NCBI GenBank assembly: GCA_026027325.1
Contig: JAMSLZ010000007.1
Location: 496,001 to 560,000 of the forward strand
Source of the DNA: Actinomucor elegans
Lineage: Eukaryota > Mucoromycota > Mucoromycetes > Mucorales > Mucoraceae
Direction of reading: 5' to 3'
Length of the DNA: 64,000 bases
Of the stretch, positions 1 through 64,000 are shown one piece after another. Position numbers and translations under genes: made by a program. Each line of letters starts with the position of its first letter. The first letter of the stretch is position 1. Below the pieces are notes generated by a model, which did no database searches, was not told where the DNA came from, and was given only the letters and a program-made list of their open reading frames with translations.

Positions 1-1689
1 GAAACTACTGACAATCGCCACGTATGACCACTAAATCGCTTTCTTTGGCAGTCTAATATTTTGCAAGATATCGAGTCTCTTCATTTATTTGCACGCGTAG
101 TAACTGACCTTTGCCGCTCTTGCGATGAAGCACATATTCTTCGTAATGCTTTCGAGTTATTATGCGCTTTTGACGAAATCATCTCTGTTGGCTACCGGGA
201 AAACGTCAACTTGTCTCAAGTTAAGAGTTCAATTGAAATGGAAAGTCATGAAGAAAGAATTCAAGAAATCATTGCCAAGGTAACTCAGAACCTCAATAAT
301 TATTGCGCTGCACATACTAAAGCTACGAATAAAATCATAGAACAAAGAACAAGAGGCAAAGGAAGAGCTTAAGAGAAGAGCTAAGCAATTCGAGATGCAA
401 AGAAAGGAAGCTCAAAAGCGAGGCCAAGGATTTATGCAGGGCAACTTCAACTCTAGTAGTAGCAGTATGGGTGGTTACGGTGGTGGAAGTGGATATTCTC
501 CATCTTCAGAGACTTTACCTTCTATGAGAGAATCACCTTCATCTTACAGGTAAGGCACAAGTAACTTGGATAATTAGCATACATGTATTTATAATCGTCT
601 TTATAATAGATCTGCTGCTAGTGCACCTGCTGCTACTTCCAAAGCCAAGGGCATGCAACTTGGTCGTAAGCCTAAGGCCGCTGATCTTTTCGAAGCTCTC
701 AAGCCTGATGTTGAAGAACCTCTCGTGAATACATCATCTTATTCTAACCAAAAATCAGTTAACCACAACCAAGAAAGGTAAGCGCAGCCGACAAAAAGCA
801 TATTTTGGCTGACATTTCCTGTGGATAGTGTTCATATTAACATTGAGGAATCAGTTTCAGTTACTGCCAACAAGGATGGTGGTTTAGAACAAATGGAAGT
901 AAAGGGTGTACTGACATTAAAGATTTCTGATCCTGCCAATGCTCGCATCAGTCTTGCCTTGAAGGCCAATAATGATCCATCTATTCAATTCAAGACGCAT
1001 CCCAACGTGGACAAGAGCGCCTGGAAAGACCAACATATTGTCCAGATGAGAGATTTGTCACGACCTTTCCCTGCTAATCAAAATTTGGAGGTCGTAAAGT
1101 GGAAGCTATCCACTAGAGATGAAACAGCTGTACCCTTGACAAGTAATATGAAGCGATAATTTAATGTGTCCTTGATAACTTACCTTTGTATTAGTTACAT
1201 GCTGGCCTTCTCCTGCTGGAAACGGTACTTGCGATGTCAATGTTGAATATGAATTGGAAAATGATGATTTGGAGTTGCGCGAAGTAGTGATCTGTATTCC
1301 TTTACCGTAAGTATCATTATACATATATATGTGTGTATACGTGTGTGAGCATATAGACTTATATATATATACATATTTATTTTTTGATCATTAGTGCTGA
1401 ACCATCAGCAAATGTTACTCAAGCAGATGGATCTTACTTTGTTGATCGTGCTAGAAGAGTGCTTGAATGGCAACTGCCCGTCATCAACAGTTCAAATAAA
1501 TCTGGATTGTTGGAATGCAATATTCCTGGTGATGATGCTAATGGTTTCTTCCCCGTTTCTGTATCTTTCATCAGTGACAAGTTGATCTGCGGTGTGGACG
1601 TGTTGAATATCTCTAACGTCGAGAATAACTCGGAAGCTCCTTTCTCTAAGGACGTATTGATGACTGCCGATGATTACATCATTGGTTAA
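1..1689 (+). CDS. RET2: coatomer subunit delta (delta-COP, archain), 5' truncated
   Basis: Delta-COP is the medium subunit of the F-COPI adaptor subcomplex of the COPI coat, which carries Golgi-to-ER cargo. Recognised by SNILQDIESLHLFARVV, the AFDEIISVGYRENVNLSQV block and MESHEERIQEIIAKNKEQEA in the longin half, then a Gly/Ser linker and a C-terminal mu-homology domain (FKTHPNVDKSAW, FPANQNLEV, CWPSPAGNG, LEWQLPVI). Inferred exons within the window: 52-279, 341-549, 610-777, 829-1142, 1195-1306, 1395-1689. Introns are 51-88 nt, all GT-AG. The gene begins upstream of the window. A 30-nt intron at 22-51 would join TTDNRH to SNILQ, but the first boundary is uncertain. The apparent stop at 370-372 lies in an unspliced reading and is not a lesion. 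Confidence 0.93.
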
Positions 1690-3199
1690 TAAATGAACAA
1701 GATTTACTATATAATAAACAAAAACCGAAAAAGAAAAAATAGAAGAAAATAGGAGCATTAAACATGTATTTGCGGAAATAAGCTACTTTTTGTATTGTAT
1801 TGATTGATTTCTATGGCTATGCAATCAATGAAGCATTTGGACAATATTTCGTCAATTAACGGTACTGTAAGAAGGACTGTAGGTCTGAAGAACAGATTGA
1901 AAGATTATTGCCAAGGGTTAAAATTACCATAGAAGAGAAAAAGATATTTAAAAGACACTGTAATGACACATTAGGTAACTAATGGTGGGATTAATTTGAA
2001 TAATAAGCGTCTGCCTAAATAAATTGACTCAACCCTTCTTTGCTTTTACTCGAATTACAGAGCATCTATTATGCTTTGAGAATCAAAGCTGCATTAGGAA
2101 ACATGTCTCTAAAATAGCATACTTTTATATTACCTTCATTCTCATTAGATGTCGGTGGTTTACAAAAGTTACGCTATCGTTTTGAAGCTAGTCTGAGGAT
2201 CGTCGAAGGAAATTTGATCTCATTTTTCATATCAAAAGATAGATAATACTTAAAAAAAAATGTAATAGCAAAGTCTATGTAAAATTAAAAGCTGCGTTAA
2301 AAAATGTAAAGTCAATTCGATACACCTTTAATTAATTGAGCTATCCTTAATTAATAAAAAGAAACCTTCTGGTCTTTTATAAAGGCAAGCAAGTTTAAGT
2401 ATTGAATAAATAATAAAATTGAAAAAAAATACATTTACACACTCCCAAATATACTGAACTCACAACATTAATAATCTATGCTTTGAAAGCATTCCAAAAA
2501 AAAAAAAAAAAAAAAATGAATTTTTTGATTGAATTTTTGAACAGGTAAACTTTTGAAAGAATTTTTTGTGGGCTTTTTGTTTAAAATTGCATTTGATGAC
2601 TGGTGCAAGTGCAGAATGAAACACTGTATCTACCATAACTATTAATTGACTTCATTATAGCGAATATGTTAGATTTTAGGTATGTAGCCTAAATTGCATG
2701 CATTTCATGTAAGCTGTAAATAATGATCTATATATTTTTCATGGCAGATCTCGATTTAATGTTGCATCTAGTATGCAATACATATTCAGACCAAGTTGTT
2801 ACATGTACTGCAATCTTTGTTTTACTACTATACAGTTATGATATTCCATTTGTCGATACAGTAACTACTTACAAATTACGTATTTCATATAAACAATCTA
2901 TAGTCATCTTTAATCCTCTCGACCAATCTCAGACAAATGTCGCATTTGATTGGTACTTTGTGCTATTTTTGCATCTAACAAGTCCTTAATCATACCTATG
3001 GCAAGTGTTCCTAAAGAATGAGTATTCTAATTGAGTAATACACTCAATGGACCTCAGCTTTGATTAAATGGGTGATATGAAAATCTCGCCAATGCAATCA
3101 TCCTGCTTGTCCGAATTATGTTTAAATCGCCGCTGTAATACAAGACTAAACGTGTCTGGAAGTAATAATCTTTTACTTTTGCTAAACAACTTCCAAACC
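1690..3199. other. intergenic region between delta-COP and SEC3
   Basis: About 1.5 kb without a supported gene, between two genes in the same orientation. It holds an A21 tract (2496-2516) and two units of the dispersed ~170-bp repeat (2581-2795). The open frames of 64-88 codons here lack family similarity and splice context. The last 200 bases should contain the SEC3 promoter, but I see no convincing motif. Confidence 0.6.
2581..2795 (+). repeat. dispersed ~170-bp repeat, two tandem units
   Basis: Unit 1 core is around 2587-2632 (GCATTTGATG then GTGCAGAATGAAACAC). Unit 2 core is around 2752-2794 (GATTTAATGTTGCATCT then CATATTCAGACC). The equivalent positions are about 175 nt apart. Both match the consensus seen near 31.1, 43.4, 50.1 and 59.9 kb. 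Copies are highly diverged. No coding capacity is visible. Assigned by eye. Confidence 0.5.
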
Positions 3200-4293
3200 A
3201 TGTCTGATGGAATAAGACAGGCGCTCATTTCGAGCTTATTTCCTTCAAGTAATAGTAATTAATTTATTTATTTCGGTATAAATAGTTCTCATCTTGTTTT
3301 TATTTCTTAGACTCGGCCGAGAAGTTAATCGTTCATGTTAAAACTTACAAAGATATTCAATCTTCCGAGTCGAGTAAAGACATCAAGGGCACTCCTCGCT
3401 ACTTGTGTCTAACACGTATGTATTTTTTCGAGACATTTATCGATCAAATACTGAAATATAGCTTTATTTAGAGAAAAAGAATGCTGTGAGACTTTTAAAA
3501 GTGAAAAGAAACCAAAATGGTATATTTAGCATTAGTAAAGCATGGTCTTTAGACGAAATCAGACAAATACAAATTGTCGATGTAAGTATACCACCATAGG
3601 CAATTAGAAAAGACAGAGGCTTACTTATGCTTTGATTGATTTTAGGCGCATCAATTCTCTATTACACTGAATAAACCATATTTATGGGCTGTCGAAAGAA
3701 GCAGAGATAAAATGATCTTTTTAGCCTTTCTAATTGATGTAAGATCTCTATATCAAAACCAGATCTTTCCATGTATATCTTATGATTTTCATATTTAGTC
3801 TTCTAGACGTTCAGCAGCTCGAATGCCCAAGCTTGTTAATATTGATGAAGCACGTATTCTTCGATGTAAGTGTAAAAACCACGTTCATAGAACCTATTTT
3901 AATCATACATATTAGATTTGGCTGATCCTTCTGCCCCTTCAATGGGTTCAACAAATACTATGACATCTAGTGTATCAGATAGCAATATCGATCATAATAC
4001 GAACATGACACAATCACCTATAACACCACTCGAAACCTCTTCATACGTTCCTTCACCAACTACCAGTACTGGTTTTGGTTATCATAATACGAGCTTGCCG
4101 ATGTCTGCTCGCTCTGCTAGTGCTATCTCTGAAAACCAGCAAGCTGTTTCTCCTAAACCTGTATATGCTCAACCTCATTCACCACAGCAAGAATACCATC
4201 ATCAGCAGCCTCAAATCATGAAGCCTTCACCACCCAAACATCAACCTACAGTAAAGCCATCATCTCCGCCTCAAGTCGTTATTCAACAATGTA

Positions 4294-4330
<37 letters not shown>

Positions 4331-7300
4331 GTTAGGTATCTTGTCTTGTTGACTTTTTTGTACATAGCTCCTCGAGAAGATAATACTCGATACAATGAAC
4401 AACATCGAGATGAACGCAAAGAACGTGACCGTGTCCGAGAAGCCAAGCGAGAAAGGGAGCGAATGGAGAAACAAGCACAAGAGGAAAAGCAACGTCAAAA
4501 GAAGGCCGAGGAAATTCAAGAAAAAATGGCTGAGCAAGCTTCACTCATGAATGTAGAGGAGTTACTGACTGATTTCAATTGGAAGGCCAGCGGCAATGCT
4601 GCTGCTCTTGAGAAGCGGTTGTTGGGTGAATTGCATGCATTAGAAGCTGTAGGTTTAATATGATTACGCTTGTATTTGGAGACTAAATCTTTTGTTAGGC
4701 TAATGTGCATGCTATTATTCAATCAGACGAACGTGTAAGATCCATTGTTGAACATATTGACAGATCCTTAGAGGAGCTTGATAGTATGGAAAGTTGGTTA
4801 TCACTTTATGGTGCAGAGCTCAACGTAAGTGATAAGAAACCAGACAATCCAAGTGGATAGTGAGAGATTTTGTATATAATTCATCTGCACATACATCTCC
4901 AAATCCCAATGTCCATATATTTGTATATTTTCTTCTTGCATTCATTAAACAAATTATTATTCTATTATGCAGAGTATGGGCGATGATATTCGTGAGATTG
5001 AAACGCAAAATAGAGCTCTTCAAATTTTGAATTCAAATCAGCATGCCTTGATATCCGAACTAGATGGTTTACTGGTAAAAAAAGGGGGAAGGTGTAGCTC
5101 TTAGATGATCATACTGACTTTCTTTTTCCTCTATAGACAGCCATTTCTATACCCAGAAGATGTCTTGATAGCCTACAAAACGATCCTATGGATACAGTAG
5201 ATGATGTGATTCGTATCCAAGAATCTGCTGAAATGTTGCAAAAAGTGATTAAATCGAAACTCGGCGATGGTTTACAAGAAATGACTGCCGTTCAGGAGCG
5301 ATTGGAAACCTACAACATTCATGGCAATCGATTCAGTGAACGAATTTTCAAGTTTTTGAAAGAGCAATTTGAATATCAGGTAGAAAGAGACTATTACATA
5401 CAAAAGCAGAGTTCTAAAGTGTTATTGATTAAAGGCGAGGATTTATTTCGACCAAAAAGCAAGATCTTCACCAACAGGGGCTAGAAAAGGCAATAATAAC
5501 GCTACTATCATCGCCCAACCACACGAGCAAATTGAAGACAGACTTATCAAATATCAAGGATTCAATTTATGGGAGAAGGAAATGGAGCCTCGATTGTATA
5601 GTGAACTTCAAAGAGTAAGTATATAAATATATATACGTATCAAAAATAGCCTTTGCTTAATTAGCAGTTTCTCTAGTGTTACGCTCAAGCCATGGCGCCT
5701 CTATATGAACGCGATGTACGTGAATTAATCGATAGCACACGTTCATTCTATGCTGCTTTACGAAGACGCGATGTTGATGAACTTGAATACAGTAAATTTC
5801 AATGCCAGTATATGCAAACCAATGAGAATCCTGCCTAATACTTCTATAGTTTTCAAGCCTGAAGAATCTCGACCTGCAAGAGCTTTGGCCTATGCTCCTA
5901 ATTTACGTGGTGATGATTCCAGACCTCATCGTTATCGTCATATGCTTCGTGGATCTGTGGAAGGTGTTATTGGCGGTAGCTTCAATAATGGTAGTGGCCG
6001 TACAAGCGTAGATGAAGATGAAAAAGCAGCGGATGATGTAAAATAGAACCATTTTACGTTAATCTTTAAGCTAACACATATAATATAGGCTTTTGCGCAG
6101 ATGGTGAGCCAAACTATCATGCTTGTGTGCAGAGAACAGAACTATATGAGTGATTTGTTTGAACAAACGTTAACTGGGCCCAAATCATTTTTGGAAAGAG
6201 GCATGGTCTATTCGCAAGTACCTAACAAATCTGATTTATACAGTCGTCGTGATAAAATTAGAGATGTTAAGGTGTCGAAGAAAATTCTGTAAGATTTAAA
6301 GCTCACCAGCCATGATCATTACTGATTCTCTTTTTTTTTTTTTTGCAACAGTACTTGGATGGAGATCATCTTCGAGACTTTGGAGCCTAATCTTGTAGGA
6401 CTATTAGAGTATGGTGTCAAGAGTGATCCAACGTAAGTCTAGCAATGATTCACTATTATACGCAATGACCCCAACCCTTTTATTTAGTCAAGCTGTCAGT
6501 ATGCTTGGCGCAGTAGAGTTTCAGCAAGAGAAGTGGGAAGGCTCGGACCAAGAATTTACACTTCGACTATGCAAATCCATCTTGCAAAGATTGACTAAGA
6601 TGTTTGAAAGCTTTATTGTAAGTAACTTATCATTAAGATACTCACCCAAACGCTAATAGATCATGTAGGCTGATCAAGTGCGTATCATTGAAGAAACTAA
6701 GGTCACTTCCAAGAAACGAAAGGGTATTTTATCTTTCTTTCGTACCTTTCCTGTATTTGCAATGAGATTAGAAATGGCTGCCGTCAACGTACAGCCTGAA
6801 TCAGAAACCCGTGTTACGGTTAGTGAAGCTTATGAGAAAATCATCCAAGCGATGATGGGAAGTTTGGATAGTATTGCTCGTGAGAGTGATCAAACGGGTG
6901 ATGACAAAGAACAGCTTAATGCTACTATCATGTATATTGGTAAGCCAGTAAATAGCCTACTTGATTAAGTTTATTGACTCTTTTTATAATAGAAAACATG
7001 CATCACATGTATCATACCTTACGTACAAACAAGCTGCATGTCCTTGAAAAGTGGATTAAACATGCTAAAACACAGTACGATAATAGCCTTAACGCATATA
7101 TCCGAGTTATCATTCGTCGTCCATTGGGTAAGCTACTAGAATTCTTTGAAGGTGTTGAGCAAATGATGCATACCAGCACACCTGAAGAAGTCTCATTCCA
7201 TATGAACTACAACAAGACTCAGTTACGTCGAGTGATTACTATGTATCCACCAAAAGAGATCAAAAAGTCGCTGGAACAGTTATATAAACGTGTAGATAAG

Positions 7301-7489
7301 CATTTCTCGGAGGAAGAGGGTTTGTTACAAGTGGTATGGCGTGGTATTCAAGAAGAGTTTATCCGCCAGCATGAAAAGATGGAAGACCTGATCCACAAAT
7401 GCTATCCTGATGCAGGTGCCAAATTGGAATTCACTATTCAGGACTTGTTAGGTATGATGAGTGAACTTGCACGTAAAGTAAACGTGTAA
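3200..7489 (+). CDS. SEC3: exocyst complex component Sec3 (EXOC1)
   Basis: Sec3 is the landmark subunit of the exocyst, which tethers secretory vesicles at growth sites. Eighteen inferred coding exons give about 1070 residues: 3200-3248, 3311-3415, 3472-3581, 3646-3738, 3799-3865, 3916-4290, 4368-4648, 4699-4824, 4973-5074, 5137-5379, 5435-5614, 5677-5791, 5850-6037, 6089-6288, 6352-6432, 6488-6617, 6669-6939, 6993-7489. Residues ~17-141 are the N-terminal PH-like, PIP2/Rho-binding domain (AEKLIVHVKTYKD, YLWAVERSRDKMIFLAFLID). Then come a Ser/Pro/Gln linker, a charged coiled coil (~270-320) and the long helical core (IREIETQNRALQILNSNQ, YAQAMAPLYERDV, FHMNYNKTQLRRVI). The start MSDGIRQALISSLFPS fits family N-termini. 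All joins keep frame. The intron at 4291-4367 carries a T32 tract. Confidence 0.92.
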
Positions 7490-7687
7490 TAACGTAACTG
7501 AATAACCTATAATAATAAATTACTACTATTATCTACACTACATGATGTAATAATTGATGATACGACAATGATTTTGGTGCTTTATTATATGAATGGTAAT
7601 GCAGATTTTAGAATCTTTTGATTAAAGAAACTAAGTATTTTATTTATATAATTCGTGGTAACAAGAGATATAAACAAGTTAGTAGCT

Positions 7688-8999
7688 TTAAAGGTCCTTC
7701 TTGAGAGTACCCATGAATTGGTGCTTCTCGGCAGCGGTTTGGAAACGACCATGACCGAACTTGGAAGAGGTATCAATGAACTTAAGAGAGACCTTCTCCA
7801 AAGCAGAACGCTTAGTATGGACAGTGAGAGACTTACGAAGAGTAATGACACGCTTCTTGGAACCAGCACAACAACCCTTGATCATGACAAAGTCATCGTT
7901 AACAACACCATAATGAGGGAAACCACCCATAGGAGTGATAACCTTCTCGGTCAAATCATAATCAGTAGTACCAGACTTGGCATCAGAGCCAGTAGCGATA
8001 CGATAGATCTTTTTGTTGATTTCAGTACGACGATGATAACCACGTTGACCAGCACGAGCGACAGAGTACATGACTCTGCTAGGATGCCAGGCACCAATAC
8101 AAGCAACCTTACGCAAACCACGATGAGTCTTACGAGGAAGCTTCTTTGTACCCCAACGAGCAGTAACACCTTCGAAACCGTGACCCTTTGTAGTAGCGAT
8201 AATATCAATCATTTCATCTTGTTCAAAGATAGAACCGACAGTAACTTCCTTTTCAAAGTGGCTACGAGCCCATTCAACCTTATCGGCGATAGAACCACCG
8301 TTCAATTGGATTTCCATCAAGTGGGCCTTGCGTTGATGAAGCTTAGCCTTGGAGATTTGAGTGTGAGCAATGACACGAACAACGGAACAGTACTTCTTGA
8401 TACGTTCAGCTTCACGAGCAACATCCTTACCACCATCAGCATACTTTTGAGCATACTTGGTGAAGGCCTTCTTCTTGGAGCGGTACCAGTTCTTGTAGAA
8501 ACGACGCTTAGCTTCTTCGGAAAGATGTTCAGCCCAGACGGTAGTCAAAGAACGAAGACCACGAGGGGTCTCAACGTAACCAACGACACCGACAATAACC
8601 ATAGGAGGAGATTCGATAACAGTGACAGCTTCGACAATTTCCTTCTTGTGCATCTTGGAACCAGGACGCTCAAGATCACGGACAATATGGGTCATACCAG
8701 CCTTGTAACCCATGAAGGCAGTCAAGTGAACGGGAAGCTTGGAATCATCCTTGGGGTAAGCCTTAACACGACCACGGTGAGATCTGGTTCTCTTACGAGG
8801 ACCGAAACCTAAATGGCCATGACGAGGAGCTTCAAATTTTCTAAATGTAACAATCTAGATTAGTAATTGCTTTTGTAATTTGAACGCGATTTAGTTGAAA
8901 TCTGTAAACACACCTATGAGACTATTAAAAAAAGGAGCGCATCATTAGTCTCTATGATTTTTCGATGAATGATAGCATGGGATGTATGATATTTACCAT
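7688..8999 (-). CDS. RPL3: 60S ribosomal protein L3 (uL3)
   Basis: uL3 contacts the peptidyl transferase centre of the 60S subunit. The main exon (7688-8840) encodes [17 protein letters not shown] through FMGTLKKDL and keeps the W-finger [16 protein letters not shown]. The invariant N-terminus MSHRKF is not contiguous. ATG lies at 8997-8999, followed at once by donor GTAAAT, an intron (8922-8996) with GACTAATG and TTTAATAG, an 8-nt exon TCTCATAG (8914-8921), and a second intron (8841-8913). Joined, this reads M-S-H-R-K-F and gives 387 residues, the same length as the yeast protein. The long opposite-strand frame is a shadow of strong codon bias. The gene converges with SEC3, 198 bp apart. Confidence 0.95.
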
Positions 9000-9709
9000 A
9001 TTATATTATGTTGGATGGATGAAAAGAGGAAGATTCAATTTTTGGATGCACTTGATGCACTTGGATCTGCCCAACCGAACTGCTAGATGCTCATCCAAAC
9101 AAACTTTTGATCGCCGACAATCCCAATTGTTTTTTTTTGTAAGGTTGGCCCCTTTATTTGCTCAGATCTTAATTATAGTATTGTATCCTTACATTTTATC
9201 TGTGAAAAAAAAAAATAGGAGTATACTTTTATATAGATGGTGGTATTGTACATATAAAAAATATTTCATTTGACAGCATAAATCACCCTTGAAAACCGTA
9301 ATTAATGATACACAACTGCTACTAGTACATAGATATACATACACATATTTTTCAGAATATTTTTTTATGCAAGAAACGAAGTTTAAAGCTTTTTTTTTAA
9401 AAAAAAAAAGAATTCAATGAAAGCCTCTATTTTTGAATTGGTCTAAATTCCCTCATGTGGTTCTTTGATTGGAGTGTCCTTTATATTAAGATCTGTTTTT
9501 TTTTTCTTTTTTACACAGCAAAGATGGAATTTTAAACGACACTATACAATAGTGAAGATAATAAAAAAATATATAAAAAGTCAATATACACTAGTTGGTT
9601 GGGTGAATCAACCGATAACAAAATATTTCCATGTTGTGCAGAATGGGAAATACCATACGCAAATTTACTGGAAGAAACCAATAGAGAATATGTTTAATTG
9701 GAATGAAAT
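9000..9709. other. intergenic region between RPL3 and U6
   Basis: Holds the 5' leader and presumed promoter of RPL3 (which reads leftward) and the 3' flank of the U6 gene. Several A and T runs. No gene or repeat recognised. Confidence 0.6.
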
Positions 9710-9718
9710 AAAAAAAAA

Positions 9719-9773
9719 TGTGCTCCGTAGAGCTTCCTTCTCAGAGATTTAGTGTCATCCTTGTGCAGGGGCC

Positions 9774-9805
<32 letters not shown>

Positions 9806-9828
9806 ATAAGTGTCAGAGGTCCGAAGAC
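9719..9828 (-). ncRNA. U6: U6 spliceosomal snRNA
   Basis: The minus strand carries the core ATTGGAACGATACAGAGAAG followed by ATTAGCATGGCCCCTGCACA and AGGATGACAC. These include the invariant ACAGAGA box, which pairs with 5' splice sites, and the AGC triad used with U2 in catalysis. The 5' end GTCTTCGGAC folds as the usual 5' hairpin with a UUCG-type loop. The gene ends in a run of about nine Ts on the minus strand (9710-9718), a Pol III terminator. No intron interrupts it. The 5' end is placed by the hairpin and could be off by a few bases. Confidence 0.95.
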
Positions 9829-9857
9829 TTGACAATTTTCGATTACAAAAATTTATC

Positions 9858-9864
9858 TTATAAA
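9858..9864 (-). promoter_or_regulatory. TATA box of the U6 gene
   Basis: TTTATAA on the minus strand lies 30-36 nt upstream of the inferred U6 5' end, the spacing expected for a Pol III type 3 TATA element. Supported by position and motif only. Confidence 0.6.
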
Positions 9865-10281
9865 CCCTATTTAAAATTCAGATTACCAAGTTGTGGTTTA
9901 AAAAATTGGGCAAAAAATCATTAGACTCAAGTTAGATTTGAGTACCAGGTTACTGCCATAGTACAGAGCATCGCCTGTTCATTAGAACACGATAGAAATA
10001 GATAATATCCACCATACGGTGCTATATCAATGTTTATAGGTGCAGCATTGCAATAAAGATATGGATTATAGATGTTATTAGTGAATAAAGTCAATTCCTC
10101 AGTTGATCTTGAAGTAAGATAATATACTCATTCATTGTGTCATCAATTGAATGTATAATAAACAGATGTCAACTAACAAACAACACTATGAATAGTGAAA
10201 ATCTGATGTTTCTTTCTACTGAAAATGATCGATATCACTACTTTTTCTACTGTACAATGGGTGGTTTATTATTCTTCTAGT
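9865..10281. other. intergenic region between BUD22-like and U6
   Basis: About 420 bp of AT-rich DNA holding the upstream flank of U6 and the 3' flank of the BUD22-like gene. No recognisable element beyond the TATA box. A proximal sequence element for U6 could lie here but I cannot define one. Confidence 0.5.
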
Positions 10282-11831
10282 TTAATCGCTATCATCAAAG
10301 ACAATCTTGTTGTTCGATGTTCCCTTTCCACTCAATGCCTTTGACATAATCTCTTCTTGTATACGCTTAGCTTCCCAAGAGGGATGCACAGGCTCAGAAG
10401 GAGCTGTTTTATGAACAGGTTTAGGAGCAGGTTTCTTTTTGGGCTTATAATCTGGTTTTGCAAGACGTTTCTCTTCACGTTTCTTGTATTCTGCCGCTAT
10501 GTGATTTGCCTCTCTACCGTACAACTCTTCCCATTGCCTACCCAAGATATAGTTAATAACTGTCAAGTGATTATATTAAGAATCTTACTTTCTTCTCTGT
10601 CTTTGACCTTGACGGTTAGGTTTTTTTTCACCTTCATAGATTTTTTTGAAATTTTCATCTTCATTTTCATCATCACTCACATCACCCAAAGTATCCACAA
10701 ATTCTGAAGCAACGCCGGTGCTCTTTTTAGCCTTTTTGACAGTAGGCTTCTTTACTTCTTCTTCAGCCTTTCTCTTTTTCTCTTCCTCCATCTTCTTTTT
10801 CTTTGCTTCCTGGGCCTTTTTTTTTTCAATCTTTTCAATGTTACCTTGGATGATACTTTGAAAAGCAGATAATGTGTTGGTAACTTCTGTTGTGATAGCT
10901 TTGTTGGCTATTAAACGGGATTCGATGTTTTGTACTGTTTGATCTTCGGTTTTAGTGGTAGCTGCAAATGAATTGGCGAGTAAATCCTTGACCAGCTCTT
11001 CGTGTTTGAGTGTTGCACTTTTTGAAAGTTTGTTCTTTAATGTTTTTTCAACAAGTGGTTCAAGTTCAATATTCTAATAAGAATTGCTTAGTAAAAGTCA
11101 TATTTATTCCGCAAACATGTACATACCTTGATCGTTTCCAATTCTTTCTCGTATTGTTCTATATCTTGAGCTGTAGCTAACTTTTTAGGCTTCTTTTCAT
11201 CCTTCTTTTCATCTTCTTTCTCTTCATCTTTCTCTTCATCCTCCTTATTTTCTTCTTTTGATTGACTGCAAAATAAACTAGTGTTTAATAATCTATCAAG
11301 TCCCATATGACTATGCACGCTTTACTTTTCCAAGGATTTACGAGCATATTTAATCTTTTTAATTTGTTTTTGAATTTCGTCTGTCTTTGCTTTCTTCAAA
11401 GCAGCTTTGATGTCTTTGCGCGCTTGATGCTATTGAAAATAGGTTCTGTTATCCACTGTCATGGTAAATCCAATATTGCTAATTACCAATTTTGACTCTA
11501 ACTTTAGTTTTCTTGCGGTGTAAAGCTCTTGCTTCAAATTATGTATATCTGAAATTGTAGCTTGCGAATGATGAATCTTTTGGTAATTTGTTCTCGAAGC
11601 AGCAATAATGGCTGTTTTCATGTGAGTTGATTCACCAACCTAATCATTTTTTTTAAGTTGGTTGAACGATCGATGAGATTCAAGCATGTTTTTTCATACC
11701 TGAGCTGCAAGATAATTGATCTTCCAATTCAAGTTCTCTTTGGGCGCTGTCTTCTTTTCAGACTATCAATAGTAGAAGCTTATTGTAAGTAAACGGCTGC
11801 ATTGTGTTAAAAGGTAACCATAGCTCACCAT
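10282..11831 (-). CDS. BUD22: BUD22 / SRFBP1-like protein (ribosome biogenesis)
   Basis: Bud22 family proteins act in 18S rRNA maturation and small-subunit biogenesis in the nucleolus. The C-terminus carries the family signature: NRQGQRQRRKQWEELYGREA, HPSWEAKR and KIVFDD. The middle is a Lys/Glu-rich charged region, and the N-terminal helical block includes HQARKDIKAALKKAKTDEIQ. Inferred exons: 11829-11831 (ATG only), 11700-11762, 11487-11639, 11326-11429, 11127-11265, 10589-11073, 10282-10537, giving 400 residues. The start is read as ATG split from SEKKTAPKEN by a 66-nt intron (GTGAGC...GATAG). A 70-codon frame upstream (11825-12037) does not join in frame and is treated as non-coding. Family call good; the first exon is inferred. 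Confidence 0.82.
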
Positions 11832-13059
11832 TGTATAATATTGTAGTATCTGACTAAAGACCAGTAAAAAGTGCAATACCATGAATCTCGAAATTTTCGA
11901 ATACAAAGCCACCCTCTTGAATCTGCTGCCATTGTGACCGTTTTTACTTGTTGGTTTGCATTATGCGGAATGATCTGTGATGGAAATTCTTGAATCACTG
12001 ACTTTGACCTACTGCTACTAATAAGAACTTTGTCCATCGTATCATTAGATCAACAAGTTTAAAGCTTCTAATTATGCAAACGAGTAGTTGATCTTTTAAT
12101 TAATAAAATATAAATTGAATAGTATATATATATGTCATATGGTGCATTAAAGCCTAAATAATTATTCATAGAGCACAAACGCTTGTTCTGGGCATTAACC
12201 GAGATCGACCGAGATTTCCTCAGTCGACTAATGCACAAGGTAATTTTAAATATTCGGTTTTTTGGGTATTGAGGTTCAAGAATTGTTAAAAGCAATATGT
12301 ATGTAATTGCAGGAGATAAGCCCGAGCTGGAAACATAAATGTTAGCTTAATTTGTAGCGAACTTAATTCTCTATAATATGGAATAAGCTTTATAAGAAAA
12401 TAATTACGCTTTAGAAGAGAAGAAAACAGCGTATTTTCGAAATTGTCTGGAAACTACATACTATCTTTTAAAGCAGTCGAATATAGCTCATTAGAAAGAG
12501 TGCATTTCATTATATGTTTCCTTCTACATTTCAAAAAAAAATTATACCGAATCGATTGACCCACAAAAAAGTCTGCTTAACAAGAAACCATGCTAGGAAA
12601 ACTTGGGCAATTATTTTCGAAGTTTACTGGTCAATGGTATTGTCCCTCCAAGTACTATGTTATTATGACACGTATCACGATCAGTGATAGTTAATTAACG
12701 TTTAATAAAAAAACAAGAACGAATTGGTATATAACAGTAGTTAAATATCATACAGTATAAAGAAGGTATAGAAATATACAATAAATTAAAATAAGATATA
12801 TTATATATATAATAACCATAATAAGACTTTTGTGATGGTATTCGTGATTGAACGATATATTTTTCAGTCCACCATTGATTAAGGTTTTATTACATATACG
12901 CTACGCACACAAGATTTAAGTAAAATGCAAATGTTTTTTTTATTGTTCACTCGGTATAAGTATGTCATTTACCCTTATACGAAATTTTACCAGCTTATAT
13001 AATTAATAAAGGTGCGAGTACCTTTAATGAAAGCAAACCAAAGCTTACACCTATCAAAA
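11832..13059. other. intergenic region, 5' of BUD22-like and 3' of SNAPC4-like
   Basis: About 1.2 kb of AT-rich DNA (many TA runs near 12.1 and 12.8 kb). The promoter of the BUD22-like gene should be at the left edge. No RNA gene, repeat unit or coding similarity recognised. Confidence 0.5.
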
Positions 13060-15083
13060 TTACTTTTTGCTTCTTAGCGTTCGGGTCCTTTTTGTAAGTA
13101 ATATTTCTGCAACTTCTTCTTCGCCATCTTCATCAGTATTTGGCTCTACATAAGACGGTCGGCTTTCAGTATTTTCCAATTTTCTTTTTGACGACCGGGT
13201 TTCCCTCGCAGATGAACGCGCTTCATCCTGTTCTTTTATTGATTTGACTTGTTTTGGAGTAGTTTTTGTTTTCTCTTTGTTCACAACAACAGGCTTCTTC
13301 ATGATAGGCTTCTTTTGGTTTAGTGTGCGTTTGGTTTTCGCCTCTTTTACTTCTTTCTTCTTCTGTTCACGTTCCAATTTCAATTGTTTCTTCTCTCTCA
13401 TTTTGGCTTCACGCGCGTCTTTGCTGGTAATATTGGTATAATGGCGTCTAAGATGATTATCTGTTCTCCCCGGCATCAAACGCGCAAGAAAAGACCATTT
13501 GGGGCCATGTTCTTCAACCAATGCCATCAAACGACCTGATTCTTCATCTGATAATGGCGCTCGGTTAACTGATGGATGGAGAATGTTACACCATCGTTCA
13601 CGACACTGCATATCTGTCCTTCCTGGCACCAACCGTCTCACCTTAGTCCAATTACCCATACCATATAATTGCACTGCTCTACGTAGTAAGTCATCTTCTT
13701 CCACTGTCCATTTTGACCGCTTAATATTTGGGTGTAACGATTTAATGTACCGGTGTAAACACTGTTGACCTGTACGTCCAGATAATAAGGATGCTACTTG
13801 CTGCCAATTACAGTTACCAAAAATCTTGACTGCCTCTGTTAGTTGTTTGTCTTCTTGTGGTGTCCATTTGAGTTGTTTAGCTGAAGCATGATTCTTTTCA
13901 GCCATGTAATGGGAAAAACATTGTGATATGGTACGATTGGTATTTAGTTGTTCAGCTATACGTTCCCATTGTCCACTGAAAAGACCTATTTCTTCTACTA
14001 GTTCTGAAAGGCGCTGAGATTCTTGACGAGACCAAGGCTTTTTATTGATAGAAGGGTGCTCTTGGGTAGTCCATTGCATTAAGCATTCTTTGGGTGATCG
14101 AGAATGAACCTATGTAGCTTGATGTTAGATCTATGAAGTGGAATCATGCGAAAGATTTACATGTAGATTACTGATACGATCCCAGTCGATACGGCTGACT
14201 GTAAACTGTTCCAATTCCTTTTTCTGTAACTTGTCTACTTCCCATATACGCCAAGCTTCATTCCTGCATGGAAAAAAAAAATGAGTATCGAGACGCTTTT
14301 GATGATTTAAATTGTTACTTTTTCAAATAATCAAACGATATCATTCTTTTCGCTTCTGACTGAATTCCAGCAATTAATCTTTCTCGTTCATGTCTTGACC
14401 CTAGATTCACTTTGTATTAACGAAAAATAAGTACTTTTTCTATGTGATTGATACTTGCATGCTTTTGTTTCTGAAGGTTTTCCATTATCTGCCAGATCGC
14501 CTTCATCTTCTTCATCTTCTTGCAAATCTTCTTCTGAATCATCCTCGTCGCCATCAGCATTCTCTTCGAGATCACTCTCGGCAGGATTCATATTATCAGC
14601 GTTTTGCTTAGTGTCCAAATGTTCAGAACAAATTGGCACAAGCAATTCATGCTCGTCGAAATAGTTGATATCATTGTCATAATTTTTATGGATTTTGAAC
14701 CCTTGACCGAATCGATTTTCAGCCAATGTAGCCAGACTAGCTTGTTTCTGTTCTTAACACGTTACAAACAAGCACCAAAGAGACACACATGTATAACTTA
14801 CCAGTAACTTCGAATTGGTGTCGAGTTGTTTATCGATCAGTTCGATTTGCTCTCGTACTTTATTCTGCATTTCTTCGTTATAATGAACGGCTTTTAAAAC
14901 AGTAAGATAGTTTTCTTCAAATTGTTGTTGAGTGCCATTGTCTTGTTTTGATTGTTCGTGTAAATCAAGTAAAACTTTGAGTACGTCTTGTATGTCTTCT
15001 TCTTCGTCAGGCGCATCGTTGGTTAATGATTGCTGTGTATAAGAATCTGGATATAAAAGAAAAGACGAGTCCGATGTGTTCAT
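13060..15083 (-). CDS. Myb-repeat protein, SNAPC4-like (snRNA-activating complex subunit 4)
   Basis: Five inferred exons (14802-15083, 14455-14747, 14319-14393, 14161-14263, 13060-14109) encode about 600 residues. Family features: DWDRISNLHVHSRSPKEC leading into EHPSINKKPWS, as in animal SNAPC4 just before its Myb repeats; then Myb/SANT repeats starting near residues 276, 332, 384 and 435 (WSRQES, WTPQED, WTVEEDD, LSDEES), each with spaced tryptophans and RT.QQC/RTDMQC recognition helices. The N-terminal third is acidic; the C-terminus is Lys-rich and basic. SNAPC4 binds the proximal sequence element of snRNA genes, including Pol III-type U6 promoters; a U6 gene lies 3 kb away. A BAS1/REB1-type Myb factor is the alternative, but the segment before the repeats favours SNAPC4. 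Confidence 0.8.
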
Positions 15084-15431
15084 AGGTGGTATAGGATCTT
15101 CATGTCGAAAAAAAATCAGCTGGAATGTGTGGTAGATCTGACATTTGTAAAAGAACGAAGCTTTTAAGCTTCAAGAGTCTATCAAAAGAAAGAGAAAGCG
15201 ACGGTCGTTGAATTAAGTGTTTAAATCCCGCGTTTTGAACGGGCGCAATGACAGAGATTATTTAAACTTCTCATAAAGAAAAGCTCCTCCACACCCCCTA
15301 TTATTGATTTCATTTTTAAAATAAATAAGCCTCCTATTATATAATGCAGACGAATGAGGGGAATTATTTATATTTTGTTTTTATTTGTACCAAATATAAA
15401 AAAAAAGAAAAGAAGTTAGTAGGACTAAGAT
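15084..15431. other. short intergenic region
   Basis: About 350 bp between two minus-strand genes. It should contain the promoter of the SNAPC4-like gene at its left edge and the 3' flank of that promoter region joins the 3' end of the 635-residue gene. No distinct motif seen. Confidence 0.45.
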
Positions 15432-17339
15432 TCACCAACTTGACGTGTATAACTGACTAAGTGTCAAGTAGACATCTCGTTGATAGGAATAGAAGAGCGG
15501 ATACAAACCTTCTATTTCCACCATTGGGTACTTGATTGCTCGAAATTCCTTTTGTAGCAAAAAGAAATCGGGTCCACTCGATGATTTTTGGTCTTGCAGC
15601 TGAGATACATACTCAACAAAGCGACTAGCAGACCTTCTTTGCTGTAACACCAGATCAGCAGAATTAAGCAAAACCTTTGCTCGATCAACATGTGTTTGCA
15701 GTTCTTCCAGAAATTTTAGGTCTTCATTCAAGTCGAAATGATAGTCGCCGAGTTTCTGATAATTGAGCCCGTGATCATACTCGGTGAAATAACTGCAGAT
15801 TTCGTTGTAGTCTCTCAAGATGAAATCGTTATGGCGGGTGTGATATTCGTCCAGTTGTGCTTGCATGACCTTGGGTTGCTTGTTCGTGGTGTCCAAAGAC
15901 CAAAGAGCATCCATCATGATAAAATTGCATAAATCAATATTGAACTGTTGAATATGCTTGCTATTGGCTTCTACATTCTCTATAAAGCTAGCTCGAGCAT
16001 CTGTTTTTTGTAACTGGTAAATTGTAGAGTAGAATTTTGTCTTGAAGATGTCCAAATCTTTAAAGATCAAATCAACAAAGTGTTGAATCAATCCGTCAGC
16101 AATAGAGTGTTGGCTGAAGCTATTATTCTCGATACTGCTCGTCAAGTTGAATACCAATGGTTGTACATTCTCTGTAACGCAGCCGTGAACAGAAGAAAAG
16201 ATATCCTGTACCCTGAACATAAGATTGAGTATTGTATCTTGTTGATTGTATTGAATTGCAGTGAGTTGTTGAACACCTTCTTGGATTATTTGTCTCAAAC
16301 TATCGGCTCGTTGGAATGCAAATTCGACGCGATCATGACAGAATTTGACCATTTTAAAGTGTATGTCCAATAATTGATCTGTTATAGTAGTATTTTCTTG
16401 TTGCAGCTGCAAATAGTAAGAGACCAGTAAAGACGCTTTATCGATATAGAATGACAGTTCTTGTAGATCGTGATCCTGGAAATCCCTCTTTCCGCGGCAG
16501 TTAGTTAACTTTTGAGCAAAGGCTTCTTTGGACATTTGTACAGCGTGAGAAGCAGTATCGTAAGCAATTCGGATAAACGCAGGTTGATGTTGAAACGCAT
16601 CCAGTTTCTTTTCAGCGCTAATGCAGATGTTGATTAAGCCGACAAGTGTTTGATAAATTTGTTTTGTAAGATGTGTCTTTCGAACTAAGTCAAACAAGTC
16701 AAGTTGACATAGTTTTGTGTTGATCTCCTTGAGATCAGAAGAGCATTGAATAGCCCGTTCTACAAACGCATCAGTAATATAAATTGGCTGTTGGTTATCT
16801 GTTACATATTTGCTGATATAATCATTGGTATCAGCATATTGGTTATCGACTGTGGTATGGGTTGAAGCTAGAGAAGAGTATGATGTGCTGGCAGACATGT
16901 TACTGAAATCAGTAACATTAGTGACGAAAGAAGAATCAGAAGAGTTGGATTCGCGTCTTTTCAAGCTAGTCCAAGAGTTATTATCCATATATAAGTAAGG
17001 TATAATAGATTTGGCTTGAGCATGAAGGAGATCTAGCTTTCCTAGTACCTGAGAAGCTTTCATGTTAGTCAAATGCTGGTCGGCGATAAGAATACGTGAA
17101 TTTTCTGTATCTTGAAATAACTTGGTAGCCTTATGAAGCAGTTCTTGAAAAGTAGCCTCTTCATTGGTTTCAATAAGAGTAGTTATAGTCTTTATGTTGT
17201 AATAGTTGTTTGCTGTATTCAAATATTTGAAAAAGCTAATCATGTCACACGAAAGGCAGGCCATCAAAAGCCCGATTGTAAAAGAATGTTTAAATATGAG
17301 AAAAGCGGATAAAAAAGCTTCAGTTAACAATTGTATCAT
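15432..17339 (-). CDS. hypothetical 635-residue helical protein with N-terminal hydrophobic segment
   Basis: A single uninterrupted frame of 635 residues, unusual here because the neighbours are intron-rich. I do not recognise a family. Residues ~8-37 are hydrophobic (AFLSAFLIFKHS, FTIGLLMACLSC) and could be a signal anchor. A Ser/Thr-rich stretch follows (~125-165, SNSSDSSFVTNVTDFSNMSA). The remaining ~460 residues look almost entirely alpha-helical, rich in Gln and Leu, with no catalytic motif, zinc pattern or clear heptad coiled coil. The C-terminus (KYPMVEIEGLYPLFYSYQRD) is the most family-like part. Start choice is uncertain: Met 26 or Met 33 would shorten the hydrophobic segment. The length makes a real gene very likely. 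Confidence 0.75.
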   Translation of the reverse strand: MIQLLTEAFLSAFLIFKHSFTIGLLMACLSCDMISFFKYLNTANNYYNIKTITTLIETNEEATFQELLHKATKLFQDTENSRILIADQHLTNMKASQVLGKLDLLHAQAKSIIPYLYMDNNSWTSLKRRESNSSDSSFVTNVTDFSNMSASTSYSSLASTHTTVDNQYADTNDYISKYVTDNQQPIYITDAFVERAIQCSSDLKEINTKLCQLDLFDLVRKTHLTKQIYQTLVGLINICISAEKKLDAFQHQPAFIRIAYDTASHAVQMSKEAFAQKLTNCRGKRDFQDHDLQELSFYIDKASLLVSYYLQLQQENTTITDQLLDIHFKMVKFCHDRVEFAFQRADSLRQIIQEGVQQLTAIQYNQQDTILNLMFRVQDIFSSVHGCVTENVQPLVFNLTSSIENNSFSQHSIADGLIQHFVDLIFKDLDIFKTKFYSTIYQLQKTDARASFIENVEANSKHIQQFNIDLCNFIMMDALWSLDTTNKQPKVMQAQLDEYHTRHNDFILRDYNEICSYFTEYDHGLNYQKLGDYHFDLNEDLKFLEELQTHVDRAKVLLNSADLVLQQRRSASRFVEYVSQLQDQKSSSGPDFFLLQKEFRAIKYPMVEIEGLYPLFYSYQRDVYLTLSQLYTSSW

Positions 17340-20300
17340 ATTGAATATTAGCTATGATTAAAGAAATGAAAAAGAAAAAAGAGGGGGAAATAGAGTTTTT
17401 TATACTGATTGTTCGTGGCTGACTGAGTTTTAAACAATTTAGGAGTCCTAGAGAAAAACTACGCATAAAACGCGTCTTTGACTGCAATAGAACAACTGAA
17501 TAAGTATACAGGTGCGTGCCAGATACATACAATACGCGTCAAACGATTATAATGCGTCTCAGCAAACATTATGATGGATTTTAAAGTCAAAAATTATATG
17601 TTGCACACGTACAATTCATGCAAATTATTATTAATTGACGTTTAATAGATCTGCAGGCAAAAAGCCCCTACTTATTGAATGAAACTACCCTTGCAGTTCG
17701 ATGTGGCAGAAAAGGAGAAGCTGGTACATAGTATATTTTAATTGATGTTATCAGTTATTTTCACAAAATATGACAACGACACACCCTCCAGTTTTCATAT
17801 CTACCGTATACGCTATTTTCTTTCCATCAAGATCACAGTTGGGCACAAGTAATGAGGTCACTAATATGACCACGATTTTACCAGATCTTTGAATGGCATC
17901 CGAAGGCTCATTAGCAGCGCTCATGCAGAATCCAATTGCGTATCGAATGGTATAAAGCTCATATTATGTCTCCTTTAAAATTACGAGATTATTCTTGACA
18001 AAACGTTGGTATATGATCCGTACATTATTGTATAATAACTAATTAAGTTTTTTATATGAAATAAAATATAAATAAAACAAAAATGCATATTCTGTAAAAT
18101 AGTGAACAAAACTGGGCTATATACGATATCTCTAAAATACCATTAATACCATTAAAAAACTAATATAAAAATGTTCCATTATCTTGATTTTCATTGACTA
18201 TCGACAAACTAAAAAGTATGTTTGTCAAAAAAAATAGCTTGGGTTTTCATAACAAAGGATAGTTGATACAAAATAAGCGGATTATAAAGCGCGCGTAAAA
18301 TTCAAAGGCGCATTAAATGACAGAATTACCATTGATAGAAGGCAGTATTGGGAGCAATTGAAACAAGCAGTCATAACTCCAGTATTTCATAAGCAATAAA
18401 ATGCAAACAAAAGGTGTTTGCATATCCTCAGTTATACTAAAACTACACGATTAAAAACTATTCCACAGAAATATTGCATTTATGCTTCACGAAAAGTAAT
18501 TTTTGAAAGTTTGTACTTAAGGGAGTGCTCTAGGTTTTTTTCTGTCATCGGGTCACTTCCAACATCACTACACTTCGCCGATTCTGTTTTAATGTCACAC
18601 CTGCCAACTGGTACATGGTCTGAATGATGCATCGCATTTAGTAAAGCCATTATTTGACTAGAATATATGAAATATAAGGAATGTTGTTGCATTTTGGATA
18701 ATGACGCCACAGTGCTGCTATTATAATTTCCCCCTTCAGGGCTCTTTTTCGAAACGGCTTTACTGATTATAAACCAGGATGACTTAAATATACGTAGAGA
18801 TAGGTAACAATACAATTATATAAGTTATGTTGTATTTACAAGTGCCATAACCAACTCTCTTGCCATTTTTTTTTGATGCAGTTTGTTCGAACAGTTATGT
18901 ATGTTTCAAAGAGTTCTCCCAGTATGACTATTGATCATCGTACCATGTAGAGTTTATATTACGCTTTTAGTTGAAATGCTTCTTTCTTGTTCACTAAACG
19001 AGCGAAATACTGAATAAACAGCCGCTTAACAAAATTTTGAGTTGCTTAATCAACAGATATTTCTTAAGCTTTGCATTGACCCTACTTTTGTCATATTTCG
19101 AATCAAAGTTTTTTTTTCCATTACGCATTACACTTGACATGTAGGAAAAAATGCGGATGCGATATCTGATACCATTATATTTAAAGTATACAATTATAGT
19201 TGATATCGCGCTTTGTCAAATCCTTCGCTTATCATCTTTTATCGCATCTCTTTGTGCTTTGTTACAGGTACCCAACTTTTCAGGGATATTTTTTATGACT
19301 GTCCTGTCATACGATTGGGATCACTCATCGTCTTTGCTCCCATGACAAACAAAACATCAAAGTACACTGAGATATAAGGAGTAATGTATAGATCTTGCCC
19401 TAAAAGTCCAAAGTCAGTTTGCAAAGTAGTGGTGGTTGCTGTAAAACATGGTATACATTTTTGTCTTCTATCTGAAGACACCCCTTGACCCTTTTGGAGT
19501 GTCTATTGCTAAAGGTGAAATTTACCCATGGTAGTGCTATAGATTTCTGCATGATAATATATCTTACTGCTTCATTCTGAAAATGGCTCAATAAGCCGTG
19601 TATTCAATTACATCATGGACGAGCGTTTTCTTGAAATGGCTACTTAAAGGGTATTGCTTTCCTTATCTAGAGATACTGAACATTCTTTTTCTGCCATAGT
19701 TAACCCTGTGATCATGTTTAAATATGTTGAAGATAGTTCTCTAATGTTTAGACTGTTCAGGCCGATACATTATAGTAGTGTGAAGATAATTGAAAGAAGA
19801 GAAAAAATAAAGTAAAGGATAGTAAGAAATATATCAGTTTTTAAACCTGTGGTTTCGGTTTTATTGTTCGCCATACATAATATTAATTTTGACTGCTTGT
19901 ACTTCCTCGTTAACAAAGTTGTACATTCTTTGTAGGAAAAAAAAACTACTTTATCAAACGAATTATTAACTAGTACACATATCAACAGTATGCATTCAAT
20001 TGTTGGTGTAATAACTACACCGTACATTAGCCTATTAAATATATGTGGCTCATCTCTCGTCTCATTGCAATTGATTTTCACAACAATCTCCACTGGTTAA
20101 TCACAATTATGGATAATCATTAGGATTAAATATTAGACAACAGTTGTAACTAATGAGAGCACCACTGACTTTTTACTTGATATCTGGGCAAGTGAAAATT
20201 ATTTCTACCCACTTGGTAAACGATTTTCGCGCATTAGTTCTTAAGCCATTTTTCTTCCTTGACATCCAAAAGGAACGAGAGGGGTTTTTTTAAATATTCA

Positions 20301-20896
20301 TTTTAGCTCTCTTTGATCCGGCTTAGGCAAAAAAAGGTGAAATAAACCATCATACGCGTGTATAGTCTTAATAATAATCTTCTAACTATAGTATATCTTT
20401 AATTCTTTATTTCCACATTACAGTTTAGTTATAATAATTCTGAACTAGTAAAAAAGCTCAACTGGAATATATAGCTTCGATTTATTTTATGTTATTGATT
20501 ATGATTTGCAATTCAAACAATTGGTATATTTTCTTTGATTGTGGTGCCACTGCTCCTCACCTTAAACCCTTCAATAACAACAATTATAAATATGATCACC
20601 CATTCGTAAAACATATTTTAAATTTTATCTATATCTCATTTCTACAGTATAATTAATAATTTTTAAAAAACCAACAAGTGATTGGTTAGTAACTATGTCC
20701 TCTATTCTAATTTTATGATACTTGAATTTCTGTAGTCGGGGGTGAGGGGTTTTATCAATAAATAAGCAGTTTAAGCAACAGTTGTAATATATAGGATTAT
20801 CCCAAAATTCCGACAATGTTCGGATCGGAGACCCTAAGCGCACACCTTGTTAATATATTATTTGTGATAAAGTTTAAAAAAAATCTGCTATACGGT
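17340..20896. other. gene-poor region 5' of the tRNA-Ala gene
   Basis: About 3.5 kb of AT-rich DNA. Open frames up to 111 codons on either strand overlap one another and show no family features. The promoter of the 635-residue gene should lie just right of 17340 (a purine-rich tract sits at 17367-17391). A weak possible copy of the dispersed repeat is near 17890-17940. Nothing else recognised. Confidence 0.5.
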
Positions 20897-20968
20897 GGGG
20901 AGATGGTGTAGTGGTATCACATTTCTTTCGCATAGAAAAGGTCGCGAGTTCAAACCTTGCTCTCTCCA
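20897..20968 (+). tRNA. tRNA-Ala (anticodon CGC)
   Basis: A 72-nt cloverleaf without intron. The acceptor stem GGGGAGA pairs with TCTCTCC (20961-20967), with discriminator A at 20968. The third pair is G-T, the G3-U70 identity element of alanine tRNAs. The anticodon arm TTTCT-TTCGCAT-AGAAA presents CGC. The T arm is GCGAG-TTCAAAC-CTTGC and the variable loop is 5 nt. The D arm GTG-TAGTGGTAT-CAC resembles fungal tRNA-Ala. CCA is not encoded. Confidence 0.93.
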
Positions 20969-20972
20969 TTGC

Positions 20973-20977
20973 TTTTT
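20973..20977 (+). terminator. Pol III terminator of tRNA-Ala
   Basis: T5 run 4 nt after the tRNA end. A longer T run (20987-20995) just downstream borders the retroelement. Confidence 0.7.
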
Positions 20978-20994
20978 GCTTCTTCGCTTTTTTT

Positions 20995-21009
20995 TGTCAG
21001 GTACACACA
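20995..21009 (+). repeat. left remnant of an older solo LTR
   Basis: TGTCAGGTACACACA repeats the first 14 bases of the adjacent LTR and stops exactly where the young element begins. Its last four bases, CACA, recur directly after the 3' LTR as a 4-bp target duplication. Joined to 26266-26382 it makes a diverged LTR of about 132 bp. The flanks on both outer sides are T runs. Confidence 0.8.
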
Positions 21010-21163
21010 TGTCAGGTACACACGGTCTTGATGTGTAACCTTTTTAATTAGTATAAATATCAATTGCATCTTAGAATAATAAAGAGCATCTTTTATCTCA
21101 TATATAATCTATTGTACACGTTTATTGGAATCGACTATAAAACATATATCTCGGCACACGACA
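21010..21163 (+). repeat. 5' LTR
   Basis: 154 bp, TGTCAGGTACACACGG...CGGCACACGACA, apparently identical to the 3' LTR. Contains AATAAA within AATAATAAAGAG (about 21078-21087), a plausible polyadenylation signal, and TATAAATATC, a possible TATA element. Confidence 0.95.
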
Positions 21164-21165
21164 TT

Positions 21166-21181
21166 TGGTAGCATCAGAACC
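21166..21181 (+). other. candidate primer-binding site
   Basis: TGGTAGCATCAGAACC begins 2 nt after the 5' LTR. TGG complements the CCA end of a tRNA, and the first eight bases would fit a tRNA ending in TGCTACCA (for example initiator Met). The full primer tRNA is not identified. Confidence 0.5.
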
Positions 21182-21239
21182 AATTGATCGTTTATTATAG
21201 TTAAAATATATTTTTATATATATATATATTATTGAGTGA

Positions 21240-24200
21240 ATGGAATACTTATCTGAAGAAGAACTCAAGAAATTAAAGAACCAATTTGAAATAGAAGAAA
21301 GGACAGTAAAGCTACTCAAATATCAAGACGACATTGATTATTATAACAGCAAATTAAGAAAGACATCAACTGGTCAGTTTACTGAAGAAGAAAGATTAAA
21401 ATCAACTATACAAAGAGAAGAACATTGGAAAACAGTAGCTCACAAATTTGCAACGAAGTTTTTTGGAACAAATATTATTAACAACATGTCTACACAAGAA
21501 GGGGTCTCAACGACAGATAATAGTGATATTTTGAAGATCGCTGAAATATTGAAAGAAGTTATCCTTTCTAAATCAAACAAAGATGATGAACTCGAGTTTA
21601 TTGAAAAACCTAGAAAGTATGATGGATCCAGGGATCCCCATATCATTGAATCATGGATCCAGTCCATTGATGATTATTCAGCACTCAAGGAGTTTACATC
21701 TACAAAGACAGCTAAATTAGGTGTGACCTTATTATCGGGTGCGGCTAAGGTCTGGTATCATAATTTACGTTTATTGAATAATGCTCCTGAAGATTGGCTA
21801 CATTTTAAAACGGAGTTACGAGCATACTTCAAGCCAGAGAACTCGATCTCGGTTGCAAGAGACAAGATACGCAACCTTCGACAATCATCTACTATCGCAC
21901 AATATGTGCAAGAGTTTATGACTATTAAACTCAGCATTCCAAAGATGACTGATGAAGAAGCGGTTGACAAGTTTTTGGCGGGTTTGAAAGACCCTAATGC
22001 TCGTATATACATCAAAGATAGCATCTTTATGGAGGAGCCAGTGTTGTCTGACGCCATTCGGGCGGCACATACTTATGAGGGCAATCGTTTGAATGCTGTT
22101 CCTGTTTTTCGTAGTTCATCTGCGGTATCGGAATACCAGGTGGATGATCCTATGGATTTATCAGTTGCCGAACGTAGAGAATTGTTCAACATGATGAAGT
22201 CGTTCAGCTCTGGGGGCAGCTTTCGTGGCCGTGGTGGTTTTCATAGTCGTGGTGGCTCTCCTCGTGGTGGTTCTCCTCGTGGTGGTTTTCATGGTCGTGG
22301 TAGTCGTGGAGGTCGTGGTGGCCATCAGCATCGGGGTGCTAGAGGTGGGGGTTTTAATAATTCTTCACGTATAGAAATCCGATGCTACAATTGTGAAGGA
22401 TTTGGACATTACCAAAGAGATTGTCCATCTGAGAAGCGCTCACAATTGAACTATATTGAAGCAGATGATCATGAAGATATTTATTATGGAGCTGATGATA
22501 CTGAAAATAAAAAGATTGATTCTTCCTCTTATTTGTATTGTGTCTTGCCCACTTCCAAGTCTTATGTGGAGCCTCTATTGATTGATGATGGTATGATCCA
22601 AAAGGACGTTCAGTTTGTATTAAATGCGGGTGAAATTGATACCAAACTTCCTTTGTATCGTGCTTTGGTGAATGGTTCTGAGTGTTCGGTGTTGATTGAT
22701 TCAGGTGCATCTGCTAATTACATTAATCCAAAATTGCTGTCTTCTGTTTCACAGCTGAGAAATGTAAATGGGCAAGCGGTGGAAACTGCTAATGGTCAAC
22801 AATCGAAAATATCGTCAATTGCTACTTTTACATTACAACTAGGTGATTATCAGGATGATATGGAAGCTTATGTATTTGATACAAAATTTGATTTAATTTT
22901 GGGTAATTCTTGGTTGCGTCAAGTACAACCCACTCCTGATTGGTTCTGTAGTTCTTGGTCAATTCAACTTTCGGAGGGTGATGTTACGATAATCAAGCCT
23001 ATCCAAGAAAAATTAATAACAAAGAATGTAGTGAATGTTCATAATAATGTGATTACGAATACTTTGGAACATAAGGATGATGTTGAGGACTGTAATTTTG
23101 TTATTACTGCACGGCAATTTGAAAAATTATTGAAGAAGCAACAAGTGGAGGAGTGTTTTCTGGTCTCAGCGAAGGAGATACATAGCCTGCTGGATTTGAA
23201 CAATGTCAATTCTGTAGTGTTGTCTGATCAAGAAAAGGAGAATGAAGAATGGTGTAATGAATTTGCTCAAGCGTATCCTGGAGTTTTCAAAGGTTCTCTT
23301 GATACTTTACCTCCTTTACGTAGAACTGATGGTGATATGATTGAATTGGAACCCGGTACCAAACCTATTTCCAGAGCTCCTTATCGTATGTCTCCATTGG
23401 AATTGAAAGAATTAAGAAAGCAATTGGATGAATTATTGAGTAAAGGTTTTATTGAACCTTGTGTATCTGAATGGGGTAGTCCAGTATTGTTTGTCAAGAA
23501 ACCTAACGGCTCTTTAAGAATGGTATGTGACTATCGTGCCTTAAATGCTAAAACTATTGCACAGCGTGTTCCTTTACCTAGGATTGATGAATGTTTAGAA
23601 CAATTACATGGTGTTACCTATATGAGTTCCATCGACCTGACTAGTAGTTTTTGGCAGCAAAGATTGTCACCATCTGATTCTCTCAAAAGTGCTATAAATA
23701 CTAGATATGGTCAATTTTCATGGTCTGTAATGGCGATGGGTTTGAAGAATTCTGGATCCAGGTGGATGTTTTTGATGAATGATGTACTCAAGGATTACAT
23801 CGATGATTTTGTAATTTGCTACATTGATGATTGTCTCATTTATACCAAGGGTAATGATATTGAACTACACAAGAAACATTTGCATATGGTGTTCAAGAAG
23901 TTGGAGGAAGCTGGTCTGGTGGTCTCAAGAACCAAATGCAAGTTCAACCGTAAAGAAATTACCTTTTTAGGTCATGATATTGTTGCTGGTCAAGGCACCA
24001 AACCTTCTAAACAAAAAGTGGATGCTATTTTGTCGTGGCCTGTACCACAAACAGTTCAAGATGTTCGTAAATTTATGGGTCTTTGTCAATACTACTCTAC
24101 ATATATGCCTAATTTTGCAGATACTGCGGCGGTTATTACGGATTTAACCAAAGGTGTAGGTCCAAAAAATCGAAAAGTTATGTGGTCGGATGCTTGTCAA

Positions 24201-26057
24201 AAGGCTTTTGACACTATCAAGGCTTTGATTTCTTCCTCTCCTGTGTTACTTATGCCTGACATAAAAAAACCTTTTCGTATTGAATGTGATGCAAGTGATT
24301 ATGCTATTGGGGCTGTGTTGTTGCAACAAGACCCTAATAATAATAATGATTGGAAGCCTGTAGCATTTATTTCAAAAAAACTATCGAGTGCTGAAAGGAA
24401 TTATCCTACTCAAGAACGGGAACTGCTGGCTATCCTATTTGCGTGTAAAACTTGGCGTTGTTTTGTTGAAGGATCGGTGTATGAAGTATATACAGATCAT
24501 CGTCCATTACAATACTACAACTCGTCCAATAAGGTTTCTCCTCGTTTAGTTCGATGGATGCAAGATCTTGAAATGTATCAGCCCACCTTAATCTATAAGA
24601 AAGGTGTTGATAATGTTATTCCTGATCTGTTAAGTCGTCGTGATGGTCCCAACTGTGAGCCGGATGTGTTGTCGATGGAGCCTGAATTTCTATATGAAAT
24701 ATCTACTACTATTTTGAATAAGGTCCTGCAGCCATCTGATACTTCTTTGTTAACTGATCCGTGTCAAGATTGGCCTATATTTTTCAAGAAGAAGAAGGAA
24801 GACTGGCCGGACAAGTGGCGCCTTCAACTGGAGAAGGAGGAATCAAATTTCGAAGTGATAGATAATGTAGTCTGGCGTCTAAATCCTAATCCTGTTAATA
24901 GTAAAGAAGCGTCTAGGTTAAAATTTATTACTTTCTCCCGTCGTGCTGATCTCATTGAAGATTTTCATCGGGGCTTTGGTCATTCTGGTCAACTTACGGT
25001 ATATCATCTAATGAAGCAACGTGTTTGGTGGCCGTCTATGCGTAAAGATATCAACTATTGGCTCAAAACTTGTCCTGAATGTCAGCTGCATTCTCGTAAT
25101 GACAAGAAAGTACATCATGCTCCTATGAAGCCTTTAGAGGTGCCTGTTCCTTTTGCCCGTTGGCATATTGACTTCATTGGTGAATTGCCTACTACTGTGA
25201 ATGGCAATCGTTGGATTATTATGGCTGTGGATTATGCCACCAATTGGCCTATTGCTCGCGCTCTCAAGTCTGCTACTGCTGATGAAATCGTCAAATTTCT
25301 GTATGAAGAAATTGTAATGAAGTTTGGTTGCCCTGTGGAAATTGTGAGTGATCGTGGAGCCAATCTGCTCAGCAAGATATTGAAACAGTATATGCGCAAG
25401 ATCAGGTCCAAACATATGTTTACGTCAGCTTTTCATCCAAGATCCAATTCTAAGTGTGAAAGATTAAATCAGACATTTAAACATATGTTGATAAAATATG
25501 TGAAAGGTCGTGTTCATTCTTGGGATGAATATGTGGATTCATCACTGTTTTCATGTCGTATAAGGAAACATGCTACTACGGGGTATAGCCCCTTCTATTT
25601 GGTTTATGGTCAAGAGCCGGTTCTTCCTGGTGATTCTCGTCGTCCCTATATGGATCCGTTGACTGAAGAAGATCCAGAGTTAGTTACTGAAGATGTCCTG
25701 GCTCGGATTCGTGATCTTCGTGAGAAAAGATTTGAAGCCAAAGAACAAATGATCCTACAAGCCAAGAAGGATAAAGAACGTTGGGATGCTGCTGTTAAGA
25801 ACAACAAGGCTCAAACTTTTGCGATTGGCGATTATGTAATGCTTAGAAATGAATCAAAGAAAGGTTTAGAGTTCAATTGGATGGGTCCATATGTGGTGTT
25901 GAAGAGAAATTTAGATTACAACATTTATCAGATTCAAGAAATTGAAGGAAAACTGTACAATTCTTGGGTTCACACTGATCGTCTTCATCCTGTTCAGTAT
26001 GATGGTGCTAAACCTAAAAAATCTTGGTATATTCCTCGTGTTGCTAGAGCAAAATAA
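21240..26057 (+). CDS. Ty3/gypsy gag-pol polyprotein
   Basis: One 1605-residue frame with gag and pol fused and no frameshift. Gag-like domain at ~120-285 (YDGSRDPHIIESWIQSI, VWYHNLRLLNN). A Gly/Arg-rich RGG stretch is at ~325-375. CCHC zinc knuckle CYNCEGFGHYQRDC at ~382. Aspartic protease core LIDSGAS at ~485. Reverse transcriptase with LRMVCDYRALN and YIDD at ~860. RNase H ECDASDYAIGAVL at ~1014 and YTDHRPLQ. Integrase: zinc-binding H-H-C-C (HRGFGHSG, CPECQLH, ~1242-1282), then Asp in WHIDFIG (~1310), Asp in VSDRGAN (~1370) and Glu in CERLNQ (~1406). GPY-type module FNWMGPYVVLKR near 1547. No chromodomain is apparent at the C-terminus. All catalytic residues I can check are present, so the element may be autonomous. 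Confidence 0.95.
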   Translation: MEYLSEEELKKLKNQFEIEERTVKLLKYQDDIDYYNSKLRKTSTGQFTEEERLKSTIQREEHWKTVAHKFATKFFGTNIINNMSTQEGVSTTDNSDILKIAEILKEVILSKSNKDDELEFIEKPRKYDGSRDPHIIESWIQSIDDYSALKEFTSTKTAKLGVTLLSGAAKVWYHNLRLLNNAPEDWLHFKTELRAYFKPENSISVARDKIRNLRQSSTIAQYVQEFMTIKLSIPKMTDEEAVDKFLAGLKDPNARIYIKDSIFMEEPVLSDAIRAAHTYEGNRLNAVPVFRSSSAVSEYQVDDPMDLSVAERRELFNMMKSFSSGGSFRGRGGFHSRGGSPRGGSPRGGFHGRGSRGGRGGHQHRGARGGGFNNSSRIEIRCYNCEGFGHYQRDCPSEKRSQLNYIEADDHEDIYYGADDTENKKIDSSSYLYCVLPTSKSYVEPLLIDDGMIQKDVQFVLNAGEIDTKLPLYRALVNGSECSVLIDSGASANYINPKLLSSVSQLRNVNGQAVETANGQQSKISSIATFTLQLGDYQDDMEAYVFDTKFDLILGNSWLRQVQPTPDWFCSSWSIQLSEGDVTIIKPIQEKLITKNVVNVHNNVITNTLEHKDDVEDCNFVITARQFEKLLKKQQVEECFLVSAKEIHSLLDLNNVNSVVLSDQEKENEEWCNEFAQAYPGVFKGSLDTLPPLRRTDGDMIELEPGTKPISRAPYRMSPLELKELRKQLDELLSKGFIEPCVSEWGSPVLFVKKPNGSLRMVCDYRALNAKTIAQRVPLPRIDECLEQLHGVTYMSSIDLTSSFWQQRLSPSDSLKSAINTRYGQFSWSVMAMGLKNSGSRWMFLMNDVLKDYIDDFVICYIDDCLIYTKGNDIELHKKHLHMVFKKLEEAGLVVSRTKCKFNRKEITFLGHDIVAGQGTKPSKQKVDAILSWPVPQTVQDVRKFMGLCQYYSTYMPNFADTAAVITDLTKGVGPKNRKVMWSDACQKAFDTIKALISSSPVLLMPDIKKPFRIECDASDYAIGAVLLQQDPNNNNDWKPVAFISKKLSSAERNYPTQERELLAILFACKTWRCFVEGSVYEVYTDHRPLQYYNSSNKVSPRLVRWMQDLEMYQPTLIYKKGVDNVIPDLLSRRDGPNCEPDVLSMEPEFLYEISTTILNKVLQPSDTSLLTDPCQDWPIFFKKKKEDWPDKWRLQLEKEESNFEVIDNVVWRLNPNPVNSKEASRLKFITFSRRADLIEDFHRGFGHSGQLTVYHLMKQRVWWPSMRKDINYWLKTCPECQLHSRNDKKVHHAPMKPLEVPVPFARWHIDFIGELPTTVNGNRWIIMAVDYATNWPIARALKSATADEIVKFLYEEIVMKFGCPVEIVSDRGANLLSKILKQYMRKIRSKHMFTSAFHPRSNSKCERLNQTFKHMLIKYVKGRVHSWDEYVDSSLFSCRIRKHATTGYSPFYLVYGQEPVLPGDSRRPYMDPLTEEDPELVTEDVLARIRDLREKRFEAKEQMILQAKKDKERWDAAVKNNKAQTFAIGDYVMLRNESKKGLEFNWMGPYVVLKRNLDYNIYQIQEIEGKLYNSWVHTDRLHPVQYDGAKPKKSWYIPRVARAK

Positions 26058-26094
26058 CAAATTTTTTTTTTTTTGCCTTTATACCTTTTTTTTT

Positions 26095-26107
26095 GGGAGG
26101 AAGGTAG
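26095..26107 (+). other. polypurine tract
   Basis: GGGAGGAAGGTAG directly abuts the 3' LTR and follows a T run. This is the expected position for plus-strand priming. Confidence 0.75.
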
Positions 26108-26261
26108 TGTCAGGTACACACGGTCTTGATGTGTAACCTTTTTAATTAGTATAAATATCAATTGCATCTTAGAATAATAAAGAGCATCTTTTATCTCATA
26201 TATAATCTATTGTACACGTTTATTGGAATCGACTATAAAACATATATCTCGGCACACGACA
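26108..26261 (+). repeat. 3' LTR
   Basis: 154 bp, apparently identical to the 5' LTR; ends GACA and is followed by the duplicated target CACA. Confidence 0.95.
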
Positions 26262-26382
26262 CACATATTTGTGCGTAACCTTTTAATTAGATTAAATGTC
26301 AAATGAATAAAGATCATTTTTTATCTCTTAAATACACTTTTATATAAATCCACACTAAATGTATACATCTCTGCTTACGACA
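26262..26382 (+). repeat. right remnant of the older solo LTR
   Basis: From CACATATTTGTGCGTAACC to CTGCTTACGACA this aligns along its whole length with the young LTR, with many substitutions and small gaps. Shared blocks include GTAACC-TTTT-AATTAG, ATAAAGA-CAT and CTC-GC-ACGACA. It is continuous with 20995-21009 once the young element is removed. Confidence 0.8.
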
Positions 26383-27823
26383 TTTTTTTAGTTTGTATTT
26401 TGTTTTATTCCAAAAAAAGGTATTTTTCATGTCGATATTTGAAGAAAAATTATATTCAGATTTATGAATCCATATAGTTTATAGCTAGTTATCGGCACAT
26501 AAAACATATTATTTGTATTGAACATGAAAAAGAAAAAAAAAATAAGTGATAAATGTAATTACTATTTTTTAGTATGAATTACTTATTTGATGCGATATTA
26601 AATTAGGGTCAATGGAAAAATCCAGACATGACTGGAGAGCACTATTCGAAACAAATGTAACTACAGTTAGTTGTAGACAAATATTTATCTGAATCTACTG
26701 AATGTAGTTCTTATAAATGCAGCTACTCATTGTAAGTATACTAGACCGAGATCAATAGAAATCTACAGATCATTAGATGGAATAAACATACAATTGCAAA
26801 TGTAACTTGTGGTTAAACACTAAAATATAATATAGTTATAGTATCCCTGCCGAGTAATGGTTTTGATATGTTCAATATTACATTCTAAACTTGTAATAAT
26901 AATAGATATGATAATTGACTGAGATTAGTAGAAAAATTGAGATATTGAAGATAAATAATTTCCAGGAGTATAACCTTAGGCGCACCAATTAAAAGCCTAT
27001 TATTCCTTTAACATTTTGTTTAAAAATGTAAATGGTATTTTAGAGATATGGTTAATAGATGTTATGGGTACTTGATTGTAGAGTGTAGATTTATGTATTT
27101 TATACGGATTTAATTCAATACAGAATAGCTCAATGCTGGTCTTATTTTAAAAGCAAAAAAGCGAAATTTGATTGTAAATTAAATAAAAATACTGGACCAT
27201 TCATTGCGAAGTATAATTCTGGTAAGAAAGTTTCGCTTACCGGCACGTTATGTGTACTAAAGACTGGATTAAATTCGGAACTAAGAAAAATTTGGTTATG
27301 AGGAAGCTCATGATAATAATACTAAACCAGTTGAATCATCATTTACCAATAAAAGTTCGAATGCCCTTGAAATCACCAACAATCAGCCACATGTTATGGA
27401 AAGCAAGGCCAGATATCCAATAATTAATCTAACTTGGTGTTGCGGCACACAAAGAATCTTCAGCGTTCATGGGAGTAATTTATATCTAATAACACATCTT
27501 CTGGGCATTCTTTTTCTTTATCTAAAAAGAAGTGTGCCATGATTTCTGGATTCTACCTTCCTTTAATAAAGGTAAAGGCAACAAACATTCGTATGTCTTT
27601 GTAGACTATTTAATACAAAATTAGCATTCAGGGACGCAATGGGCATGCCAACCATACTCTAGGATTTCGTTTTTGAAACCAAATCGACTTTAAACTTTAT
27701 TATTTACTGATTCATCAAAAGGGTTAAGAACTGTATTGCGTATAAAGTACACGAGTTTATATATCAAGCACATGTAGATATAACGAAAGGATATTTTTCA
27801 ATTAATATTGAAGAGTAGAATTA
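26383..27823. other. gene-poor region right of the retroelement
   Basis: About 1.4 kb of AT-rich DNA without a credible frame. It contains two diverged units of the dispersed repeat (26566-26795). The rest shows nothing I can name. Confidence 0.5.
26566..26795 (-). repeat. dispersed ~170-bp repeat, two diverged units
   Basis: Read in reverse orientation, TTTGATGCGATATTAAATTAGG (part, near 26586) and ATCATTAGATGGAATAAACA (near 26770) match the repeat core and lie about 175-180 nt apart. Weaker than other copies. Confidence 0.35.
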
Positions 27824-28929
27824 TTAGTAGATAGTCTTGAGACTAAAGTTCTTGAAATAAGAGTATTGCTTCTTGGGTGTCTTCCAAGTGTCGTCTGAAC
27901 CACCAAAGAAAGTATGGAACACTATTGGCATGGCGGTTAATCTCTGTTACATTCTAAATACTTATTTAAGTTTACTTACTGATACCAGCGACACGACCAG
28001 TGTCATTTGTACGGAAAACAAGCTTTTTCTCGGACAAAACGCGTCTACCGTTAATATGAAGAGTAAGCTCACCATTTCTCTTGTGAGGAGAGTTCATGGT
28101 AAGAGTTTGACGAATAGAAATCCATTTGCCAGTAGCAAACTTGAATGAACTGCGGCCCAAACTGAAGCCGTAGTCAGGGTTACAGATGTTAACTTTGTTA
28201 TCACAAAGGTCATTTCTTTGAACAGATTGGGGCAAGTAGGCATAGATTTCACCTGCGCCTTCATCACGCCACATAACTCTATTATAGTAAGTACTGTTAG
28301 TTCATATTCGCATTGTTTGTAATAGGTTAAGGCATACCTAGTAGTAAAGCATTTCTTTGAATCAACACCACCAGTACAATCACCATGGCCACCGTAGAGG
28401 CCAGGAAGTTTACCACCTGTAAATAATAGATAATGAATAAAAGAACAATGGTTGGTTATAGTATATGCAAGTTACCTCTAACAAATTTGAATCCTCTAGG
28501 GAAAAAGACGCTGTATTGCAACACAACTGTTTTAACCTTAGTGTCAATCTCAAGAGGGTGAGCTTTGAATCCAAGGCCACCGATAATTCTAGCTTCGGGA
28601 TTTCTAGAGCCAGCGGGATATTCAACGCGAAGCATAAGATCCTTCTTCTTACCAGAGGGATCTCTGGCTGCAACATTCTTGAAATTATCGGCGCCCTTCC
28701 AGTTCCAGAGCCAGCCATCATGCTCAGGAATTCCCCAGGCTTTCTCCCAGACACTGCCTTTGCCGACGGTCGCTTTACCGTATTTGTTCCAATTGTAAAA
28801 TTTCCAATATTTGCTTCTGACTTTTTTAGTGGACTTTCTTTTAGTGGTTCTTCTTTTGGCAGCTTCGATAGTTGAGATGAAGCAGATGAATACTACAACA
28901 AGTAGCAATAAATAGCGTGATTTGATCAT
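27824..28929 (-). CDS. secreted polysaccharide lyase family 14-like protein
   Basis: Four inferred exons (28476-28929, 28338-28416, 27980-28278, 27824-27921) give 309 residues. The N-terminus MIKSRYLLLLVVVFICFIST followed by IEA is a clear signal peptide, then a Lys/Arg/Thr-rich stretch. The beta-jelly-roll body has PL14 hallmarks: LQYSVFFPRGFKFVRGGKLP, GLYGGHGDCTGG, a conserved Cys pair, and the C-terminal MFHTFFGGSDDTW...YSYFKNF. PL14 enzymes cleave uronic-acid polysaccharides (alginate or glucuronan) by beta-elimination. Glucuronic-acid polymers are abundant in Mucoromycota walls, so a wall or glucuronan target is plausible; that is inference. The final intron (27922-27979) splits an ATG codon. 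Confidence 0.85.
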
Positions 28930-30718
28930 ATTAAGCGACTAAGAGTAGCTGATTTAATGAATGGAAAGGGATCCTTTTCAAGATAGTTGATGAAGAGAAG
29001 GGTGGTAGAAAAATAATAGAAAAAAATAAAATGAACGCTGAATAGAGTTTTGATGCCTTTATATACAAGTTGTCATCAAGTTGCACATAATCTTTGGTCA
29101 ATTTGCTGTAATTTAGCTGGTACACTCCGATGAATGAGTCGTACAGAGTTTTAATTGAAGCTTTAAATTGTATATACTCCATTGTGTTATAAACTCGAAA
29201 TGGAAGACAATCGCAAACATCATAGATCATGGTCCAACATTGATTAAATGGCATCGGGCCTAGTTCATTATCGTACAGTTTTATAGCCTATATCAAACCA
29301 ATTTCTATACCCGCAGCCTCCTATTAATCTAAGGTGCGTACAGTAACCGGAGTTCAGGATTAGTATTAGATCAAAGCATCTAAGTTTGAACGGGTGCTAA
29401 TATCTAAGTGAAACACATAATTACGCGCGCATTGATCATCGTACGTTCCTGATTCGTATAGTCATCGTTAATGAGTTAATTTTTAGCGTTTATACTAATA
29501 GGCGTCATAAACTGTTGCTTAATTAAATGGGAGAGCTTCGAGTACGGAAGGCCTATTATGATCAATTAAACTAATGAGCGTGTTTTCTTTCTTAAAATAT
29601 TGGAATGTGATACCAACCACACTAAAATAACAAGCACTTTATCAAAAAGAGCTTATCGTACCTCATTCCTGAACATTTACAATCCAATACTCGGCTAGTT
29701 TTTCCTTTTCTATGATTAATCCTACTCCGGCCACGTTCATCAGTGCGATAATTTACTCCATTTTGCTTATTTTAATTATCAATTGCGTTAGTTAAAACAA
29801 AACCGGACCAATCTACCAAAGAGATGCCTTAAACTTTAGCACTGCCTATTATCCTTGCCCTTTCCTGAGAAGATTTCGCTCCATTTGATAAAGGTCAAGT
29901 AAGCGTATTATTGTTCAACCATGTGTTTAGCTTGTAAGACGTGTAGGATTGTATAATCTGAGGAAATTTCTGTATTTTGGGATTTTTACACGATTATCAC
30001 CGGTTTGCTAAATATTAATCAATGAACATTTGCTTTATGAGCCGTAATTTGACTGGAATTCCCATTGTGGTTATATTGCTTTCGATATTCCTTATGTTGT
30101 AGGTATCAACAGTTATCTTTGAAGATGTGACCAATGGGTTCATTTAATACTAGACAAAAGATTCCCGAAAATTAAGAGTTTTGGATGAACAGGTAAGAGG
30201 CAGATATCACATTCATCTATGATACAACCCAAGATGTCGCCTAGAAGCTTATAAACAGAGCAGTATAGGCAAAAATGAGAATAGGAAGGCTCATAAAATT
30301 TTCTTATCAAAATGTGGAATAAAAGAAGTGAAGAGAATAAGAAATCAGAGGAAAGCAACCGACGATATTAAGCAGCGAGCCTGCTTGTTCTTTAATTAGA
30401 GGTTGGCGCTACATATTCAGTAATCGTGATAGATGCTACATGTATTCATCTTTTTCGACTCCATAAGCTGTGACATTTAGCTGACTTTCTAAACTAATGA
30501 GCACCATAAAGAAAAAAAGCATAATATAAACCAGCTAGTAAAATAGAAGCGCCAGCGTCGACCGGAGGATAGCGGTGGTAGCAGGAGGGATTTCATATAT
30601 GTAGTTGCTCATTTAAACAAAGTTGGCGAAGAAACTTTTATAGATATGATTACACAATGTTTACGTAAAATCATACAATTTCAAATCAATCATAAGGGCC
30701 TTATTAAATATAATAATT

Positions 30719-30780
30719 CATTCTGAACATGTGCAAGTAATCAGATGCAACATTGAGCTAGAATCTATCGAGAGATTTTG
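30719..30780 (-). repeat. dispersed repeat, one unit
   Basis: CATTCTGAACATGTGCAAGT followed by AATCAGATGCAACATTGAGC and TAGAATCTATCGAGAG matches the consensus core almost end to end. Confidence 0.55.
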
Positions 30781-31088
30781 AGAAGGAAATAGGATGGCTT
30801 TTGTAAATTGAAATTTAAAAACCACAAATCATTTTTGAAAGCAGCTAATTGGCGCAGTGAACGTTGTATTTTATATTATATAAAAAACCACTTGTGGCTG
30901 TGTTTTTAAAAAGCCCTCATCATCACCAAAAAACTCCACTTTTCTACGAGACTGTATAGTTGTACACTACAAAATATTATAGTCCTATTCTACTTAAAAA
31001 ATATACCTTGAAAGTGTTATTTTTGCTTACAAAAAAAGAGAAATATATGGAGGAGTTTTAAACAGGTACTATCTCATTTTTAATTTCC

Positions 31089-31320
31089 AGATCTTTTGAT
31101 GGATTCCTGTTTAATGTCCCATCTAATGATCAGTGCATGCTCAGAATGAAAAATTACATCTAGGATTATTAATCAAAAGAAATTCAAAGAGTATTGTATG
31201 TATCGAACATACCAAGTATACTAGATGTACTTCATGTCGACTGGACTACTGATGACCCATAGATCTGATAGACTCAGTTCAATGCCGCATCTGATGAGCG
31301 TTCCATACTCAAAAAGGGTC
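31089..31320 (+). repeat. dispersed ~170-bp repeat, two tandem units
   Basis: Unit 1: AGATCTTTTGATGGATTCC, TTTAATGTCCCATCTAATG, then GTGCATGCTCAGAATG. Unit 2 begins 31261: AGATCTGATAGACTCAGTTC, AATGCCGCATCTGATG. Equivalent positions are 168 nt apart. The clearest pair in the window. Confidence 0.6.
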
Positions 31321-33024
31321 GAGGCTTATACTAAGCTCTCTGTTTGACTAATCTACAACTAGTACATATATTTATATATACAAACATCAAGTGATATGTG
31401 TCATAGAACTTACTTCCATCAATTGACAGATACAAAATGCAAATCAATGAAAATAGCGTTTATTCTTCTATGATTCTCTAGATTTTTAAAGCATTATCGC
31501 GTTTCATTTTTAACTTGAATCAGTTTTATGATTTTAACAATTTGCTTCAACCCATGGGGTTACTTAATTTGGTACCTATTAACCCATGAATTTAATTTCT
31601 GTATCTTTTGATGATGATGATCAGTTCAGGTCCTGTTGAACAAAAGATGTGGCCAGTTTTACCATCATCATCATCTTCCTTCCTTCAGAGAAGACAGAGT
31701 GGCGTATCATACCATCCGTTTCTACCTGCTCATACCTTAAATCGTATTCCCCATACGACATGCTAATGTTTGAGAAATTTCTTTAAAAAAACGCACTAAA
31801 AAATATTCTGGACTTGCTTTCTAAGGGTGTTTGTTTGGTTTTGGGGTACTTTATTATTAATAGAATCATGGACCTGAAACAAACATTGTCTGCGTTATGG
31901 CTTTTCAATAAGAAGAGAGTGCACAGTTAAACACTTTTCTCATGTTGCTGATGTTTCTCTTATTATTAGACATGTTAGTGAAGGCCTGACGTCTATATCA
32001 CAATACGGCAATTTGGAAGAATTAGAATTAATCATTGCTTCAATGAAAGTGTTTCAAAACCTAAAGGCCAAACATGAATATCAAATTTAATATTGCGAAC
32101 AGACAGCGACATCAAATATGCCACCGTTAATTATTCTACTGTCCCCGCTGTTACATTTTCATCAATAAATCCAGAAAAAGTAATGGCTTAACTCTTACCG
32201 ATCCGAGCTACATTCTCAGCTGGTCAAATGATACAGAAAATAAAGGGGGTTCGTGAATTCCGTGTATCTAGCAGCTGCCTACAATGACCTATAGGTATTA
32301 AAGTTGATTTATTCGAAAGCATAAGCCATGTTTTATCAATCATCCGAAGACTAAACATGTATCCCCATTAAATGTTGGTTGAGATACGATTTTGTGATTT
32401 TCAAGAACGTTGGTTAGTCCTGCTAGATAACAACACTTTTTTTTAGATACACTAATCACAACCGAAATTGGCTTTGGACTGTTTTTCTGTCTCAAACTAA
32501 TAACCAATAGGTCTAAAACACTGGGAATCATTGGGCTGTACCTATCAAAAGATTTGACGCAAAAGTGATCTTATTTGATATGTCTTTGACGTATTTATTT
32601 GTTTCCCTGCCTGTCTTATCTGTATTTTCCTATTCACTTGCCTGAGTAGCTTATTTTTGGTATTTGTTATTCCTTTCTTCATTAAACGAGGGTTTTTTGC
32701 TGGGGGGGGGGGAGGGAGGGGAGGAAGAGGAAGCATACAGGCTAGTGCTAAAATGGAACTAAATTGATCGTCTGTATAAAAGACAAAAATCATAGTACAA
32801 GTTTAAATACGGCAAAATGTTTGTAGATGGGCTTTGCATCACCTAGATTATAATCTTTTTAGGTTTGTATTTCATGGTTTTTGTTGGTTCGCGTTCTTAT
32901 CGCGAAATGTACCCAATCAAACCGGGTTGAGTTTGAACAAAAACACTTGGGTTTATTCTCCTGTATGACACATCATGAATATATGGACCAAGAAAGGCGG
33001 TCACAATGAGATGGGTATATTAGA

Positions 33025-33030
33025 TGACTC
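33025..33030 (+). promoter_or_regulatory. candidate Gcn4/CPC1 half-site
   Basis: TGACTC within AGATGACTCTTATT, about 130 nt before the CPA1 uORF. It matches the core of the general amino acid control element that activates arginine genes in other fungi. A 6-mer can occur by chance. Confidence 0.35.
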
Positions 33031-33152
33031 TTATTTCCCCAGATTTTTCATTCTTCTTTTCTCTTTGTCAAAAAAACTCTAAACAAAGCCTCCAACTATC
33101 AATTCATTCTTAGTTTAGGCAATTACTCTATCGTTCTCTAAGACGTAACTTT

Positions 33153-33296
33153 ATGTATATTCACGCCTACGAAAAGTGCTCAGCCGATTACATTTGCGAT
33201 CAAAGTAAGTCTTAATTCAATGTCCACTGATGGTTGATGGTTACTCACCGCACGCGTTGTTTAATCTTAGTTTGGAAGTCCTCAGAAAATCTTTAA
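33153..33296 (+). CDS. spliced uORF encoding an arginine attenuator peptide (AAP)
   Basis: Exon 33153-33204 and exon 33271-33296, joined across a 66-nt intron (GTAAGT...ATCTTAG), encode a 25-residue peptide. Its core CSADYICDQIWK aligns without gaps to the fungal AAP consensus (QDYxSDHxW). Asp12, Tyr13, Asp16 and Trp19 fall at the same residue numbers as in the Neurospora arg-2 peptide. In known cases the nascent peptide stalls the ribosome at the uORF stop when arginine is high, repressing the small subunit of arginine-specific carbamoyl phosphate synthetase. The next coding region here is exactly that subunit, 84 nt downstream. Without splicing the frame ends at DQSKS and lacks the Trp. Substitutions relative to the consensus: Gln to Ala, Ser to Cys, His to Gln. 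Confidence 0.85.
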
Positions 33297-33380
33297 ACAA
33301 GCAACTCTTGAATCAAATCATTTAATCAAGCTTTTAACTCTTTAAACTTTATACTTTATCTTATCAACTCTTATTTAACA

Positions 33381-34565
33381 ATGTCTTACACAAACACTCC
33401 CGCTTCCCTTAAATTGAAGACTGGTCAAATCTTCCATGGTGTTTCTTTTGGTGCTCCTGTCAACTCATTTGGTGAAGCCGTCTTCACTACTTCTCTTGTC
33501 GGTTACCCCGAATCCATGACTGATCCTTCTTATACGGGCCAAATCTTAGTTTTCACCCAGCCTTTGATTGGCAACTATGGTGTTCCTTCTCAAGAAAAGG
33601 ATGAATTCGGTCTCTACAAATACTTTGAATCAGATGGCATTCAAGTCCAAGGTATCATCGTCAATGACTATGCTACCGAATATTCTCACTGGACTGCTGT
33701 CGAGTCTTTGAGTGAATGGTGTATCCGCCACAACGTCCCAGCCATTAGCGGTGTTGATACCCGCGCTTTAACTCAACTTTTACGTGATCAAGGATCTACC
33801 TTGGCTCAAATCTGTGTTGGCGATGAATCTCACATCGACAATATCAAATCTATTCATTTCCCCAACCCCAATGAAGAGAATTTGGTAGCCAAGGTCTCTA
33901 CCAAGGTCCCTGTCACTTACAACCCCAAGGGCGAATTAAAGATTGCTGTGATTGATTGCGGTGTCAAACAAAATATTCTCCGTTGTCTTGTTAGCCGTGG
34001 TGCTAGTGTCACCGTGTTACCCTACAACTACGATTTCAACGCTGTCGCTGATCAATTCGATGGCGTTTTTGTTTCCAATGGTCCTGGTTCCCCCACACTC
34101 TGTCTTGAGACTATCAAACACTTAAAGGTTGCTATTGAACACTTGAAGAAGCCTATCTTTGGTATCTGTATGGGTAACTTGTTGCTTGGTATGGCTGCTG
34201 GCCTTCAAGTCTACAAGTTGCCTTTTGGTAACCGTGGTCATAACCAACCTGCTCTCAATGTTGATACTGGTCTTTGTTATATTACTTCTCAAAACCATGG
34301 CTATGCTTTGAACGATACTTTGATGCCCAAGGGCTGGAAGCGCCTGTTTGTTAATGCTAACGATGGTTCCAATGAAGGTATTCAACATGAATCCAAGCCC
34401 ATCTTTTCCGTCCAATTTCACCCCGAAGCTAAGGGTGGTCCTGAAGATACTGTCTATTTGTTTGAAGAGTTTTTAAAGCAAGTTCGTGTTCAAAAGGTCG
34501 AAAACGAAGGTTTCCATGCTACTATTTCAGATCGTCGTCTATCTACTGTCGCTACCTTTGCTTAA
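33381..34565 (+). CDS. CPA1: carbamoyl phosphate synthetase, arginine-specific, small (glutaminase) subunit
   Basis: Single-exon frame of 394 residues. It hydrolyses glutamine and feeds ammonia to the large subunit for carbamoyl phosphate in arginine synthesis. N-terminal half: [52 protein letters not shown]-terminal class I glutaminase domain: VSNGPGSP, nucleophile Cys in [30 protein letters not shown], and catalytic His/Glu in [10 protein letters not shown]. The usual GHQ after the nucleophile reads GNL. No obvious mitochondrial presequence precedes [10 protein letters not shown], so a cytosolic enzyme as in yeast is likely. The start has a good context (AACAATG). Regulated by the AAP uORF and possibly by general amino acid control. 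Converges with the dynactin gene. Confidence 0.95.
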
Positions 34566-34757
34566 ACTTTTTCAATCTCTCTTTTTTATAACAGTTTTTT
34601 ATCAAGATTGAAAAAAAAAAAAGCTTTCTTTTAACACACTAACATCCATTCTCTTTACATTTGTTTCTTTTGCATCTATACTATCCATCTACTATCGAAT
34701 AAACAATTCTTACAAAATAATCACTTTTATTTTAAGGAATGGGATAAACACCCGATC

Positions 34758-37700
34758 TTATTGTATAAAGATACTATGTATCTTATCAAATTCTGTCATA
34801 CTCTTGAGCTGAATACATCGATTACTCTTTACAGCACTCTGGCCAGGTAATTGAACTTTGGCTAATGATTTAAGCGATGACAGTGTCTCTTTTTGCTATA
34901 AAATATCAAAAAATTAGCCAATTTTATACAAAAAGTATGGTTGTTTTTACCTTGTGCAAGATAGGCTGAATAGATACTGTTAGCTGTCGATCTTTTTGAG
35001 CTTGGGCCATCTTATCTTTCAATTGATCGCATCTTTGTTTTAGGGTATACAACACAGATTGTTGTGTTTGGTATTGATAATCTGGTAGTCGCTTGTCACT
35101 ATGCCATTTACCGCCTCTACGATCTGGGTTCAGTTGAATGATTTTAGGTGTAGCACTTGCTGTACGCATATCCTTGACAAGCATACGCGTTTCTAGAGCA
35201 AATGATCGCATCATGTCCTGTACTTGAGGATCTACAGCAACCACAGGTTTGGGTGTATCCAATTGCAATGATCGAATGATATCTGAGCCCTTTAGATGAG
35301 CATTCTCTGCACGTAAATAACGAATAGCATATTTCAAAGATTCCATCTGGCTACTGATTTCAGACATGTTGACGTTTTCTTGCATTATAGTCGGTGTATC
35401 TTCTAGGAGGTCGAATTCGGCCTTCTTTGGTGTAGAAAGACGCTTTTCTTCCTTCTTGGCTGCATTCTTTTTCAGTAATGTGTTCTCTTGTTCCAACGTG
35501 TCGTACTCTGCCTGCAGATTCTCTATAGCTTCTGCATACATTTGTTCTTGCGCCTGTGATTTACTGAGAGTTTCTTCAAGTATAGTGATTTGATCAGCTT
35601 GTTTTTTAACAGTCTCCATGCGCTTCTCTAATAATTCAATCTTTACGCTTGATTCTTGAAGTGATTGATCCTATCCAAAAGTCACTATTGTATGCCGTGG
35701 ATGTACGTATAATTTAATTACCTTGAACTTGACGTCCTTGATAAGTTTCACAATCTCATCGCTATGCTGTTGCAATTTACGTTCCATATCATGGTTCATT
35801 ACCACTTCAGCTTTCATATCAGAAGCACGTTGAACCCAAGGAGCTACTCCAGTTGCAACTGATGTATATAATTGAGTATATATAAAACTGCAGATCAATC
35901 AAAATACTTACTCTTTTCAGTCTTGCTTTCATTCGAGATACGTTCAAACGCTGTACCAAGTTCGCTAGTTAATGACTTCAAAGTTTTTAAACAGGCTTCC
36001 CACATGGTGCTTTCAGCAATTTCCAAAATCTCGTCTGCTTTATTATAGACGATCTGTTGAATGATAGCGAGGCTGATCTCTTCTTTACTGCCTACTTTAG
36101 CATTGACATAGGCTGATATTTGCTTATAAGTCTCGTAACAAAATTTGCCCAGTTTAGAGCTAATAGCGTAAAGCATTTTGAATCGATGAAGATAATCCGA
36201 CTTTAAAGTCAATGCTTGCTCAGAAAGATCTTCTAATTGACGCAAGAGTTTCCTAATAACAAAGTCATTAGATTTTGTTAGTTTCACAACTTCTTACTAT
36301 TGCAGCTTACTTTGCTAAAATTTTGCTATTCTTTGCTTGTACAATAAGACGGCCTAAAGGTTCCAGATAATCATAATCTAATTGCTCGCGTCCTTCAACA
36401 ATACTGATGTCTATAGAACAGTTGAGTAAAACATGTTGATAGACTTGTAAGCAATACTTACTTTCATTTTGGGCTGCATTAGCCACTGCTTGCTTTACAT
36501 AGGTCAATTCTACGGTCATTCGATCAGCATTCAAATCCAAAGCTCTTGTCAAGCCAAAGAATTGATCTACATGATTGGCTTCGCTTTGCACTAAATGAAT
36601 CTCGCTCAAATGTTCTAATTGAGCAATCATACGCTGTAATTCTACTACGCACTCTGTCTCTTTGATTTCATCGGTTCGCAACAGATCCACAATACCAGTT
36701 AAACGACGCTCTGTGCCTACCAAATCGTGATAAACCTGACCCATTTTGATGAATGTCATTGGGTTGCAATTGATGATGAACGTAACAAAGCGTTTACTAA
36801 GATCACTCAACCATCCTGCTCTTTGACGCATTTCACATACAGCCACTAAATTCTCTGATACAGTATCCATGATTTTTTCGCTGATGGGGTAGTTTTGATC
36901 TAGATGCTTAATGATCAATTCGGCTTTAAAGACAAGACGTTTGTAGAGCAAAACACACGAAATAGCATCGTTCTCAGTTTTGAAAAACGAGTCAGGCAAA
37001 TAAGGTTGAATATAGCTAAGACGATCGTTGGCTTGAGCCGCATCCAGTTTACGCAGTTCAAGATCGATGGATTTAGCTTGAGCTTTCATGACAGTTGACT
37101 GCAATTGCATGTTAAGGGACATCATGGCTTGCGATTGACTGCTGAGTGTTTGCTTTTCTGATTGCTGGCTCACTTCCTTGTGACGAAGTTGCTCCAGATC
37201 ATTTTGTAGAGTAGTAACCAGTTCACGGAACTGTTGGATGGTAGCTTCGTAATCTGCAGCTGTTTCTTCAGCAGATCGCAGGCGTTCCATTTGCTCACGC
37301 AACAGCATATCTCGGTGATCTATTGATGATATCATTTAGTTACTATCGCCTGCATTAATCCTGCATTGTATATACCTATTTCATCTTGTAATTGCTTTTC
37401 AGTTTCCATATGGTTATCTTCCAATTCATCAGCGAGTTCTTTCAAAGCTTCTAAATCATCAATGACCATACGCATTTCATCCATCTTTTCAGTCAGCGAT
37501 AAATTCTTTTCAGTCAATTGTTCTACCAAGTCTTCAGCACCCAAAGCGTCGTCCAAACGTTGCTTAAGTTCTTCAATCGTGTATTCAGCCATTTCAAGTT
37601 TATCGCGTGTCTTGTCAAACTGAGCCTTGACTTCCTCTAATTCATAAGTTTCCTTTTCTAAATTCTTGATTCTGTCAGATAATTCACTTTCTCTTTCTGC

Positions 37701-39305
37701 AGCTGCATCACGTAACCTACACTTCAAAGTCAGATATCAATTTTGATAAAAGGATATGAGAACTTACTTTAATAAGGCTTCTTTCAGTCTTTCATTATGC
37801 CTTTCCAATTGAATCACCTCCAAAGGCGTCTTTTCTTCACCATCACGATCAGGAACACGATTGATGATATCAGCTTCTTTCTTCAAGATATCCAAATCCA
37901 CACTAATTTCTTCTATTTTGTCTTTGAGAACACTGACTTCTTGCTGTAGGTTCTCGGCGCGTTCTTCAGCTACTTCTTTGTCCAGAGTCATCATTTCCAA
38001 TGACTCAATTACATCATTGTATTTGCTCTCATACATCTCCTGATCTGTGGACGATTCTTTCAATTGACGCTTAGTTTCTCTCAATTCCTTTTGTAACTCT
38101 GCAATTTTGTCTTGTAGTTTATTACGAAGTGTCAAGAATTGTTCTGCTTCTTCTTTAACCTTTTCATGTTCTCGATAGCGCTCACGATCTTCTTGTCGTT
38201 TGCTTTCAAGGATCTTGAGTTTGAGACGAAGTTCTTCATAATCTTTGAGAGGGATCATTTGATCTGATTTACTAATAGGTAGATTGACAGCTAATGAGCC
38301 ATAGCTCTGCTGTTGAGGTTGCTGGTGGAAAGAACGAGGCATGGCAGTAGAAGATGTGGTAGATACAAGACCAACGTCTCGATCAGATGCGGTCTCAGTA
38401 GATTCAGTTTCGTACATAGTTTGATACTGTTGATGGTCTAATTCTTCGTCTTCGCCTTCGTCTTCCTCCTCCTCCTCTTGCTGTTGCTGACGTTGTTGAT
38501 CTCGTAGAGCTAATTCTTCTTCTTCTTGTAACTGGCGTTGAAGTTCAGCATCTTCCTCTTCTTGTTGTTGCTGTAAAAGCTGCTGCTGTTGTTTCTGCAG
38601 GAGAGCAAGTCGTTCTTGTTGCTGCATTTTCAACTGTAGCAGCTTGTTTTCTTTAGTGTCTTTTTGAGTAGTCGTATTTGAACGTGGTCTGGTCGTAACT
38701 GGAGAAGTAATATTACTCTTTCTTGGTGTAGCAGTGATACTAGCCGTTGGAGAAGCTGATTTTTGATTAGTGGTAGTAATTAATCCAGTTGGTTTTCGAC
38801 GATTAGCATTGGGTAATCGACTGATACGTGACGGAGATGTGATACGTGAAGGTAAAAGAGTGGAAGAGCTAGAAGGTGTATGCTGCTGAATGGTTTGAGC
38901 CGCTGCTAAATTGGGGTCTTGAGCAGGCGCGAATCGACGTTGTTCTGATAAAGAAGGCGATGGAGGCTGTATCTCATGATTTTCTTCCTCGTCACCAAGC
39001 ACTTTCACTTGACTGGGACGAACAAAGACACCATGATTTGTTTTACATTCAAAATAACGTTTACCTTGAACGACACCGCTGTTTTTACCGTGTGGATCGT
39101 CCAGCTCAATACCAACCCATTTTCCTGTCTGGAAACTAGTAATACCGACAAAACGAATCGTGCCTATTTTGCCTTGTACCTGAGCTCGCACACCTGCTTT
39201 GAGCTCCGAGGAAATATCATGGTTGGTATTGGTACTACTAGGAGAAGAGTTGCGAGATGAAGAAGCTAATAAGGATCTTTGCCTTTGAGGATCAAATCCT
39301 GACAT
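34758..39305 (-). CDS. dynactin large subunit p150-Glued
   Basis: p150 links dynein to microtubules and cargo. Eight inferred exons (37768-39305, 37376-37716, 36462-37319, 36311-36410, 35912-36252, 35722-35858, 34951-35670, 34758-34895) give about 1390 residues, near the size of other fungal p150 proteins. The N-terminal CAP-Gly domain (~residues 33-100) has GKWVGIELDDPHGKNSG and YFECKTNHGVFVRPSQV. A Ser/Thr/Arg-rich basic linker follows, then a Gln/Glu-rich stretch and long coiled coils from ~345 (DYEELRLKLKILESKRQEDR). The central dynactin domain includes LLREQMERLRSAEETAADYE and the C-terminus has further coiled coil. All joins keep frame. Introns are 51-58 nt. Confidence 0.93.
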
Positions 39306-39456
39306 GGAACAGTTAGAAATGAGTTGAAATCAAAGCTGTAGAAATGGGTTGAAATCAAAGTTGTGGAAATGGAAATAGCAAAAAAGAGAAGAAAAAGGGT
39401 TTATTAAAGAACGAACAGCTGCTTATAAGTCAGTAGGGGACACAAGCCAGTCCCCC

Positions 39457-40632
39457 TCATTTCTCAGGGCTATATTGTTCGATGATATGATCAATGGCTT
39501 CAACGACAGACTTGAATACATTCAACCCTTTACTGGCAGAACTATCTTCTGGACGGTATTTGCCAGTTTGAACTTGTTTATGTTAGCATGATCTGTTGGT
39601 TCAGACGCATCTTTTTATATGATTTACCTAAAAACCGGTGCAGACCCAACTGTTCTGCTCCACCACCTAAATCATTAGAAACATCATCGCCAATGATAGC
39701 TACTTGTTGAGGCGTATTCTCCATATTGCTTGTATTGATAGATTAGTACATGAATACAAGAAGTAATATAGTAGCTTACATCTGTTTAAGAGCCAGCTTG
39801 AAGAAGTTAGCAGTAGGTTTACCAACAACACTAGCTTTTTTGCCTGAAGCGAATTCAAGGGCTAACACGTAACAAATACAATTTAATACTCTCCTATTTC
39901 TTGCTAAGGTGATTATACCTTCTACAAAGCCACCAGGACCCATCGATAACTTTTCATCTTTATCAGCAAAGTATCTTGCTTTATGGACGGCGATCAAAGA
40001 TACGTTTGGATTAGAAGATAATAATCTAAATGCTTCATTTAACTATCAACAGGAGCTACTATTAACTTTATATTCTCGAAAATGAATTTGTGTCAGCATA
40101 CCTTTTCATAGTTGAATTTGGATGGTGCTAAACCAACCACAACGGCATTGGGATTCTCAGTATTTACACCTTCAAACTCTTCTATAGCTTCGTCTTCCAT
40201 AATAAGCAAAGGTCTAGGGACAACATGCGTGAGTAGTTAGCCTCGTGGTTTTATTTCAACGCGCCAAACCTTAATTGCTTGGTATTGATCATATCACGAC
40301 ATGCAGACAAAGAAGTAAATACCTAGTACAAGCTGTCAGCTGTCTATTGACGCGTCGATAAGAGTTTCTTTACGTCTTTTTCTTCAACATCGAAACCGAA
40401 ATTAGTTAATTTTTGGACTAATCGTCTGGATGAGACTTTGGTTGTGTTGGTTGCAAATCTAGTTTCAAAACTGAATACAAAAAAAAGCTTCTTTTTACTC
40501 AATTTTATATTACCTAAAGGGTATGTTGCTTGCTCTCAAGCGTTGAATAGCTTCAACAGACCCAGGAATAACCTTATTATCGATATGAATCGTACCACTC
40601 AAGTCAATAAGAACACCTTTGATAGCAGACAT
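39457..40632 (-). CDS. HAD-superfamily hydrolase, HDHD2/PHOSPHO-type
   Basis: Eight inferred exons (40514-40632, 40374-40458, 40270-40322, 40102-40213, 39919-40042, 39780-39861, 39628-39728, 39457-39572) give 263 residues, close to animal HDHD2. Motif I is [14 protein letters not shown] (nucleophile Asp, second Asp replaced by Ser as is common in this branch). Motif II lies in FATNTTKVS. Motif III Lys is in [12 protein letters not shown] and motif IV is [13 protein letters not shown]. The class II cap includes [20 protein letters not shown]. The likely activity is phosphatase on a small phosphorylated substrate; the substrate is unknown. The start [11 protein letters not shown] is the only Met in frame before motif I. 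The 5' end lies 95 bp from cyclophilin A's 3' end. Confidence 0.9.
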
Positions 40633-40727
40633 GTTTAGGGAAAAAAAAGAAGAAGAAAAAGACACGTAATACAGTCGATAAGGATTGGTTTATTTTATTT
40701 AAATCATGAAACAAGTTAAAAACTAAC

Positions 40728-41284
40728 TTAAAGTTGACCACAGTTATCGATAACAACCTTCTTGGTAGTGCGGCCAGAACCAGTACCGAAACCTTCAATA
40801 GTCTTGACGATATCCAAACTAGAAACATGACGTATCAGTATAACACATACTCATACTTAAAAAAAAAAACTTACCCTTCAGTAACTTGACCGAAAACGAC
40901 GTGCTTACCATCCAACCAAGTAGTCTTGACAGTGGTAATGAAGAATTGAGAACCGTTGGTGTTGGGACCAGCGTTAGCCATGGAGAGGTTACCAGCACCA
41001 GTGTGCTTGAGGGTGAAGTTCTCATCAGCAAACTTGTTACCGTAGATGGACTTACCGCCGGTACCGTTGTGGTTAGTGAAATCACCACCTTGGAGCATGA
41101 AATCAGGAATGACACGGTGGAAAGAACAGCCCTTATAACCGAAACCCTTCTCACCAGTACAGAGAGCACGGAAGTTTTCAGCGGTCTTGGGGACAACATC
41201 AGCTCTTAATTCCATAACGATACGACCGAGGGGTTGACCGTTAGCAGAGACATCGAAGAAGACCTTGGGGTTGGGAGCAGACAT
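40728..41284 (-). CDS. CPR1: cyclophilin A, peptidyl-prolyl cis-trans isomerase
   Basis: Two exons (40875-41284, 40728-40818) give 166 residues, the standard cytosolic cyclophilin length. Active-site residues are visible: Arg and Phe in [20 protein letters not shown], Gln in [16 protein letters not shown], and [12 protein letters not shown]. The end [15 protein letters not shown] is typical. No signal or targeting sequence. Cyclophilin A catalyses prolyl isomerisation and is the receptor for cyclosporin A. The intron (40819-40874) splits the Gly codon after VTE. Codon use is strongly biased, as expected for a highly expressed gene. Confidence 0.96.
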
Positions 41285-41614
41285 TTTGTATTTAAAATGA
41301 GGATAAGAAGAAGAACAGAAGGAAAAAAGTTTTGTAGCTACTTTTATCACTTACGCGTTTTATATTTGAATCGCCGAGTTCTTTTGGTTTCCATGACATA
41401 CTATTAGGTATATCAAGTAGAAGAAGAACGTTTCACTATGCGCTTTTTTATTGAATGGTTAGCGAGGAAAGGCTTGACAATGGAAATAAAACACTTGGTC
41501 TAATATTGTTTTTTGCTTTATTTATTGTTTATACAACTGTCAATTAAGCATAGTTTATCTGAAACAAGCCACTTAATACCAGTAGCTTTTCGTGAGGTAC
41601 ACCCTTTGCTTTCA

Positions 41615-41685
41615 TATCACAGATTTATTAATAATATAAGCACAACGTTCTAACCAACTGACCTACTAGAGCTATCACAGATTTA
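41615..41685 (-). pseudogene. tRNA 5'-half (Ile-UAU-like) flanked by 13-bp direct repeats
   Basis: The minus strand reads GCTCTAGTAGGTCAGTTGGT then TAGAACGTTGTGCTTATAT from 41672 downward. This is an acceptor 5' strand, D arm (with one mismatch) and anticodon 5' stem and loop, with TAT in the anticodon position. The 3' half (anticodon 3' stem, T arm, acceptor 3' strand) is missing. The insert is bracketed by TATCACAGATTTA at 41615-41627 and 41673-41685, like a target-site duplication from retroposition. Confidence 0.6.
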
Positions 41686-43412
41686 GATCAAATTGTTGAT
41701 AAAATTTTTTATATTTTAAAGACATAATCTATAGCGAAAGTATATTGCTTGTACATTAAGGTATATATGCCTACTTGATTCGAGAACCTTCCCATAAAAA
41801 ATAGGAACTTGTTAAATATAAAAGTCTTGTTGAGCGTGCAGTATTGGTTAGGATGAAGCCAATAAGACGCTAACTGTGTAGGATTTAGGGGAGTTAATTT
41901 AAAAGGCAGAAATTTAAGGAAGATGAGATAAAAAGAGAGGCATTATTATAGAAAAACGATCAAATTCATAGAGTAGTGCATATAGTGGGTCAATGGTTCT
42001 TTCTGTAAAGGATCAAATGCACACTCAACATCTAAAAACTTTAAAGTTTCTTAGGGGTAATTCAAAACCTTAGTATCAGTTGCAGTTTGATCTTTATATC
42101 ATTCGATGCATAAAGAAGTTTTCTACAACAATTACTAAAGTAAAACATATATTGAAGCTGTTTTTTTATGCAAAGTCTGACTGAAAACTCAAATGATTTA
42201 CAGAGTTTCAAACACTTACTGTGTGTTTTGGAATAAACATTTTCATTTATAAAATGTCTTTGAGTGGAATAAAAAACACATTCTATATGCATGATTGATA
42301 TTTATGGTATATTTAATACGCAACTTACGTCCCATGTACAGTATAATGTTGATGGTGGATATTGTTGTTGGCACATAAAATATATATTGGTGAAGTGCAA
42401 CAACTGTATACTCTGTAACCTCTCTCCATTTTCATTACTGTCTAATGAGGATGTTATATTCGAATACAGAAGATATTTATCTAAAATTTAATCGCTTAAA
42501 TAACAATGCCTAATAGCCTTAATAAAAAATACAATGTTAGTTTTTTCTATATTTTCAATTAGTGTTTGGGGAACAGCTCTAACGAACAAGTGTCCGAGGG
42601 CTTTGAAAGGTCCTTTATTAATCACTTTTTTCTAAGGCCTATGCCTCTCGATACACAGACTGAGGGAACTATTTGGAAAACTATGAAATTAGCAATATAT
42701 TCAGGATAAATACTGTTAGGATTATTGACAGGCGATTACTATAAGAAAATGGAAAAAAAAACCTATATTACGATTCTAGTTGGATGTGTGATGGAACAGT
42801 AAGGCACAAAATATGTTATGGAGCAATATAAAAAAAATCGCGGAGGGGTTTAGTATAATTACTCAAACCAAAATTTGTAGCTAAAACAACACAAAAGCGA
42901 AAAGTTAACTAGTAGATGAAAGAGTGTACGCGTACTGTCTGACTATGTATAGTGTATATGAAATGTATAAGCGCCATAGAAGCTAGGTTATTTGATTCCT
43001 GTGCCCCCTTCAACAGTTATCACAAATTCATTTTAGATCACTCGAACATACCATTGACTGAAATTGTATCTAACACTAGATAACTAACTGATGCAGAGCT
43101 TTTAAATTCCGAATATATTAGGACAAACGCACTCCTAAAGGCAGATGATATGCTGTACAATTAAATTAACATAGTAAACTGTACAATATTTCAGCACAAA
43201 TGGCATTTTTGTTGGCAATCAAGAACGAAATGTTAACTTCTATTTCATTATAATGTGCATACCATTCGAAAGCAGAGCTATTCTTCAAGTTAAACTATAC
43301 TAATTCACGCAAACAATTTTTCACAATACTTTTCAATTTTTAAATAATCCATGGACATTAGGTTTTCTAAAACTCTAATATTTAGAAATCGACATGGTGA
43401 GTGAGACCTCAA

Positions 43413-43477
43413 TCGATTCTGGCCAAATGTTGCATCAGATTACATGATCACGTTCAAAATGAACTCCTATATCTAAC
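43413..43477 (+). repeat. dispersed repeat, one unit
   Basis: GATTCTGGCCAAATGTTGCA then TCAGATTACATGATCACGTT and CAAAATGAACTCCTATATCT match the consensus core. Confidence 0.5.
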
Positions 43478-43641
43478 AAAAGATTTATTTTTGTCATTGC
43501 AACTTATAATATATCATCTATGATAATAAACTAGACGCATTTGTATAGTATGTACGGAGGATATGATGATTTTGCATACAAATACTGATAAAAAAAATTG
43601 AAACAGCCAATCGTCTTTCTTTCTCATCAGATTATTAAAAA

Positions 43642-43982
43642 ATGATCCCCGAAGAAGAATACGGATTACTCTCTCAACAACCAGACGAAGTATCTGATAA
43701 CGAACAAGAAGAAGCTATTGAATTTATTTCTTATGCTGAAAGTGATGACGATGACGAAGATCCATACTTTATGCCAGAACATAACAAGAGAACAAGTACA
43801 TGGACTTTTTTACGGTAATTTGAACAACATGGAGTTTAATGTAGTTGTTAAATAAAATTTATTTTCATAGTATGACTTGCGCTCCTATTCAAGTTGTCCG
43901 TTTTACTATACCCGCTATTTGCATAATCACCATTATAACCTATACCATTGTCATTGGTGTCATGACTGAAAAAAGAAAGTAA
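43642..43982 (+). CDS. small acidic single-pass membrane protein, hypothetical
   Basis: Two inferred exons (43642-43814, 43871-43982) give 94 residues. The N-terminal ~55 residues are very acidic (ESDDDDEDPYF). The second exon encodes one strong transmembrane helix, IPAICIITIITYTIVIGVM, and a short basic tail EKRK. The intron has GTAATT and TTCATAG ends and keeps frame. Predicted orientation: acidic N-terminus and basic C-terminus on opposite sides of a membrane. Family not recognised. The start ATG follows AAAAA in good context. A donor-like GTAAAT overlaps the stop codon, so an additional 3' exon is possible. Confidence 0.6.
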
Positions 43983-44418
43983 ATTATATGCTTTTCTCAA
44001 CAAAATCAGTCGTTTCCTTAGGCTAATGACCTTAATAAAGCTACCTACAACCCCAGATAGCTGGGATGGTTTACATAGTAACTATAGCAGTTTGCTTTGT
44101 TCTATACAGTTTATTCCATGAATATCCAAACGTTTTACCGAGGATTGAAACCTGTATCAACGATTCTTTTCCGAAAACGTGAAACTCATTTGGATATATT
44201 AATGATGTTTCAGGCACATCTTCATATTGAGATAACGAGCAAAGTCCTTCAGCTTCATTCTATAGAGAAGAAGAGAGTTTCCATCTATTACAATGAAAAA
44301 CAGAGTAATGTGGCGGGGATTGAATGGGTGAGATAGCGAACTCAGCCTGTAGTCATAGCAGCCAACCCCAGCAAATAATTTTCCATTCCTTTCTCGAGAA
44401 ATTGGTAAATTGATCAAC
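43983..44418. other. intergenic region before RCF1-like gene
   Basis: About 435 bp between two plus-strand genes. The 79-codon frame here lacks features. It should hold the promoter of the HIG1-domain gene; no motif identified. Confidence 0.45.
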
Positions 44419-44846
44419 ATGTCACAAAATGAATACACCCCAGAAGACATTGAGCGTATGAGAAGAAAAATGGATGGTGGAGGAGAATCAGCCTTGGAAC
44501 GAATTAAAAGAAAGGCCAAAGAAGAACCACTTGTTCCAGCTGGTCAGTCTATACAATAGAATTCTTGTCTATGTTAGTGCTAAATTTTATCATTTAGGTG
44601 TCGCTTTAACCACGTTTGCTTTAGTAGCAGCTACTGTAGGTGTCAAGACTGGTAATCGAGCTTATGCTAATAATATGTTTCGCTTGAGAGGTAAATTACT
44701 ATTTGATTAGCTGTATTTATAGATGTTAATATAACAATACTATTGTAGTTGCTGCTCAAACATTTACTGTTGTTGCCATGGTGGGAGGATCACTATACTA
44801 TCAATACAAAGAAAAGCAACAAATAAAACAGCAGCAAGAAGAATGA
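44419..44846 (+). CDS. RCF1: HIG1-domain protein, respiratory supercomplex factor 1-like
   Basis: Three inferred exons (44419-44542, 44598-44690, 44749-44846) give 104 residues. The HIG1 hallmark is present: ALERIKRKAKEEPLVPAGVA leading into a first membrane helix (ALTTFALVAATVGV), a basic/Asn loop (GNRAYANNMFRLR, the RAxxxxxMFRxR-type motif) and a second helix (VAAQTFTVVAMVGGSLYY). A Gln/Lys-rich tail follows. Rcf1 sits in the mitochondrial inner membrane and supports cytochrome c oxidase assembly and supercomplexes. Exon 1 ends with a less common GTCAGT donor; the join restores VPAGVALT, the family pattern. Confidence 0.9.
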
Positions 44847-45603
44847 TAGAGCCCTTAACATATACCTTTTAGTGTACATAACGAAATAAAGCTAATCAAA
44901 ATTCTATGTAGAGTAGCTTTGAGCTGTCATTACTTAATGTGTCAAATCTAAGTGTTTACTACAGTAGTCAGCTATCGGAACAGCCCGATATTCTCTTTTT
45001 AAACTTTGGCAGAGACCAAGTATAGCATAGATTTATGCTGGCGCATACGATTGCTCGACAGTCTTGATACAAAAATAGGAATTTCAATGCTTACAATTAC
45101 TATTGCTAGCACAGACGAATTTCCAATGAATAATAGAGTTCAAGAGGAGTAAACGTTGGCCATAGTTTCCGGCTTTGATGTGGGTTCATCTCACTGTAGC
45201 ACCACCAATGTCGTACAGCTCCTTGTTGATCCTCCTTTCTATCTCGCTTTCTAGTTGAGTGTAATGGTCTGATAATTCAATAGATAGTATGTGCACGAAT
45301 CAGAGCCATTGTGTCTGATACGGGTATGGGTAAAACCTGTTTTAACGGAATTTTAAAAAGAGTTTTGATGAAGTGCAGACGTAGAGTTGGACAAAGTGCA
45401 ATTGATACAGGTATAAGGGCCACTTTTTGAGCGGATAATCAATACAAGAATAGATGGAGTGTAACATATATACTGTTTATGTCTGGTCAAGCTCCATGGA
45501 CCCTCTTGGAACAATCACTATATTAATAGTAATGAATGTCAGATCATTCGAATTAATATAAAAAACTTTTTCTTGTGTTTATTATCAATTGTGTGTAACT
45601 GTA
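44847..45603. other. convergent intergenic region
   Basis: About 750 bp between the 3' ends of the RCF1-like and homeobox genes. No frame or repeat recognised. Confidence 0.5.
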
Positions 45604-47367
45604 TTATTGAGGTAAATGTAAGCCTTGAAGTAGCAATAGATTAGAAGCCATACTATCATCTGCACTATCATCCAGTAAAAGACTCTGACTACTATTGCAA
45701 AGCTGATGTTGATATAAATCATGGTGTCCGTTTTCTTCTTCAATAACCAATGGCTGCAAATCTGGTGCCTGCATCAAGATTTCCATAAATTCAGTTTCCA
45801 ATAGCTGGCTAAAGTCTTCTAATACATGTACGTTCTCTAATGACGCTTGTCTATCTTGAGTAAAATCATGACATTGTACCCAGGTGTTTTGAGAAGTCGT
45901 CATAAAGAAACCTACTCTATCTGGTGAGCTCAAAAAGAACTCGAGACGATACGAGGTTGCTGATCGATGAACGCGAATGAATTGAACCAGGTTGAGATTG
46001 ATATCCATACGAAACCTTTGTTGGTCATCGCCAATGCACCAAATCAGGCGGCGAGCAGCAATATCAAAATGACAGTTCAAATCGCAAACACGTTTCCAGC
46101 TACCAATCTGCAACGTTTGAGCAGTCAAACCATACTTTCGTTGAGGAGGATTTTTGGCTATAGCAATAAACAGCTTAGTAACAAGTCCTTATATATGACT
46201 TTATATAAAGCTACCTGAGGGCGTTATGTGATAAGGTTCTTCAATGATGGTTGAAGTGTATAGTCTACTAGAAGGTTCTGCACCGCCAAATAACATTTGA
46301 TGGGATGTAGCACTCGTAGGGGTATTATTATCACTGTCACTATTTTCATTATTATTAGAGGAAGAAGAAGCTTGGGTATTAGAAGGTGTAGTATCGATAG
46401 AGGTATGAAGGGAAGTATAAATAGTAGGAGGAGGACCCATGGAAGAATGTCTTTCTTGAGGCGTCGATTTACGGTAATAAGGATAGGGACCCACTGAATG
46501 AGCTCGTGTTCTTTCTGAAGTAATTGAAGCAGAAGAAGATCTGTGATGATGACGACGACGAGGGATATGGTGATTGTCCGAAGTAATAGAAGAGCTTGAA
46601 GTAGAAGCAGATAGAGTCAATTCTGGCGCAATGGGTGGGGTCATGGAAGTATTATTGTGATTACTGGACCAAGAAGAAGTAGGTGTAGAATAAGAAGAAG
46701 ATGGTGCAGGTGGTGGAGGTGGGGGTGGAGGAGGCATAGGAAGACTAGCAATTTGACCATCACTGAGGATGTTCTTGTTACCATCCATTGGTCCAGATAT
46801 AGGTGATTGCTGTTGCTGTTGCTGTTGCTGTTGGTGGAAATAGTAGTAATAGTAGTAATAGTACAAATTGGGATCAATGGTATCTTGTTGATGTTGGAAG
46901 GCTGCACTTTGACAAGCGGCAGCAGCAGCACTGGCAGCATACTGCTGCTGCATATACAAAGTAGAGTCTTGTACCTTGATGGATCGCTTTGCTTGGTTTT
47001 TGACTTTGGCACGACGGTTCTGAAACCAGATTTGAATAGATCTTTCTGGCATACCTAATTGATGAGATAATTGTTCTCTAACACGGTTATTGGGTGATGG
47101 GTTGGTACTGAATGCTTTCTCGAGAATAATGAGTTGTTCAGGTGAAGTACGAGTTCTTTTACGTGGAGGTGACATGTTTCGGCCAAAGAGTGGAGGTGGT
47201 GGCATTACTAAAGGAGGAGGTAGTGGGATACCAAACATACTCTTTTCATGATGAAAATGTTGTAAATACTGCTGAGGTTGCTGATGCTGCTGTTGTTGCA
47301 GCTGCTGTTGAAACTGACTGCTTTCATTCAAGTAGGTATTATTAAGGTTAAAACCGGGTAAAGACAT
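45604..47367 (-). CDS. homeodomain transcription factor
   Basis: Two exons (46215-47367, 45604-46157) give 568 residues. The N-terminus is Gln/His-rich. A 60-residue homeodomain lies at ~68-128 (RKRTRTSPEQLIILEKAF, then SIQIWFQNRRAKVKNQ), with the recognition helix WFQNRRAK and typical, non-TALE spacing. Then come poly-Gln, a run of eight tyrosines, a poly-Pro tract and long Ser/Thr-rich disorder. A folded C-terminal domain (TLQIGSWKRVCDLNCHFDI, RRLIWCIGDDQQRFRM) seems conserved in fungal homeodomain proteins of this type. It probably regulates transcription in the nucleus; targets unknown. The intron 46158-46214 separates the disordered part from the C-terminal domain. Similar to Pho2-type factors, but not specifically assigned. 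Confidence 0.9.
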
Positions 47368-49996
47368 TATAAAAACTAATGAAAAAAAAAAAGAGCAAAT
47401 AAAGAGAAAGAAGTGGCAGTTAAATATAATTATATTAGGCTGTATTTATGATAATATAAGTTGGTGTTGTACAGTATATACATCCTCGCTAAATACAAGA
47501 ACCGATCAGCTGTTTTCATTGATATCCGCTATTCAGTTACATCCTATTAATTATAATATCAATAATTGCAAGCTTATCCATACAATCGGACTGCTCCTAT
47601 GTTTTAAATTAACTATAGTGCCAAGGTAGTAACCTACTATCATTGTAACTTGCCTCCAAGATTAGGAGCAAAATTAGTCTGTTCCCTGAAGAGCGGTTTT
47701 TCTGTTTTTCCTATGGGACCCCCTTTGTAAATCATTTGCAAAGCTCGATTCCATCAGTTAGCTATTGAAATGTCACTTTATTACGCTAGGTTTCTAATTC
47801 AACTATAATCCCTGCATTACAGGGTGTGTTGTAGTACTACTATTACGCGCTTATATATATCAATTGCTCAAGTTATTAACTAAATCCATATATATCAATA
47901 GGCTTTTATAGCTCAAAACTTTAGTATAAGGTTTAAAGTGATCTTGATACCATTCGACGCACAATAAAATGCTCCACGAATTGTGTTAATAAACTTTCTA
48001 TCAATATCTACTTTTTTAGTATATCAAACGTCCATTAAAGCATAAGTTGCAGAAATTTCATGTTCAAAAGGACAAATTTCGGGTTCGAAGCAGTTTCACT
48101 TTTACTTCCGACTATAAATTTAGTACTGTAGCAAGTTTCATTTGTGCGTAACATAGAGTGCTCCTATATATTGTCTGTTCGAGCTATAAAAAGACCTCTA
48201 GTACGGATGAGTGATACGACAGTTTCATTATGTTAAAATACACGTGTATTGCTCAGATTCGTACTACATATTAGGGTCTACCTAGCTCTATCATCCAAAC
48301 TAATCAAATCACCGATTTACTTGCAGTTTGAAAGAGCGCGCACAAAACCAAAGGCGCACCTGTTAGCTGTGCATATTAGATTACGTGCTAGAATCATAAT
48401 TGAAGCGCGTTTCATATACTTCTATAGACATAATTATGTGCATATTGCTTCTATTCAGATTATTCCAAGAAACGATTAATTATACAGTCGATTACAAGCC
48501 AACATGGTGGGAACATCAAATATAATACTATTTTTATGCTGTTTGGTACGCAATTAGCCTATACATAAACTGTAGGTAGATCAATTCTTACTTTATATTA
48601 AAGCATATCGAGCTAGAGCCACAAAAGGTTGCAACTTTTGACTCGACAGTAAGTTTCACTAAAACTTAATCTATTGCAATTACTTCTTGCAGGTTCGTAC
48701 ACCAATCAATGTTCATTAAAGCCTCAACTTGAGCCCCAGTATGGCATGATATTGATGTAAAATGGCAAATACGTCATTAAGTAGCTACCAGCTTCAATTC
48801 ATGAGGCAAATGCCATAAATTTCGAGTGCATCGGCTTATATTTTTGACCTTATGAGCAAGCATTAGGATACTGCTTGGAGGTTCAACATAACCTGATAGC
48901 AGTTGTATGAAACATGATCACGATATAATCTCAATGACATGGTAGAACTGACAGGGAACTAAGATCCCAAGATTTTTGCGTGTTTTTGGTATAAACTTCC
49001 CCTATCTTCATTATTAAGTTTAAGTTCAAATTCCTCACGTGGTAACAGTAAACTTGAGCCGAAAGAAACGTAAAAGTTGTACTATATAATCGAAGCACCC
49101 TTATCTAGTCTTACTAGACACGAATACAACGCGATATGCGGCTGATGAATGATAATCTGAACAATGTGGTATTCTTGCCGCGTCAATAATGCTTAGATAA
49201 AAGAATAAAATGTTATACCTTCTTGTGTATCATACTACGAAACAAATGGTGCATATTAGCCATTAGAACTATAATATAATGCTGCAATTGCATATAGAAG
49301 ATCAATGATGTTACAATTGATAGTTTTGCGGAGTTTCCTTTTTCTTCCATGCAATACTGGCTTTCGCGTACTGAAAAGATATTTTTATCACTTGTAATGA
49401 ATAAATTCCGTTGTACTTTAATGTTAGTCCTAGTATCATAAAACGCTCTATCCTCTAAGTTTTGTTTCTGAATTCTGTAATAATACCTAATATAAATGCA
49501 GGGTTTTGCTGTGCTTCGCAAATTAAAATTCCGATTTCGGATGAACCCGAAAAGCCGTTTTATCGAACCGTTAGAAGGTCCAAATCATCAATTTGTATTG
49601 GTTGACGAGGACCGAAAGACGCTGCGTTGTTTAACACTTCAAATTCTAAAATTTTTGACTTGGACTTCTATTCGAATTTTAACACCTATAAATCATTGAC
49701 ATGCAGTAGATGTATTACCAAGACATATATAATGAGATGGCTTGCAAAATGTGGCAAAGATAAACAAGTATTTACTTCAATTAATGAAGTTATCGATGTA
49801 AAAAGTAGTCTTTAGCCCTTTTAATAATGCGGCCGCTGCTCGAGTAATTTTTATATAATAAAATCCAAAACAAATGCGATTGCATATTTTAGATATACAA
49901 AACTATCTTAGTAATAATTATACTTCAAAAATACTGCCCCCAGTCTTCATAAAAAAAGGATCCTTATTTAGAATTTGGGTCTTAGGGGGTTTTCTT

Positions 49997-50029
<33 letters not shown>

Positions 50030-50067
50030 GAAAGCAAGCGATCTTTGCATCTCTACACCCATCGCCC

Positions 50068-50265
50068 GATTTCAGTTTAATGTCGTATCTGATGTCTAGC
50101 CCATGTGGAAAATGAAGCATTGTATTTGCTGCAACCATCCTTGGTTGATATACGATGAGTATATTACATTCTAATTCTGTACTGCAAACTGTATGTCTTT
50201 TATGTAAGCTGACCCTAATGATCAATAGATCATTCCAACGATCTAGATTTAATAATGTATTTGTT
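50068..50265 (+). repeat. dispersed ~170-bp repeat, two units
   Basis: Unit 1: GATTTCAGTTTAATGTCGTA, TCTGATG, then GGAAAATGAAGCATTGTATT. Unit 2 core: CGATCTAGATTTAATAATGT at ~50239. Between them TTTTATGTAAGCTG and AATGATCAATAGATC also match the inter-unit sequence at 2705-2730. Confidence 0.55.
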
Positions 50266-50726
50266 AACTAGAGTATAATTAAAATAGGTTACTGAATCTA
50301 TCTGAACTTTGTTTAGCTGCAGTATAATCAAGATGTTACATTTGGCAACAATTAGCTACTATTTGTATTTCACTATGAATTTTACAGTCACTTTTAATGG
50401 CAAAAGGTTGCCGACAACTAAATTATGTGCTGGTAATGTAAACAGTATCAAGGATACGCTTCAAATAGTCGAAATATGTGTGATGAAAGACCATTTTTGC
50501 GCTTTTCTCCAAATGCCTCTGTAACTCAAATGCTTGGCATACAATAAAATCCAAAAAAAACTATGGTATATTCTTGTGTACTGAAAGCCCATGGAATAAA
50601 AAAAAAACATGCCTCAGACGTTCCAGATCTACGCTTTAGAAAAATAATGAATTTCCCAAAGTTTGGGCCTAAGGTTGACCCTTACCAAATTTCTATTTTC
50701 GACCTCTCTGCATTTCCCAACTTATT

Positions 50727-50774
50727 TTGGTTTAATCTTACATCTGATGAACAATACATGTTTATAAAGAATAG
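50727..50774 (+). repeat. dispersed repeat, one unit
   Basis: GGTTTAATCTTACATCTGAT then GAACAATACATGTTTATAAA fits the core of the repeat. A weaker resemblance continues near 50868-50930 (AGATCTTTTGACAAATTCC). Confidence 0.4.
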
Positions 50775-51849
50775 ATAAATCTGTTACGACTGTTAGTTAA
50801 TTTAAATGCAATAAATATATTTCATTTTAGTGAATGGCTCTAGAGGTCGCACATTACATATGATCAATAGATCTTTTGACAAATTCCAGTCGAACATGTT
50901 ACTGGGTCTGTTTACTTTATGCTCTGAAGAAGTTTTGCGCTTATTTTTATACTTGTAAGTTTCATCAAATAACAGTTTAAGAAGTGCTGGTGAAAGAAAA
51001 AAAATTGCTTTGTAGTATTTTCATTTTCTTGACATAAACTGTTCGGTAGTGGATCAAACTATCTATAGGTCATACTAGGCATTTACGATTTTAATAAAAA
51101 CTTGTTGATATTTTTGATCAAGATTATGCTTGAAGCATTATTTGCTGACGGCGCATTAATTTCATTAGCTAGGAGAGGCTTACTTTAAACGTCCTCCATC
51201 GAGTCCAACAAATAGAGAAGATTGTCTAGTTCTTGATACTTGTATATCATTTTTAATAAATAAACGGTAATGATTTTATCTTTTAGTACAGCGATAGAAA
51301 CACTAATCTATATCATTTATATACACGAAACAATATTTTTTGATCTACCTTTTTAAAATTCTTGTATCTGTGAAAATAAAAAAGTATAGTTATATGTGAA
51401 TTGTATTGAATATACAAAACTCGAAATTACGCTTGCCGTTCTTCATGCTTTGGCGCCTGATTTCAAATTCTGAGCCAAAATGATTAATCGGGAAGATACA
51501 TGATTTCGTTGGATAGCGGAGATTCATCATGTTGATGTTGCTAGACAATCACGTCTAGATCAATAATGGATCGAGGTTATTACGGTTAGATTTCCAGGAA
51601 ATATAAAAGTTAAGAACGCGTTCTTTTTTTCTATGAACCAGCTCATATGGTGATACATGAGGATGCAAAGACTAGATGACACTAGAGCATAGTATTTATA
51701 TCTCATGGATACAGATGTCATGTCCTTACAAAGCTTATACTGTCTAAAAAAGAGTTTAATGTTGCATAAAGATGTCTATTTTATTAATTAATATAAGAAG
51801 AGCGAGTTGGTATATGTATATATTATGTATGTACATGATGATTAAAAGA

Positions 51850-53619
51850 TTAGGATTCAACATAATCAGGTGGTGGAATAGAAGGTATTCTTTCTAAAGA
51901 AGAGGCTGTACTGGCATTATGATTTGCTGTTAACAATTGAGCTTGAGAAGCCATTTCCATTTGGCGGCGAAACTTGAAATAACAAGGGCACAGTTGAGGT
52001 TGAGGCTCACTAGAAGGAATTTGCTCATCTGAGTCTGGCATGCAGTGTAACATTAAGTCTTGTTCTAGCATTTTACTCTTGTCATCGCCATGGGTTGGAC
52101 GGGCAGTAACATTTAATTCAGAATAGGACGGTAAACGACCGTAATCTTCTTTGAGGCGACAGTCAAATATAGTGACTGGTGTTTCTAATCGTATAGTTTC
52201 ACGCTTTCGAATGACATGCGTGCCACCTTCTTTGGTATTGACTGGCTTTCTAAGTTTGCTGAGCCAAGTAGTTTGCTGTTGGTGAAGTGTATTGATATTA
52301 TTGTTCACATGAACAATAGGTGACCGAATATGAGTATTTGTATTAGTGGAATTCAAAGCAAATGCTGCTGGAGGCGGCGCTAACGCAAACATAGCTTCTG
52401 CAGCTTGCTGTTCTATGCTAGATACGCTTTCGGCTGTGGTTGGAATAGATGATGTGGACGAGGACGCTGTCAATGCCCCATCACTGATACCACCGCCAAA
52501 GTCACTGCTACTGCTGTTATTTGAGCTTAGTGCAGGTCGTAGCGCTTCTGCTGTCATTTGTTCATCAATAAAGGATATTGTCATATTGATACTGAGATGA
52601 TGCCTAAATAAAATGTCTTTGAAATAAGTCGTATGATGTATGTTCCTCATACAAGTAGGCGTAGCAAATGTGATCCGATAAGCAATAGTGTCTCTCAGTT
52701 CAATGCCTTTACTGTGTTTAGTGAATACTGCTTTCAAGTCCCCTACATCGTCTCCTTCTTCGGCCAGTTTTGTAGAAGAAAGAAAAGGTAATACAAAGTG
52801 TTCTGAATCACTACGATTTGCACGTACTTCGGAAACATGATAGCGTCTATTCTCTGTAACCATCAACTCCATATGTTCTAGACGAACACGTTTCCGTTGA
52901 GGTTGTAATATCAATTTCAAGTAGAACAGATCGCCAGAAGAAAAAGCGGCACGTTCCACCACGAGCTGAATGTCTGCAGCGGGTAAATGTTTCTCATAAG
53001 TGCGTGATAAATCTTGCAGTGAATTGTTGGTCAACAAAGAATCTGACATGTAGGCGCGTAATACAAGCACTGGTTTGGATACATGCCAATTGTTCAATAT
53101 TTGTATGCCAGGCCCAGTTACTTTAGCATCGACAGAATGGCGTACTCTGCCATAGACATCTTCAATTGTTTCTACGATAGACTATCTCTAGCATTAGTAG
53201 TGTACCTCGTCAAGAATTTCTTGTACTTACATTGGGCACAATAAAAGCGAACGGAAAACGATGAATACCGGAAGGTAGCTTGATGTGCTCATTCTTGTTG
53301 CATTCAATAATATGTACTTTCTCTTCTCCAAGCGATTTCTCATGTGTCAATCGTGTTCCTCGTGCTCCAATGCCTATAATACACTATAAATACGCTGCTT
53401 GTCAATCTATTTGACTATTGACATACCTTCAGGCCAATAAGTAGTTGCGGTAGATTTAAACGTAACCGTAATACTTGTTATCTTTGTTGGTTTCGCTAAA
53501 GACAATACTACGTTTCCCGTGAATACAGTAGAAGCACTCTCAGTAGGTGGACCTCTTAGAATCAGAGGCTTTATTGGATCAAAAGACAAACGCTCCTGTG
53601 TTAATAACCCCAAATGCAT
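51850..53619 (-). CDS. alpha-arrestin (arrestin-related trafficking adaptor)
   Basis: Three inferred exons (53427-53619, 53231-53373, 51850-53181) give 555 residues. Arrestin N domain: KPLILRGPPTESASTVFTG, VTFKSTATTYWPEG, IHRFPFAFIVPN, VYGRVRHSVDAKVTGPG. Arrestin C domain: KPVLVLRAYMSD, VERAAFSSGDLFYLKLILQP. The C-terminal tail has RLPSYSEL (LPxY) and IPPPDYVES (PPxY), ligands for WW domains of Rsp5/NEDD4 ubiquitin ligases. Such adaptors direct ubiquitination and endocytosis of plasma-membrane transporters. Start: Met at 53617-53619 (AAAATG) was preferred over an upstream in-frame Met at 53674-53676, because the stretch between them is pyrimidine-rich and looks like leader. A middle segment (~310-360) is disordered, Ser-rich. 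Confidence 0.88.
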
Positions 53620-54647
53620 TTTGCAAAAGAAAAAGAAGTTTGAAAAGAAAGAAAGGATTCGAACTATTCTTGACATTTTAACCCTGCGATTGCGTTCAAT
53701 CTAAACCTTGTCCACCAATCATATCTGCATAAGTCTATATTTGGCTGGAAAATTTTTTCTATCGGCTTAAACACTCTTAGGCACCGAGAATCCGGACCTT
53801 CTGTTCGAAAGGGTCTTTTTTTTTCTTCTCGCTCTAAAACGTGGCCTTATTTCCAGCGTCATTTCATTTCATTTAGATCTAGATCAGATACTGTGTACTA
53901 GGATCCTTAAGAGACATAAACACGCGCTTCTCGGTGTTCAAATAGATCCATTGTGGTAGTAGATAGCTAGTATCACAAATTTTTTGGTTTACAGCTAATA
54001 AGTGATCATAGCTTTGTATTATTCACTCTAGCTAAACCCTATCAAAAGGTTCAGTATTCAATAAAGATTCATTATATATTTATATGGTCTGTGCTTTTTA
54101 AATTTAAATATTTATCAGATGATTCTTTTTTCGAGTCCTACCAACAAGTCTGCATGCCAAAAGGCCTGGCTAAAAGTTCTTCATAAAGGCGGTACTAGAA
54201 ACGCGAAGAATTCTTTGCTTGTACTTCTTCCTGTTCTTATTACACAAAATCGTCATAATTTCCTTGTAATGCCTCATAGAAAGTAAAGCAAGCAGCCCAC
54301 ATACACTATGACACATACACTTTTTTAAGAACTCAACGGTAAAATGGAATATAGGGTATTCATTTAATATAGTTTCCAATCTACTCGCGTTTCACACAAA
54401 ATATAAAAAAATGATCTTTTTACTGTTTCAAATCCGAAATCCAATCAACGTCATTAAAAGATTCACACGCCTCTAAGCCAATCATAAGATAGGCCACCAC
54501 TTCTTAAACGATAAAGGTATAAGGAGATCAGTAATAGATGAGGAGGCGCAGACACATCAACTAGAATGTCAGCTTGATCTTGTATTATATTATTCCTTTT
54601 TTGTTTTATTTAATTTTATTGATTATTAAAATCTAAAACAAATCAAA
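53620..54647. other. shared upstream region of divergent arrestin and Nudix genes
   Basis: About 1 kb between divergent genes, so it contains both promoters. No specific motif; a 69-codon frame has no features. Confidence 0.45.
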
Positions 54648-55727
54648 ATGACAGTGTTTAAATCACTATTAGAAATCGCTCAACAATGCGATAAATTCCC
54701 TTACACCATCGATCCTAATTCTCAAGACGAGATTCATCACGCCATACCTTTTATTCTCGGTCCATATACAATTGGAAATGTTTTACCCAGCGTTGTACTT
54801 GCTCTGAAAGAATACAACTCTGCTAATGAAAGCGATCCACCCTTTGTCATTACAAACAAGTCCATCTCCTTTGCTTCTTGGGTAAATACACCTCCACTTC
54901 GAACATCGGTAGTGAAGCAGCTTATGGATACATGGCGCGAAAACAAGACATTTGAAGTTTTAGCAGGTTGGCGTAACGAACTCTATCCTGTTTATGGCGA
55001 CACGAGTCAAGCAGACAATATAGCCTTTGTAATGGAACGCGCTTCTGCTGCCTTGTTTGGTATCTCTACCTTTGGCGCGCATTTGAATGCTTATACCAAG
55101 ACCAAAGACGGACAGATATTGATGTGGGTAGCTAGACGTTCCAAGACCAAACAGACTTGGCCTGGATTATTAGATAACTGTGTAAGTCTCGGGCATCCCA
55201 TTAATTTTATTCTTTTATTAATTGCTATTTTGGTGGTAGGTTGCTGGAGGTATTTCATACAGTTATTCAGTTAGGGATACTATTGTGAAAGAATGCGGCG
55301 AAGAAGCCAGCATTCCTTTTCCCATTGCATCCAAGGTATATTCGAAAAAGGATCTAACAGTAGAGGATTTCAATTTACTAAATCTAGTGATTGTTAGGCT
55401 TGTAGTGTCAATACAGTGACCTATTATACTTATACTACTGGTGGATTACAGCCTGAAATCCAATACATTTTTGATTTAGAAATGCCAGCGGATTTCACAC
55501 CTACGCCTCAGGATGGAGAAGTAGATTGTTTCTACCTTTGGCCTTTAGAGAAAGTGAAAGAAACGATCCTGAACAACGAGTGGAAGAGCAGCAGTGCGCT
55601 AGTAGCTATAGAGTTTATGATGCGCCATTCATTCATTACACCTGATGAAGAACCCGACTATATTGATATTACGTATCATCTGCATAGAAGACTTGAATTT
55701 CCCACTCCACGTAAAGGATTACAATAG
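54648..55727 (+). CDS. DUF4743-Nudix hydrolase (thiamine pyrophosphokinase-related)
   Basis: Three exons (54648-55181, 55240-55335, 55398-55727) give 319 residues. The N-terminal DUF4743-like half (FKSLLEIAQQCDKFPYT, GWRNELYPVYG, MERASAALFGI) precedes a Nudix domain (MWVARRSKTKQTWPGLLDNC, VAGGISYSYSVRDTIVKECG, EEAS). The Nudix box keeps the REx2EE-like glutamates (VKECGEEAS), with Ser-Val in place of the usual upstream residues. Related fungal proteins (yeast YJR142W type) hydrolyse oxidised or damaged thiamine diphosphate. That function is by family, not shown here. Both introns keep frame; the second lies just after PFPIASK. Confidence 0.88.
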
Positions 55728-55779
55728 TAAAGATGTATATTTACAAAAAGCCTTCTTTTATTCAAAATGCATATTCAAG

Positions 55780-56887
55780 TTAGAGCTTAGACTCAGGTCT
55801 CTTTTTGTAAAGAGTAGCATAGCCATTGTTTACAACGACCACATCTCTTTCCTTGACTTTGGCAGCAAAAATTACGCCTTGAGTCTTGGGATCTTTACTA
55901 TCGACCTTCCACATGTAGATCTCAATAGTCTCACCAGGGAATACAGGAGAGGCAAAGCGGCCTTCGATTGACTTGAAGCGTGTAGGATCATTATCAGCTA
56001 AAGCTTTAATGAGAGCGTGGCCACAAGCACCATAAGTGCAAAGACCATGAAGAATAGGTTTGGGAAAACCAATGGTAGGTGCCAAAGCGGTATCAATATG
56101 AAGAGGGTTATAATCGCCAGAAAGACGATAGAGTTGAGCTTGTTGAGGTGTAGAAGCAAACACTTCAATAGCATCAGGGTTGCGCTTGGGGGGAACATAG
56201 GAAACAGCTTTAGGTCCCTTGGGGCCCTGCACATAATAATAAGTTTACTGCAATTGATACATTTAAGTCCAGTACTTACGTTCCAACCACCATAGCCACG
56301 AACAAAAGACTTAGAAACCATACGGCAGTAATGAATCTTTTCTTGTTCATCATAAAGATCAACGGCCACCTCGATGACCATTCCGGAACCTAACAAGAAA
56401 ATCATTACTATGCAAACAAAGATGCCAAGCGCTAGTTATTACCTTTATCGTAAACACCAGTACAGGTCTTTTTGGCGTTAAAATTACCGCCGTCGACAGG
56501 GAAGGGTGTGAACACTTCCAAAGATTGCTCTCCATGTACAATCTTATTGGGATCATAATGAGGCATACCAGGAAGACTGCCCTTACCTTGAGAACGTTCT
56601 TTGAAGAGATTGACATTATAATTGTCACCCTTCAACAAAAGAACAAGAGGATATGTGGGAAGAGGAGCAAAATCCTTATCTACAAAACATCTTGGTCAGT
56701 TTCTTGATTTACTACGCCTTTACAACGCGTGCCTACCTAATTCATAGAGAAATTTCAATTCATCTTCCTTGACACCCACACCAAGGGCATACAAAAGAAA
56801 ATCACGACGATTACAAACAACTTTTTCAGTTTCAAACTGATGGCCAACAGCCTTTTCAACGTCAACTTTAAATCCTTCTACGGGCAT
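55780..56887 (-). CDS. peroxisomal 2-enoyl-CoA hydratase 2 (MaoC/hot-dog)
   Basis: Four exons (56737-56887, 56443-56679, 56280-56389, 55780-56226) give 314 residues. The fold is a double hot dog: the N-terminal half includes VGHQFETEKVVCNRRDFLLY and the C-terminal half the hydratase 2 motif YRLSGDYNPLHIDT with catalytic Asp and His, then GFPKPILHGLCTYG. The protein ends SKL, a PTS1 peroxisome signal. It hydrates trans-2-enoyl-CoA to 3R-hydroxyacyl-CoA in beta-oxidation. In ascomycetes this domain is usually the C-terminal part of the multifunctional Fox2 protein; here no dehydrogenase domain precedes the ATG, and the length suits a stand-alone enzyme. Converges with the Nudix gene, 52 bp apart. 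Confidence 0.92.
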
Positions 56888-58441
56888 TTTTTTTTAATTA
56901 TTTAAAAGTAAAGAGAAGAACAACAAACAGGCTTGTTTTGTGGGATTTTAAAAACGAATTAAACTATTTCTGCTGACGAATGAATTTCGCACCCTCGGTT
57001 TTACCCCGCAACTTGCTTTTCAGGTTTATGTAAGGTAAAACGTGTAGCAAATATTTACTCAACATGGATATTTTGATATTAACCTCTATTGGATTATTAT
57101 ACTAGTAGCTAAATACATCTCACCTATTAATAAATGATCCGGAAAAAGAAAATGATTAGAAATGACTAAAGAATTTACTGCTTATATCTGTATTAAAGTG
57201 CATAAAAATATCCGGGTTACTAATCAGCAATGAAATGCATGAAAAACATGCTCAAGTATTAGTACTATCAGATTGTAAGAGTATGTAGAAGAGAAAACAC
57301 TGATCTTGTCGATTTAGTAAATTTCACCACATGGTAGCAGTGGCTATTACTATCCATTCTCTTTTAAAAAGTGAAGCTATAAGTAGACTTTATATACGCT
57401 GTTAAAGATCAAGGCGAAATATAGTTGGGCATTTGGCGAGCCCAAGTTCTTGGATCCATAGAGAGCTACTGGAGAAGCTACCAATTAGGAGAGGACTACC
57501 TTTAAATAGGAATGAATCGACGCTAGTAAAAAACGAGAGAAATATCAAAGTTAAATCAACTACTGCGAAGACAACAAATATAATATATCACTTGCATTGA
57601 ACCCTTTCTTTTCCTCCTTGTTTCAATCAAAGTACCTACGTCAATATTTTTGGACACTTTTATATGCTGATCTTTACGTTCTTGTACAAAATTAATATTT
57701 AATGACCTAAGCAAATGACCCAAGGTTTATTATTGAACTGGACGTTACTCTCGTCATTAGGGACGCCCTGAGGACTTGCTATGATCGATCTTCTTGACTT
57801 CATATAGTAATTTCTTGGTTGAATTGTGAGTGCCTTATTTTGATTGAGAGGTTTGTAAGTATACATATTAATCTATTAAGAAAGGGTACTATAACAAATA
57901 GAATAGCGCTGAATGTAGGCTTATAATTTATTATAATTACTCAAAAGAAAAAAAAATCTATCTACGACACAACATAAATACTATACTGATTGAACGTCAG
58001 TAGGTGTTAGCTGAGATTTTACTGTCTCGTATGTATGTGTCAAGATTTCACGTAAATAAGATGATATCCAACTAGTATGTCCTTCATTAGCAACATTCAT
58101 AACATTTTGGATATATAGTTTATGGGAAAAAACTATCAATTACATTTTTTTCTTTTTTTTCTTTTCCACCTGTCGATACTTCCACTTAAAGAGAATAAAA
58201 ACACAGCCTAAACATCATTGTCTTGCACACTGATTTAAAATTTTCTTTATTACCTTTACTATGCTTTTTCTCCTTTCTTCTCATTAATAATCGTTTGGAA
58301 AGACTCAAGTGCCAGCAGTCTTGAGTGAAAAGGACCTTGCGCTTGCGGAGCTTGCTTGCGTTATTGTTCATCATTTTTACCAAGTTTTGAGCTAGAATTT
58401 TGTTACTAGAAATTTCCTTTTCCATTTATCAGCAACAAGGT
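56888..58441. other. intergenic region
   Basis: About 1.5 kb upstream of the hydratase gene. AT-rich, with pyrimidine runs near 58140-58165. A 79-codon minus frame (58186-58425, Lys-rich) has no recognisable similarity. Confidence 0.45.
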
Positions 58442-58735
58442 TCAATGGATCTTCCTAGGTTTGTTAGTCTGCGAGTTAATAAACATAAGGTATTATTAGT
58501 CGATATAAAGGCACATAGTATTCTCTTGGATCCGTTTGCTTATGTTTAGCTAATTGTTCCAACTGAATCGAGTAACTAATAGCTTCGTGTAAGTTTTTTT
58601 GGGGCATATTCATAATATTAATACCTACTTGAAGATTCACAGTTTGGAAGAAGAGCAACATTACATCTTGGTGGTGATGTACCACCATACGATTGATATC
58701 AACTAGAGGATAAGGACTAAAGCTAACGATATATT
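58442..58735 (-). CDS. possible fragment of an unrecognised gene
   Basis: A minus-strand stretch reads SPYPLVDINRMVVHHHQDVM and then NMPQKNLHEAISYSIQLEQL, which looks more protein-like than neighbouring frames. An intron at 58469-58514 (GTGCC...CTCGCAG) would give an ending TNKPRKIH. A possible upstream exon near 58800-58890 (EKPKVEVICSRCSNFSL) contains a CxxC but reaches a stop. No start codon or full gene model can be supported. It may be a decayed gene, a 3' remnant or chance. Family unknown. Confidence 0.25.
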
Positions 58736-60667
58736 TATCATTTTATTTCAAACACTGTAAATCAAAGATAACGCAATTTATAATAATCAGTTCTTCATAA
58801 CCAAGGAAAAATTTGAACATCTTGAACAAATGACTTCAACCTTAGGTTTTTCTTTCACCATATACTGGCTAAAGCTTGTATCACTAAGATGAATTCCTTA
58901 TTGATAGTTTGCTTCCTCTGAATTGCAGCAAACAAGCAAGTTATTATAAAAAACACCATCATGCAAGCTCTCTCTATAAATAGTCACATAGCGTATTATG
59001 ATAGAAGGACATAAATAGATACATTTGCAATACTATAGCAGTATTACACCACAAAAACTGTGCTTATAAGACACACGCATGTATCTATAGAAAATAGATG
59101 CTGAACTTACTATATATATGATAGAAGTAGGTAAGACTATGGATGTATTTGAAGAATGCTTGGTAGCTTGATTTGTCATATGTAAGAGATGAATAAAGAC
59201 ACAACCAAAGATAGGAAAATCCGAGTAGATATCTTTGTAGAAGCGTGGGACATTCAAGCATTAGGCACCTTGTCGTATCTTGAAAGACTCATAGCTCGAC
59301 TACGCAGGAGCCTAAGCAGTTATAGTTTAGGTTTAATTTGAAAGCATGAGCGTGGTGGGCGCTATAAGCGACTAAGAAATCAATATAGTGAAGCAGTATT
59401 CATCAACATTTTTTTTTAGAGATTTCGGTTAACATGAAGCATTTCATTAGCCAAAACGTCGATACTAGCGTGATATTGCAACGGAAGCCATAATAAAGAA
59501 CCGAATAATGCAAACTGTATAAGAAAATGAAGGGCACATGCCAGCCCAATGAATAGAAATACTCCAAATTCATTACTCTATTTTATTACTTGTACCCCAA
59601 CCTTTAGTTAGCACAGACAGATGCACCAGTTTATTCTGAGTATGTAATGTTAATCAGGTGGGTCATTAGGCAGAGGTCTGTCAAAAGATCTACTGCTTAT
59701 TATGCAGTTTACATAAGAATTGTATATAGTTTATAGACAATCATTAATGTATAGTATACTCATGGAAATTTAATCAAATCATAGTTCTATTAAATATAGT
59801 ATTTTATTCTGAACAGGCACCACTAATAAGATATGATATTAAATCGGAACATGTCTAGAAAATTATCAATTATTAGAACCAATTTACATGAATTGCAAGC
59901 AATTTGCTGCTATTCACTAAATATTATATGCGCATTCTAATCCAGCCAAATAGCTTTTTATACTATATGTAGTAACTCATTCTGAGCATGCATTAATATT
60001 CTGATATAGTATTAACTGGAATCACCCCGGAACTATAAAGACATAATATATATATATATCCAAAAAAAGATGGCATTGTATTAGAGCTAACTTTATCAGT
60101 ATAAAGAGATATTAGAAAACCATTGCACCACCATATATACTATTTAACTCTATATGAGCTTTGTTATTTACTTTCGACGTATCGACAATCGTTGGCATGA
60201 AATATGTAGATCAAAGGTCAGATCAAAAATAAAAATTTGTGCCCTGTGCGAAAACTCGGGCTTGAAACGTTCAATTGCCGATATCCAATAGCTAACAAGA
60301 AATAAATATACCGTAGTTTTCATTGAAACATTAATAATACTGGTTCTTTTGTATTAGGGATACGGCTATATACTAAATAATTCGTTTTGTTTTACGTATA
60401 TTTTCGCAACACGTTCAAGTACATTACACCAATTAATCAATAATTGACGCTATACATTAAGAGTTTCTGGCGTGCCCCAAGATGGGAAAGGTGATGTAAT
60501 GACAATCAGCGCTTAAGCCTTATATAGACAATTTGAGTAACCAAGGAACAATTGATATGTGCTGACATGGAGTATTTGACGGTTTCTTACTTTGGACCTT
60601 AAAAATTTCAAAAACTTTCTTTTCCTTTTTTCTTCTTCTTTTTTTCTTCTTTTATATAGTTGGAATC
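58736..60667. other. gene-poor region upstream of the MFS gene
   Basis: About 1.9 kb. It contains two repeat units (59790-60023). A pyrimidine-rich stretch (60611-60660) runs up to the MFS start and is probably its core promoter or leader. No other feature recognised. Confidence 0.5.
59790..60023 (-). repeat. dispersed ~170-bp repeat, two units
   Basis: Unit copies TTTTATTCTGAACAGGCACC ... AAGATATGATATTAAATCGG and CTCATTCTGAGCATGCATTA ... CTGATATAGTATTAACTGGA lie about 172 nt apart in the same orientation. Confidence 0.55.
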
Positions 60668-62317
60668 ATGGCTAAAGAAGAATCACTAGATATTGAACGT
60701 CAAATAGTAAAACGAAGCGATTCCGCTTCAGCAATAAATGAAAAGCGTATCGATAAATCAGCAGTGACTTATGTCGACGGATTTAAAGAAGAGGACCATA
60801 TTTCAATTGAATCAGAGACAAATGAATATGTCTTGAAGCAACCGCCTGATGGAGGTAAAGCTTGGTTGGTTTTGTTTGGATGTTTCTGTGTAAGTAATAT
60901 CTTGAAATAGTTAATTGTACCTAACTTGGGCTTTATTCTTACATAATATACAGGGTCTCTTTTGTACGTAAGTAAATAGAATAGTATGCATATGAAACTA
61001 CAAGCTAACATACTGCAGTCAAGGATACAATTACGTATGGGGTATATTTTTAAACTATTATAACAAACATGTCTTTCAAGACCAGATGACTGCATTGTCG
61101 TGGATTGGATCTTTATGGCTAGCTCTTGCTAATATCGTGGGCCCTTTCTACAGTTGGTTTGCAGTAAGAATCGGATACAAATGGATGTTGATTGCGGCTG
61201 TTGTGTTATGGTCTTTGGGGGTGATGTTGGCTAGTATAGCTACTGAAGTAAGCCTATTAAACTCCGTCTATTTCCATTTACTGATTCATTATATAGATCT
61301 GGCATCTATATCTAACACAAGGTGTGTTGATGGGTGTAGGCGCTTCTCTAGTTTGGTTTCCTTGTGTAAGTGCAGCACAACAATGGTTTTCCCAGCGCAG
61401 AGGATTAAGCGTGGGTATAGCCATTTCAGGCTCAGGATTCGGTGGTCTTATTCTTTCTAATGTGATACAAGCAGCGATTGATAGTCTGGGATACCGATGG
61501 GCACTCCGTATTGTGGGTTTCATCTCCTTTGCTCTATTGAGCATAGCGGCGTTTGTTGTAAGACCTTTAAATCAACCTCAGCAAACAGATATCAAGATCT
61601 TCAACCTCCGTCCCTTTTTGAATAAGCAGTTTGTCCTGCTGTTTGCTATTCAGTTTATTGGCAATTTTGCATTTAACGTAAAGTATGCTACTTGAGATCT
61701 ATGTCCATTCGCTCATACATATATATTTCCTATATAGGTTCCATCAAGTTTCTTGCCTGGTAAATCATTTATGGAACATGTACACACACAAAAGTCTAAC
61801 TTACTCCGTAGCTTATGCTGACTATCTCGGTTTGGATCCGTGGATCGGTACAAACATGTCTGCCATTATTTCTGGCGTGATGATTATCGGCAAGATTTCT
61901 AGTGGATGGATCAGTGATTATATTGGCAGAGCTAATATGAACTTTATCTCTATTATCATGACCGGTGTAATGTGCCTTGCTGTCTGGCTTGTAGTAACTA
62001 CCCCAGCTGGTATCTGGGCATTTGCAGCCATGTTTGGTTATTTTGGTGGTGGATACATGGTCATGGTGCCTGCACTTTTAGGACAGGTGGTAGGCATGGA
62101 AGACATTGAAGCTGCTAATGGTTTATTATTTTTCGCTTGGTTTTTCGGTGGTTTATTGGGTTCACCCATCTGCGCTGCTTTAATCAATGATGAAAGTGGG
62201 CATCCTACATATAATCATGCTATTATCTTTGGCGGTGTATTGATGGTGTTTGCCGGCCTTTTGGCTTGGGTTGTGCGTGTCATGAGAGCTGGTTGGTATC
62301 CATTTGTTAAAGTATAG
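60668..62317 (+). CDS. MFS transporter, monocarboxylate transporter (MCT)-like
   Basis: Six inferred exons (60668-60889, 60954-60967, 61019-61247, 61297-61677, 61738-61759, 61812-62317) give 457 residues. A ~55-residue charged cytosolic N-terminus leads into the MCT-family signature PPDGGKAWLVLFGCF. About twelve membrane helices follow, for example LMGVGASLVWFPCVSAAQ, GLSVGIAISGSGFGG and GLLFFAWFFGGLLGSP. The fungal branch includes monocarboxylate and riboflavin permease-like proteins; the substrate cannot be read from sequence. Exon 2 is only 14 nt and exon 5 only 22 nt. Both are required to keep frame and to restore GLFCTQGYNYVWG and NVPSSFLPAYADYL. Plasma membrane location is inferred. Confidence 0.9.
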
Positions 62318-63386
62318 ACGTTGTATTGTACTTTTTTTTTATTATATATTGTATTGTATCTATTTAAAATATCTCTATTATATTCCCTTATAAAATAAAC
62401 ATCTACTTTGTAGTTAATCAGTATTTATTGATACATAAAGCATTTTCCTGCTTATTAAACGTAGTATTTAAATTATAAAAATACCAGAGAGGTATTGATA
62501 AATACAGCGATGCATTTTGAATATAGATCATTAATTAGATGCGACATTTGACTGAGATCAGTAGAGATTCTCCGAGTTGATTAACTCAATTTACATCAAT
62601 TTTCGAAGCTGTAATTTTTAAGGTTCAGAGAATTAAAAATGTCTTGCCTAAAAAATCAAAATCATAACACACAAATGAATATATCTGTATTAGCTATTAT
62701 AGGGCTTAATGTGCAATGCACAAAGCTCAACTCTCTTTCATCTGATACAAGTTTTGTAGAAAACTAAACAAAACAATGTTGCTACAGTGGTTTAAAAAAA
62801 AGCTTTAACGTCGGAGCTTTTTAGAGCATTGTTGCAAATAGCTACATTTATAAATGTAATTGTATCTAAAAGAACGCAGCACGTCTTGTATATTTCTCGG
62901 CAATCAAGCTATTATCTCATTCAGTTGATGACTTGAATGCAATTATTGGAGTGCAAAAATTCTGCCGAAGGCTCCGTGATCGGATCATGAATTCAATTTC
63001 TACTAATCAACAAATCTGAGGCTCTTCTGTAACAATTGCAACAGCAGTTTGGTGATGACCCGATCATGAAATATCATTATTGGGCAAGTGCAATACATTT
63101 TATAGTAGAGTTGTGTGTGAGTTTGCACATACCATTGCAAGCATATGAAACTATATGATTTCTATCCAAAGACTGGCGGTAAAGTGATGATTTGTCTAGA
63201 TATTGAATCATTATATGCATATAGATACGTATCCCAGTTGACTATTATATTAAAGCTTGGAAAAAACTTTGGATCAGACTCTAAACCATCCTGGCCTGAA
63301 CGATATTGTTGAAGCTCTCATACTAGTCTTTCAATATATGTATAGTTTATTGGTATTAAGATGTAAAGATAAAAACAAAAAGATAT
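62318..63386. other. convergent intergenic region
   Basis: About 1.1 kb between the 3' ends of the MFS and Rab11 genes. Contains one dispersed repeat unit (62501-62560). Frames in this stretch have no features. Confidence 0.5.
62501..62560 (-). repeat. dispersed repeat, one unit
   Basis: ATGCATTTTGAATATAGATC then ATTAATTAGATGCGACATTT and GACTGAGATCAG match the core. Confidence 0.5.
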
Positions 63387-64000
63387 TTAACAGCAACCAC
63401 CACCGCCTTGCTTGGCTTTTTCATCAGGTGTTTGAGAAACAAGAATGGTTTGTCCACTTGTAGGCTTGATGGTATTGTTTGATGATTCTAAAGCCTTGTT
63501 GGAGACAATACGATAAATTTCAGTCAAGATTTGTTGGAAAGATTGGTCAACGTTGGTAGCATCCAAAGCTGAAGTTTCAATAAACGAAAGTCCATTATCA
63601 GCTATTTTACAGAAAAAAAATCAATATCAAATATATGTATATATGCATACCACCAAGTACTTACACGCAAATTGCTTTGCTTCCTCAGTAGGGACTGCTC
63701 TCAAGTGTCTTAAATCACTCTTGTTACCAACAAGCATAATCACAATATTGGAATCAGCATGATCACGAAGCTCCTTTAACCAACGATCAACACTTTCGTA
63801 GGTAGAGTGTTTGGAAATATCATATACCAACAAAGCACCTACTGCACCACGATAGTAGCTAGAATAAAATTTATGAGTTACTTGCTCCAAATCAGTTTCC
63901 TATAAATATACTTACGCGCTTGTGATGGCACGGTATCTTTCTTGACCAGCTATAGCAACAGGTATTTAGCAAAAGTATACAATACCAACAAGTTATATTT
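63387..64000 (-). CDS. Rab11/Ypt31-type small GTPase, 5' truncated
   Basis: Rab11/Ypt31 controls traffic between the late Golgi, recycling endosomes and the plasma membrane. Exons seen: 63916-63949 ([11 protein letters not shown], the switch II region), 63665-63858 ([32 protein letters not shown] with the G4 NKSD motif), 63387-63601 ([19 protein letters not shown] with G5 ETSAL). It ends GGGGCC, a di-cysteine geranylgeranylation site. [10 protein letters not shown] and the [16 protein letters not shown] block point to Rab11 rather than Rab8 or Rab1. The intron between 63602 and 63664 splits a Ser codon. Upstream exons with the P-loop lie outside the window. Exocyst and Rab11 act together in polarised secretion. 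Confidence 0.94.

Follow-up and report, generated by a model that had tools for sequence, protein, structure and literature searches.

A probable, diverged arginine attenuator peptide split by a predicted intron in the CPA1 leader of a Mucorales fungus

The window, a 64-kb stretch of DNA analyzed over its whole length, carries the gene for the small subunit of a carbamoyl-phosphate synthase (CPSase), preceded by a short upstream open reading frame (uORF) that a predicted intron interrupts. The gene had been named CPA1 in a preliminary description of this DNA, and the name agrees with Pfam matches of its product to GATase (3.7e-50) and CPSase_sm_chain (2.8e-46) and with the names of its homologues, since many of the best 120 of 7999 bear this enzyme's name. 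The nearest named homologues among the same 120 belong to Benjaminiella and Gilbertella (89% identity), Choanephora and Blakeslea (87%), and Rhizopus and Mycotypha (80-82%). Because these are its nearest genera, we place the window in the Mucorales, in keeping with the Mucoromycota origin proposed earlier. The features of the locus are as follows.

33024..33032, + strand: ATGACTCTT, starting 129 nt before the uORF ATG
33153..33204, + strand: uORF exon 1, from the ATG to the first base of codon 18, encoding MYIHAYEKCSADYICDQ
33205..33270, + strand: predicted intron of 66 nt, GTAAGT...TTAG, phase 1, within codon 18
33227-33231, + strand: possible branch point CTGAT, within the predicted 66-nt uORF intron
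33271..33296, + strand: uORF exon 2, with the remainder of codon 18 (Ile), Trp19, Lys20, SSENL and the TAA at 33294-33296
33294-33296, + strand: uORF stop codon TAA, the predicted stall site (from the sequence and the alignment of the peptide with two attenuator peptides)
33297..33380, + strand: intercistronic leader of 84 nt, free of ATG in the list of ATGs
33381..34565, + strand: CPA1, arginine-type CPSase small subunit, 394 aa in a single uninterrupted frame

Matches to the small-chain profile occur at two places in the genome, CPA1, which stands alone, and an 860-aa frame on C21. On C21 the large-chain profile also matches, in the 860-aa frame and close by in one of 1393 aa, and it matches twice in a separate 968-aa frame on C26. 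The C21 frames fit a pyrimidine-type fusion protein and the 968-aa C26 frame fits CPA2. From this domain anatomy and the homologue names, we infer that CPA1 is the arginine-type subunit, with the uORF lying in its leader on the assumption that transcription begins upstream of 33153. Within CPA1, the sequence around the predicted active-site cysteine (34161-34202) is present in all 120 listed homologues; bacterial enzymes have GICLGHQ around that cysteine. At the N-terminus (33381-33425), 14 residues stand ahead of GQIF, with 11-25 in the 24 best-ranked of the listed homologues and 42-68, mitochondrial-targeting-like by eye, in the CPA1 proteins of Phycomyces, Halteromyces, Umbelopsis and Jimgerdemannia. 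From these N-terminus lengths, a relocation of the enzyme within the Mucorales is possible. Scans of genome_contigs and viral_contigs with a CPA1 pattern returned 27 and 1 matches, none of them a relative. Elsewhere in the window, a minus-strand frame convergent with CPA1 (36307-37335) matches Dynactin strongly (2.6e-88), and another minus-strand frame (28456-28938) matches Polysaccharide lyase 14 (3.2e-11).

Reading the window sequence and splicing the uORF by script gives a peptide of 25 residues, MYIHAYEKCSADYICDQIWKSSENL. The preliminary description had read it as an arginine attenuator peptide (AAP), and its coordinates, 66-nt intron, spliced peptide and gapless Neurospora register were all reproduced from the sequence, the script and the alignment. 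It had also held that the peptide becomes an AAP only once the intron is removed, and this is what we find. The unspliced frame closes at an in-frame stop (33213-33215) after 20 residues, and its product, MYIHAYEKCSADYICDQSKS, lacks Trp19 and matches no Pfam family at E up to 10. The core AAP residues Asp, Tyr, Asp and Trp stand in register in the spliced form only. The intron, previously placed between Gln17 and the Trp19 region, lies inside codon 18. Five AG acceptors were found between 33250 and 33381, and the one at 33270 is the sole acceptor that produces the AAP. One of the others, at 33330, would join exon 1 from 33205 to the CPA1 frame and so extend the enzyme at its N-terminus. That junction leaves a frame open into CPA1, and the longer N-termini of more distant relatives, some mitochondrial-targeting-like by eye, lend it some plausibility. 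However, its acceptor is AAG, as opposed to the TAG of all eight introns inferred elsewhere in this genome (by a script that favored pyrimidine-AG). Among the 120 listed homologues none starts with this sequence (first 12 residues compared), and a search for proteins with the uORF peptide fused ahead of CPA1 found no candidate. The AAP match, too, would then be a coincidence. We regard such an isoform as highly implausible.

Three ATGs lie farther upstream than the uORF (33006, 33011 and 33024), and their frames have all closed by 33113. After splicing, the uORF ATG is the sole ATG from 33025 to the CPA1 start, so ribosomes that begin scanning in this stretch would meet the uORF first. Its start context is AACTTT-ATG-T, with T at -3, and that of CPA1 is TTAACA-ATG-T, with A at -3. 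The uORF context may be weaker than that of CPA1, as leaky scanning would need, although T at -3 is also found in six of the ten long ORFs of the window that served as a yardstick, with starts unverified. Farther 5′, ATGACTCTT resembles a Gcn4/CPC1-type general amino-acid-control site. It is the only TGA(C/G)TC-type 6-mer on either strand of 32381-33381, with 23 in the whole 64-kb window, and this putative site suggests that CPA1 may be under general as well as arginine-specific control. A G-rich tract (32702-32731) lies ∼420 nt 5′ of the uORF. No Rfam family matched 32600-33500 with an E of 1 or less.

To place the uORF intron among others of its genome, we compared it with eight introns inferred in the chaperonin genes. 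These are 48-97 nt long, with GTA donors (GTAAGA three times; GTAAGT, GTAAAT, GTAAAA, GTATGT and GTAGGA once each) and TAG at every acceptor, and the uORF intron (GTAAGT, TTAG, 66 nt) is of the same type as these inferred introns. Part of this likeness is built in, because the chaperonin introns are the candidates ranked highest by a scoring scheme biased toward GTAAGT-like donors and pyrimidine-AG acceptors; lengths of ∼40-120 nt were permitted for the in-frame ones. Four of the eight exon gaps held no intron candidate, and the nine in-frame matches comprised four with credible introns, one with an implausible intron only (L006), three with none (L005, L009 and L011) and one without an internal stop (L007). 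The 97-nt intron scored equal to a 118-nt alternative. The preliminary description had gone further and proposed that splicing could switch the attenuator on or off. Since the intron splits the core ahead of Trp19 and the retained form has neither Trp19 nor a Leader_CPA1 match, regulated retention of the 66-nt intron could in principle set the share of CPA1 mRNA that carries a working AAP. If this were true, only spliced CPA1 mRNA would sense arginine, and a feedback loop based on ribosome stalling would have its gain set by RNA processing. Against this, the splice sites resemble the ordinary ones of this genome, and a retained intron adds three ATGs, which open frames of 5 codons (33220), 31 codons (33230) and 19 codons (33237). 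Because these precede CPA1, retention would more probably lower CPA1 translation or destabilize the mRNA than free it. A simple on/off switch is thus less likely than had been claimed, and gating by splicing appears improbable.

The spliced peptide was compared with the AAP of Neurospora crassa arg-2, which scores 56 bits on Pfam Leader_CPA1, and with the uORF peptide of Saccharomyces cerevisiae CPA1. Asp12, Tyr13, Asp16 and Trp19 are common to all three peptides. The same gene lies downstream in Neurospora, and the two peptides (25 aa here, 24 aa there) align without gaps, with 5 of 12 core residues identical. They differ by T9C, Q11A, L14I, S15C, H17Q, L18I and R20K, and by the intron inside codon 18 here. 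Identity to the yeast core is higher (7/12), in a register offset by one residue, with the yeast T, C, Q, S and H replaced by C, S, A, C and Q. Ile14, Ile18 and Lys20 are the yeast AAP residues, whereas Neurospora has Leu, Leu and Arg there, and the yeast peptide, like this one, ends a few residues past the core. Eight core residues are common to the Neurospora and yeast AAPs; half of them are kept here and half are changed. The three consensus changes listed previously, Q11A, S15C and H17Q, are all correct, but T9C, a fourth site that differs from both references, had been missed. None of the four remaining shared residues (T9, Q11, S15 and H17) is therefore present, although they were not counted as defining for AAP membership. 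We conclude from the sequence that the peptide is a diverged AAP.

On the Pfam family PF08252 (Leader_CPA1), the spliced peptide scores 13.9 bits (E 0.036), with its residues 10-22 on profile positions 10-22. Because this lies below the curated cut-off of 18.5 bits, which the two known AAPs far exceed at 56 (Neurospora) and 58.8, the peptide cannot be filed in Leader_CPA1 as curated. Leader_CPA1 is the sole Pfam family that it matches at E up to 10. An E of ∼0.036 can, however, be due to chance, as the Neurospora control peptide also matched a zinc-finger family at E 0.037. A six-frame PF08252 search of the same genome found three unrelated places at 14.2-17.4 bits, none above the cut-off, and the profile also gave a match in one bacterial control genome. 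In a sequence search of the PDB, no entry matched the spliced peptide with an E of 10 or less. With a sub-cut-off score and an E of a size that chance can reach, the profile evidence is weaker than it may first appear. Instead, the case for an AAP is carried by several features taken together: the register, the gene, the position, and an intron whose removal brings back the reading frame right at the core.

That a peptide this short resembles an AAP by accident was addressed with random and real sequence. The 328-nt leader was read both without splicing and with a single intron removed, and the readings were scored against the 12-residue Neurospora or yeast core, whose self scores are 69 and 74; the best reached 39, whereas the highest score among 5000 first-order random leaders was 25. 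The search space was small, because the splice-site rules of the script allowed three readings of the leader only, the unspliced one and two introns. Of 1704 half-overlapping real pieces, drawn from the window and 22 of 24 loci with the two CPSase loci excluded, the CPA1 leader alone reached 39, and the runner-up scored 26. When peptides of 14-45 aa that begin with ATG were screened for DYxxDxxW, the pattern turned up once among 2289 readings covering both strands of the window, in this uORF, and never in ten second-order random windows read on a single strand (13160 readings). On its own, the half-motif encoded by exon 1 is not rare: it occurs at 7 places in the 36.5-Mb genome, versus 12 for a reversed control pattern. 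As the complete motif is unique in the window and absent from the random windows, and no random leader reaches the score of this one, chance resemblance is excluded, with a vanishingly small probability left to it. The sequence of the uORF, its register, the gene that it precedes and its non-randomness are direct observations.

By analogy with the known system, we consider it likely that this is an intron-split AAP whose spliced uORF stalls ribosomes at its own stop codon when arginine is plentiful, thereby attenuating CPA1. Splicing and translation of the uORF are inferred, as are stalling, the arginine response and mRNA decay, the last three from that system. Once the 66-nt intron has been spliced out, ribosomes initiating at the ATG at 33153 would make the 25-residue peptide. 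At high arginine, the growing peptide would act from within the exit tunnel through Asp12, Tyr13, Asp16 and Trp19, and the ribosome would stall with the TAA at 33294 in its A site. The stall would keep scanning ribosomes from reaching the CPA1 ATG at 33381 and may route the mRNA to decay. At low arginine, ribosomes would scan past the uORF or finish it quickly, and CPA1 would be made. A tryptophan at the position of Trp19 is essential in AAPs. In the yeast CPA1 uORF, arginine-dependent stalling at the stop codon is lost when the core Asp is changed (PMC7969011). The uORF described here retains the Asp whose change abolishes the yeast response.

The descendant of an AAP might also have lost arginine sensing and act as a plain uORF that lowers CPA1 translation constantly. 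We keep this reading as a rival mainly because four of the eight core residues common to both references are changed, and the Leader_CPA1 score below the Pfam cut-off points the same way. Set against it are the four residues that are kept, which include the Asp required for the response in yeast (PMC7969011) and the essential Trp, along with the yeast-like Ile14, Ile18 and Lys20 and a peptide frame that remains open across an intron. On balance a relic is a minor possibility, and an arginine-responsive attenuator is preferred.

AAPs have been described in ascomycetes, and the preliminary description saw in this locus an extension of the nascent-peptide sensor deep into fungi. This holds insofar as an AAP-like uORF stands before a Mucorales CPA1, but a basidiomycete AAP had already been reported. 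PMC7049704 describes a native uORF with strong ribosome occupancy in the CPA1 homologue of Cryptococcus, counts it among AAP uORFs, citing Hood 2007 for its function, and gives a 5-fold increase of the mRNA without UPF1. The Cryptococcus uORF precedes the same gene as here, and the two are likened by that description, not by peptide sequence. Because the Cryptococcus AAP uORF is published, the step taken here is from Dikarya to Mucoromycota and not from ascomycetes to all fungi. A literature search by titles and abstract beginnings found no AAP in Mucoromycota among the matches listed, which is weak evidence of absence. One paper containing both "attenuator peptide" and "Rhizopus" was set aside as a Mucoromycota report, since Rhizopus is named there for another gene. 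The intron-split uORF is thus a new member, in Mucorales, of an AAP kind already known.

Whether the likeness was inherited is a separate matter, as AAP-like peptides may arise independently. In Toxoplasma gondii, a uORF of ApiAT1 resembles an AAP, needs its Asp and is arginine-responsive, and its authors suggest convergence (PMC8370653). That uORF shares with the present one an AAP-like sequence with an important Asp, but it is 33 aa long, apicomplexan and located before an arginine transporter gene. The peptide here precedes CPA1, as AAPs do in other fungi, which makes inheritance the simpler explanation, and we judge an origin outside the fungal AAP lineage very improbable.

With its core divided by an intron, this AAP would escape searches of unspliced leaders, and those of other early-diverging fungi may for that reason have gone unnoticed. 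As a diverged natural variant at positions 9, 11, 15 and 17, the peptide could be used to test which AAP residues are needed. Few eukaryotic peptides are known that sense a small molecule from within the ribosome tunnel, and the AAP is among them; if the reading proposed here is true, it predates the split between Mucoromycota and Dikarya.
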